Assembly: GCA_002361535.1 (NCBI GenBank)
Contig: DETG01000066.1
Coordinates: forward strand, 1-40,955
Reading direction: 5' to 3'
From: Prevotella sp. UBA3294
Lineage (GTDB): Bacteria > Bacteroidota > Bacteroidia > Bacteroidales > Bacteroidaceae
Length of the DNA: 40,955 bases
Shown: piece by piece, positions 1 through 40,955 of the stretch
Position numbering within the stretch: the stretch's first letter is position 1
How the letters are laid out: each line of letters begins with the position of its first letter
Program-made: the position numbers and the translations under genes
The notes under the pieces: model-generated
What the model was told of the DNA's origin: nothing
Databases searched by the model: none
Seen by the model: only the letters and a program-made list of their open reading frames with translations

Positions 1-3
1 TGC

Positions 4-34
4 TTTGTAACGTCAGTGTTTTTTACTAACTTTG
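4..34 (+). promoter_or_regulatory. Bacteroidetes-type promoter of folP
   Basis: A TTTG box at 4-7 and a TAACTTTG box at 27-34 are separated by 19 bp, matching the -33 TTTG / -7 TAnnTTTG form. Transcription should begin around 39-43, at or just before the folP ATG at 43. The mRNA would be leaderless or nearly so. Confidence 0.65.
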
Positions 35-42
35 CCCCAAAT

Positions 43-834
43 ATGAGTTATACGATCAATGTAGGTGGACGGCTGCTCGACTTGTCGGCACCATTGGTGA
101 TGGGTATCCTGAATGTGACGCCCGATTCTTTCTTCTCTGGCAGCAGGATGCAGACCGAGGAAGAGATAGCGGCACGTGCCCGTCAGGTCATTGCCGAGGG
201 AGGTGCGATCATTGACGTGGGGGCCTGTTCCACCCGTCCGGGAGGTGTCCTTGCCACTCAGCAGGAAGAGATGGCCCGTTTGCGAATAGCCTTGTCGGTG
301 GTGCGTCGGGAATTGCCCGATGCCATATTATCTGTTGACACCTTCCGTCCCGATGTTGCGAAGATGGCCGTTCAGGAATATGGTGCTGACATCATCAACG
401 ATGTAGAGGGCAGCGATGCGATGTTCCGTCTGGTGAGTCGTCTGGGTGTTCCTTATATCTATATGTCATCGGCCCCCACCTTACATGATGTGTTACTTGA
501 TTTCTCCCGCAGTGTGCAGGCATTGCGTGACTTAGGACAGAAAGACATAATCCTTGATCCTGGTTTCGGCTTCGGCAAGACGTTGGAGCAGAACCACGAG
601 TTGCTGCATGACCTGGAGCTTCTCCGTGTGATGCAGTTACCGATTCTTGTGGGTGTATCTCGCAAGAGCATGATCTGGAAACTGTTGGGTATCACCCCCG
701 ATCAGGCATTGAACGGCACAACCGTGCTCCATACGATGGCTTTGCTGAAAGGAGCATCGATCCTCCGGGTGCATGATGTGCGTGAGGCAGTCGAGGCTGT
801 GAAACTGATAGGGCCTTCGACCTTTACCCCTTGA
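43..834 (+). CDS. folP: Dihydropteroate synthase
   Basis: Cytoplasmic folate enzyme that condenses p-aminobenzoate with 7,8-dihydropterin pyrophosphate to give dihydropteroate; the sulfonamide target. The family signature MGILNVTPDSF lies near residue 20. GADIINDVEG, DPGFGFGKTLEQN and VGVSRKS follow in the usual TIM-barrel order. The length, 263 residues, is typical. An in-frame GTG at 16 is possible, but it lies upstream of the predicted -7 box, so the ATG at 43 is chosen. The last residues (Pro-Ser-Thr-Phe-Thr-Pro) and the stop are encoded inside a 7-bp repeat array. cdaA follows on the same strand, a common pairing in Bacteroidetes, and the two are probably co-transcribed. Confidence 0.95.
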   Translation: MSYTINVGGRLLDLSAPLVMGILNVTPDSFFSGSRMQTEEEIAARARQVIAEGGAIIDVGACSTRPGGVLATQQEEMARLRIALSVVRRELPDAILSVDTFRPDVAKMAVQEYGADIINDVEGSDAMFRLVSRLGVPYIYMSSAPTLHDVLLDFSRSVQALRDLGQKDIILDPGFGFGKTLEQNHELLHDLELLRVMQLPILVGVSRKSMIWKLLGITPDQALNGTTVLHTMALLKGASILRVHDVREAVEAVKLIGPSTFTP

Positions 835-870
835 CCTTCAACCTTCGACCTTTGACCTTCGACCCTTGAC
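815..870 (+). repeat. Heptamer tandem array across the folP stop
   Basis: Eight consecutive 7-bp units that are variants of CTTCGAC or CTTTGAC fill exactly 56 bp. The array begins inside folP, contains its TGA (832-834) and runs to about 25 bp before the cdaA start. Confidence 0.85.
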
Positions 871-894
871 CATTTAACATAAATTAAAAGAAAA

Positions 895-1686
895 GTGTTT
901 GATTTTGGAATAAAAGATATTGTGGATATCGTCCTGGTGGCGACGATGCTCTACTACTGTTACCGACTGATGAAGGAATCACGTTCGCTGAATGTCTTCA
1001 TCGGCATCCTTGTGTTTATTGTTGTATGGCTTTTCGTGAGTCAGATTCTGGAGATGCGGCTGTTGGGCAGTATCATGGACAAGCTGGTGAGTGTGGGAGT
1101 GCTCGTCATCATCATCATCTTTCAGGATGAGATCAGGAAGTTCCTCTACAACCTTGGTGCCCAGCAGCGCGTTCATTCATTGGTGAAACTGTTCCGTGGC
1201 GATGGTAGGGGAAAGCAGAAAACCGACAAGGAGACGATCATGCCCATCGTCATGGCCTGTATGAACATGGCTCGTCGTAAGGTGGGTGCGCTGATTGTCA
1301 TTGAACGAAACTCCCAGCTTACGGAGATCGTCTCCACCGGTGATGAGATTGATGCCAATATCAACCAGCGTCTCATCGAGAATATTTTCTTCAAGAACTC
1401 ACCGCTGCATGATGGTGCCATGGTGATCTCGAAGAAGCGTATCCGTGCTGCGGGATGTATCTTACCCGTATCTCACAGTGTGGATATCCCGAAAGAACTG
1501 GGTCTTCGCCACCGCGCTGCCTTAGGTGTCTCTCAGGAGACAGATGCCATCGCCGTGGTCTGTTCAGAGGAGACAGGACGTATCAGCGTGGCCATCCAGG
1601 GAAACTTCCAGCTACGCCTCTCGGCAGAGGAACTGGAGAGAATCCTCACCAAGGAGATGGGGCTGGAGGATGTTCATGGTTCTTAG
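895..1686 (+). CDS. cdaA: Diadenylate cyclase CdaA (DisA_N domain)
   Basis: Membrane-anchored enzyme that makes the second messenger c-di-AMP from two ATP. Hydrophobic segments lie at about residues 8-25, 33-50 and 64-77. The DisA_N catalytic domain follows, with the DGA motif at residues 173-175 (context SPLHDGAMVI) and RHR at 205-207 (GLRHRAALG), both needed for catalysis in characterised members. The length of 263 residues and the start MFDFGIKDIVDI are typical of CdaA. The start codon is GTG at 895, preceded by an A-rich stretch. It lies 60 bp behind folP, separated by a heptamer array. The TAG stop lies inside the first unit of another heptamer array. Confidence 0.95.
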   Translation: MFDFGIKDIVDIVLVATMLYYCYRLMKESRSLNVFIGILVFIVVWLFVSQILEMRLLGSIMDKLVSVGVLVIIIIFQDEIRKFLYNLGAQQRVHSLVKLFRGDGRGKQKTDKETIMPIVMACMNMARRKVGALIVIERNSQLTEIVSTGDEIDANINQRLIENIFFKNSPLHDGAMVISKKRIRAAGCILPVSHSVDIPKELGLRHRAALGVSQETDAIAVVCSEETGRISVAIQGNFQLRLSAEELERILTKEMGLEDVHGS

Positions 1687-1730
1687 TTCTTAGTTCATAG
1701 TTCATAGTTGGTAGGGCATAGTTCATAAAA
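1682..1730 (+). repeat. Heptamer tandem array across the cdaA stop
   Basis: 7-bp units CTTAGTT (twice), CATAGTT (twice), one divergent unit, CATAGTT and a degenerate last unit. The cdaA stop codon at 1684-1686 lies in the first unit, as happens in the array at the end of folP. Confidence 0.75.
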
Positions 1731-1778
1731 ATAACAATTTTTATCGGACTATACATCTGCTATATGGATTATTTTTGC

Positions 1779-1786
1779 TACTTTTG
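1779..1786 (+). promoter_or_regulatory. Likely -7 promoter box of pta
   Basis: TACTTTTG matches TAnnTTTG and is followed by GCAAA, as in other promoters of this window. No clear TTTG is seen 19-20 bp upstream. Transcription would start near 1793, giving a leader of about 35 nt before the ATG at 1829. Confidence 0.5.
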
Positions 1787-1828
1787 CAAACTCGATATGA
1801 CAAATTATTATATATAAACTACAGAACT

Positions 1829-2836
1829 ATGGATTTAATTCAACAAATCATCAATCGCGCTAAGAGTAACAAACAGCGTATCGTGCTTCCCGAAGCAGAA
1901 GAAGAGAGAACACTGACTGCTGCCGACCGTGTGTTGGCAGAAGACATGGCTGACATCATCCTGATCGGTAATCCCGAGAAGGTACATGCCTTGGCTAAGG
2001 AGAAAGGCCTGACTCACATTGACAAGGCAACGCTCATTGATCCGCTGAACTGTGAGAAGAGCGAGGAGTATGCCCAGTTGCTGGCTGAACTCCGTAAGAA
2101 GAAGGGTATGACTATTGAGCAGGCCCGTGAGCTGGTGAAGAATCCGCTCTACTTAGGATGTATGATCATCAAGACCGGTGATGCTGACGGACAGATCTCT
2201 GGTGCCCTCTCTACGACGGGCGAGACCTTGCGCCCTGCCTTGCAGATTATCAAGACGGCTCCGGGTATCACCTGTGTGAGTGGAGCAATGCTGCTGATCA
2301 CCCAGAAGCCCGAATACGGTGAGGATGGTGTGCTGGTTGTGGGTGATGTGGCTGTCACGCCGATGCCCGATGCCAACCAACTCTCGCAGATTGCCGTTTG
2401 TACGGCTCAGACGGCCAAGAGCGTGGCTGGATTTGAGGATCCCCGTGTGGCCATGCTGAGCTTCTCCACCAAGGGCAGTGCAACCCATGAGGTGGTTGAC
2501 AAGGTGATCGAGGCTACGAAGCTGGCCAAGGAACTTGATCCGTCGTTGAAGATCGATGGTGAGCTGCAGGCTGATGCTGCCTTGGTTCCCGGTGTAGGAA
2601 AGAAAAAGGCTCCGGGCAGTGAGATCGCCGGCAATGCCAATGTACTCGTGTTCCCGAACCTTGAGGTGGGTAACATCGCCTATAAGCTTGTGCAGCGCCT
2701 TGGTGATGCCATTGCCATTGGTCCGATCCTCCAGGGAATCGCCCGTCCAGTGAATGATCTCTCCCGTGGTTGCTCCGTGGAAGACATCTACTACCTCGTC
2801 GCCATCACTGCTTGTCAGGCAATGGATGCGAAGTAA
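1829..2836 (+). CDS. pta: Phosphate acetyltransferase
   Basis: Converts acetyl-CoA and phosphate to acetyl phosphate, the first step of fermentative acetate formation; AckA downstream completes it. The protein is the short 335-residue form, without the N-terminal regulatory domains of the E. coli enzyme. Family-like stretches include RIVLPEAEEERTL near the N-terminus, GALSTTGETLRPALQIIKT in the middle and GPILQGIARPVNDLSRGCS near the C-terminus. An open frame extends upstream to 1775, but that lies ahead of the predicted transcription start. The ATG at 1829 gives the normal N-terminus MDLIQQIINRAKSNK. A GxxExxY gene separates it from ackA. Confidence 0.96.
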   Translation: MDLIQQIINRAKSNKQRIVLPEAEEERTLTAADRVLAEDMADIILIGNPEKVHALAKEKGLTHIDKATLIDPLNCEKSEEYAQLLAELRKKKGMTIEQARELVKNPLYLGCMIIKTGDADGQISGALSTTGETLRPALQIIKTAPGITCVSGAMLLITQKPEYGEDGVLVVGDVAVTPMPDANQLSQIAVCTAQTAKSVAGFEDPRVAMLSFSTKGSATHEVVDKVIEATKLAKELDPSLKIDGELQADAALVPGVGKKKAPGSEIAGNANVLVFPNLEVGNIAYKLVQRLGDAIAIGPILQGIARPVNDLSRGCSVEDIYYLVAITACQAMDAK

Positions 2837-2883
2837 GCGAAAGAATAATTATAATCAAAAGGTAATAATATTATTATAATATC

Positions 2884-3442
2884 AAGAAACGAATTAGAAT
2901 AATTAGAATAATTAATCCACATATTAGAATAATTGTTTTTTATGACAAAGCAGGAGTATCATGATATGTACGAGGTGGTAGGAATAGCCATGGAGGTCCA
3001 TAAGACACTGGGACGAGGCATGGCAGAACCTATCTACCAAGAAGCTTTTGCTTTGGAAATGAAGCTTAGAGGAAAACTGTTCGAGAGAGAAAAAGAACTT
3101 AGGCTTTATTATAAAGGTATGTTGATGGAAAAAACGTACTTTGCCGATTTCTTTTTCCATGGTATCGTTATTGAATTTAAGTCTGTTGATGAGATTATCC
3201 CTGCCCATCGGGCACAACTTATGAACTACATGCGTATTTCCAAGGCAGAAAGAGGAATTATCTTTAACTTCGGAGAAAAAAAGCTTTATACGGAACGCTA
3301 TCTATATCTCCCAGAAGATGATGACTTCGTACTCTTGAATCAGGATAATTATAAGTTCTTTATTTCAGAATAGTCATTATTCTCATTAAAAGTTATTATT
3401 CATATTCGTGGATAAATTATTCTCATTATTCACATTCGTTTC
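2884..3442. mobile_element. Inverted-repeat-flanked GxxExxY cassette
   Basis: About 55 bp on the left (2886-2940) and the reverse complement of 3381-3442 on the right align with only a few mismatches and small gaps. Both start with GAAACGAAT, then carry repeated GAATAAT runs and a shared TCCAC. They enclose one small gene and together separate pta from ackA, two genes normally found side by side. The same terminal sequence recurs at 8296-8324. This looks like an inserted cassette; the mechanism is unknown. Confidence 0.6.
2942..3373 (+). CDS. GxxExxY family protein (PDDEXK_3-like)
   Basis: Small protein of 143 residues with the family signature GMAEPIY (GxxExxY) in the first helical region. 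Further on are TYFADFFFHGIVIEFKS and AHRAQLMNYMRI, stretches typical of this widespread Bacteroidetes family. The family is thought to have a PD-(D/E)XK nuclease-like fold, and the D-x14-ExK spacing here (ADFFFHGIVIEFK) is compatible with that, but no function is established. The frame is open from a TTG at 2933; the ATG at 2942 is preferred. It sits between pta and ackA inside long imperfect inverted repeats, and its AT content is higher than that of its neighbours, which suggests acquisition. Confidence 0.85.
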   Translation: MTKQEYHDMYEVVGIAMEVHKTLGRGMAEPIYQEAFALEMKLRGKLFEREKELRLYYKGMLMEKTYFADFFFHGIVIEFKSVDEIIPAHRAQLMNYMRISKAERGIIFNFGEKKLYTERYLYLPEDDDFVLLNQDNYKFFISE

Positions 3443-3460
3443 AGTAAATAACTATAGATT

Positions 3461-4654
3461 ATGAAAATATTGGTATTAAACTGTGGCAGCAGTTCTATTA
3501 AATATGCATTATATAACATGGATGATAAGTCCGTGATGACCAGTGGCGGTGCAGAGCGTGTGGGCCTGGACGGTTCCTTTGTAAAAGTGAAACTTGCCAA
3601 TGGCGAGAAGAAAAAGATTATGCACGACATACCCGAGCATACCGAGGGCGTGAAGTTCATCTTCTCACTGCTCACCGACCCTGAGATTGGCGTGATCAAG
3701 GACCTCAGTGAGATCGATGCTGTGGGACACCGCATGGTGCATGGCGGAGAAAAGTTCAACAAGAGTGTGATCCTCACCGATGAAGTGCTGAAGGTGTTTG
3801 AGGAATGCTCCGATCTGGCTCCGCTGCATAACCCCGCTAACCTGAAGGGCGTGAATGCCGTGAAGGAACTGATGCCCGGTCTGCCGCAGGTGGGTGTCTT
3901 CGATACCGCTTTCCACCAGACCATGCCGCCGAAGGCCTTTATGTATGCCATCCCCTACGAGCTGTATGAGAAGTACGGTATCCGTCGCTACGGTTTCCAT
4001 GGCACCTCCCACCGTTATGTCTCTGCCCGTGCCTGTGAGTTCTTAGGCATTCCTGCCGAGGGTACGAAGATGGTGACCTGTCATGTGGGTAACGGCGGTT
4101 CCATTGCTGCTGTGAAAGACGGTAAGTGCATTGATACCTCTATGGGTCTCACTCCGCTGGAAGGCTTGGTGATGGGAACCCGTGCCGGTGATATCGATGG
4201 TGGTGCCGTGACTTTCATCGAGAAGAAGCTGGGCTTAGATGCCGATGGCATGTCGAACCTGTTGAATAAGAAGAGCGGTGTGGCTGGTCTGACGGGCGGT
4301 TCCAGCGATATGCGTGATGTGGAGAATGCTGCCAAGGCTGGTGATCCACGTGCTAAGTTAGCACAGGATATGTATTTCTACCGTATTAAGAAATACATCG
4401 GTGCATACGCTGCTGCCATGGGCGGACTGGATGTCGTTGTCTTCACTGCCGGTGTAGGCGAGAACCAGACCAGTATGCGCGCAGAGGTATGTAAGGACAT
4501 GGAGTTCTTAGGCATCAAGTTCGATGACTCGAAGAACAATGTCCGTGGTGAGGAGGCAGTGATCTCCGCCGATGACTCCAAGGTGAAGGTGTTGGTGATT
4601 CCTACTGATGAGGAGCTGATGATTGCCACCGACACGATGAATCTGCTGAAGTAA
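3461..4654 (+). CDS. ackA: Acetate kinase
   Basis: Transfers phosphate from acetyl phosphate to ADP, making acetate and ATP; works with Pta upstream. It belongs to the ASKHA superfamily. The N-terminal NCGSSSIKY motif at residues 7-15, GHRMVHGGEKF, and HGTSHRYVS near residue 180 match the two acetate kinase signatures. The length of 397 residues is standard. The start MKILVLNCGSSS is unambiguous. A perfect 9-bp hairpin covers the stop codon (4648-4671), followed by an intrinsic terminator. Confidence 0.97.
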   Translation: MKILVLNCGSSSIKYALYNMDDKSVMTSGGAERVGLDGSFVKVKLANGEKKKIMHDIPEHTEGVKFIFSLLTDPEIGVIKDLSEIDAVGHRMVHGGEKFNKSVILTDEVLKVFEECSDLAPLHNPANLKGVNAVKELMPGLPQVGVFDTAFHQTMPPKAFMYAIPYELYEKYGIRRYGFHGTSHRYVSARACEFLGIPAEGTKMVTCHVGNGGSIAAVKDGKCIDTSMGLTPLEGLVMGTRAGDIDGGAVTFIEKKLGLDADGMSNLLNKKSGVAGLTGGSSDMRDVENAAKAGDPRAKLAQDMYFYRIKKYIGAYAAAMGGLDVVVFTAGVGENQTSMRAEVCKDMEFLGIKFDDSKNNVRGEEAVISADDSKVKVLVIPTDEELMIATDTMNLLK

Positions 4655-4679
4655 CCGCACAGGGTTACTTCATGATCTA

Positions 4680-4722
4680 AGCACCAAAGCCCATGAATCC
4701 ATGGATACTTTGGTGCTTTTTT
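4680..4722 (+). terminator. Intrinsic terminator after ackA
   Basis: AGCACCAAAG at 4680-4689 pairs perfectly with CTTTGGTGCT at 4708-4717, and a run of six T follows. A smaller perfect hairpin (GAAGTAACC / GGTTACTTC, 4648-4671) overlaps the ackA stop just upstream. Confidence 0.9.
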
Positions 4723-4804
4723 CGTATGTCTTGTGCCCGATCGTATGCTCGTGTCTCCGTGACTTCGAATGCTGCAATCGGAGCGAAAAATGAATTTTAT
4801 ATGA

Positions 4805-4812
4805 TAATTTTG
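4805..4812 (+). promoter_or_regulatory. Likely -7 promoter box of the outer-membrane barrel gene
   Basis: TAATTTTG fits TAnnTTTG. No good TTTG is seen at the expected -33 distance. It predicts a leader of roughly 75 nt. The rest of 4723-4894 shows no other clear feature. Confidence 0.4.
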
Positions 4813-4894
4813 TGTGGGCGGATTAAACTTTATGCGATAATGACACTCTAATAAACAGACTTGTATGTTAGCAGTTTATTAATCCTTTTGTTAT

Positions 4895-7800
4895 ATGATA
4901 TTTCATTTACGCCCTCTTGTCTTGTTTGTGGCAATGGCGATCAGCCTGGGCGCCTGGGCGCAGAGTGAGTCATTGTCGGGTAGTGTCATCGATAGTGAAC
5001 AACGCGAAGCCTTGGCCAATGCCACCATTCAGTTATACAGATTAGGAAGGCTCACGAATGGGAAGACCGACACCACCTATGTGGCTGGTGCCTATTCCGA
5101 CAGTCGTGGTCATTTCTCGTTCAATACCCTGAAAGCAGGGAACTACCTGCTCCGCGTGAGTTACTTAGGCTACAAGGTGGTGAACAAACCACTCACAAAG
5201 GTGAATGGCAGGTCGCTTGCTGTCGGACAGATCGTGATGGAACATGATGCCTTGCAGTTGGATGAGACCGTGGTGCTGGCCAATGTCCCCAAGATGGTGG
5301 TCAAGGATGATACAGTGGTTTATAATGCCGACGCCTTCCGTGTGCCCGAAGGGGCGGTCATCGAATCACTGGTGGAGATGTTGCCCGGTGCGAAGATCGA
5401 CGAGAACGGCGGTGTGACGATCAATGGCAAGACGGTGAGACGCTTCAAGATGGATGGCCGTGATTTTATGACAGGTAACAATGATGCCGTGATGAAGAAC
5501 CTGCCCTCGTATGTGATCGATAAGGTGAAGGCATACGATGAGAAGAGCGACTTGTCAAGGGCAACAGGTATTGATGATGGTAATGATGACTTTGTGCTGG
5601 AGTTTGAGACCAAGCGCAGTGCACGTAACGGCTTACAGATGAACCCTGATGTGGGTTACGGTACAGACAAACGCTATGGTATCCGTCTCACTGCGATGAA
5701 ACCTTTCGGTGCCATGCGCTATACCTTCATGGGTAATGCCAACAACGTGAACGACCGAAACTTCTCGGGTCGTGGTGGTCGAGGTCGTGGTAATAACCAG
5801 GGACAGCGAGAAACGAAGACAGCGGCACTGGATGTGAGCTACGAGAAAACGAGAGACCTGAGGGTGAACGGGCGAGTAACCTGGACACGTAATGATGCCG
5901 ACAACTGGAACCGTACGGGATCGGAGAACTTCGTCAACACCCGGGGCGGTGCCTTCTCAAACAGCGTCAGTCAGAGCTATTCGCGCAACAACAACTGGAC
6001 AGGAAACATGAACCTGCAGTGGAACATCGACAGTGTCACCACCCTGTCTTTCCGCCCCAATGTCAGCTTGGGCAGCAACGACAGTCGTTCGTTCTCTAAC
6101 TCGGCTTCGTTCAATGCCAATCCCTTCGACTATGTGAGTGATGCCTTGAGCGAAGAGAGTCTGCACTATATGGATGAGCATGACCTGATCGTGAACAGAG
6201 ACGAGAGGAAATCGTTGTCGTACGGTGAAAACAAAAACCTCAGTTCCCAGCTGCAGATCACCCGTCGCTTAGGTAGTAAGGGACGTAACGTAGCCATCAG
6301 CTCGAACGTCAACTACAGCGACAACGACAATCGCAATGCCAACCTCTCGGCCGTGCGCCTCTACCAGACCCAGAACATGCTGGGCAACGACTCCACTTAC
6401 CAAACCAACCGCTATACACTGTCGAATGGTGACAACTTCAGCTATTCTGTTGGTGTTACCTATACAGAGCCGTTATACAACTTCAAACCGAAACCATCGC
6501 CCATGGATACGGTGAGGGTGCGCGGACCGTTTGGCGGCGGTGGCATGAGGAATTTCGGTCGCGGCTTCGGTGCCCAGGGCATCTTCCTCCAGATGAACTA
6601 CCGTTATAACTACAGTCGTCAGAAGAGCGATCCTGCCACCTACGACTTCCCCTCCTTTACCGATGAGGCCTTTGCCGATGTCATCAACGACTATCGTGAA
6701 TGGACCCGTTTGTTCGGCTACCTCGACAATCCTTATGAGATGTACCTCAGCGACCGTCTGAGTCGCTACTCCGAGCGCACGGAAAACAACCACAACGTGG
6801 ATCTCCAGCTGCGTGTGGTGCGCGATAAGCTGAACATGAATGCCGGTGTGTCCTTTCAGCCGCAACACTCACACTATATCCAGCAGTATCTGGGCATCCC
6901 CATTGATACGACACGTACTGTGACCAATGTGTCGCCAACCCTGAATGTGCGCTATCGTTTCAATCAGCAGACGAACCTTCAGGTGCAGTTGAGAGGACAG
7001 TCGTCGCAGCCCAATATCACACAGTTGCTTGATATCTACGATGATACAAACCCCTTGAACATCTCGATGGGTAACCCAGGATTGAAACCATCATTCAATA
7101 CAAACCTGAACGTGAACTTCCAGATGATGCGGGCACAAAAGCTCGAAGAGAGTCCGGAGGGCTTCATGATTCCGAAGGCGCAGCGTCACTGGAGTTTCAG
7201 TACCAATGCAGGGTTCCGCACCACGAGGAATTCTATTGGTAATGTTGTTACCTATAACGAGAGAACCGGTGGACGTATCTCCCGACCGGAGAATATCAAC
7301 GGTAACTGGAGCATCAATGGTGGCGGCTCGTTCAATCTCGGTCTCGACACCCTGAACCGCTGGGATGTGAGTGGCGGCGTGAATGCCAGCTATAACCACC
7401 AGATCGGTTATGTGAACCTGAACCGCACGGCCATCCCCGATCGTAATGTCACACATACCTATAATGTGTCTCCCGATGTGTCGTTGAGCTACCGCAACTC
7501 GTGGCTCAGCGTCTCACTGAACGGTCGTGCCACTTATGCCCATACGGAGAACAGGTTGCAGGCATCCCGAAACCTCACCACCTGGAACTTCTCATACGGC
7601 GGGAACACTCGGATCACTTTCCCGTGGGGTACCAGTCTGTCAACCGATATCAATATGTTCAGTAAGCGAGGGTATGACGACCAGACCCTCAACACCAATG
7701 AGATGATCTGGAATGCGCAGCTGTCACATGGGTTCCTGAAAGGCAAGAAGCTCACGGTGATGCTGCAATGGTATGACATCCTGAACCAGCAGTCGAACTT

Positions 7801-8026
7801 CACCCGTAACGTAACGGCTAACGGCTGGACCGACCGTGAGGTGAACTCCATTACCAGCTATGCCATGCTCCATGTGAGCTACCGACTGAACCTCTTTGGC
7901 AATAATCAAGGACAAGGATGGGGAGGTATGCAGAACGGCCGTGGTGGTCGTGGTGGTCGTGGCGGTCGCGGTGGCTTCCCAGGGGGTGGTGGCTTCGGTG
8001 GTGGTTTCCCCGGTGGCGGTTTCTGA
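4895..8026 (+). CDS. Outer-membrane beta-barrel protein (TonB-receptor-like, OMP_b-brl_3 type)
   Basis: Large 1043-residue exported protein. A signal peptide ends near AWAQ (about residue 23). A carboxypeptidase-regulatory-like beta-sandwich follows (about 25-115, GSVIDSEQ to GYKVVNKPL), then a plug-like region (about 130-240, with GAVIESLVEMLPGAKIDENGGVTINGK) and a long barrel rich in aromatic and Asn/Arg residues. The architecture is that of TonB-dependent-receptor-like barrels of Bacteroidetes; the substrate is unknown. No SusD partner is adjacent, so it is probably not a glycan SusC. The last 40 or so residues are unusual: Arg-Gly-Gly repeats and then Gly/Pro/Phe-rich sequence, echoed by Gly/Arg-rich loops in the middle of the barrel. 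It appears to be monocistronic. Confidence 0.85.
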   Translation: MIFHLRPLVLFVAMAISLGAWAQSESLSGSVIDSEQREALANATIQLYRLGRLTNGKTDTTYVAGAYSDSRGHFSFNTLKAGNYLLRVSYLGYKVVNKPLTKVNGRSLAVGQIVMEHDALQLDETVVLANVPKMVVKDDTVVYNADAFRVPEGAVIESLVEMLPGAKIDENGGVTINGKTVRRFKMDGRDFMTGNNDAVMKNLPSYVIDKVKAYDEKSDLSRATGIDDGNDDFVLEFETKRSARNGLQMNPDVGYGTDKRYGIRLTAMKPFGAMRYTFMGNANNVNDRNFSGRGGRGRGNNQGQRETKTAALDVSYEKTRDLRVNGRVTWTRNDADNWNRTGSENFVNTRGGAFSNSVSQSYSRNNNWTGNMNLQWNIDSVTTLSFRPNVSLGSNDSRSFSNSASFNANPFDYVSDALSEESLHYMDEHDLIVNRDERKSLSYGENKNLSSQLQITRRLGSKGRNVAISSNVNYSDNDNRNANLSAVRLYQTQNMLGNDSTYQTNRYTLSNGDNFSYSVGVTYTEPLYNFKPKPSPMDTVRVRGPFGGGGMRNFGRGFGAQGIFLQMNYRYNYSRQKSDPATYDFPSFTDEAFADVINDYREWTRLFGYLDNPYEMYLSDRLSRYSERTENNHNVDLQLRVVRDKLNMNAGVSFQPQHSHYIQQYLGIPIDTTRTVTNVSPTLNVRYRFNQQTNLQVQLRGQSSQPNITQLLDIYDDTNPLNISMGNPGLKPSFNTNLNVNFQMMRAQKLEESPEGFMIPKAQRHWSFSTNAGFRTTRNSIGNVVTYNERTGGRISRPENINGNWSINGGGSFNLGLDTLNRWDVSGGVNASYNHQIGYVNLNRTAIPDRNVTHTYNVSPDVSLSYRNSWLSVSLNGRATYAHTENRLQASRNLTTWNFSYGGNTRITFPWGTSLSTDINMFSKRGYDDQTLNTNEMIWNAQLSHGFLKGKKLTVMLQWYDILNQQSNFTRNVTANGWTDREVNSITSYAMLHVSYRLNLFGNNQGQGWGGMQNGRGGRGGRGGRGGFPGGGGFGGGFPGGGF

Positions 8027-8281
8027 AATGCCTGACGTTTTTGGTCGTTGGCTATAGTCTTTTCCTGATAGCTATAGCATTAACTCCATGAACTTAACGT
8101 GAGCTATTGTCAGGATAATTCGCATTCCATTATCAACACCTTACCAAGCCTCGTCAGAATCGCTCGTTTTCGACCGAGAGAGCGGTTGGTTCTTCCCGTG
8201 CCCGTATTTTGCGTTAAGCGAAGTTAATTCGTTAAGATTATTCAGAAAATTAACAATTAACAAAATAGAATAGTCGCCCAT

Positions 8282-8401
8282 GGCGAAGGATGGGGGAAAC
8301 GAATTAGAATAATTAGAATAATTATTTCCACAAATAATAAAAAATCGCTTTCGCTCAAGGCACTCTTCCAATTATTTATATTCGTTTCCAATTCCTTCGC
8401 C
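8282..8401. repeat. Gene-less mini-element sharing ends with the GxxExxY cassette
   Basis: GGCGAAGGA at 8282-8290 is mirrored by TCCTTCGCC at 8393-8401. Inside that, 8296-8324 is identical over 29 bp to the left end of the GxxExxY cassette (2886-2914), and 8371-8388 carries the inverted counterpart ending in ATTCGTTTC. The 46 or so bp between hold no gene. It resembles an internally deleted, MITE-like copy. The rest of 8027-8489 shows only a weak inverted repeat (GCTATAG / CTATAGC near 8050-8080) and AT-rich sequence. Confidence 0.6.
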
Positions 8402-8489
8402 GTAGGTGTATCTATTTGGTCCTTGGTTTTATTTTGTTTCGACTCAACAAAAGAAATGCAGGCATTTCTTTGTATTCGCTACTCCAAAA

Positions 8490-8521
8490 TTTGGTTTTTC
8501 GCTCACTTATTTGTACCTTTG
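8490..8521 (+). promoter_or_regulatory. Promoter of the SufT/MIP18-like gene
   Basis: TTTG at 8490-8493 and TACCTTTG at 8514-8521 are separated by 20 bp, a full match to the Bacteroidetes consensus. The expected transcription start, about 7 bp after the -7 box, coincides with the ATG at 8528, implying a leaderless mRNA. Confidence 0.7.
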
Positions 8522-8527
8522 TAACCC

Positions 8528-8848
8528 ATGACACAGGAAGAAAGAATAAAAATAGAAGAGAATATCGTAGATGTGATCAAAACGGTGTACGACCCCGAGA
8601 TACCAGTGAATATCTACGACCTGGGCATGATCTACAAGATCGATGTTCAGGATGAGGGTGATGTGGAGGTCGATATGACCTTCACGGCTCCCAACTGTCC
8701 CGCTGCCGACTTCATCCTTGAGGATGTGCGTACAAAGATCGAAAGCGTGGAAGGTGTTCATAATGTCAACGTCAATCTGGTCTTCGAACCCGCCTGGGAC
8801 CAGAGTATGATGAGTGAAGAGGCGAGGGTTGAATTGGGATTTGATTAG
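8528..8848 (+). CDS. MIP18/DUF59 family Fe-S cluster assembly factor (SufT/PaaD-like)
   Basis: Small cytoplasmic protein of 106 residues covering one MIP18 (DUF59) domain. Visible hallmarks are VYDPEIPVNIYDLGMIYKI, the DPE-x-P-x-N-x-x-D-L-G pattern near residues 20-33, and TAPNCPAAD near residue 58. That cysteine is the conserved one thought to take part in cluster handling. Relatives (SufT, PaaD, human CIAO2) help mature Fe-S proteins; the client here is unknown. The ATG lies only 6 bp after a strong -7 promoter box. A heptamer array and an inserted four-helix-bundle gene separate it from lpxH. Confidence 0.88.
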   Translation: MTQEERIKIEENIVDVIKTVYDPEIPVNIYDLGMIYKIDVQDEGDVEVDMTFTAPNCPAADFILEDVRTKIESVEGVHNVNVNLVFEPAWDQSMMSEEARVELGFD

Positions 8849-8849
8849 T

Positions 8850-9368
8850 TGAGAACTGAAAACTGAAAACTGAGAACTGAGAGGTATGATTACCTTCAGG
8901 GATTGTTATTATGATGATACTATGATGAAAAGAGATAGGAGTCTATTGCTTGACAAATCCGAATCGTTCAGTGGTAGGATAGTAAAGATGTATCAGTATT
9001 TAACATCCCAAAAGGGAGAGTATGTTATCTCAAAACAGGTTCTTAGAAGCGGTACAAGTATTGGTGCAAATATATCAGAGAGTAGGAATGCTCAAAGTAC
9101 CCCCGACTTCATTCACAAACTGAGTATAGCCCTAAAGGAAGCAGATGAAACCGTCTATTGGATCAAAAATCTGCATTATGGTAATTACATAAACGATAAA
9201 GAATATGAATCAATATATCATGATGCCAACGAACTTGTATGTTTACTTGTTAGTTCCATCAAAACCCTTAAAAGAAAGAACGGTATATCCATATAACAGT
9301 GGTAATTATATCTTTCTGTTTAATAGTGGTAATCATACCTCTCAGTTCTCAACTCTCAACTCTCAGTT
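8850..9368. mobile_element. Inverted-repeat-flanked four-helix-bundle cassette
   Basis: A perfect 23-bp inverted repeat (8872-8894 and 9328-9350) encloses one gene. Outside it the repeat continues imperfectly as two oppositely oriented heptamer arrays: AACTGAA/AACTGAG units at about 8850-8883 and CTCAGTT/CTCAACT units at 9341-9368. The left array starts at the stop of the DUF59 gene and the right array ends at the base before the lpxH ATG. The first codons of the inserted gene (Met-Ile-Thr) lie in the repeat. The arrangement recalls 23S rRNA intervening sequences, but here it sits between protein genes. Confidence 0.65.
8886..9296 (+). CDS. Four-helix bundle protein (23S rRNA intervening-sequence / S23 family)
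   Basis: A 136-residue helical protein. KSESFSGRIVKMYQYL, ISKQVLRSGTSIGANISESRNAQS and FIHKLSIALKEADETVYWIKNL match the well-known S23/IVS family, which forms a pentameric four-helix bundle and is related to the Avd accessory protein of diversity-generating retroelements. A cellular function is not established for stand-alone members. The ATG at 8886 lies inside the left inverted repeat; internal ATGs at 8922 and 8925 are more family-like starts. It is AT-rich compared with its neighbours and sits in inverted repeats between a DUF59 gene and lpxH, suggesting insertion. Confidence 0.88.
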   Translation: MITFRDCYYDDTMMKRDRSLLLDKSESFSGRIVKMYQYLTSQKGEYVISKQVLRSGTSIGANISESRNAQSTPDFIHKLSIALKEADETVYWIKNLHYGNYINDKEYESIYHDANELVCLLVSSIKTLKRKNGISI

Positions 9369-10133
9369 ATGAAAAATGTCTACATTTTAAGCGATGCTCA
9401 CCTCGGCTCGTGGGCTATCCCGCATCAAAGGATGCAGGAAAGACGATTGGTGAGGTTCCTTGATGACATCAAGCACAAGGCGGCTGCCGTGTATCTGTTG
9501 GGCGACATGTTCGATTTCTGGTATGAATGGAAATATGCCGTGCCGAAAGGTTATACCCGTTTCTTAGGGAAGATTTCGGAACTGACCGATATGGGCGTGG
9601 AGGTGCATTACTTCACCGGTAACCACGACATCTGGATGTATGGCTACTTGGAGGAGGAGTGTGGCGTGATTCTGCATAAGCAGCCGCTCACCACGGAGAT
9701 CTATGGCAAGGTGTTCATGATGGCGCATGGCGACGGACTGGGCGATCCTGACAAGAAATTCAAGTTCATCCGCAGGATGTTCCATAACCGTGCCTGTCAG
9801 CATCTGTTCTCTACTCTCCATCCTCGGTGGTCGATGTGGTTCGGACAGACTTGGGCGAAACATTCACGGATGAAGCGTGCCGACGGGAAGGAGCCGCCCT
9901 ACATGGGAGAGGATAAGGAGTTCCTGGTGCTCTATACCAAGGAGTACATAAAAACACATCCCAACATCGACTACTTCATTTACGGGCACCGCCATATCGA
10001 ACTCGACCTGATGCTGTCGAGAAAGGCGCGGATGATGATCATCGGCGACTGGATCTGGCAGTTCACCTACGTGGTGTTCGACGGTGAACATCTGTTGCTG
10101 GAAGAATACGTGGAAGGGGAGAGCAAACTGTAA
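9369..10133 (+). CDS. lpxH: UDP-2,3-diacylglucosamine diphosphatase
   Basis: Peripheral membrane enzyme of lipid A synthesis that cleaves UDP-2,3-diacylglucosamine to lipid X and UMP. It belongs to the calcineurin-like metallophosphoesterases. All metal-binding blocks are visible in order: SDAHLGSW (D-x-H) near residue 8, GDMFDFWYEW near 45, GNHDIWMY near 80, HGDGLGDPD near 118 and YGHRH near 200. The length of 254 residues is normal. The ATG directly follows the heptamer array that ends the four-helix cassette. With no promoter seen in between, it is probably transcribed from upstream or from within the cassette. It converges with the reverse transcriptase gene, about 30 bp apart. Confidence 0.93.
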   Translation: MKNVYILSDAHLGSWAIPHQRMQERRLVRFLDDIKHKAAAVYLLGDMFDFWYEWKYAVPKGYTRFLGKISELTDMGVEVHYFTGNHDIWMYGYLEEECGVILHKQPLTTEIYGKVFMMAHGDGLGDPDKKFKFIRRMFHNRACQHLFSTLHPRWSMWFGQTWAKHSRMKRADGKEPPYMGEDKEFLVLYTKEYIKTHPNIDYFIYGHRHIELDLMLSRKARMMIIGDWIWQFTYVVFDGEHLLLEEYVEGESKL

Positions 10134-10163
10134 CTTTTGCAAGTTGTCGAGGGCAGAACCCGA

Positions 10164-11387
10164 TTACGACACCACTTTGGGCATGGATTCATTCTTGCAG
10201 GCATAGTATTCATTTACCAGACTCCTGTAGCCTAACTGTTTGAGTTGGGCGTAGTCGGTGCGGTAGTTCGCCTTACTGTGCTTACCCGTGGCAAGGTAGC
10301 GGATGTTCTGTTGAAGATAGTGGTCGATCTCCTTCAAACCATCGGTCTGGTTGATGACGGGAAAGAACCACCTTGACCAGGTGAGTGTCTCGGGATCATC
10401 GCTCTCGAAGAATTTCCTGTTGAAGTGGTTGATAAGGCCCTTCATTGCCTTTTCGGGTGCAATGTGCTTCGTGTTGCGCCAACGAAGGAGTGACTTTGCT
10501 GCCCGTTTGATTCTCCCCTTCATCTTCTTCTTGGCCGCCTCCGAGATATCTATCTGGTGACCATGACATTTGAAGCCTAAGAACTCGTAGGCTTCATCGG
10601 GCGAATAGATCATTTCCTTATCGGGGTTCACCTCCAGTCGGTATTGCTGAAGATAGTGGGCCATCTGACACTTGTATCCCTCCAGTGTTTTAAGGTCGGG
10701 GGCAAACAGGATGATGTCATCGGAATAGCGGGCATAGACGACACCGGCATCATGGAAATGCTTGTCAATATCTTTCAGATAGACATTGGCAAGGAAGGGG
10801 GAGGTGGGTGTTCCTGCCATCACCCCATGACTCTCCAGAATCGTTTCCCCGTTATAGACAACGCGCTTGTCGGTAAGCATCTTTTCGAAGAAACGGAACA
10901 GAGGAGGGTCATCGGCCATCATCTCCTTCAGCATCGGAAGCAGGATATCGATGGAGATGGAATTGAAATAATCGTGGATGTCGAGTTTGTAAGCCCACAT
11001 CTTTTGATTGGCCACAGCCCTGTTGATCTGCAAGACGGCATCATGCACCTTCTTGCCTCGGCGGAACGCATAGCAGTTGGGGGCAAAAAAGTGATCGTAG
11101 TCATAAAGTCTGAAGGCAATGACTTTAAGTACCTTCATCGCCTCGGGCGCAAAGCTATAGACCACCCGTTTCTTGCCCGTGCCCATCTTGTTGACGATCT
11201 TCTTCGTGGGAATGCCCAAGCCGTCACCCTGCATCATTCTCTGTACAAGGTGAAGATACTGTTCCTTCTCTACGAAACGGTCGGCTTCGCGGAACTCATG
11301 CCAGGTGAAACGACCTTTCAGCAGTCGGTAGGCGATATACTCGTCCCAGACATCCTGTTGGGACAGCTGTGTGATGAGGCTTTCCAT
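10164..11387 (-). CDS. Stand-alone reverse transcriptase, class unassigned
   Basis: An RNA-directed DNA polymerase of about 407 residues. The RT palm is clear: KLDIHDYFNSIS with a catalytic Asp, GVMAGTPTSPFLANVYL, and YARYSDDIILFA, whose Y-x-D-D box reads YSDD, then EFLGFKCHG. The C-terminal 120 residues (ending YRSLVNEYYACKNES) are basic and helical and could be a thumb or RNA-binding part. No HNH endonuclease is seen, and no domain V-like RNA follows, so it is not a standard group II intron protein. The frame stays open upstream to an ATG at 11519; the start at 11387 is preferred because the extra stretch is dominated by inverted repeats. Possible classes are group-II-like, retron-like or a defence-associated single-gene RT; sequence reading alone cannot decide. 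Confidence 0.85.
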   Translation of the reverse strand: MESLITQLSQQDVWDEYIAYRLLKGRFTWHEFREADRFVEKEQYLHLVQRMMQGDGLGIPTKKIVNKMGTGKKRVVYSFAPEAMKVLKVIAFRLYDYDHFFAPNCYAFRRGKKVHDAVLQINRAVANQKMWAYKLDIHDYFNSISIDILLPMLKEMMADDPPLFRFFEKMLTDKRVVYNGETILESHGVMAGTPTSPFLANVYLKDIDKHFHDAGVVYARYSDDIILFAPDLKTLEGYKCQMAHYLQQYRLEVNPDKEMIYSPDEAYEFLGFKCHGHQIDISEAAKKKMKGRIKRAAKSLLRWRNTKHIAPEKAMKGLINHFNRKFFESDDPETLTWSRWFFPVINQTDGLKEIDHYLQQNIRYLATGKHSKANYRTDYAQLKQLGYRSLVNEYYACKNESMPKVVS

Positions 11388-11417
11388 GATAAAAAAAGAA
11401 AAAGGGGAGGATTTTGA

Positions 11418-11504
11418 ATCCGCAAAATTGCGGATCACGAGAGGATACCTTACCTTGCCAGCCTGCAAAACATGATGATAGGTAAGGCTGCCTCCTTTGC
11501 AGGC
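11418..11504 (-). promoter_or_regulatory. Structured leader upstream of the reverse transcriptase
   Basis: Two inverted repeats interleave. GCCTGCAAA (11461-11469) matches TTTGCAGGC (11496-11504), and CCTTACCT (11448-11455) matches AGGTAAGG (11480-11487). In RNA this order (S1, S2, S1', S2') can form an H-type pseudoknot. A third perfect 8-bp hairpin (ATCCGCAA / TTGCGGAT, 11418-11435) lies nearer the start codon, followed by a pyrimidine-rich stretch. It could be a template or guide RNA for the RT, or a translational control element. Confidence 0.5.
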
Positions 11505-11537
11505 GCAGTCATGCTGCATCCCCTTTTTCGATGTCTC

Positions 11538-12047
11538 TTATGCTAAGAATTTGCGGATGCGCCCAATCACGTAGCTCCTTTCGTTGGGCATCTGCGTGTA
11601 GAAGTTGATGTAGGGAAGGGCTAACTTCTCGGCATACATCCTCGCAATGAGATACTTCACATTTTCATCGTGACTGTGACCTTTGCCCAGCATGACTACG
11701 GCCTTAGCCTTTCCCTCAGCCTCCAGCACGAAGGTGTAGGGTTGGCCCCATTCGGCCTTGTAGGCCTGCGTGGGACGTGTCGTATAGAGCTGGGCTTCAT
11801 CGCTGACGAATCCAACGAGATCCGTCACGGGTACTTTCTCACGAATGCTGTATGATGAGAACTCGCTCCGTAGAATATCCCGGAAATAGGTTTCCCACTC
11901 AGTGTCGGTCTTTTCCTTTTCTGCAAATGTAGCTGCAGGACGTTCAACAGGTCGTGCCGGTCGCACTGGTTCTGCTTCCTTCTGCTGTTTGTCAAGATAG
12001 TCCTTGGCAACTCCCGCTAATTTCAATAAGATTTTTCCAAAGTCCAT
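11538..12047 (-). CDS. Hypothetical protein, 169 residues
   Basis: Not assigned to a named family. The N-terminus (MDFGKILLKLAGVAKDYLDKQQKE) is amphipathic and helical. A Pro/Arg/Ala-rich linker (about 27-45) follows, then a compact alpha/beta part (about 50-169) with YTFVLEAEGKAKAVVMLGKGHSHDENVKYLIARMYAEK. The Glu-x-x-Gly-Lys-x-Lys stretch followed by a hydrophobic strand faintly resembles a nuclease-like fold, but this is weak. The start at 12047 is preferred over an upstream ATG at 12107, because that codon overlaps the promoter at 12077-12108. It lies between radC and the reverse transcriptase on the same strand; co-transcription with the RT is possible, as no promoter was seen between them. 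Confidence 0.7.
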   Translation of the reverse strand: MDFGKILLKLAGVAKDYLDKQQKEAEPVRPARPVERPAATFAEKEKTDTEWETYFRDILRSEFSSYSIREKVPVTDLVGFVSDEAQLYTTRPTQAYKAEWGQPYTFVLEAEGKAKAVVMLGKGHSHDENVKYLIARMYAEKLALPYINFYTQMPNERSYVIGRIRKFLA

Positions 12048-12076
12048 AGTTTTCCTTTTTTTTAGTGAGTCGTCTG

Positions 12077-12108
12077 CAAATATACAATATTTTGGATTAA
12101 CTCCCAAA
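12077..12108 (-). promoter_or_regulatory. Promoter of the 169-residue hypothetical gene
   Basis: On the minus strand, TTTG (complement of 12105-12108) and TATATTTG (complement of 12077-12084) are exactly 20 bp apart. The expected start near 12070 leaves a leader of about 23 nt before the ATG at 12047. Confidence 0.7.
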
Positions 12109-12155
12109 CAAATTGTAAGATATTTTTTATTTTTATGAACTCTGGGAAGCGTTGA

Positions 12156-12845
12156 TCACAGTCGTCCTTGTTCATGATAACTGTAGTAAGCCCCGTCGGT
12201 AACCACGAGATGGTCGAGGAGGTAGATGCGCATGATGTCGCAGGCTTTCTTCACCCGTTCTGTTAAACGGTCGTCATCACGGCTGGGTGACGGGTTGTTG
12301 CTGGGATGGTTGTGGCAGAGTGCCACCACGGTGGCATTGCAGAGCAGCGCCTCCTTCAGGATGATTCGTATATCGACGGCAGTCTCGCTGATACCACCTC
12401 GGCTGATACGCACGGTCTTGATGAGACGGTAGTTCTGATTCATCAGCAGGATCCATGCCTCCTCGGTGGCGAGGTCTTGCATCATCGGGTGCATGTAGTC
12501 GTAGATGGCATTCGCAGAGTCGATGCGTTTACGCTCCTGCACCTTTTCCAATTGTCTCCTCTTCCCTAACTCACAGGCTGAGAGGATGGTGATGGCTTTG
12601 GCTTCGCCGATGCCGTTATACTGGCACAGTTCGTGTATGCTTTTCTTACCTAAGGTGTTCAGGTTGTTCCCGCAATCGTTAAGTAAACGTTTCATGAGAT
12701 CCACGGCACTCTCTTTGGTGGAGCCGGAACCGATCAGTATGGCCAGCAGTTCAGCATCGCTGAGTGCCTCTGAGCCATGCATGACCATCTTTTCTCGTGG
12801 ACGGTCTTCTTCTGCCCATAAGCTGATACTAAGTTTGTTTTTCAT
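12156..12845 (-). CDS. radC: RadC family JAB-domain protein
   Basis: A 229-residue RadC-type protein. The N-terminal part carries a helix-hairpin-helix-like region (SEALSDAELLAILIGSG and LCQYNGIGEAKAITI). The C-terminal JAB/MPN domain has the metal-binding motif H-x-H-x-x-x-x-x-x-x-x-D in CHNHPSNNPSPSRDD near residues 175-190. Despite its name, the family has no proven DNA-repair role. It is often found near mobile or defence genes, and here an RT gene lies downstream on the same strand. No strong promoter was recognised just upstream. Confidence 0.93.
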   Translation of the reverse strand: MKNKLSISLWAEEDRPREKMVMHGSEALSDAELLAILIGSGSTKESAVDLMKRLLNDCGNNLNTLGKKSIHELCQYNGIGEAKAITILSACELGKRRQLEKVQERKRIDSANAIYDYMHPMMQDLATEEAWILLMNQNYRLIKTVRISRGGISETAVDIRIILKEALLCNATVVALCHNHPSNNPSPSRDDDRLTERVKKACDIMRIYLLDHLVVTDGAYYSYHEQGRL

Positions 12846-12917
12846 TTGATGATTAGGTGAATAGTTTTCAATGGATGTTAGTTATGTCCCGAAGGATGGA
12901 GTGCTACAAGCAGAACG

Positions 12918-14000
12918 TTATTTGTAGAACGTACGTTCGAAGGCAGTGAACTCGTCTTGTTTCCTTACGCACCGTTTCCACCAGGCTTTGAGGAAACCGA
13001 AGCCGTAGCCCATGAGCTGGGTGAAGGCGGCAGGGATGGAGAGTAAGCCTACCCACAGACTCTTGTTGCGGATAGTGGAATCGATGAAGATGATGAGGCT
13101 GTAGAGGAGTAGGGGGAACAAGGCCAATACACAGAACACAAAGCCTACCCCTTGGTGCATGTTGTCAGTAGGACGGAGACCGTTGGCATCCAGCCACTCG
13201 CCTTGGATGTAAAGACCGGCTCCCACGAGGAGCAACAGCAGACAGCCGATGACGCCTAAGGTGAAGACGGTGGGCAGGAGATGTACAAGCTTCAGCGTAC
13301 CAGGGTGGCGCTTCGTGAGGTTGATACGGGCAATACCGCTGTTAAATACCTGACGATAGAATTTGCGGAAGTCCGTGCGCCGCTTGTGCCATACCCATGC
13401 TTCAGGAATCAGGCAGGTGTGGTGGCCTGCTTCCACGATACGGTAGGAGAAGTCGATATCCTCGCCGAAACGCATCTTACTGAAGCCGCCTAACTGCTGA
13501 TAGACATCGCGGCGGATACCCATGTTAAACGAACGAGGATAGAACTTGTCGAGCTTCTTCTTTCCTCCTCGGATGCCGCCGGTTGTAAAGAATGATGTCA
13601 TGGAATAGCTGATGGCTTTCTGCACTGGTGTGAAAGACGGATGGGAAGCGTCGGGACCGCCAAAGGCAGCCATGCTCTTCTCATTCCTCATACCACATTC
13701 CACACGCCACAGATACTCTTTAGGCAGAACGACATCACTGTCTAAGATGATGAGCCATTCGCCTTGTGAGCGCTCTGCTCCGTAGTTACGACTTTGTCCT
13801 GGACCGCTGTTCGACTTCATGAAATACTTCAAATCGAGTTGTTCTCGATATTTCGCGCAGACATCCTCGCAGGTTGTGGATGATCCGTCCTCCACGATAA
13901 TCACCTCGAAATCCTTTACTGTCTGCTCAGTCAGGCTTTGCAGCAGCTCATTCACTTCGTCAGGTCGATTGTAAACGGGTACGATAATGGAGTATTTCAT
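12918..14000 (-). CDS. Family 2 glycosyltransferase with C-terminal membrane segments
   Basis: A 360-residue GT-A enzyme. The nucleotide-sugar part is at the N-terminus: MKYSIIVPVYNRPDEV, VIIVEDGSS near residue 37, LDSDVVLP (D-x-D type metal site) near residue 88, and GEDIDFSYRI, the usual acceptor-side Glu-Asp motif, near residue 180. Three hydrophobic segments in the last 130 residues (LLPTVFTLGVIGCLLLLLVG, FVFCVLALFPLLLYSLIIFI, LWVGLLSIPAAFTQLMGYGF) anchor it in the inner membrane. It probably transfers a sugar in polysaccharide or lipid glycan synthesis; donor and acceptor are unknown. It lies between radC and efp on the same strand, separated from efp by a palindromic element. Confidence 0.88.
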   Translation of the reverse strand: MKYSIIVPVYNRPDEVNELLQSLTEQTVKDFEVIIVEDGSSTTCEDVCAKYREQLDLKYFMKSNSGPGQSRNYGAERSQGEWLIILDSDVVLPKEYLWRVECGMRNEKSMAAFGGPDASHPSFTPVQKAISYSMTSFFTTGGIRGGKKKLDKFYPRSFNMGIRRDVYQQLGGFSKMRFGEDIDFSYRIVEAGHHTCLIPEAWVWHKRRTDFRKFYRQVFNSGIARINLTKRHPGTLKLVHLLPTVFTLGVIGCLLLLLVGAGLYIQGEWLDANGLRPTDNMHQGVGFVFCVLALFPLLLYSLIIFIDSTIRNKSLWVGLLSIPAAFTQLMGYGFGFLKAWWKRCVRKQDEFTAFERTFYK

Positions 14001-14034
14001 AGGAATCGATCAGTTAATAATGGGTTGTTGAAAG

Positions 14035-14098
14035 GAGGGTGTGTCAAAATGAAATGTTGGTTCTGCGCAAAGCGCATACCTCATTATGACACACCCTC
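14035..14098. repeat. 64-bp palindromic MITE-like element
   Basis: GAGGGTGTGTCA at 14035-14046 is mirrored exactly by TGACACACCCTC at 14087-14098, and the match continues inward for about 6 bp with one mismatch. The centre holds TGCGC-aaa-GCGCA (14064-14076). The ends resemble transposon terminal repeats. The palindrome lies between efp and the glycosyltransferase gene, both on the minus strand, and could act as a terminator for efp. Confidence 0.65.
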
Positions 14099-14119
14099 AT
14101 CTTGATAGAGTTTCAAATA

Positions 14120-14686
14120 TTATTCTTTCATGCGCTGCAGATAACTGCCGTCGCGGGTGTCAACCTGTACGAGCTCACCTTCATCGATGAAGAGGGGAAC
14201 ACGGATCTCTACACCTGTCTCCAGTGTGGCAGGCTTGGTGGCATTGGTTGCGGTGTCACCCTTTACACCCGGCTCAGAGTGAGTAATGCGAAGAACGGTC
14301 TTCACCGGCATCTCTGCATAAAGGATGGTGTTGGTGTCTGCATCGCTCACCACTTCCACGATGTCGCTTTCCTTCATGAAGTCAACACCTGTGATAAGAT
14401 CCTTGGCGATGGGAATCTGGTCGTATGTCTCCTGGTTCATGAAGATGAAGTCTTCCCCTTCCTGATAGAGATACTGATAGGGGCGGCGCTCCACGCGGAC
14501 GTCTTCCAAAGCCTCGCCGATGTTAAAACGCTTCTCCAGAACGCGACCGCTCACCACGTCTTTGAGCGTAGTGCGCATAATGGTATTACCTTTTCCCGGC
14601 TTCACGTGAAGGAAGTCGATACAGAAATACAACTTTCCGTCCATGCGGATGCATGTACCTTTCTTGATGTCTTGTGATTTAATCAT
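14120..14686 (-). CDS. efp: Translation elongation factor P
   Basis: Binds between the P and E sites of the ribosome and relieves stalling at polyproline. The 188-residue product from the ATG at 14686 has the three-domain EF-P layout: N-terminal KOW-like domain (MIKSQDIKKGTCIRMDG), the loop KPGKGNTIMR with Lys32 at the tip where EF-P is usually modified, and C-terminal S1-like domains ending in VDTRDGSYLQRMKE. The longer open frame to 14782 runs past a predicted -7 box at 14729-14736, so the shorter start is used. It is divergent from rpmH. Confidence 0.96.
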   Translation of the reverse strand: MIKSQDIKKGTCIRMDGKLYFCIDFLHVKPGKGNTIMRTTLKDVVSGRVLEKRFNIGEALEDVRVERRPYQYLYQEGEDFIFMNQETYDQIPIAKDLITGVDFMKESDIVEVVSDADTNTILYAEMPVKTVLRITHSEPGVKGDTATNATKPATLETGVEIRVPLFIDEGELVQVDTRDGSYLQRMKE

Positions 14687-14728
14687 ATAATCTATGAGAT
14701 TGATGTAAATAATTTCAATTTTCGGGTG

Positions 14729-14736
14729 CAAAGGTA
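14729..14736 (-). promoter_or_regulatory. -7 promoter box of efp
   Basis: The minus strand reads TACCTTTGCACC, a full TAnnTTTG match about 43 bp before the ATG at 14686. The -33 element is not obvious. Confidence 0.55.
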
Positions 14737-14787
14737 CAATAAAAATAGAAAAAAGCATAAAAGTTTTGTGTAAAATTCGCATAATTC

Positions 14788-14818
14788 TTTGTTAATTCAA
14801 AAAATATGTGTACTTTTG
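14788..14818 (+). promoter_or_regulatory. Promoter of rpmH
   Basis: TTTG at 14788-14791 and TACTTTTG at 14811-14818 are 19 bp apart. Transcription should start near 14825, giving a leader of about 50 nt. Confidence 0.75.
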
Positions 14819-14874
14819 CACCCCAAATCGGAATGTAATCTGGGAATAATAACAAAAAATAAATACATAAAGCA

Positions 14875-15030
14875 ATGAAAAGAACATTTCAGCCGCACAA
14901 CAGGAAAAGAGTGAACAAGCACGGCTTCCGTGAGAGAATGTCAACAAAGAACGGTCGCCGCGTGTTGTCATCACGCCGCGCTAAAGGACGTAAAAAACTG
15001 ACTGTTTCTGACGAGAATCACGGAAAGTAA
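14875..15030 (+). CDS. rpmH: Ribosomal protein bL34
   Basis: A 51-residue, very basic protein of the large ribosomal subunit. [20 protein letters not shown] is the bL34 signature, followed by [22 protein letters not shown]. The last residues (TVSDENHGK) are a short extension typical of Bacteroidetes. It has its own promoter and a strong terminator, so it is a single-gene unit. In many bacteria rpmH lies by rnpA and dnaA near the origin; that context is absent here. Confidence 0.97.
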
Positions 15031-15056
15031 GTCGGTTGACAGGCAAAATCAACAAG

Positions 15057-15102
15057 AAAACAGGAAGAAGTAAGGTAAGCACTTTACTTCTTCCTGTTTT
15101 TT
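15057..15102 (+). terminator. Intrinsic terminator after rpmH
   Basis: A perfect 17-bp stem (15057-15073 with 15084-15100) with a 10-nt loop ends in six T. The upstream arm begins with A residues, so it may work in both directions. Confidence 0.9.
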
Positions 15103-15162
15103 GTACTTTGGGCTTCTCTGAGGATACTTTCACCCGACAATAAAAGAAAAACGATTTTTTTC

Positions 15163-15193
15163 TTTGTATTGTGCTCGTTTAATCGTATCTTTG
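15163..15193 (+). promoter_or_regulatory. Promoter of the PASTA-rlu-ddl operon
   Basis: TTTG at 15163-15166 and TATCTTTG at 15186-15193 are 19 bp apart, matching the consensus. The predicted start near 15200 leaves about 14 nt before the ATG at 15214 and rules out the upstream in-frame start at 15169. Confidence 0.75.
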
Positions 15194-15213
15194 CACTCAC
15201 AATCATAGTTTTT

Positions 15214-15942
15214 ATGAAGTCATCAGAGTTCTTCAAAAAGGTGTTTAGTTGGAAACTTTGGGCCAACTTATTCGCGATGGCACTGGTAGTGGTCGCAGCC
15301 TGTTTCGGTGTGAAATACGGTATCGACCTCTATACCCACCACGGAGAGAGAATCCGCGTGCCCAATATTCGTCATAAATCATTTGCCGATGCCGAGCACA
15401 TCCTCGACCAGTTAGGACTGGAGATACAAATCAGTGACACGGGGTATGTGAAGGTGCTTCCGCCGGATTGTATCTTGGAACAGTCGCTGTTGCCTGGGAC
15501 AACGGTGAAATCGGGACGTGTCGTTTACGTTGTGATCAATGCAGCCAATACGCCTACACTCACGATTCCAGACGTGATCGACAACAGCAGCTACCGCGAG
15601 GCGCGTGCCAAATTAGTGGCAATGGGCTTCAGAGTAGGCGATCCGCAGTATGTGCCGGGCGAGAAGGACTGGGTATATGGCATCAAGTGCCGTGGTAAGT
15701 TGGTGTCTAACGGACAGAAAGTGCCGGTGGATGCCATGCTCATCATTCAGGTGGGCGATGGCTTACGAGATATGTCCGACTCTGTGGCATATATTGAGCC
15801 AGAGATTGATGACTTCGAAGAGTTGGATGAAGAACCCCTTCCAGAACAGCCAAAACCAGAAGTCACTGAGGAGAAACCTGCCGAGCCGCCGGTGGGGAAT
15901 GGAGAAGTGGATGAGTTCGAAGTGGTAACAGGACCGGAATAA
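15214..15942 (+). CDS. PASTA-domain membrane protein
   Basis: A single-pass protein of 242 residues. A short cytoplasmic N-terminus and a hydrophobic segment (about 16-38, LWANLFAMALVVVAACFGVKYGI) precede two PASTA domains in the periplasm. The first runs from IRVPNIRHKSFADAEHILDQLGL, the second from LTIPDVIDNSSYREARAKLVAMGF. The tail is Glu/Pro-rich (about 200-242). PASTA domains bind muropeptides or beta-lactam-like ligands in other bacteria, but no kinase domain is attached here. It is followed 3 bp later by an RluA-type synthase and then ddl, an arrangement I recall from other Bacteroidetes. A role in sensing or organising peptidoglycan is an inference. Confidence 0.88.
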   Translation: MKSSEFFKKVFSWKLWANLFAMALVVVAACFGVKYGIDLYTHHGERIRVPNIRHKSFADAEHILDQLGLEIQISDTGYVKVLPPDCILEQSLLPGTTVKSGRVVYVVINAANTPTLTIPDVIDNSSYREARAKLVAMGFRVGDPQYVPGEKDWVYGIKCRGKLVSNGQKVPVDAMLIIQVGDGLRDMSDSVAYIEPEIDDFEELDEEPLPEQPKPEVTEEKPAEPPVGNGEVDEFEVVTGPE

Positions 15943-15945
15943 GAG

Positions 15946-17022
15946 ATGGCAGACGAGAGAATGGACGAGGAGAGGCTGGATTTAGAAGAGGCCGACTTGT
16001 CGGAACAGGCCCAGCTCTATGAGCATTTCCGCATCGCTGCCGATCAGGGACAGATGCCTTTGCGGGTAGATAAGTTCCTCTTTGAGCACTTGCAACACTC
16101 CAGTAGGAACAGGATACAGAAAGCAGCAGAGGCGGGGTTCATCCATGTGAACGACCATCCGGTGAAAAGCAACTATAAGGTGCGACCGGGAGATGTGGTC
16201 ACATTGATGCTTGACCGACCTCATTATGATGATACCATCGAGGCGGAGGAGATTCCCCTGACCATCGTCTATGAGGATGATGACCTGATGGTGGTGAATA
16301 AAGAAGCGGGTATGGTGGTGCATCCCGGTTGCGGAAACTATCATGGTACACTGGTGAATGCTGTGGCCTGGCATCTGCGTAACAACCCCGACTACGATCC
16401 CAATGACCCCGAAGTAGGTCTTGTCCATCGCATAGATAAGGACACAAGCGGTCTGCTGGTTGTCGCGAAGACTCCAAATGCCAAGACCAAGCTGGGGGCT
16501 CAGTTCTTCAACAAGACTACCCACCGCAGCTATAATGCCTTGGTGTGGGGTAACTTCGTGGAGGACGAGGGGAGGATAGAAGGGAATATCGGGCGCGATC
16601 CGAAAGACCGTCTGCGCATGGAGGTGTTCCCTCCTGACTCTGATATTGGGAAAAGTGCTGTTACCCACTACCGTGTTTTAGAGCGATTCGGATATGTCAC
16701 GTTGGTGGAGTGTGTCTTGGAGACAGGACGAACCCATCAGATTAGAGCTCACATGAAGCATATCGGTCATCCGCTCTTCAGTGATGAACGCTATGGGGGA
16801 ACGGAGATTTTGCGGGGAGAGCGTACCGCTCACTACCGTGCTTTCGTACAGAATTGCTTCAAGCTGTGTCCCCGACAGGTGCTACATGCCCGTACATTGG
16901 GCTTTGTACATCCCATTACAGGTAAGCAGATGGATTTTACCAGTGAGTGGCCGGCAGACATGGCGCAGGTGATTGACAAGTGGAGGCATTATTTTATGAA
17001 CCGAAATAACGAAATATCTTAA
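15946..17022 (+). CDS. RluA family pseudouridine synthase with S4 domain
   Basis: Isomerises specific uridines in rRNA or tRNA to pseudouridine. The 358-residue protein has an acidic N-terminal extension (about 1-30), an S4 RNA-binding domain (about 35-90, LRVDKFLFEHLQHSSRNRIQKA), and the catalytic domain with the HRIDKDTSGLLVVAKT motif around residue 165, whose Asp is the nucleophile. ETGRTHQIRAHMKHIGHPL, diagnostic of the family, lies further on. RluD (23S rRNA) is the most likely match by architecture, but RluC or another member cannot be excluded. It starts 3 bp after the PASTA gene, so they are co-transcribed. Confidence 0.92.
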   Translation: MADERMDEERLDLEEADLSEQAQLYEHFRIAADQGQMPLRVDKFLFEHLQHSSRNRIQKAAEAGFIHVNDHPVKSNYKVRPGDVVTLMLDRPHYDDTIEAEEIPLTIVYEDDDLMVVNKEAGMVVHPGCGNYHGTLVNAVAWHLRNNPDYDPNDPEVGLVHRIDKDTSGLLVVAKTPNAKTKLGAQFFNKTTHRSYNALVWGNFVEDEGRIEGNIGRDPKDRLRMEVFPPDSDIGKSAVTHYRVLERFGYVTLVECVLETGRTHQIRAHMKHIGHPLFSDERYGGTEILRGERTAHYRAFVQNCFKLCPRQVLHARTLGFVHPITGKQMDFTSEWPADMAQVIDKWRHYFMNRNNEIS

Positions 17023-17048
17023 TAACGTAATAACGAAAAATAGTAATA

Positions 17049-18041
17049 ATGAATCATTTGAAGAGAACGATTGCCATTGTTTGTGGTGGCGACTCATCAG
17101 AGCACGATGTCTCATTGCGCTCGGCACAAGGTCTTTATTCTTTCTTCGACAAAGAAAGATATCATGTATATATTGTTGTCATCAAAGGACAGCGGTGGCA
17201 GGTGAACCTTCACGACGGAACAACGGCTCCGATCGACCGCAATGATTTCTCGTTCATAGAGAACGGGAATAAAATATTGTTTGACTATGCCTATATCACG
17301 ATCCATGGCACACCTGGCGAGAACGGTATCTTGCAAGGCTACTTCGACCTCATCGGACTGCCTTACAGTACGAGTAGTGTGCTGGTAGAAGCCATGACGT
17401 TCGATAAGTTCGTGCTCAACCAGTATCTGCGTGGCTATGGAGTTAGCGTGGCAGAGTCGTTACTTATCCGAAAAGGCTACGAGGAGCTGGTGAGCGATGA
17501 TGAGATCGAGGAACGGATTGGCATGCCCTGCTTCGTGAAGCCCGCTGCCGACGGTTCCAGCTTCGGTGTCTCTAAGGTGAAGAATAAGGATCAACTGGCC
17601 CCTGCCATCCGAAAGGCGATGATGGAGAGCCCCGAGGTGATGGTGGAGAGTTTCCTGGAGGGTACGGAGGTGACACAAGGTATCTATAAGACACGTGAGA
17701 AGACCGTCCTGTTCCCCATTACCGAAGTGGTGACAAGCAATGAGTTCTTTGACTATGATGCCAAATACAATGGACAGGTGGATGAGATCACACCGGCGCG
17801 GATCCCCGACGAGGTGGCGGAACGGGTTGGTAAGATCACTTCCCATATCTATGACATCCTGCGTTGCAATGGAATTATCCGCATCGACTATATCATCAGC
17901 AAGGAAGGGAAGATCAGCATGCTTGAGGTGAATACCACGCCAGGTATGACCGCCACCAGCTTTATCCCCCAGCAGGTAAGGGCCGCAGGATTGGATATCA
18001 AGGATGTTCTCTCCGAGATTGTGGAGAACCAGATGGGGTGA
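17049..18041 (+). CDS. ddl: D-alanine--D-alanine ligase
   Basis: ATP-dependent ligase making the D-Ala-D-Ala dipeptide for peptidoglycan precursors. It has the N-terminal AIVCGGDSSEHDVSLRSA block that holds the first D-Ala and a THGTPGENGILQGYFD-like block (reads TIHGTPGENG) near residue 80. The ATP-grasp core includes CFVKPAADGSSFGVSKV and the C-terminal MLEVNTTPGMTATSFIPQQ. The length of 330 residues is typical. It is the third gene of the PASTA-rlu-ddl unit, 26 bp after the synthase gene, and all three relate to growth or the envelope. Confidence 0.96.
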   Translation: MNHLKRTIAIVCGGDSSEHDVSLRSAQGLYSFFDKERYHVYIVVIKGQRWQVNLHDGTTAPIDRNDFSFIENGNKILFDYAYITIHGTPGENGILQGYFDLIGLPYSTSSVLVEAMTFDKFVLNQYLRGYGVSVAESLLIRKGYEELVSDDEIEERIGMPCFVKPAADGSSFGVSKVKNKDQLAPAIRKAMMESPEVMVESFLEGTEVTQGIYKTREKTVLFPITEVVTSNEFFDYDAKYNGQVDEITPARIPDEVAERVGKITSHIYDILRCNGIIRIDYIISKEGKISMLEVNTTPGMTATSFIPQQVRAAGLDIKDVLSEIVENQMG

Positions 18042-18085
18042 TTTCAGTTCTTAGTTCATCGTTTATCATTCATTGTTAGGGCAAT

Positions 18086-19234
18086 ATGGAGCAAAGCGTT
18101 TTTGATGACATACGGCCATTCGAGCCAAACGAACTTCCAGAAGTATATGATCGTCTGCTGGCAGACCCTCAGTTTGTTGCGGTCTTAGGCTACCTCTACC
18201 CTGGTGTCTCCCCAGATGCCATTGGGCAGAAGATGCATGCCTGCCATGATAACCTGACCTTCCAGAAGAAGTTTTGCTATGGATTCCTTAAAGACCTCAT
18301 GGCGAAGGCCAGCAAAGGAATGGACATGGATGTGTCATCTGTTGATGTGTCGCAGCGATACACTTTTGTCAGTAACCATCGTGACATCGTGCTCGATTCC
18401 GCGTTGTTGGATGTGTTACTGATCGATAGCGGTTTCGATACTACCTGTGAGATTGCCATTGGGGATAATCTGTTGTCACTCCCATGGGTGAAAGACTTGG
18501 TGCGGGTGAACAAATCGTTCATCGTGGAACGCTCGTTGCCGCCGCGCCAAATGCTGATGGCCAGCAAACGACTGTCGGAATACATGCACCTGGTGATCAG
18601 TCAGAAGAATGACAATGTGTGGATTGCCCAGCGTGAAGGACGTGCAAAGGATTCCAACGACCGTACACAGCCTGCCATCCTGAAGATGATGGCCATGGGA
18701 GGATCGGGCACGGTCATAGAACGACTTAAGCAGCTACATATCGTTCCACTCTCTATCAGTTATGAGTATGATCCCTGTGACTATCTCAAGGCCCGGGAGT
18801 TCCAACTGAAACGTGATGTGGAGGGTTGGAAGAAGAGCAAAGAAGATGATGTGCTGAGTATGAAGACGGGTATCATGGGGTACAAGGGACGGGTGCATTA
18901 CCATTGTGCTCCATGTATTGACGCGTATCTCGAGAATCTGTCGCCAGAGATTCCCAAGACAGAGGTCTTTGATGTTATCGCAGCACATATCGACGAGGAG
19001 ATTCACCGTAACTACGTGCTCCATCCTTGTAACTATCTTGCCATCGACATGCTGAGCGGGACATCCGCATTCTCGATGCATTATACCGAGGAAGATCAAG
19101 CACGTTTCCTGCAGTATGTGGAGGCACAGATTGAGAAGATCACGGATGTGCCCAACAAGGACGAGGCATTCCTCCGAGAGTGCATACTCACGATGTATGC
19201 CAATCCTGCCATCAACTATCTTTCTGCCCGATGA
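18086..19234 (+). CDS. Phospholipid/glycerol acyltransferase-like protein
   Basis: A 382-residue protein with the acyltransferase signature NHRDIVLDS (N-H-x-x-x-x-D) near residue 98 and a second conserved block, AQREGRAKD, near residue 190. This pattern is that of the PlsC/PlsB/DHAPAT superfamily, which transfers acyl chains to glycerol phosphate or related acceptors. No clear membrane segment is seen, so it may be peripheral. It follows ddl after 44 bp that include heptamer-like repeats, and overlaps the next gene by ATGA. The substrate is not known; ornithine- or glycerolipid synthesis are both possible. Confidence 0.78.
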   Translation: MEQSVFDDIRPFEPNELPEVYDRLLADPQFVAVLGYLYPGVSPDAIGQKMHACHDNLTFQKKFCYGFLKDLMAKASKGMDMDVSSVDVSQRYTFVSNHRDIVLDSALLDVLLIDSGFDTTCEIAIGDNLLSLPWVKDLVRVNKSFIVERSLPPRQMLMASKRLSEYMHLVISQKNDNVWIAQREGRAKDSNDRTQPAILKMMAMGGSGTVIERLKQLHIVPLSISYEYDPCDYLKAREFQLKRDVEGWKKSKEDDVLSMKTGIMGYKGRVHYHCAPCIDAYLENLSPEIPKTEVFDVIAAHIDEEIHRNYVLHPCNYLAIDMLSGTSAFSMHYTEEDQARFLQYVEAQIEKITDVPNKDEAFLRECILTMYANPAINYLSAR

Positions 19235-19920
19235 GATCACCGCGCATCATAGTATTCCTTGTCGTGGGAGTGGTTGTGCTGACTTCTCTCATCACAGCCT
19301 GTACCACAAATGATTATGATACAGGTGATGGGAAGCTGTCGTACTTCCGAGCTGACTTCGTAGATATATATACCAACAGCAAGTCGTATTTTGTGAACGC
19401 GATGACCGATGACGGTGACACTCTGGTGTTCACAAATCCGATCAGTGCGAAATGGGCCAGTACACCCGACTCTGCCTATCGTGCCCTATTATATTATAAT
19501 AAGGTGGAGAACCAACCGCAGCCCCGTGTCGCCTATTCGGTGCTGGTTCCTAAGCTGCGCCCCCTGAAAAATGTGAAGACCATGTACAACGATCCTGTGA
19601 AGATGGAAAGCGCATGGCGCAGTAAGAACGGTCGGTATGTCAACCTCTGTGTGGGCTTGGTAACGGGAACGAAAGAAGGTGATGACAGTAAGCATGCTAT
19701 GGGAATGGTCTGTGATACCCTTGTGGTGAATGATAACGGGCAAAAGCATTTGCATCTGCGACTGTACCATTACAGAAACGGTATGCCGGAATACTATACC
19801 ACGAAAGTGTATCTCAGTATCCCGTTAAAAAACAACCCGTACCACTTGGGTACGGGCGATTCTATGTCGGTATCGGTGAACACCTACGACGGATGGGTCA
19901 CTAGGACATTTACTTATTAA
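19231..19920 (+). CDS. Small exported lipoprotein, NigD-like
   Basis: Starts at the ATG overlapping the previous stop (ATGA); the longer upstream frame lies within the acyltransferase gene. A hydrophobic signal (RIIVFLVVGVVVLTSLITAC) ends in a lipobox with Cys near residue 25, so it is probably an outer-membrane lipoprotein. The mature part of about 205 residues is beta-rich (YFRADFVDIYTNSKSYFVNAMTDDGDTLVF) and resembles NigD-type lipoproteins, whose molecular role is not defined. The call of family is tentative; exported lipoprotein is firm. Its 3' end overlaps the converging threonine dehydrogenase gene by 11 bp. Confidence 0.72.
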   Translation: MRSPRIIVFLVVGVVVLTSLITACTTNDYDTGDGKLSYFRADFVDIYTNSKSYFVNAMTDDGDTLVFTNPISAKWASTPDSAYRALLYYNKVENQPQPRVAYSVLVPKLRPLKNVKTMYNDPVKMESAWRSKNGRYVNLCVGLVTGTKEGDDSKHAMGMVCDTLVVNDNGQKHLHLRLYHYRNGMPEYYTTKVYLSIPLKNNPYHLGTGDSMSVSVNTYDGWVTRTFTY

Positions 19921-20866
19921 GCTTGATCTCCAAATGTGCCAGCATGTCGATGGTCATGCGTTTTAAGTCGTAGTCGGGGCTCCATCCCCATTCGCGACGG
20001 GCGCAGGTGTCATCCATCTTGTCGGGCCAGCTCTCAGCAATGCTCTGCTTCAACGGGTCAACCTGATACTCCATCTCAAAGGTGGGACGGTGTTTCTTGA
20101 TCTCTGCGAAGATGGTCTCCGGGGCAAAGCTCATGGCGGTTACGTTGAATGCATTGTGATGAACGAACTTCGTGGGATCAGCTTCCATGATACTGATAGC
20201 GGCTTTCAACGCATCAGGCATGTACATCATGTCGAGTAGGGTGCCTTCGGCTATCGGACAGATGAATTTCTCACCTCTCACAGCACTGTAGTAGATGTCA
20301 ACGGCATAGTCGGTAGTTCCTCCGCCGGGAGGAGTGACATACGAGATGATGCCGGGGAAACGAACAGAACGGGTATCAACGCCATATTTCCGCTGGTAGT
20401 AGTCACTCAGCATCTCAGTGGTCACCTTTGAGATTCCATAGATGGTCTGCGGTCGTTGGATGGTATCTTGAGGTGTGCCGCGATGTGGCGTGTGCTTGCC
20501 GAAGGACCCGATGCTGCTGGGTGTGAACACAGCACAGTGGTTCTCACGGGCTACTTCCAGGATGTTCCACAAACCATCGATGCCGATCTTCCATGCTAAC
20601 TTCGGCTTTGATTCAGCTACCACGGAGAGCAGGGCAGCCAGGTTGTAGATGGTATCGATGCCATGTTTCTTCACTACGTTGGCAATCATCTCACCGTCAG
20701 TTACGTCAGCCAATTCCGAAGGACCGGCTTCCTTCAGTTCGCCTGTGGGCTCAGCCCCTTGGATGTAACCTGCCACGACGTTTCCGTTGCCATAGCGTTT
20801 TCTCAGTTCTCTTGTTAGTTCCGAACCAATCTGTCCGGTAGATCCTATTATCAGGATTTTTTTCAT
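19910..20866 (-). CDS. NAD-dependent L-threonine 3-dehydrogenase, epimerase/SDR type
   Basis: An extended short-chain dehydrogenase of 318 residues. The Rossmann signature GSTGQIGSELTRELR (G-x-x-G-x-x-G) is at the N-terminus and the catalytic Y-x-x-x-K in YGISKVTTEML near residue 145. It oxidises L-threonine to 2-amino-3-ketobutyrate, inferred from the divergent kbl, which uses that product, and from SVRFPGIISYVTPPGGGTTDYAVDIYYSAV, a stretch I associate with epimerase-type threonine dehydrogenases. It is unrelated in fold to the zinc-dependent Tdh of E. coli. A sugar epimerase is the alternative on domain grounds alone. A near-consensus -7 box (TTATTTTG) lies about 45 bp upstream. Confidence 0.85.
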   Translation of the reverse strand: MKKILIIGSTGQIGSELTRELRKRYGNGNVVAGYIQGAEPTGELKEAGPSELADVTDGEMIANVVKKHGIDTIYNLAALLSVVAESKPKLAWKIGIDGLWNILEVARENHCAVFTPSSIGSFGKHTPHRGTPQDTIQRPQTIYGISKVTTEMLSDYYQRKYGVDTRSVRFPGIISYVTPPGGGTTDYAVDIYYSAVRGEKFICPIAEGTLLDMMYMPDALKAAISIMEADPTKFVHHNAFNVTAMSFAPETIFAEIKKHRPTFEMEYQVDPLKQSIAESWPDKMDDTCARREWGWSPDYDLKRMTIDMLAHLEIKLNK

Positions 20867-21060
20867 ATCATCGAAATCATTAGGTTAGTATCATAAATCC
20901 ATCTGCAAAATAAATACTTTTTTTCGACATTCTGTCAAACGAAAGCATAAAAAATCTATAAAAATTGACTTTCCCGCTTATTTTTTTACTGAAAACGATG
21001 CGAGTCTCGTTTTTTTTGTCTTACTTTGTATCACATTTCTTTAACTTAATCAAATAGCCT

Positions 21061-22248
21061 ATGTACGGAAAAATGAAAGAACATCTCACGCAAACACTCG
21101 CAGAGATTCGTGAGGCAGGACTTTACAAAGAGGAACGATTGATAGAAAGTCCGCAGAGAGCTGCCATTCAGGTGAAGGGACAGGAAGTGCTGAACTTCTG
21201 TGCCAATAACTATTTAGGCTTGTCAGATCATCCGCGTCTGATAGAAGCTTCGAAGAAGATGATGGACCGTCGGGGCTTCGGTATGTCGAGTGTGCGCTTT
21301 ATCTGTGGCACACAGGATATCCACAAGGAGTTGGAGGCAGCGATCTCTGATTATTTCAAGACCGAGGACACCATCCTCTATGCCGCCTGCTTCGATGCCA
21401 ACGGTGGTGTGTTCGAGCCTTTGTTCACCGACGAGGATGCCATTATCTCTGATGCTCTGAACCATGCCAGTATCATCGACGGCGTGCGTCTTTGTAAGGC
21501 GAAGCGCTATCGTTATGCCAATGCCGATATGGCAGAACTGGAGAAATGTCTGCAGGAGGCGCAGGCACAGCGTTTCCGTATCATCGTCACCGATGGCGTG
21601 TTCTCCATGGATGGTAATGTAGCTCCGGTTGATAAGATCTGTGACCTGGCAGAGAAATACGATGCTCTCGTGATGGTTGATGAGAGTCATTCTGCCGGTG
21701 TGGTGGGTGCTACAGGTCATGGTGTGAGTGAATTCTTCAACACCTATGGTCGTGTGGATATCTATACCGGCACATTGGGTAAGTCGTTTGGCGGTGCCCT
21801 TGGTGGCTTCACTACCGGTCGTAAGGAAATCATCGACTTGTTGCGCCAGCGCAGTCGTCCTTACCTCTTCTCCAACTCGTTGGCACCTGCCATTATTGGT
21901 GCCTCCTTGGAGGTATTCAAGATGTTGAAGGAGAGCAATGAGATCCACGACCGTCTGGTGGAGAATGTGAACTATTTCCGTGAGAAGATGATGGCTGCCG
22001 GCTTCGACATCAAACCAACCCAGAGTGCAATCTGTGCGGTGATGCTCTACGATGCCAAACTCTCGCAGGTGTATGCCGCCAAGATGCAGGAGGAAGGAAT
22101 TTTTGTCACGGGATTCTACTATCCGGTCGTACCGAAGGAACAGGCGCGTATCCGTGTTCAGATCTCAGCAGGTCATTGCCGTGAGCAGTTAGATCGCTGC
22201 ATCGCTGCCTTTATCAAGGTGGGTAAGGAATTAGGTGTTCTTAAATAA
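21061..22248 (+). CDS. kbl: Glycine C-acetyltransferase (2-amino-3-ketobutyrate CoA ligase)
   Basis: PLP enzyme of the alpha-oxoamine synthase family that splits 2-amino-3-ketobutyrate with CoA into glycine and acetyl-CoA. Its 395 residues include NFCANNYLGLSDHPR near the N-terminus, DESHSAGVVG before the cofactor site, and GTLGKSFGGALGGF, whose Lys (about residue 243) should bind PLP. The length matches Kbl. It is divergent from the threonine dehydrogenase gene across 194 bp, which contain a likely promoter (TTACTTTG at 21021-21028, one mismatch). It ends in a large shared hairpin. Confidence 0.95.
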   Translation: MYGKMKEHLTQTLAEIREAGLYKEERLIESPQRAAIQVKGQEVLNFCANNYLGLSDHPRLIEASKKMMDRRGFGMSSVRFICGTQDIHKELEAAISDYFKTEDTILYAACFDANGGVFEPLFTDEDAIISDALNHASIIDGVRLCKAKRYRYANADMAELEKCLQEAQAQRFRIIVTDGVFSMDGNVAPVDKICDLAEKYDALVMVDESHSAGVVGATGHGVSEFFNTYGRVDIYTGTLGKSFGGALGGFTTGRKEIIDLLRQRSRPYLFSNSLAPAIIGASLEVFKMLKESNEIHDRLVENVNYFREKMMAAGFDIKPTQSAICAVMLYDAKLSQVYAAKMQEEGIFVTGFYYPVVPKEQARIRVQISAGHCREQLDRCIAAFIKVGKELGVLK

Positions 22249-22269
22249 AGATTTTAGTCCCGCAATCAC

Positions 22270-22311
22270 AACCATCGAGGGGGCGAGGGTTTCCTCGCTC
22301 CCTCGATGGTT
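22270..22311. terminator. Bidirectional hairpin between kbl and the threonine aldolase gene
   Basis: A 19-bp stem (22270-22288 with 22293-22311), perfect except for one G-T position, with a GTTT loop. A second short hairpin (ACGGG-ttt-CCCGT) follows near 22315-22328. There is no long T run, but the position between convergent genes fits termination on both strands. Confidence 0.7.
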
Positions 22312-22337
22312 ATGACGGGTTTTCCCGTGATTATAAG

Positions 22338-23384
22338 TCAACAGCCAAGTAAGTCCTTGAGTACCGATAGGTCATGCTCTGTCGTAGCCCAGCTGGTCAC
22401 AAAGCGACAGATGGTGTGATGCTCGTCGTAAGGTCCCCAATGGGTGAACTGCACTTTCTGCTCCAGCTCTTTTACTTGTTCGTTATCGATCACCACGAAC
22501 TGTTGGTTGGTGGGGGAGTCGATGAACAGTTTGAATCCCGCATTCAACAGGATCTCTTTCAGTTGGTGTGCCATCTCAATGGCATGACGGGAGATTGCTA
22601 TATAGAGGGGCTCGTGATGATTCGTGGAAGCAGCACTGAACAATGCATCAAACTGCACCCCAGTGAGCCGTCCTTTTGCTAACAGTGCCCCATGTTGTTT
22701 GATGATACTGAAGAAACACCTCGGACTGTTGCCACGGGGGAACACCACCGCCTCACCGCAGAGTGCACCCACCTTGGTGCCGCCGATATAGAAGGCATCG
22801 CAATGGCGAGCCAGCCAGGGCAGGGTGATCTCGTCGGAGGATGCCAAGGCGTAGCCCAGGCGAGCCCCGTCGATGAAAAGGCTCAAGCCGTATTCATGAC
22901 AAATGCTTTCTATTGCTTCGATCTCACCGGTAGTATAGAGCGTGCCATACTCCGTAGGCAATGAGATATACACCATGCCAGGCTGGGCCAGATGGTCGCG
23001 GCTCTCATCATTCACGAACCACTCCATATAGTCTTTGAGTGCCTGCGCCCTGAGCTTCTCTGATTGCTCAATGGTGATCACCTTGTGTCCGCTAGCCTCG
23101 ATGGCACCGGCCTCATGGATGGCAATATGTCCTGTGGGCACAGTGATCACCGCCTCGTATCGGCGCAGCATACCATCAATCACCGTAGCATTCGTCTGCG
23201 TTCCCCCCACGAGAAAGAACACATCGGCTTCGGGTGTTTCACAGAGAGCCTTGATCTTCTCTTTGGCTCGTTCGCTATAGCAGTCGAAACCATAGGTGAG
23301 GGTAGGCTCCTGATTGGTTTCTACGAGGTGCTTCAGTACTTGTGGGTGCGCCCCGTTGTTGTAGTCGCATTCAAATGATATCAT
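22338..23384 (-). CDS. Low-specificity L-threonine aldolase (beta-eliminating lyase family)
   Basis: PLP-dependent fold-type I enzyme of 348 residues. It starts with FECDYNNGAHPQVLKHLVETN, and carries GGTQTNATVI, LFIDGARLGYAL (Asp-Gly-Ala-Arg, cofactor-binding) and YIGGTKVGALCGEAVVF, whose Lys should form the PLP Schiff base. Family members cleave threonine to glycine and acetaldehyde; some act on phenylserine or other beta-hydroxy amino acids. The ATG at 23384 is chosen, because the frame upstream to 23432 overlaps the promoter. It converges on kbl, and the three neighbouring genes all handle threonine. Confidence 0.88.
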   Translation of the reverse strand: MISFECDYNNGAHPQVLKHLVETNQEPTLTYGFDCYSERAKEKIKALCETPEADVFFLVGGTQTNATVIDGMLRRYEAVITVPTGHIAIHEAGAIEASGHKVITIEQSEKLRAQALKDYMEWFVNDESRDHLAQPGMVYISLPTEYGTLYTTGEIEAIESICHEYGLSLFIDGARLGYALASSDEITLPWLARHCDAFYIGGTKVGALCGEAVVFPRGNSPRCFFSIIKQHGALLAKGRLTGVQFDALFSAASTNHHEPLYIAISRHAIEMAHQLKEILLNAGFKLFIDSPTNQQFVVIDNEQVKELEQKVQFTHWGPYDEHHTICRFVTSWATTEHDLSVLKDLLGC

Positions 23385-23405
23385 GTTGTCTTTCTTTTGC
23401 TGGCG

Positions 23406-23437
23406 CAAAGGTAAAGATAAAATTGGTATCATCCAAA
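23406..23437 (-). promoter_or_regulatory. Promoter of the threonine aldolase gene
   Basis: On the minus strand, TTTG (complement of 23434-23437) and TACCTTTG (complement of 23406-23413) are 20 bp apart, an exact match. It predicts a leader of about 15 nt. Confidence 0.75.
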
Positions 23438-23665
23438 TGTTTTATGAGGAATGTGGATTCTCGTTCCACACCCCCTAATATAATAAGGTGTAATCCATGT
23501 CCCCTCCTGATCTGTACAATGAAAAAGTGTCTGAATAACAATTAAATAGGTATTTTAGGATAAACTTGTCTTTTTTTTTGTAACCTAACAGTAACAAATC
23601 TGAATTTTGGTAAGATAAGATAAAAAATGAGCAAGAAAGTATTATATTAATTAAAAAATAACACT

Positions 23666-23673
23666 TACCTTTG
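23666..23673 (+). promoter_or_regulatory. -7 promoter box of the first susC
   Basis: TACCTTTG fits the consensus and is followed by GCA, as at the second susC. No good -33 TTTG is seen, so activation by a regulator is likely. Transcription from about 23680 gives a leader near 230 nt. The stretch 23438-23665 is AT-rich and shows no gene. Confidence 0.55.
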
Positions 23674-23776
23674 CATCGTGAAAAGACATAGCTACATAGC
23701 CTTTAAAAACTTAGAAGGCAATTGCTGGATCAGTAACTCAAAATAACTAATAGCAGAATAACTATAAACCAAAACA

Positions 23777-23803
23777 ATGAAGGTAATTAATAATACGGGA
23801 TAG
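23777..23803 (+). CDS. Leader micro-ORF MKVINNTG
   Basis: Eight codons then TAG in the susC leader. The second susC leader has MRTNNTG at the equivalent place (38919-38942). Both end in Asn-Asn-Thr-Gly-stop, both are preceded by the same 13 nt (TAACTATAAACCA), and both stop just before a GC-rich hairpin. Conservation of the reading frame, with different codons (AAT AAT ACG against AAC AAC ACC), suggests it is translated. Function in attenuation is inferred. Confidence 0.5.
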   Translation: MKVINNTG

Positions 23804-23809
23804 AGTTTC

Positions 23810-23857
23810 GTGTGCTGCTGGCAGAAAGGCTTAGCAGCACACTTATATGTGCTAAGC
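23810..23857 (+). promoter_or_regulatory. Alternative hairpins in the first susC leader
   Basis: GTGTGCTGCT (23810-23819) pairs perfectly with AGCAGCACAC (23833-23842). The second arm can instead pair, as part of 23829-23841, with TGTGCTAAGC (23848-23857) with a small bulge. The two folds exclude each other, as in an attenuator. The second susC leader keeps the same logic with different bases. Confidence 0.55.
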
Positions 23858-23911
23858 GTATTTGACGAGAGATTTTATATTTTAATTATAACCTAAGAAA
23901 AGTACTTAAGT

Positions 23912-26900
23912 ATGAATCAAAACTTTGGAAAGACAGCTTTGCTTGCTGGTGCCTGTGCAATCGCAGGATTGTTTTGGACACCGAAGGCAATGGCTGATTC
24001 TGCTGTAAAATCCGTTCAGTCGGTTCAGCAGGACAGGAAAGTGACAGGTACCGTCGTGGATGCGATGGGTCCGGTGATCGGAGCCAGCATCTTAGAGAAA
24101 GGTACTAGTAATGGTACGGTTACCGATCTTGACGGTAACTACTCTTTAAGCTTGCAGCCAGGAGCTACTTTGGTGATCAGCTACATCGGCTACAAGACTC
24201 AGGAAATCAAGGTTGGCAACAACTCCCGCATTGACGTGACTCTGGAAGAGGACAACACCTCTTTGGAGGAAGTGGTAGTGGTTGGTTACGGTGTGCAGAA
24301 GAAGAAGTTGGTGACAGGTGCCACCGTTCAGGTGAAAGGTGAGGACATCGCCAAACTGAACACCACCAATGCTTTGACTGCCATGCAGGCATCAACTCCC
24401 GGTGTGCAGATCACACAGGCATCTGCCCAGCCAGGTCAGGGCTTTAAGGTAAACATCCGTGGTGTGGGTACCATGGGTACCTCCTCTCCGTTGCTGATCA
24501 TCGACGGTATCTCAAGCGGTACTGCCGACGATGGCCTGAACGGTCTGAACCCCGCCGACATCGAAAGCATCGACGTGTTGAAGGATGCTGCATCTGCTGC
24601 CATCTACGGTGCCCGTGCTGCCAACGGTGTGATCCTCGTGACCACCAAGCAGGGCAAGGCTGGTAAGATTCAGGCTTCCTACGACGGCTATGTAGGCTGG
24701 AGCAATCCTGCCAAGCGTCCTGCCACGCTGAACGCCAATGAATATATGCAGATTATTAATGAACTGAACTTTAATACTACTGGTAACGCTGTCAAGTGGA
24801 ACTCTATCGTTCCACAGTCGGTTATCGACAAGGTGAATGCCGGATGGGAAGGCACCGACTGGTTCGAGGTCTATCGCAACAAGAATGCCATGCAGTTCAA
24901 CCACTCTTTCAGTCTGACGGGTGGTAGCGAGCGTTCCAAGTTCGCCATGGGCTTGAACTATACTTCCAACAACGGTACGTTCGGTGGTGACAAGGCTCCG
25001 CAGTACAAGCGCTACGGTGCGCGTATCAACTCCGAGCATGTGTTGCTGAAAGGCAGCAAGCACGATATCATCACCATCGGTGAGAATATCTCCTTCTGGT
25101 ATAACACCCGTAGCGGTCTCTCCGAGGGTAACGGCTACTGGAACTCTATCCAGCCGGTATATATCGCCTCTCCGCTCGTGATGCCTTACGGCGAAGACGG
25201 TTCATTGAACAGCTATGCACAGAACTCCACGGGCTATAGCGGTCAGATGTGGTCGAACCCGTTGCAGGGTCTGAATGCCGGACAGTTCAATTCAACGCAG
25301 AAGAACCGCGACTTCGGTGTCGGCGCGACCTTCTTCTGGATCATTGAGCCGATCAAGGGTCTCCGCTATCGCGGATCGTTCAACACTGGCTTCAGCTCAC
25401 ATACCGACCGCAGCTATGGTCGTCCGTTCTCTATGAACCAGAGTTCTTCTTCAGGTGCTTATTCTGTTAGCCTGAGCTCCAGCGACGGTGGCAGTTTCTC
25501 TGTGGATAACACCCTTACCTACGTTCTCCCCGTATTGGCCAAGAATGCCATCGACGTGATGATCGGTCAGTCGTTCGAGAAGACTCAGTGGGGTCAGAGC
25601 CTCTCTGTTGGTACTCAGGCTATGGAAGGTGATGAGAAGTCAATGGTTCACCAGGGTATCTACCAATGGCCTTCTAACTATGCTGCTTCACAGATCAGTT
25701 CTTTCAGCGGTGCTCCTTGGGGTGACAGCTCTTTGGCTTCCTTCTTCGGTCGTATCAACTGGAACTACGATGAGAAATACATGGCCACCTTCACCATGCG
25801 TGCCGATGGTTCTTCCAACTTCGCCCGCGGTCATCGCTGGGGTTACTTCCCCTCTGTGTCTGCAGGTTGGGTTGTTACAGGCGAGAAGTTTATGGAGTCC
25901 ACAAGAAGTTGGCTGGATTATTTCAAGATCCGTGCCAGCTGGGGACAGAACGGTAACTGTGCTATTCCTAACTTCCAGTATCTGGCCACCATCTCTTATT
26001 CTCCGACAGACTATGCCGACTATGCTTACAAGTTCGGTAGCTCGATGGCTCAGACTTTGTCACAGACAAGCTATGCTCCGGGTGCCTTCGCAGACATCAT
26101 TCCTAACGAGGACATCACTTGGGAGACCTCTGAGCAGCTGAACATCGGTTTCGATGCACGCTTCCTCAACGGTAAGCTTGGTTTGAATTTCGACTGGTAT
26201 AAGAAGACCACGAAGGACTGGCTGATCCTGGCTCCCGCTCCATTAGTACTGGGTACCAATGCTCCTTACATCAATGGTGGTGACATCGAGAACAAGGGTA
26301 TTGAGGTGGCTCTCTCCTGGAACGACCAGATTGGAAGCGACTTCCGCTATCGCGCCAACGTGAACTTTGCTACCAACAAGAACGAGGTGACTCGTATTGC
26401 CAACGAGCAGGGTATCATCAACGGTCAGGAGCATGCTCTCTTCCAGAACTCTTCTTACGCTTCCCGCGTTCAGGTGGGTCATCCTATCGCATACTTCTAC
26501 GGTATGGACTACGAGGGTATCTGGCAGAACCAGGCACAGATCGATGCAGCCCGTGCAGCAGGCAAGGCCGTGCGTGCTGATGCACAGCCTGGTGATATGA
26601 TTTGGACCGACTATGACGGTGACGGTGTGATCAACTACGACCTCGATCGTCATGAGATCGGTAACCCGCATCCTGACTTCACTCTCGGTGTAACCCTCGG
26701 CTTCGACTGGAAGGGTCTCGACTTCTCAGTAACCGGTAGCGGTCAGTTTGGTATGCAGGTGATGCAGTACTTCCGTACCGCTCAGCTCGCCAACCCGTAT
26801 GATAACTACACACAGGATATCTTCGAGCGCTGGCATGGAGAAGGCACCAGCAATACACAGCCCCGCCTCGTCCTCGCCGGTGACAACAACCAGTGGGTAT

Positions 26901-27166
26901 CTACACGCTACATGCAGGATGCCGATTTCTTCCGTATCCAGAACATCACGTTGGGTTACGACTTCAACAAGATCTGGAAGAGCAGTCCATTCCAGCAGCT
27001 GCGCCTCTATGTACAGGCTCAGAACCTCTACACCTTCACAGGCTATACCGGTGTTGACCCCGAAATCGGATCAAGCGGTGGTAAGGACTCTTGGGCACGT
27101 GGTATTGACGTTGGTCTCTATCCTACCTCACGCACCTACCTCGTTGGTGTAAATATTAAGTTCTAA
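23912..27166 (+). CDS. SusC/RagA family TonB-linked outer-membrane transporter
   Basis: A full-length SusC-type protein of 1084 residues. The signal peptide ends near AMADS (about residue 29). A carboxypeptidase-regulatory-like domain follows (about 42-118, KVTGTVVDAMGPVIGASI to RIDVTLEEDN), then the TonB box region (LEEVVVVGYG) and plug with VNIRGVGTMGTSSPLLIIDGI and the SusC hallmark DAASAAIYGARAANGVILVTTK. The barrel ends in Phe (VGVNIKF), usual for outer-membrane barrels. It imports a ligand captured with its SusD partner, encoded 34 bp downstream. The substrate is unknown; no hydrolase gene is near. A 10-bp palindrome (TACTTAAGTA, 23903-23912) overlaps the start codon. The first 200 or so bp are nearly identical to the second susC. 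Confidence 0.95.
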   Translation: MNQNFGKTALLAGACAIAGLFWTPKAMADSAVKSVQSVQQDRKVTGTVVDAMGPVIGASILEKGTSNGTVTDLDGNYSLSLQPGATLVISYIGYKTQEIKVGNNSRIDVTLEEDNTSLEEVVVVGYGVQKKKLVTGATVQVKGEDIAKLNTTNALTAMQASTPGVQITQASAQPGQGFKVNIRGVGTMGTSSPLLIIDGISSGTADDGLNGLNPADIESIDVLKDAASAAIYGARAANGVILVTTKQGKAGKIQASYDGYVGWSNPAKRPATLNANEYMQIINELNFNTTGNAVKWNSIVPQSVIDKVNAGWEGTDWFEVYRNKNAMQFNHSFSLTGGSERSKFAMGLNYTSNNGTFGGDKAPQYKRYGARINSEHVLLKGSKHDIITIGENISFWYNTRSGLSEGNGYWNSIQPVYIASPLVMPYGEDGSLNSYAQNSTGYSGQMWSNPLQGLNAGQFNSTQKNRDFGVGATFFWIIEPIKGLRYRGSFNTGFSSHTDRSYGRPFSMNQSSSSGAYSVSLSSSDGGSFSVDNTLTYVLPVLAKNAIDVMIGQSFEKTQWGQSLSVGTQAMEGDEKSMVHQGIYQWPSNYAASQISSFSGAPWGDSSLASFFGRINWNYDEKYMATFTMRADGSSNFARGHRWGYFPSVSAGWVVTGEKFMESTRSWLDYFKIRASWGQNGNCAIPNFQYLATISYSPTDYADYAYKFGSSMAQTLSQTSYAPGAFADIIPNEDITWETSEQLNIGFDARFLNGKLGLNFDWYKKTTKDWLILAPAPLVLGTNAPYINGGDIENKGIEVALSWNDQIGSDFRYRANVNFATNKNEVTRIANEQGIINGQEHALFQNSSYASRVQVGHPIAYFYGMDYEGIWQNQAQIDAARAAGKAVRADAQPGDMIWTDYDGDGVINYDLDRHEIGNPHPDFTLGVTLGFDWKGLDFSVTGSGQFGMQVMQYFRTAQLANPYDNYTQDIFERWHGEGTSNTQPRLVLAGDNNQWVSTRYMQDADFFRIQNITLGYDFNKIWKSSPFQQLRLYVQAQNLYTFTGYTGVDPEIGSSGGKDSWARGIDVGLYPTSRTYLVGVNIKF

Positions 27167-27200
27167 TTATAATATATAATATAATAAGGAATAGAAGAAT

Positions 27201-29051
27201 ATGAAAAAGATATTAATCATAGCCGCAGCTGCCGTGTTCGCATTGAGCTTCACCTCTTGCGAAGATCAGCTCGACTCAATCAATTATACGAAGCAGGATA
27301 CCGGAAACTTCCCTGCTACATCTGATGATGTGGTGAGCGAGTTGAACGGTGTGTATTCTGTGCTCAACGGTTTTGTTACTACTCCGTTGCAGATGCCTTA
27401 TATGGTGTGGAACTTGATGTCCGACGACTGTAACGGTGGTGGCGGTACGGGTGATACCGAGTCGCATGCCGTGGGTCACATCACCACCAATAACGAGAAT
27501 CTCTATCAGGATGCATGGAAGCATGTATATGAGGGCTTGAACCGTGCCAGTACTATCATCTACTCTATCGACAACGTGGAGTGGGCAGACAAGAGCGAGC
27601 GCGATCAGCTGCTCGGCGAGACCTTGTATATGCGTGCCTTCTATATGCTTTGGGGAACGCAGATGTTCGGTAACATCCCTGCTTACTGGCAGGCTGGATG
27701 CCCCACACCGTGCCCGCAGCAGGATGCAGAGACCGTGATTTATCCGCATATCCTGGGTGACCTCGTTCAGGCTGCTTCGCTGATGACGAAGAAGACTCAG
27801 GGCGACGGCCATGCTACCAAGTATGCCGCTGAGGCTCTCTTGGCCCGTGCCTATATGTTCTATCAGGGCTTCTATAAGAAAGCTGGTGAGTTGGCTTCTG
27901 CCAACTTGGCTCCTGTCACGGTCATCACCCTCGACGGTGAGCAGGAACTGACCAAGGACCAGGTGGTGAAAGGCTTGGAGGATGTCATCAACAATGGTGG
28001 CTACAGCTTGATTCCACACTTCCAGGAACTCTGGCAGTACACCAACGAGTTCACTGTAGAGGACTATAACTACACCAAGGGCCAGGGCTTGAAGTTTGCC
28101 GGAAACGGTAACGCCGAGCAGATCTTCCAGATCCAGTTCATGAACTGCCAGTCGTGGAACGGTACTACGGGTATGGGTTACTGCAACCAGCTGTCACTCT
28201 ATGTGGGTCTGCGTTGTGATGACGATGCCGCAGGTGGTATCAACCCCAATACTGGAAAGACCTATTTCAATGGTCGTGAGAACACCTTCCCCTTCGGACA
28301 GGGTTGGGGACAGGGTACTGTTCAGGCTACCCTCTGGGATGACTGGAGTGATGCCGACCCGCGTAAGGCTGCCTCTATCTGTGATGCTCCTAACGAGTTG
28401 GAGCACTTCGTGTTCACCACAAGTTGTACGGAGGATGCCGGTTACTATAACAAGAAACTCATGCCTGTGACAACCATGCAGGCTAACTGGGATTCCTATA
28501 CGGGTGCCGGTCCCTACACTTGGTGGGATGTGGCTGATCCGGATAACTACCAGGGTCCGAAGAATGAAAACTGTATGCAGGGATCACACTTCTGTGACAT
28601 TACGTTGATCCGTCTGGCCGACGTGATGCTGATGCACTCAGAACTGACAGGTACTGCCGACCAGATGAATAAGGTTCGTGCCCGTGCCGGTCTCCCTGCT
28701 ACTACATACTCTTGGCAGAACATCAAGAACGAGCGCCGCTTCGAGTTGGCTTTCGAGGGTGTTCGCTTCAACGACCTGCGTCGCTGGTCGGGAATCAATG
28801 GTGGTGAGAGTTGCGAGGCTGCTGTAGCACTGGAGAGACAAAACGGATCAAAGGTGAACTACTGCGGCACATGGACTAAGATGAAACATGGAACCTCTTC
28901 TTGGGCTAAGCGTTATGCTGAGACGGATGGCTTCCTGCAGATTCCTACTTCTCAGATTGAACTCGCAGGTGATGAGGAAGTGCTGAAGCAGAACCCAGGC
29001 TGGGGTAGCAATGTTGCTGATGCCCAGATGTCGGGTACACCGGTTTATTAA
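27201..29051 (+). CDS. SusD/RagB family nutrient-binding lipoprotein
   Basis: Surface lipoprotein of 616 residues that forms the lid on the SusC barrel. The signal (MKKILIIAAAAVFALSFTSC) ends in a lipobox Cys near residue 20. An N-terminal SusD-like part (about 20-230) contains TPR-type helices (GETLYMRAFYMLWGTQMFGNIP, AEALLARAYMFYQGFYKKAGE). The C-terminal part has IKNERRFELAFEGVRFNDLRRW, the recognisable RagB/SusD signature, and LQIPTSQIELAG. It is 34 bp behind susC and 27 bp ahead of a surface lipoprotein gene, all in one operon. The ligand cannot be deduced from sequence. Confidence 0.95.
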   Translation: MKKILIIAAAAVFALSFTSCEDQLDSINYTKQDTGNFPATSDDVVSELNGVYSVLNGFVTTPLQMPYMVWNLMSDDCNGGGGTGDTESHAVGHITTNNENLYQDAWKHVYEGLNRASTIIYSIDNVEWADKSERDQLLGETLYMRAFYMLWGTQMFGNIPAYWQAGCPTPCPQQDAETVIYPHILGDLVQAASLMTKKTQGDGHATKYAAEALLARAYMFYQGFYKKAGELASANLAPVTVITLDGEQELTKDQVVKGLEDVINNGGYSLIPHFQELWQYTNEFTVEDYNYTKGQGLKFAGNGNAEQIFQIQFMNCQSWNGTTGMGYCNQLSLYVGLRCDDDAAGGINPNTGKTYFNGRENTFPFGQGWGQGTVQATLWDDWSDADPRKAASICDAPNELEHFVFTTSCTEDAGYYNKKLMPVTTMQANWDSYTGAGPYTWWDVADPDNYQGPKNENCMQGSHFCDITLIRLADVMLMHSELTGTADQMNKVRARAGLPATTYSWQNIKNERRFELAFEGVRFNDLRRWSGINGGESCEAAVALERQNGSKVNYCGTWTKMKHGTSSWAKRYAETDGFLQIPTSQIELAGDEEVLKQNPGWGSNVADAQMSGTPVY

Positions 29052-29078
29052 TTCATGATCTAAAAAGAATATAGCAAT

Positions 29079-30521
29079 ATGAAGAAAACAATATTTTTCC
29101 TGATGGCAGCAGCAGGCATCCTTACGGCTTGCGATCCCAGTCAGAGCGAGAAAGACTTTGATCCGGTGTCATTGGCTGCCAATGATGTAGATGGAGCCAT
29201 TACCATCACCCAGACAGATGCGAACGGCAGTCCTGCCGCTGATGGTAACTACTTTACTTATACGACCAATCCCGCAACGATGGTGTCGGTTTTCAATTAT
29301 CTGAGTGACGGTTCTGAGAACCAGCTTGCCCGTGGCTTTAGTGGCTCATTTTCCATTAAACCCAAGCGTGGCTCTGATCCCAATCAGACTTTCTATGTTC
29401 GTTTCGTCAACTCGGATAACTCTGAGGTGATCCTGACAAAGACCTACAATGTATATGTTCAACAAGAACTGGATCCGGAAATCCGTCTGCTCGCCAGCGA
29501 TGCCTACGGCAAGAAGATATGGAAGTGGGATACTTCTATCACTGGTGCTTTCTGGGGCAATATGGGTTATCAACCCGGTGACGGTGCATCGGTTGGCCTG
29601 ACTGGCAACGGCCAGTGGTGGGGTATGACCAGCGATGAGGATTTTGCTGGTCAGCTACAGCACTCTCATGATGGTGCTTACCACGGAGAAGGCCTGAATG
29701 CTTGGATGGAATTCTCGGATGAGGGTATTTCTACTTGTTACAATGAGAATGGGGAAGCCTATATGTCAGCTCCTTTTACGGTAACAGAATATAATCCTAA
29801 TGCCGAGTGGCGCAAGGGTTGGCTGAATACCACAGCTATTCTCTGGCCGTATGAGATTAACTCTGGTGGTAACATTCCCGGCAAGTACGAGATCGTTTAC
29901 TTGACTGCTGACAAGATGTGTCTGGTATATCCAGATGGAGGTAGTCAGGGTTCTTGGGGCGAGGCCACATTCTGGCACTTCTGTAGTAACAGTGATATTG
30001 AAGGTATGGCTGTCGGCTATGGTAAGGATGCTTCAAAGGACTGGACCTGGGATCCCTCTGTGACGGGTGCTGTCTGGGGTAACATGGGCTATCAGCCTGG
30101 TGATGGCGCTTCTGTCGGTATGACAGGTAATGGTCAGTGGTGGGGTTGTACCAGCGAAGAAGACTTCGCCGGTCAGCTCCAGCACTCCAATGACGGTGCC
30201 CTCCACGGTGATGAGTCTTTCGATGCTTTCTTCACACTCGATGGAGAAGGTAATATTACTCGTCATGCAGGTGACGGTAGTGTGATTAACAAGGGTACTT
30301 TCTCAATCGATAAAGTGGATGGTGACAGTTGGAAGGTCGCGACCCTCAATACATCAGCAGGTACTATCCTTTGGCCGTTTGAGATTAACTCAGGTGGTAA
30401 TATGCCAACGTGGTTCGATGTTGTATATCTGACAGGTGACAAGATGACCCTTGTTTATCCTGATGGCGGTAGTCAGGCTTCTTGGGGCGAGGCTTCCTTC
30501 TGGCACTTCAAGGCAAAGTAA
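29079..30521 (+). CDS. Surface lipoprotein with a tandemly duplicated Trp-rich domain
   Basis: A 480-residue lipoprotein in the SusE/SusF position. The signal peptide MKKTIFFLMAAAGILTAC has a lipobox Cys at residue 18. The N-terminal part (about 25-140) looks like an Ig- or PKD-like beta-sandwich (ITITQTDANGSPAADGNYFTY). Two copies of a 160-residue domain follow, about 145-303 and 318-479. Each carries W-x-W-D-x-S-[IV]-T-G-A-x-W-G-N-M-G-Y-Q-P-G-D-G-A, NGQWWG, DFAGQLQHS, W-P-[YF]-E-I-N-S-G-G-N, VYPDGGSQ and WGEA-[TS]-FWHF. The copies are so alike that duplication is recent or maintained. The exposed Trp residues suggest ligand (glycan) binding, which is inferred. A terminator follows. Confidence 0.88.
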   Translation: MKKTIFFLMAAAGILTACDPSQSEKDFDPVSLAANDVDGAITITQTDANGSPAADGNYFTYTTNPATMVSVFNYLSDGSENQLARGFSGSFSIKPKRGSDPNQTFYVRFVNSDNSEVILTKTYNVYVQQELDPEIRLLASDAYGKKIWKWDTSITGAFWGNMGYQPGDGASVGLTGNGQWWGMTSDEDFAGQLQHSHDGAYHGEGLNAWMEFSDEGISTCYNENGEAYMSAPFTVTEYNPNAEWRKGWLNTTAILWPYEINSGGNIPGKYEIVYLTADKMCLVYPDGGSQGSWGEATFWHFCSNSDIEGMAVGYGKDASKDWTWDPSVTGAVWGNMGYQPGDGASVGMTGNGQWWGCTSEEDFAGQLQHSNDGALHGDESFDAFFTLDGEGNITRHAGDGSVINKGTFSIDKVDGDSWKVATLNTSAGTILWPFEINSGGNMPTWFDVVYLTGDKMTLVYPDGGSQASWGEASFWHFKAK

Positions 30522-30556
30522 ATTCTTTGGTTATTGAAATTATAAAACTCTGGCCG

Positions 30557-30593
30557 ATCGCCCTGCAGCAACACTCGCTGCGGGGCGATTTCT
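30557..30593 (+). terminator. Intrinsic terminator of the SusCD operon
   Basis: ATCGCCC-t-GCAGC (30557-30569) pairs with GCTGC-g-GGGCGAT (30577-30589), followed by TTTCTT. It ends the susC-susD-lipoprotein unit. Confidence 0.75.
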
Positions 30594-30697
30594 TGTTGGC
30601 CATGACTTATTCAGCAAAGTTGAGCATGCGAACGGTTGCACAACATGATATGATAAGGATCTGACGGCTGCTTAGGGTATGCAGATTTGCCGCTTGG

Positions 30698-30845
30698 AAG
30701 TGTGCAGATGTGATGCGTGAAATCTGCACAACCTGTGCACAACATGAGCGGTAAATCTGCACACTTTGTGCAAAGGGCTTGCACAACTTGTGCAAAGGTT
30801 CTGCATACTTTGTGCAAAGGGTTTGCACACAATGTGCAAGAGTCT
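30698..30845 (+). repeat. Array of 21-24-bp TGCACA/TGTGCA palindromic units
   Basis: At least four or five imperfect units, each a small dyad of the type TGCACA-x-TTTGTGCAAAGG, begin near 30723, 30756, 30779, 30800 and 30822. Several frames on both strands stay open across the array as a by-product of the repeat; they are not taken as genes. Apart from this array, the terminator, the promoter and the large palindrome listed here, 30522-31314 shows nothing else. Confidence 0.7.
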
Positions 30846-31063
30846 TGCCCTTTTACTGTCTCCTGCTTCTTGTCTCGCTCCCATGTGTCCAAAACCGTTT
30901 TTCAAGAAAATGCTATCTTCAGCCATGTTGCTGCCACCATCTGGAAACCCCTTTGTTCAAAGGCGGTTTAAGACGTGGATGGTAGCATGGAGGCAAAAAT
31001 GCAAAATAAAAATTATGCGAGAACAGGGTATCTCCGCCATGAAGGTAATAATCCCTCTAAACG

Positions 31064-31095
31064 TTTGGCAGTTACAAATAAAGTTTGTACTTTTG
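31064..31095 (+). promoter_or_regulatory. Promoter upstream of the DUF6057-CxxCH cluster
   Basis: TTTG at 31064-31067 and TACTTTTG at 31088-31095 are 20 bp apart. Transcription from about 31102 would give a leader of roughly 210 nt that contains a large palindrome. Confidence 0.65.
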
Positions 31096-31140
31096 CAGCA
31101 AACATTTCGTTTATACGAAAGCAGATGTATTTTAACAATA

Positions 31141-31246
31141 CTGACCCCACCCCTAACCCCTCCCCTACAAGGGAGGGGAACTGCTCAAGTATGAACCGCA
31201 TGGCACTCCCCTCCCTTGTAGGGGAGGGGTTAGGGGGTGGGGTCAG
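31141..31246. repeat. Large REP-like palindrome in the leader
   Basis: 31141-31179 and 31207-31246 are inverted copies that differ by one base of indel, with a 27-nt spacer. Each arm also contains its own hairpin (CCCCTCCC-ctacaa-GGGAGGGG type), so a cruciform or multi-branched RNA is possible. Pyrimidine-rich CCCACCCC/CCCTCCC elements like this are common intergenic repeats in Bacteroidales; a relative is at 34455-34504. Confidence 0.8.
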
Positions 31247-31314
31247 TAACTATAGCTATATAAAAGTCAATTACAAAGACCTAAGGAAAAGGTTTCCTGA
31301 ACGTTACGATAAAG

Positions 31315-32802
31315 ATGAGGAAAGTGTTTGGACGATATGGCAAAATAGGTCTGTCGGTACTCTTGGGTATCGGCATTTTCCTGTTTTGGTATATCGGATA
31401 CCCCCACGCTTTGTCATATCAGGAACAATACCAGCTTTTCTTGTGGACAGGCGATTATTTCTGGGAACGTGTCAGATTGCCTGGTGGCTTGGCCGACTGG
31501 CTCGGTGAGTTCATCGTGCAGTTTTTCTATGTAGAGTGGTTGGGGGCCTTGCTGTTAGCGGTCTTGTTTGTTGTCATCCAACGTCTCACCGCCCGTCTTC
31601 TCCCCCCATCGTGCTACCTGCTGAGCCTTCTCCCCGTAGCCTTTTTATGGTGGCTCATGGGCGACATCAACGTCTTGGTATCCTTTCCCGTATCTGTTGC
31701 ACTCTCCTTGGCATTGGCCTGCATCCGCCTGCCTCGGTCTTTCAGTTGGATAGATGTCGCCATCGTCCCTCTTGCCTATTGGCTCATAGGACCGGCCGTC
31801 TGGCTGTATGTACTGCTTCGTGTCCTCCAGCTCGGATGGAAACATCTTTGGTCGGCAGGATGGCTCTTGTCGGTATTGCTGGCAGCCTATCACTGGGTGT
31901 TGCCGCAGTGGCCCCTGCAGCAGGTGATGACGGGTCTTTCGTATTACCGTATTCCTTTGATGTACCCACAACTCTCGGGTTATGAGAAGGAGACGTACGA
32001 GCTGATCCGATTGGATTATTTAGTGCGGAACGAGCGATGGGATGAAGTAGTGAAACGAGCAAGGGAGATAACGGTTCGTACGCCTTTCTGGTCAAACTGC
32101 GTGAACCTGGCACTGGCAGAGAAACGGCTCCTTGCTGATAACATGTTCGATTTCTATCAGAGTGGGGAAGATGCATTGATCATGTCCCGGACAAGAGACC
32201 TCACTTCCATGCTGCCCTCTGCCGAGGCTTTCTGGCGACTGGGGCTTGTCAATTCTGCACAGCGTTATATGTTCGATACACAGGAATCGATCCTCAACGG
32301 ACGAAAGAGCGGAAGGTGCACGAAACGCATTGCCGAGTGTATGATCGTGAATGGTCATTACGCCCCGGCACGGAAGCAACTCGGACTGTTGAAGAAGTCC
32401 CTGTTCTACAGGAACTGGGCCGAAGAGGCCGAGACCTTGTTGGGAGACGAGACAACGATCAATGCGCATCCTGTCTATGGCAAGTTGCGCAAGTTGAGAT
32501 ACAAAGACGATTTCCTTTACAACTATGAGGAGATTGACAAGATGTTTGGATTACTGTTCATCAATAATCCCGAGAACAAGATGGCCCTTGACTACCTTAT
32601 GGGTGAACTGCTCCTGAAAGGAAACATCCAGAGCTTTCAGCAGTATATGGGATGGGTACAGCAGTATGGTGGCTACCGCCAGATGCCCCTCGGCTATCAG
32701 GATGCCATGCGGTGCATCCAGATGCAAGGCAATGTGCCGGGCTCGCCGTATGCCGGCTATGTGCAGCGGATGATGCGGGAAGGAGTGAGGAGTGAAGAGT
32801 GA
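31315..32802 (+). CDS. DUF6057-like polytopic membrane protein, copy 1
   Basis: A 495-residue protein. The N-terminal half has about five to seven hydrophobic segments (first IGLSVLLGIGIFLFWYIGYP). It includes a hallmark shared with copy 2: Y-Q-E-Q-[YF]-Q-L-F-L-[WF]-x-G-[DE]-Y, then PGG-[LV]-A. From about residue 220 it becomes a soluble, helical, TPR-like region (YDYLVRNERWDEVVKRA-like stretch, RLGLVNSAQRYMFDTQES, NGHYAPARKQLGLLKKSLFYRNWAEEAE). I recall this family as DUF6057, of unknown function. Its stop codon and last residues (GVRSEE) fall within a GAAGAGT heptamer array. A CxxCH propeller gene follows; the same pair is repeated downstream. Confidence 0.8.
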   Translation: MRKVFGRYGKIGLSVLLGIGIFLFWYIGYPHALSYQEQYQLFLWTGDYFWERVRLPGGLADWLGEFIVQFFYVEWLGALLLAVLFVVIQRLTARLLPPSCYLLSLLPVAFLWWLMGDINVLVSFPVSVALSLALACIRLPRSFSWIDVAIVPLAYWLIGPAVWLYVLLRVLQLGWKHLWSAGWLLSVLLAAYHWVLPQWPLQQVMTGLSYYRIPLMYPQLSGYEKETYELIRLDYLVRNERWDEVVKRAREITVRTPFWSNCVNLALAEKRLLADNMFDFYQSGEDALIMSRTRDLTSMLPSAEAFWRLGLVNSAQRYMFDTQESILNGRKSGRCTKRIAECMIVNGHYAPARKQLGLLKKSLFYRNWAEEAETLLGDETTINAHPVYGKLRKLRYKDDFLYNYEEIDKMFGLLFINNPENKMALDYLMGELLLKGNIQSFQQYMGWVQQYGGYRQMPLGYQDAMRCIQMQGNVPGSPYAGYVQRMMREGVRSEE

Positions 32803-33058
32803 AGAGTGAAGAGTGAGGAGTGAAGAGTGAAGAATGAAGAGTGAAGAGTGAAGAGTGAAGAATGAAGAATGGAGAGTGAAGAATGAAGGAAGGTAATATA
32901 TATAATAAGGTGTCGAAGACTTGTAGGCGTTACAAGACATGGCTGATGGCAGCGGTAGTTGTCATCATGGTCGTTGTTTGCGGCAGCCGGTTTATCCCTT
33001 TCCACTCTTCACTCCTCACTTTTCATTCTTCACTCTTCACTCTTCACTCTTCACTTTC
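32779..33058. repeat. Inverted heptamer arrays around a gene start
   Basis: About 110 bp of GAAGAGT-type 7-bp units (32779-32890) and about 57 bp of the reverse-complement units (33002-33058) face each other. The left array holds the stop of the DUF6057 gene and the ATG of the next gene. The right array is read in frame inside that gene as Phe/Leu-His-Ser-Ser-Leu repeats. In RNA the arms could pair and enclose the start region. Confidence 0.8.
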
Positions 33059-34475
33059 CAAGACAGTAGATGTGCTCCCCGAGATCTATCCTGACTATAT
33101 CGGAGTGACGATCCCTGCAGGAATAGCTCCGCTCGACTTCAATATGGCTGATGAGTCAATTGGCAGCATGGCAGTGGAGGCAAGAGGAAGCAAGGGTGGC
33201 GAGATCCATGCACAGGGCGAGTGGGCTGATTTTGATGTTGACGACTGGCATGAGCTGACCATGCAGAACAGAGGAGGAAAGATCACCATGACAGTCTATG
33301 CCAAGAAAGACGGGGAGTGGGTGCAGTATAAAGATTTCGATATCTATGTGAGTGAATATTCCCTTGACGACTGGGGACTGACCTACCGGCGCATCAAGCC
33401 TGGATATGAGGTGGGTGGTGACATCGGCATCTATCAGCGGGATCTTCACACCTTCTCTGAATATGCTATCCTTACGGAAACATTGCTCCCTGGACGATGC
33501 TTCAACTGTCATACCCAGAACCGTACCTATCCGAACAGAATCACCTTGCAGATCCGTGGTGAGGGCGGTGGCACGATGATCCAGAAAGACGGACGACAAT
33601 ACTGGTTAGAGACCAAGACCGATTCCACCAAGGCAGCTGGATCCTATTCCTATTGGCACCCACAGGGTGACTATTGCGCCATGGCTGTCAACTCCGTCCA
33701 TCAGAGTTTCTTCGTGGGGAAAGGTCAGCGTATCGAGGTGTATCACCGCTTCAGTGATGTGGAGGTGCTGGATACCCGTTCGAACGAACTGATCCTGTCA
33801 CCCCTGTTGCGCACAGCCGACCTGGAGATCTTCCCAGCCTTCTCGCATGATGGGAAATGGCTCTACTACAGCAGTTCCAAACCTTGCCGGGTGCCGGCAG
33901 AGTATGAGAAAGTGAAATGCTCTCTGTGTCGCATCCCCTTCGATGCTAAGAGTGGACGGTTCGGGGAGTCGGTAGATACGTTGCTCAACGGACCGGCAAC
34001 GGACCGCAGCTATGTGTTGGCTCGACCGTCATACGATGGTCGGTGGCTGATGTATTGTGTGGCCAGCAGAGGAAACTTCCCGGTATGCGAGAATGATGCC
34101 GACCTGTGTCTGATGGATCTGCGTTCCGGAGAAACACGCTTGCTCGATGAGGTGAACAGCGACCAGAGTGAGAGTTTCCATAACTGGAGCGAGAACAGCA
34201 AGTGGTTCGTGTTTACCAGTAAACGGGAGAACGGAATGTATGCACAGCTCTTCCTGGCCAGCATCGGTGAGAACGGGCAGGTGACGAAGCCCTTCCTTTT
34301 ACCGCAGCGTAACCCTAAGAAGTTCTATCATGAGATGATGGACTCCTATAACGTGCCTGATTTCACCAAGACGAAGGTGAAGGTTGATACGCACGAGGCT
34401 TACAGACAGGTGTTCGGAGGACAAAGGGAGAAGGTGAAGATAAAGATAAAAAGGGAAGCCCACCCCGACCCTTGA
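32883..34475 (+). CDS. Exported CxxCH beta-propeller (PD40/TolB-like) protein, copy 1
   Basis: A 530-residue protein. A hydrophobic N-terminal segment (about 20-38, MAAVVVIMVVVC) looks like a lipoprotein signal. Next comes an odd Ser/Leu/His repeat (about 41-59) encoded by a heptamer array and absent from copy 2. The mature part begins LPEIYPDYIGVTIPAGIAPL, the start of a domain shared with copy 2. GRCFNCHTQN carries a single C-x-x-C-H heme c-binding motif (Cys206, Cys209, His210). Beta-propeller repeats follow (FPAFSHDGKWLYYSSSKP, ARPSYDGRWLMYC, NWSENSKWFVFTSKRENGMYAQLFL). The C-terminal REAHPDP is encoded by an intergenic-type repeat. It is probably periplasmic or surface exposed; the function is unknown. 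Confidence 0.82.
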   Translation: MKEGNIYNKVSKTCRRYKTWLMAAVVVIMVVVCGSRFIPFHSSLLTFHSSLFTLHSSLSKTVDVLPEIYPDYIGVTIPAGIAPLDFNMADESIGSMAVEARGSKGGEIHAQGEWADFDVDDWHELTMQNRGGKITMTVYAKKDGEWVQYKDFDIYVSEYSLDDWGLTYRRIKPGYEVGGDIGIYQRDLHTFSEYAILTETLLPGRCFNCHTQNRTYPNRITLQIRGEGGGTMIQKDGRQYWLETKTDSTKAAGSYSYWHPQGDYCAMAVNSVHQSFFVGKGQRIEVYHRFSDVEVLDTRSNELILSPLLRTADLEIFPAFSHDGKWLYYSSSKPCRVPAEYEKVKCSLCRIPFDAKSGRFGESVDTLLNGPATDRSYVLARPSYDGRWLMYCVASRGNFPVCENDADLCLMDLRSGETRLLDEVNSDQSESFHNWSENSKWFVFTSKRENGMYAQLFLASIGENGQVTKPFLLPQRNPKKFYHEMMDSYNVPDFTKTKVKVDTHEAYRQVFGGQREKVKIKIKREAHPDP

Positions 34476-34504
34476 AGCCCACCCCGACCCTCCCAAAGGG
34501 AGGG
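34455..34504. repeat. CCCACCCCGACCC repeat with hairpin at a gene end
   Basis: An 18-bp unit (GAAGCCCACCCCGACCCT) occurs twice, at 34455-34472 and 34474-34491. A perfect hairpin follows (CCCTCCC-aaa-GGGAGGG, 34488-34504). The first unit encodes the last residues of the propeller protein, and its stop lies at the junction. Confidence 0.8.
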
Positions 34505-34525
34505 AGAAAGAACAGGTGATTGGTA

Positions 34526-34633
34526 ATTCGTCAAATTCGTAGTGTAAGAAGAAACCGATTCGTCAAATTCGTAGAGAAAGAAGTAGCAGATTCGTTAAAT
34601 TCGTCTAATTCGTAGCGTAAGAAGAAACCGATT
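34526..34633 (+). repeat. 35-bp direct repeats before the DUF4369 gene
   Basis: Copies starting ATTCGTCAAATTCGTAG at 34526 and 34558 and ATTCGTCTAATTCGTAG at 34599 each run about 35 bp. The first and third also share GTAAGAAGAAACCGATT. They fill most of the 193-bp gap; no promoter match is obvious. Confidence 0.75.
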
Positions 34634-34668
34634 TGCTCAATATGTAAAATGAATAACAAGATATAGAA

Positions 34669-35334
34669 ATGAAAAAGATGCTAACATGCTTGATGACGGT
34701 GGCAGTCGTAGGACTGTTCTTCGGTTGTCAGAAAACAAATGATGGAAAGTGTATCGTTGAAGGCGTGGTAAATGGTGAACAGTACGAGGGGAAACGGGTG
34801 TTCCTTGTGCCGTTAACGGGTCCGGCTACTGCCGAGACCGTCGATTCTATGGAAATAACCAATGGTAAGTTCCACTTCGAACCAGATTCCTTGCAGATGT
34901 ACAAGGTCTTACTTGACTACCACTACCGGTTAGGATTGGAGACGGTACTCTTGGTGGGAGAACCGGGCACGATCAAGGTGGTACTCGACAGCGTGAGTCA
35001 TGCGACGGGTACACCGCAGAACGATTCCTTGGATCATTGGAAAACCCTCACCGAGATACATAATCACCAGATGCTCCTGATGGGCAAGACTATCCAGAAT
35101 CTGACGGGAAAGGGTGACACGGTGCAGGCCGCCTCAATGAAACAGCGTGCCGACAGCTTCCATTTAGTGTATAAGAACAGCACACGTGCCTTAGCAGAGA
35201 ATTTGAAGAAAGGACCGCTCCATGAATTCCTGAAAGGACTCTATCCCCTTACCTACAAACGGAAATATCCCGATGGACGAATCGTCTTGATGAATGCGGA
35301 TACCAATGAGGAGATAGAGGAAGTAAAGAACTGA
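34669..35334 (+). CDS. DUF4369-like lipoprotein
   Basis: A 221-residue lipoprotein whose signal MKKMLTCLMTVAVVGLFFGC ends in a lipobox Cys at residue 20. The mature N-terminal part (KCIVEGVVNGEQYEGKRVFLVPLTGPATAETVDSMEITNGKFHFE) is the DUF4369 beta-sandwich pattern, often fused in Bacteroidetes to a thioredoxin-like TlpA domain. Here the rest is helical and Lys-rich (about 120-221), with no C-x-x-C, so the redox domain is missing. It sits between the two membrane-propeller pairs. An association with heme c maturation or redox is a guess from context only. The stop lies in a short array of 8-bp TGAAG units that also holds the next start. Confidence 0.75.
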   Translation: MKKMLTCLMTVAVVGLFFGCQKTNDGKCIVEGVVNGEQYEGKRVFLVPLTGPATAETVDSMEITNGKFHFEPDSLQMYKVLLDYHYRLGLETVLLVGEPGTIKVVLDSVSHATGTPQNDSLDHWKTLTEIHNHQMLLMGKTIQNLTGKGDTVQAASMKQRADSFHLVYKNSTRALAENLKKGPLHEFLKGLYPLTYKRKYPDGRIVLMNADTNEEIEEVKN

Positions 35335-35354
35335 AGATTTGAAGGGTTGAAGAA

Positions 35355-37091
35355 TTGAAGGACTCAAAGGTGAAGATCAAACATTTGCTATATAAACATG
35401 CCGAATGGTTGCTGACACTGGCATTCGGTGTGGCGGTATTCCTGTTCTGGCGATACCGTTATCCTTTTGCGCTCACCTATCAAGAGCAGTTCCAGCTGTT
35501 CCTGTTCGATGGTGAATACCTGATGGAACGACTGAGAGAGCCGGGGGGCGTGGCGAGGTATGTCGCGGAGTTCCTCGTGCAGTTCTATAACCATGTCACT
35601 TTGGGTGCCGTGATCTTAGCTTTGCTCCTCATGTTGGTGCAACAACTGACTTGGTCGTTGATGAAGTCTTGCTCTCATACCTCACCTCTCACCTCTCATT
35701 ATGCCTTCAGCTTCATTCCTTCCGTCATGCTGTGGTACTCCTTGGGTGATGAGAGTGTGCTGCTGACGTATGTCGTAGCATTGGTGATGGCTCTGGGTAT
35801 GATGGTAGTGTGGACGAAAAAGATGAAGGGTGGCAGGATCGTTCAGGGGGTGGCGGCTTTGGTTGTGATCCCCATCGCCTATTGGCTTACCGGCCCGATG
35901 GTATTGCTGGTAGCATTATGGGTCTTTCCGCTTTCGATCATCTATGCTTTAGCCCTGATATTGCTGAGTGCACACTTCCTGCCGTTCCCCACGATGAGGG
36001 TGATGTGTGGCATCAGCTACTACCGTTTCCCTGTCACACTGCCTTACCTGCTGATGGTGATCCCCGTGGTGACCTATGTGATTGTCCGATTCGCTCATAG
36101 GATACCAAAGACGAAGTCGTGGGTTACGGTTGCGGAAGTTGTGGTGCTGATCGGTCTTGTCGGATTCGTTGACAAGGGCTTTAATGCCAAGAAATATGAA
36201 CTGTTAGAATATGATTACTTGGTTCGGCTCAACGACTGGAGAAGTATCATTGCCAAAGCGGAAAAACATGCGCCCGATCTGCCGATGAGCGTGGGGGCTA
36301 CAAACCTGGCACTGGCTATGACCAATCAGTTAGGTGAACGTGCCTTTGACTTCTTCCAGCGAGGAAGGGAAGGACTGCTGCCCCGTTTTGAAAGGAACTT
36401 CACGACGGCACAGCTCACGGGGGAGATCTATTTTCACCTGGGACTGATCAATACAGCCCAGCGCTTTGCTTTTGAGTCGATGGAGGCGTTGCCCAACTAC
36501 AATAAGAGTGCACGGTCGGTGAAACGACTGGCAGAGACCAACCTGATCAACGGACAGTATGAAGTGGCAAGGAAGTACCTGAAGATGTTACAGAAAACGA
36601 TTTTCTACCGTCCGTGGGCTCAGCGCATGATGGCACTGCTCGGCGATGAGAAAGCGATTGATGAACATCCGCTCTACGGCTGGTTGCGAAAGGCAAGGAT
36701 CCAAGACGATTTCTTGTTCAGCGAGGATGAACTAGATAAGATTTGCGGACAGCTCTTCATGCATGACGAGCAGAACAAGATGGCTGTGCAGTACTTGCTG
36801 TTGGCACCGCTGCTCGACAAAGACATCCAGAAGTTTATGTCGTTTGCGGAGGTGGTGCAGAGCACAACCAACTATAACCCCCGTGCTTGTCAGGAGGCCA
36901 TAGCCTTTGCTTTTATGCAACGGCGTCAGCAACCCCCACAAGGAGCCGTCAGTCCGATGATCCTGGAACGGATGAATGAGTTTGCACGTGTCTATTCTGG
37001 TGACAAAAACTCTCCAGAGTTGATGCGGTTCAAAAATACGGTATGGTATTATTTAACGGTTGGGAATCATTTAGCTAAGAGAGAAGAATGA
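35355..37091 (+). CDS. DUF6057-like polytopic membrane protein, copy 2
   Basis: A 578-residue homologue of the gene at 31315, with the same layout: N-terminal membrane segments (LLTLAFGVAVFLFWRYRYPF first), the Y-Q-E-Q-F-Q-L-F-L-F-D-G-E-Y-L hallmark, and a TPR-like helical half (YDYLVRLNDWRSIIAKAEKHA, FHLGLINTAQRFAFESMEAL, NGQYEVARKYLKMLQKTIFYRPWAQRM). It is longer than copy 1 mainly in the membrane part and at the C-terminus. A heptamer-like CACCTCT stretch (35672-35703) is read in frame as a Ser/Thr/His loop. The TTG at 35355 is used as start; a GTG at 35370 is also possible. It overlaps the next gene by 4 bp (ATGA), implying coupled translation. Confidence 0.8.
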   Translation: MKDSKVKIKHLLYKHAEWLLTLAFGVAVFLFWRYRYPFALTYQEQFQLFLFDGEYLMERLREPGGVARYVAEFLVQFYNHVTLGAVILALLLMLVQQLTWSLMKSCSHTSPLTSHYAFSFIPSVMLWYSLGDESVLLTYVVALVMALGMMVVWTKKMKGGRIVQGVAALVVIPIAYWLTGPMVLLVALWVFPLSIIYALALILLSAHFLPFPTMRVMCGISYYRFPVTLPYLLMVIPVVTYVIVRFAHRIPKTKSWVTVAEVVVLIGLVGFVDKGFNAKKYELLEYDYLVRLNDWRSIIAKAEKHAPDLPMSVGATNLALAMTNQLGERAFDFFQRGREGLLPRFERNFTTAQLTGEIYFHLGLINTAQRFAFESMEALPNYNKSARSVKRLAETNLINGQYEVARKYLKMLQKTIFYRPWAQRMMALLGDEKAIDEHPLYGWLRKARIQDDFLFSEDELDKICGQLFMHDEQNKMAVQYLLLAPLLDKDIQKFMSFAEVVQSTTNYNPRACQEAIAFAFMQRRQQPPQGAVSPMILERMNEFARVYSGDKNSPELMRFKNTVWYYLTVGNHLAKREE

Positions 37092-38617
37092 AGAAGGAAA
37101 GAATTCGAGTAGGCGCATTAGCGGGGAGAATACTTGCTACCGCCATGGTGACTGTTGTGGGTTGTTGGCTGTTGTGGTCTTGTAGCTCCAGACCAGAGAA
37201 TCCTGTGCCGACAGACCAGCTGCCGAAGATCTATCCCGACTATGTGGGAGTGACAATACCCGTTGGGATTGCCCCACTGAACTTCAACCTCATGGGTGAT
37301 GGAATAGATAAGGTGGATGTCGTGGTCAGAGGTTCGAAAGGCGGAGAGATCCATGCACAGGGCAGCTATGCCGACTTTGATGTGGACGATTGGCACTTGC
37401 TGACGGAGCAGAACAAGGGCGGACAGTTGTCTTTTACCGTTTGTGCAAAGAAGGACGGGCAATGGATACAATATAAGGATTTCACCGTTCGTATCAGTCC
37501 GTATGCCCTCGATGAGTGGGGACTTACCTACCGTCGTATTGCTCCTGGCTATGAGGTATATAGTAAGATGGGACTTTATCAACGTGATCTCTCAAACTTC
37601 GAGGAATATGCCATCATCGAGAATACTCAGGTACCTGGAATGTGTGTGAACTGCCATTCCAGTGCCCAGACCGATCCCTCTAAGTTTGTTTTCCATATCC
37701 GTGGTGAACATGGGGCTACCTTGTTCCAGATAGATGGGAAACGAGAACTTCTCAAAGCGAAGAACGACCTTCTGGGTGGTTCTATGGTGTATCCATATTG
37801 GCATCCCTCAGGCGAGTATTGCGCCTTCTCCACCAACCAGACACGTCAGGGCTTCCATATCGCCCACCAGAATCGTATAGAGGTGTTCGACCTCTCTTCT
37901 GATATCTTGGTATATCATCCTGCAAGTCATGAGGTCCTTACCGACTCTCTGATCAGTACAAAGGACTGGTCGGAGAATACACCGGTGTTCTCTCCAGATG
38001 GGAAGACGCTCTATTTCATGACCTGTAAGCAACAGGAATATCCTACGCATTATCAGGATGAGCAATACAACCTCTGCAAGATCGACTTCGATCCAAACAC
38101 GGGAAAGTTTGGTGAGAAGGTGGATACAATCTTCAATGCTGCGAAAATGGGAAAGAGTCTGACATGGCCTCGTCCGTCATACGATGGGAAGTATATCTTG
38201 TTCACCCTGATGGATTATGGCTATTTCTCTATCTGGCATCAGGAGAGCGACCAATGGCTGCTTGACTTGCGGACGGGAGAGGCCCGCTCTATAACCGAGA
38301 TAAACAGCAAACGTGCCGACAGCTTTCATAACTGGAACGTGAACTCTCACTGGATCGTATTCACCAGTAGAAGGGGAGACGGCCTCTATAGTCTTCTCTA
38401 TTTATCCAGTATCGACGATCAGGGGCGCTTTACCAAGCCTTTCCTGTTACCACAGCATAATCCCATGAAATACTACGACTCTTCGCTGTATTCATTCAAT
38501 ACACCTGATTTCACGAAAACCAAGGTGACGTTCGATGCCTATCATGCGGGAAAGGAGATCCTTTCGGAAGTCCGTGTGGAAACCAAAGTGAAGAATGCAG
38601 CGAAGAAAAGCGAGTAG
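37088..38617 (+). CDS. Exported CxxCH beta-propeller (PD40/TolB-like) protein, copy 2
   Basis: A 509-residue homologue of the protein at 32883. Its signal (ILATAMVTVVGCWLLWSC) ends in a plausible lipobox Cys near residue 33. LPKIYPDYVGVTIPVGIAPLNFN opens the shared domain, followed by GMCVNCHSSAQ with C-x-x-C-H (Cys186, Cys189, His190). Propeller-type repeats follow (TPVFSPDGKTLYFMTCKQ, WPRPSYDGKYILFTLMD, NWNVNSHWIVFTSRRGDGLYSLLYL). It lacks the Ser/Leu/His repeat of copy 1, so that insert is dispensable. Translation is coupled to the upstream DUF6057-like gene, which supports a working pair. The family resembles propeller proteins with a single heme site; the role is unknown. Confidence 0.85.
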   Translation: MKKERIRVGALAGRILATAMVTVVGCWLLWSCSSRPENPVPTDQLPKIYPDYVGVTIPVGIAPLNFNLMGDGIDKVDVVVRGSKGGEIHAQGSYADFDVDDWHLLTEQNKGGQLSFTVCAKKDGQWIQYKDFTVRISPYALDEWGLTYRRIAPGYEVYSKMGLYQRDLSNFEEYAIIENTQVPGMCVNCHSSAQTDPSKFVFHIRGEHGATLFQIDGKRELLKAKNDLLGGSMVYPYWHPSGEYCAFSTNQTRQGFHIAHQNRIEVFDLSSDILVYHPASHEVLTDSLISTKDWSENTPVFSPDGKTLYFMTCKQQEYPTHYQDEQYNLCKIDFDPNTGKFGEKVDTIFNAAKMGKSLTWPRPSYDGKYILFTLMDYGYFSIWHQESDQWLLDLRTGEARSITEINSKRADSFHNWNVNSHWIVFTSRRGDGLYSLLYLSSIDDQGRFTKPFLLPQHNPMKYYDSSLYSFNTPDFTKTKVTFDAYHAGKEILSEVRVETKVKNAAKKSE

Positions 38618-38797
38618 AATGTGTGTGTTTACTTGTGAAAGTTGGAAAGGCATAAACCAACTGCTCTCTCATAGAAACGTAAAGTGTACAACAAACAATT
38701 ATGAGTTTTTCATTTGAATAATCTTACCTATTCTTTGCAATATGAAACAGATAATTTGTAAAAAAAGTCGGATTTTAAAAAAAAAACAAGAAAGAAT

Positions 38798-38828
38798 GTT
38801 GTTAATTAAATAAAATCGTTTATCTTTG
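38798..38828 (+). promoter_or_regulatory. Promoter of the second susC
   Basis: TTG at 38798-38800 and TATCTTTG at 38821-38828 are 20 bp apart. The start near 38835 gives a leader of about 230 nt, the same as for the first susC. The stretch 38618-38797 is AT-rich with no gene seen. Confidence 0.65.
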
Positions 38829-38918
38829 CAAACCAGAATGTCTAAGTAGTTTTGCAAATCGTTTTTATCCTCTTAAGGAAGAACGCGCTTAGAGGAGTAA
38901 CTATAAACCATAATCTTT

Positions 38919-38942
38919 ATGAGAACAAACAACACCGGATAG
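38919..38942 (+). CDS. Leader micro-ORF MRTNNTG
   Basis: Seven codons then TAG in the leader of the second susC, matching the micro-ORF at 23777-23803 in its Asn-Asn-Thr-Gly-stop end, its upstream TAACTATAAACCA element and its position just before the hairpin. Too short to support on its own; the case rests on the paired conservation. Confidence 0.5.
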   Translation: MRTNNTG

Positions 38943-38949
38943 ATTACAC

Positions 38950-39001
38950 ATGCTGCGAGTCAAGCGACTTGGCAGCATACCTTTGTTTGCGTTTAGTATG
39001 C
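38950..39001 (+). promoter_or_regulatory. Alternative hairpins in the second susC leader
   Basis: ATGCTGC (38950-38956) pairs with GCAGCAT (38972-38978), with further inner pairing. The downstream arm continues as GCATAC (38975-38980), which can pair instead with GTATGC (38996-39001). The order and mutual exclusion match the first susC leader, but the bases differ, which is covariation-like support. Confidence 0.55.
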
Positions 39002-39063
39002 GAATAATACTTGAAACATAGAATCATTTACTCATTTCAATAACCAAAGAAAAGTACTTAAGT

Positions 39064-40743
39064 ATGAATCAAAACTTTAGAAAGACAGCGCTGCTATTTG
39101 GTGCCTGTGCAATCGCAGGATTGTTCTGGACACCGAAGGCAATGGCTGACTCTGCTGTGAATACCGTTCAGTCGGTTCAGCAGGACAGGAAAGTGACAGG
39201 TACCGTCGTGGATGCGATGGGTCCGGTGATCGGAGCCAGTGTCTTGGAGAAAGGTACTAGTAATGGTACGGTTACCGATTTGTCAGGTAACTACTCTTTG
39301 AGCGTGAAGCCAGGTGCTACCCTGGTTGTCAGCTACGTTGGCTTCAAGACCCAGGAAATCCGTGTGGGCAACAACAGCCGTATTGACGTTACTCTGGAAG
39401 AAGACAACACCAACCTCGATGAGGTTGTGGTCATCGGTTACGGTGTGCAGAAGAAAAAGCTGATCACCGGTGCTACCGTTCAGGTAAAGGGTGATGACAT
39501 TGCCAAGTTGAACACCACCAACGCACTCGAAGCTATGCAGTCAAGCACTCCTGGTGTACAGATCACCCAGAGTTCTAGTCAGCCTGGTAAGGGATATAAG
39601 GTTTATATCCGTGGTATCGGTACTACTGGTAACTCCGCACCTCTATATGTAATCGATGGTGTGGCAGGTGGAAACCTTGACGGTATTAACCCTGCTGATA
39701 TAGAGAGCATCGACATTTTGAAGGATGCTGCTTCCGCTGCCATCTACGGTGCCCGTGCAGCCAATGGTGTGATCCTCGTGACAACCAGGCAGGGTAAAGT
39801 TGGTAAAATTGAACTTACCTACAATGGCGCTTTCGGCTGGTCTAACGCCTATAAGCGTCCTCAGCTCCTCGATGCTAAGCAGTATATGACAATCATTGAT
39901 GAGTACACCTTCAATACTTCTGGTCAGAAGATGGACTGGGCTGGTTATGTTCCCGCGGACATTCTTAATAAGGTGGCTAACGGTTGGGAAGGCACAGACT
40001 GGTGGAAGGCTTTCGAGAATAAGAATGCTCTTCAGCAGAACCATTCTGTAACCCTGACTGGTGGTACTGACCGTTCTAAGTTCGCCATGTCTTACACCTA
40101 TACTGGTAACGACGGTATCATGGGTGCTGAAAAGGCTTCTTACTACAAGCGTCACACCATCCGTGTCAACAGCGACCATGTGCTCTTAAAGGCCAAAGAT
40201 TTCGATGCCATTACCATCGGTGAGAATATCTCTATTGGTTATAACAGAAGCCACGACCTGGCAGAGGACGGTATGTACTGGAGCTATATCCATAGCCTGC
40301 TTCAGACTTGTCCGCTCGTGCCACAGTATGCTGACAATGGTGATATCTATTATTATCAGGATTTTGACGGTACTGTTAAATATGGTAGTGGCTGGAATGC
40401 TTCTTTGTTCAGCAACCCATGGGAGAACCTCGCAAAGGGTGGTTTCAACTCGATGGCAGAGAGCCGCAGCATCAATACAAGTGCAACTGCTTTCCTTACC
40501 ATCCAGCCTATCAAGGGACTGAGGCTCCGTTCCCAGTTCAACTATAACTGGGGTTCAGGCGCATATCGCAACTATGGTGAGCCACGTTCTTCTGGTTATG
40601 GAAATGCCACATCTGTTGTTTATAGTGTAAGCCAGAACGCCTGGCTGAATTCTTCATGGTCTGTTGAGAATACCCTTACCTACGATCTTCCTATTTTGAA
40701 TTATTACTGTCCGCTAAACATTGAGTCATCCGACAAAAATTAG
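39064..40743 (+). pseudogene. Second SusC gene, truncated by an IS element
   Basis: Encodes the first 546 or so residues of a SusC protein: signal peptide, carboxypeptidase-like domain, TonB box region (LDEVVVIGYG), plug with VIDGVAGGNLDGINPADIE and DAASAAIYGARAANGVILVTTR, and part of the barrel. It follows the first SusC closely up to VENTLTYDLPIL, then switches to NYYCPLNIESSDKN and a stop, where the left end of an IS begins. The barrel is therefore incomplete (559 of about 1080 residues) and should not be functional, unless the remainder lies beyond the IS and the IS excises. Its 5' 200 or so bp are nearly identical to the first susC. Confidence 0.88.
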
Positions 40744-40775
40744 GGCTGTCACCACTCAAAGGTGTCAGCCCTTTT
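40743..40775 (+). terminator. Hairpin terminator at the IS left end
   Basis: GGGCTGTCACC (40743-40753) and GGTGTCAGCCC (40761-40771) form a stem with one mismatch, followed by TTTT. It lies before the transposase promoter and would stop transcription entering from outside, a common IS safeguard. Confidence 0.7.
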
Positions 40776-40778
40776 GGT

Positions 40779-40786
40779 TATCTTTG
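40779..40786 (+). promoter_or_regulatory. -7 promoter box of the transposase gene
   Basis: TATCTTTG followed by GCA fits TAnnTTTG, 28 bp before the ATG at 40815. The -33 element would lie in the preceding hairpin and is not clear. Confidence 0.5.
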
Positions 40787-40814
40787 CAGTCGCCAAACAT
40801 AAACAAACATAACC

Positions 40815-40955
40815 ATGGGCAAAAGTACACATTTTTTCGGACAGCCGGTGTATGGTCAGATGATAAAATCACTCGACCGTGATAGAATTGTTGGAATGAG
40901 CCGCAAAAACGGCGGTGAGAAGTACGTGAAGAGTTTCAACGGGTTCACTCATCTG
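40815..40955 (+). CDS. IS4-family transposase, DUF4372-type N-terminus (partial)
   Basis: The first 47 codons of a transposase, open to the end of the window. MGKSTHFFGQPVYGQMIKSL and the following Arg/Lys-rich helix (SRKNGGEKYVKSFNGFTHL) match the DUF4372 N-terminal domain of IS4-family transposases common in Bacteroidetes. The DDE catalytic part lies outside. It interrupts the second susC. Confidence 0.85.
   Translation, partial: MGKSTHFFGQPVYGQMIKSLDRDRIVGMSRKNGGEKYVKSFNGFTHL

Follow-up and report, generated by a model that had tools for sequence, protein, structure and literature searches.

A candidate leader-peptide cassette upstream of susC genes in Prevotella

Comparison of susC leaders in Prevotella reveals that the ending of a very short encoded peptide, the place of its open reading frame (ORF) 132 to 157 nucleotides ahead of susC, and a stable hairpin near its stop codon are kept together. 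With moderate confidence, we propose that these elements constitute a cis-acting leader-peptide cassette, in which a ribosome located at the stop codon of the micro-ORF would compete with formation of the stable hairpin. SusC/SusD systems are the glycan uptake route of these bacteria and, to our knowledge, the controls described for them so far act at transcription start or via antisense RNA. Among the matches listed in a search of the open-access literature, none reports a susC leader peptide in its title or the start of its abstract. The conserved leader peptide and hairpin point to an undescribed way of controlling susC. If true, there would be a translation-dependent control layer common to different loci, offering a testable link of growth state with nutrient uptake, and it would be exerted by a very short regulatory peptide with few constrained residues.

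The two susC leaders of the window

The stretch of DNA analyzed (the window) comprises 40,955 nucleotides from a 2.7 Mb Prevotella genome (G000, contig C44) and carries two susC genes with related leaders (Table 1). The first leader is about 230 nucleotides long if counted from the putative -7 box at 23666, which matches a consensus (TAnnTTTG) that we take to be the -7 type promoter motif of Bacteroidales. This putative length agrees with the original prediction, whose 8-codon ORF, MKVINNTG, is confirmed, as is its perfect 10-bp hairpin within 7 nucleotides of the stop codon; the 5' arm begins 6 nucleotides past the stop. When the 251 nucleotides from 23680 to 23930 are folded by themselves, they are weakly above chance (z -1.72, with 12 of 200 shuffles folding as well). 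Judged against other leaders, the micro-ORF and hairpin in the window do exceed chance. The protein encoded behind this leader is matched best among solved structures by the SusC homologues 8aa4 and 5t3r, and more poorly by RagA. The palindrome at the start of the gene, or near variants of it, is common to several susC start regions of the susC group.

Table 1. Features of the two susC leaders and adjoining genes in the window
Feature	Position	Strand	Basis or remark
Leader of susC 1: promoter -7 box TACCTTTG, Bacteroidales type, putative leader start	23666..23673	+	Sole TAnnTTTG in 23400-23911
Leader of susC 1: micro-ORF MKVINNTG-stop, ATG...TAG	23777..23803	+	ORF translation; member of the [ND][ST]x-stop family
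Leader of susC 1: hairpin 1, perfect, 10 bp	23810..23842	+	Arms GTGTGCTGCT (23810-23819) and AGCAGCACAC (23833-23842)
Leader of susC 1: hairpin 2, weak, 6 bp	23845..23861	+	Overlaps the originally predicted alternative arm, 23848-23857
Perfect palindrome TACTTAAGTA running into the susC ATG	23903..23912	+	Sequence
susC 1, 1084 aa, gene behind the leader	23912..27166	+	TIGR04056; PF13715, PF07715
susD partner of susC 1	27201..29051	+	PF07980, PF14322
Leader of susC 2: promoter -7 box TATCTTTG	38821..38828	+	Two more TAnnTTTG at 38847 and 38978
Leader of susC 2: micro-ORF MRTNNTG-stop	38919..38942	+	Sequence
Leader of susC 2: hairpin 1, 7 nt past the stop	38950..38978	+	Matches the hairpin of the susC 1 leader
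Leader of susC 2: hairpin 2, 10 bp	38983..39007	+	Sequence and fold
susC 2, ends after 559 aa beside the start of a DUF4372 ORF	39064..40743	+	Sequence; domain match

The two micro-ORFs of the window encode identical last residues (NNTG), with a different third base in three of those four codons, and the peptide of the second leader (MRTNNTG) recurs in a leader from another genome (G262). The two SusC proteins share 72-92% identity per 50-residue block over their first 250 amino acids and 22-58% thereafter, a mosaic that looks as if promoter, leader and N-terminus had been exchanged as one module. Among the 25 plug-domain matches listed for the genome of the window, the cassette was seen upstream of the window's two susC genes only, in an inspection by eye of 230 nucleotides ahead of mechanically assigned starts. 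At the end of the second susC gene (40743-40955), the start of a sequence encoding a DUF4372 domain adjoins the coding region, and a near-perfect inverted repeat lies between them by eye. This domain is often found in transposases, and an IS insertion has probably truncated the second gene.

A micro-ORF family in Prevotella susC leaders

Additional leaders were collected from 249 genomes of the genus by using a 100-residue SusC N-terminal query, and upstream DNA was taken from the better rows among the matches listed. The query is the N-terminus of a SusC protein whose own leader carries the motif described below. Leaders from named contigs were added, as were L055 and L177, both of which had been found by motif search. 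The 14 closest named matches to the SusC N-terminus group (L179-L192) are all from Prevotella or Prevotellaceae, and many bear RUG names, which presumably denote rumen assemblies. Several entries were left out before counting, namely L090 (matched from residue 7 onward), L089 and L091 (start unassigned), L181 (no start) and the duplicates L179, L186 and L189. The omitted L089 locus (G242) carries MTTNDSS-stop, and its omission lowered the motif count. The resulting 108 leaders, again from the better rows among the matches listed, include 59 long leaders, defined by a TAnnTTTG at least 135 nucleotides upstream of susC, 43 short leaders, which cannot hold the cassette, and 6 without a recognised promoter. 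At least four of the 65 long or promoter-less leaders (L093, L107, L113 and L165) have a closer promoter and would count as short.

The micro-ORF is conserved in related susC leaders, as evident by the fact that an ATG ORF of 2-14 codons ending in [N/D]-[S/T]-x-stop is present in 28 of the 65 long or promoter-less leaders (among the matches listed), whereas dinucleotide shuffles of these leaders yield 1.28 such cases on average and never more than 5 over 200 rounds. These leaders are related and the counts are not independent; removal of L055, L177 and the window's two leaves the motif in 24 of 61. Its start lies at -157 to -132 relative to the susC ATG in 27 of the 28, and the exception (L106, at -70) was treated as a chance occurrence and removed, such that 27 leaders were used for all later analyses. 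The peptides include MNQNNSS, MNQTNSS, MDQNNSS, MNLNNSS, MNKNNSS, MNLNDSS, MTQNNST and MKQNNSS, and also MTQDNSS, MNQNNTS, MKDNTG, MIDNTV and MTNNTE.

Among these 27 micro-ORFs, the third base of the Asn/Asp codon is C in 14 and T in 13, that of the Ser/Thr codon is A in 6, C in 6, G in 8 and T in 7, and the stop codon is TAA in 19, TAG in 4 and TGA in 4. Third-position diversity of the conserved codons is near maximal (0.52 at the two-fold site and 0.77 at the four-fold site). Because the third bases and stop codons are free to vary, it seems that the peptide rather than a string of DNA is being kept; third positions would not be expected to vary so freely in a binding site conserved as DNA or RNA. 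The rows were picked by a regular expression, and the invariance of N and S/T is therefore partly by construction; this caveat does not apply to the excess over shuffles, the location of the micro-ORF or the variable third bases. The comparison identifies a short ORF under coding constraint, as is characteristic of leader peptides, along with conserved residues beside the stop codon, as in stop-arrest leaders, the latter again partly a product of how the search was built. The 20 nucleotides upstream of the micro-ORF are 53% A, compared to 35% for other ATGs in the same upstream regions (n=129) and 45% for susC.

The motif is absent from 37 of the 65 leaders. The possibility that every long susC leader carries some micro-ORF was rejected, since other micro-ORFs occur at the usual place in 16 of the 38 leaders outside the 27, with no excess over the shuffle mean of 13.65. 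This result also leaves unsupported the two-residue ORFs (MP-stop, MA-stop) and the basic ORFs (MRKRE-stop, MTIRKKYY-stop) of a CCATTGC class.

The exact pattern MxxNN[ST][ST]-stop has 16 matches in the 249 genus genomes, seven in susC leaders and nine elsewhere, the latter number being close to the 12 matches of a reversed control; two of these seven leaders were recognised from the leader collection, and the pattern is narrow and misses relatives with other peptides. The same pattern has six matches in 301 genomes representing 30 genera of the family, of which one is a susC leader, from the same genus (the reversed control, unmatched in composition, gave 23). A pattern for the NNTG ending yields four matches in 398 genus genomes, two of them in the window, one in G262 and one out of frame, compared to four in the control.

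Folding, pairing and competing explanations

The 75 nucleotides past the stop codon of the micro-ORF fold better than shuffled sequences, with a mean z of -2.31 and 23 of the 27 leaders below -1, compared to a mean z of -0.01 for the 75 nucleotides ahead of the micro-ORF. In the other four leaders this threshold is missed, and one of them (L086) reaches +1.0. Pairing between the arms of hairpin 1 has a mean z of -2.77, and 23 of 27 leaders fall below -1.65. In minimum free energy folds, the first paired base lies 0-13 nucleotides past the stop in all 27 leaders; in the window's first leader, a weak outer helix begins 1 nucleotide past the stop and the 10-bp stem begins at 6 nucleotides.

The hairpin sequences split into several classes. 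Among the three closest leaders, one pair of hairpin 1 reads G-C, A-U and U-A, which constitutes a compensatory change in an alignment read by eye. A second hairpin class (7 leaders) has double changes in 3 of 11 pairs and a covariation of 0.303 versus 0.185 in shuffles, with 0 of 500 as high. The pair-count measure for this class is weaker, as 29 of 500 shuffles reach three double-change pairs, and the structure was derived from the same alignment. A covariance model was built from six leaders of this class with the last micro-ORF codons included, and its E-values are rough. The model matches 12 places in 11 of the 249 genomes, nine of which are susC leaders with a micro-ORF. Five of these nine are outside the training rows of the model (G242, G131, G171, G199 and G248, the last already in the collection), and in G199 the susC start is visible and the locus ends soon after. 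The remaining three matches (E 0.029-0.045) are not susC leaders. Rfam models gave no match up to E 0.5 for 15 loci with leaders, and in the window their single match at the gathering score, RT-5, lies outside the leader. This RT-5 RNA (11405-11508, minus strand, 80 bits) overlaps the 5' end of a 451-aa minus-strand ORF.

Folded leaders are not confined to those with the micro-ORF. Among the 38 leaders outside the 27, 18 fold below z -1 (mean -0.99, compared to -0.40 for a control stretch). One class of eight leaders (L102, L104, L106, L110, L118, L122, L124 and L134) shares an element, CCATTGCGGG...GGCTTGGC(G/A)TGG, followed by a second hairpin. A conserved CCATTGCGGG...GCTTGGC hairpin in this class exhibits double changes in 2 of 16 pairs; leaders of this class lack an N-[S/T]-x micro-ORF where it would normally lie, and two of its loci (L102 and L122) have no Rfam match. 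A further leader class, with a conserved A/U-rich hairpin around ACCTTATTATATATAATAGG, was seen by eye in L131, L132, L133, L140, L142, L146, L148 and others. The excess folding outside the 27 and the hairpin of the eight-leader class would fit a structured 5' untranslated region that is bound by a protein or a small RNA, or that stabilises the transcript, and to which the micro-ORF is irrelevant. We consider this explanation unlikely, as it does not account for residues that stay while third positions and the stop codon vary, nor for the A-rich region at the micro-ORF start.

A somewhat less probable explanation is that the cassette is a passenger, wherein promoter, leader and signal peptide move between susC genes as one recombining module and the micro-ORF persists solely through recent shared ancestry. 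The mosaic of the window's SusC proteins is consistent with a leader and N-terminus that travel together, which could preserve the cassette in the absence of any regulatory role, and genes with SusC-type domains but a different N-terminus stand behind the cassette in G073 and G131. However, recent descent is difficult to reconcile with near-maximal third-position diversity in codons whose residues stay, or with hairpins that have diverged into classes and yet still fold in most leaders.

Reinitiation or ribosome standby is slightly more doubtful again. In such an arrangement, the micro-ORF would recruit ribosomes, the hairpins would shorten the path and translation would restart at susC. The distance between micro-ORF and susC is fixed and both start regions are A-rich, but the 108-128 nucleotides from the stop codon to susC is a long span for this process, and the conserved residues would be left unexplained.

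The original prediction also held that the 3' arm of hairpin 1 can pair instead with 23848-23857, giving two mutually exclusive hairpins. The letters are indeed complementary in the first leader (TGTGCTAAG at 23848-23856 and the 3' arm region), and there the alternative duplex beats shuffles (z -3.2, p about 0.01). However, when the 3' arm was paired with real or shuffled downstream sequence in all 27 leaders, alternative pairing was at chance (mean z -0.09), with p<=0.05 in two of 27, including the window's first leader. The two closest leaders that share the hairpin give z +0.67 (the window's second susC) and +0.28 (G262). In the first leader, the alternative hairpin is predicted at -8.1 kcal/mol and the main hairpin at -21.6 kcal/mol. 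Read by eye, the three closest leaders had seemed to favor a switch of this type, which was rejected after the formal pairing tests.

A broader test of 17 pairings between leader segments in the 27 leaders likewise reveals that the arms of hairpin 1 alone stand out, with the other 16 pairings having mean z values of -0.35 to +0.42. This test cut the window's first leader at the weak outer helix, and for that leader the alternative-pairing test is the better one. The lowest of the 16 values, -0.35 (standard error 0.17), comes from the stretch before the micro-ORF paired with the hairpin 5' arm, and the micro-ORF itself pairs with this arm at z < -1.65 in 4 of 27 leaders. We regard both as noise, yet they are the sole remaining hints of a competing structure. 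A consensus scan of 23400-24000 picked out one terminator-like site, which lies inside susC (23952-23967), and none in the leader. Between micro-ORF and susC, 13 of the 27 leaders have no run of four or more T residues, and the longest run is 5. The susC start region does not pair above chance with any of five leader segments in the 27 leaders (mean z -0.28 to +0.30).

Of the attenuator originally predicted, the leader peptide and hairpin are conserved, whereas the switching arms and terminator are not borne out; a classical attenuator, in which the 3' arm switches to 23848-23857 and one of the structures terminates transcription, is very improbable despite the duplex in the first leader, given an alternative pairing at chance across leaders, a negative terminator scan of the first leader, inconsistent U-tracts and a far stabler hairpin 1.

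A ribosome at the stop codon as a possible switch

For the leader-peptide cassette that we favor, the switch would be a ribosome at the stop codon versus a formed hairpin, rather than two rival RNA hairpins. Presumably the micro-ORF is translated; a ribosome that terminates or pauses on its stop codon would cover the base of the hairpin 5' arm, such that ribosome and hairpin would be mutually exclusive. Given the size of the ribosome footprint, and because the first paired base is never far from the stop, this overlap is expected in nearly all leaders. The state of the hairpin, or the dwell time of the ribosome, might then set the amount or survival of susC mRNA. The most plausible routes would be Rho-dependent premature termination between the micro-ORF and susC, or protection of the mRNA. 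We favor an effect on mRNA amount, given that the leader segments tested pair with the susC start only at chance level and that the scan for terminators in the first leader was negative. Conservation of the last residues suggests release at the micro-ORF stop as the sensed step, and the signal is probably translation or amino-acid state in general.

These elements invite comparison with several known systems. The transcription attenuators of the trp and his type also have a short leader ORF with a hairpin directly after it, upstream of the regulated gene, whereas the Prevotella cassette precedes an uptake gene rather than amino-acid biosynthesis genes and has neither a terminator-like site (in the window) nor a conserved alternative pairing. 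If the peptide holds control codons for a product of the operon, those for Asn, Ser and Thr would be the candidates. The leaders tnaC and speFL arrest ribosomes at the stop codon and gate Rho. Like these, the Prevotella peptides have conserved residues beside the stop, where a ribosome would cover the next RNA element, but they are 5-11 amino acids long and make use of all three stop codons. Translational attenuation is exemplified by the erm leaders and by tetQ of Bacteroides, the latter also from Bacteroidales. Their 5' leaders likewise combine a micro-ORF with hairpins, but in Prevotella the leader segments tested show no above-chance pairing with the start region of susC.

Related observations have been published for other members of the phylum. 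Clues for leader-peptide attenuation before amino-acid biosynthesis operons were reported in Flavobacterium psychrophilum (PMC9723704). In B. thetaiotaomicron, long 5' UTRs carry sORFs 'reminiscent of leader peptides', for example at BT_4401 (PMC7366714), and the portions of that report available to us describe no susC leader-peptide family. The same work describes antisense RNAs of the DonS type, which likewise exert RNA control of susC homologues and differ in being antisense RNAs rather than leader peptides (PMC7366714). Also in B. thetaiotaomicron, a colonization gene is controlled by the roc mRNA leader irrespective of the promoter (PMC10294740), and the accessible description of roc mentions no micro-ORF.

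The genes behind the cassette differ among loci. In an operon comparison of six chosen loci, with susD scanned in the window only, three kinds of operon were encountered. Genes with DUF6057, PD40 and DUF4369 domains follow in the window and in G220, DUF6057 and PD40 follow in G153, and DUF6057 follows in G262, where the contig ends. Two GH2-type proteins are encoded behind the cassette in G020, and a GH26 together with a surface glycan-binding domain (SGBP-B) in G217. Because the cassette stands ahead of differing operon types, the signal is probably general rather than one glycan; sensing of a single substrate was considered and appears unlikely on the same grounds. A bolder proposal, which is tentative and which we rate as less likely than the cassette itself and as more probably wrong than right, is that SusC uptake systems of Prevotella are under the control of a portable module, a hitherto undescribed family of very short peptides acting at the stop codon, M-x(1-7)-[N/D]-[S/T]-x-stop. 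Here the ribosome at termination would itself be the switch, competing with a single hairpin and not with an anti-hairpin, and it would inform different uptake loci of the state of translation or of amino acids in general.

Two observations on gene arrangement accompany these loci. In the window, genes with DUF6057, PD40 and DUF4369 domains are repeated behind susCD (31315-38617). In one G131 locus (L285), what looks like an old susC start (ATGAACATTTAA, M-N-I-stop) follows the cassette and another SusC-type gene comes next, an arrangement that would result if the cassette had been fused to a new gene.
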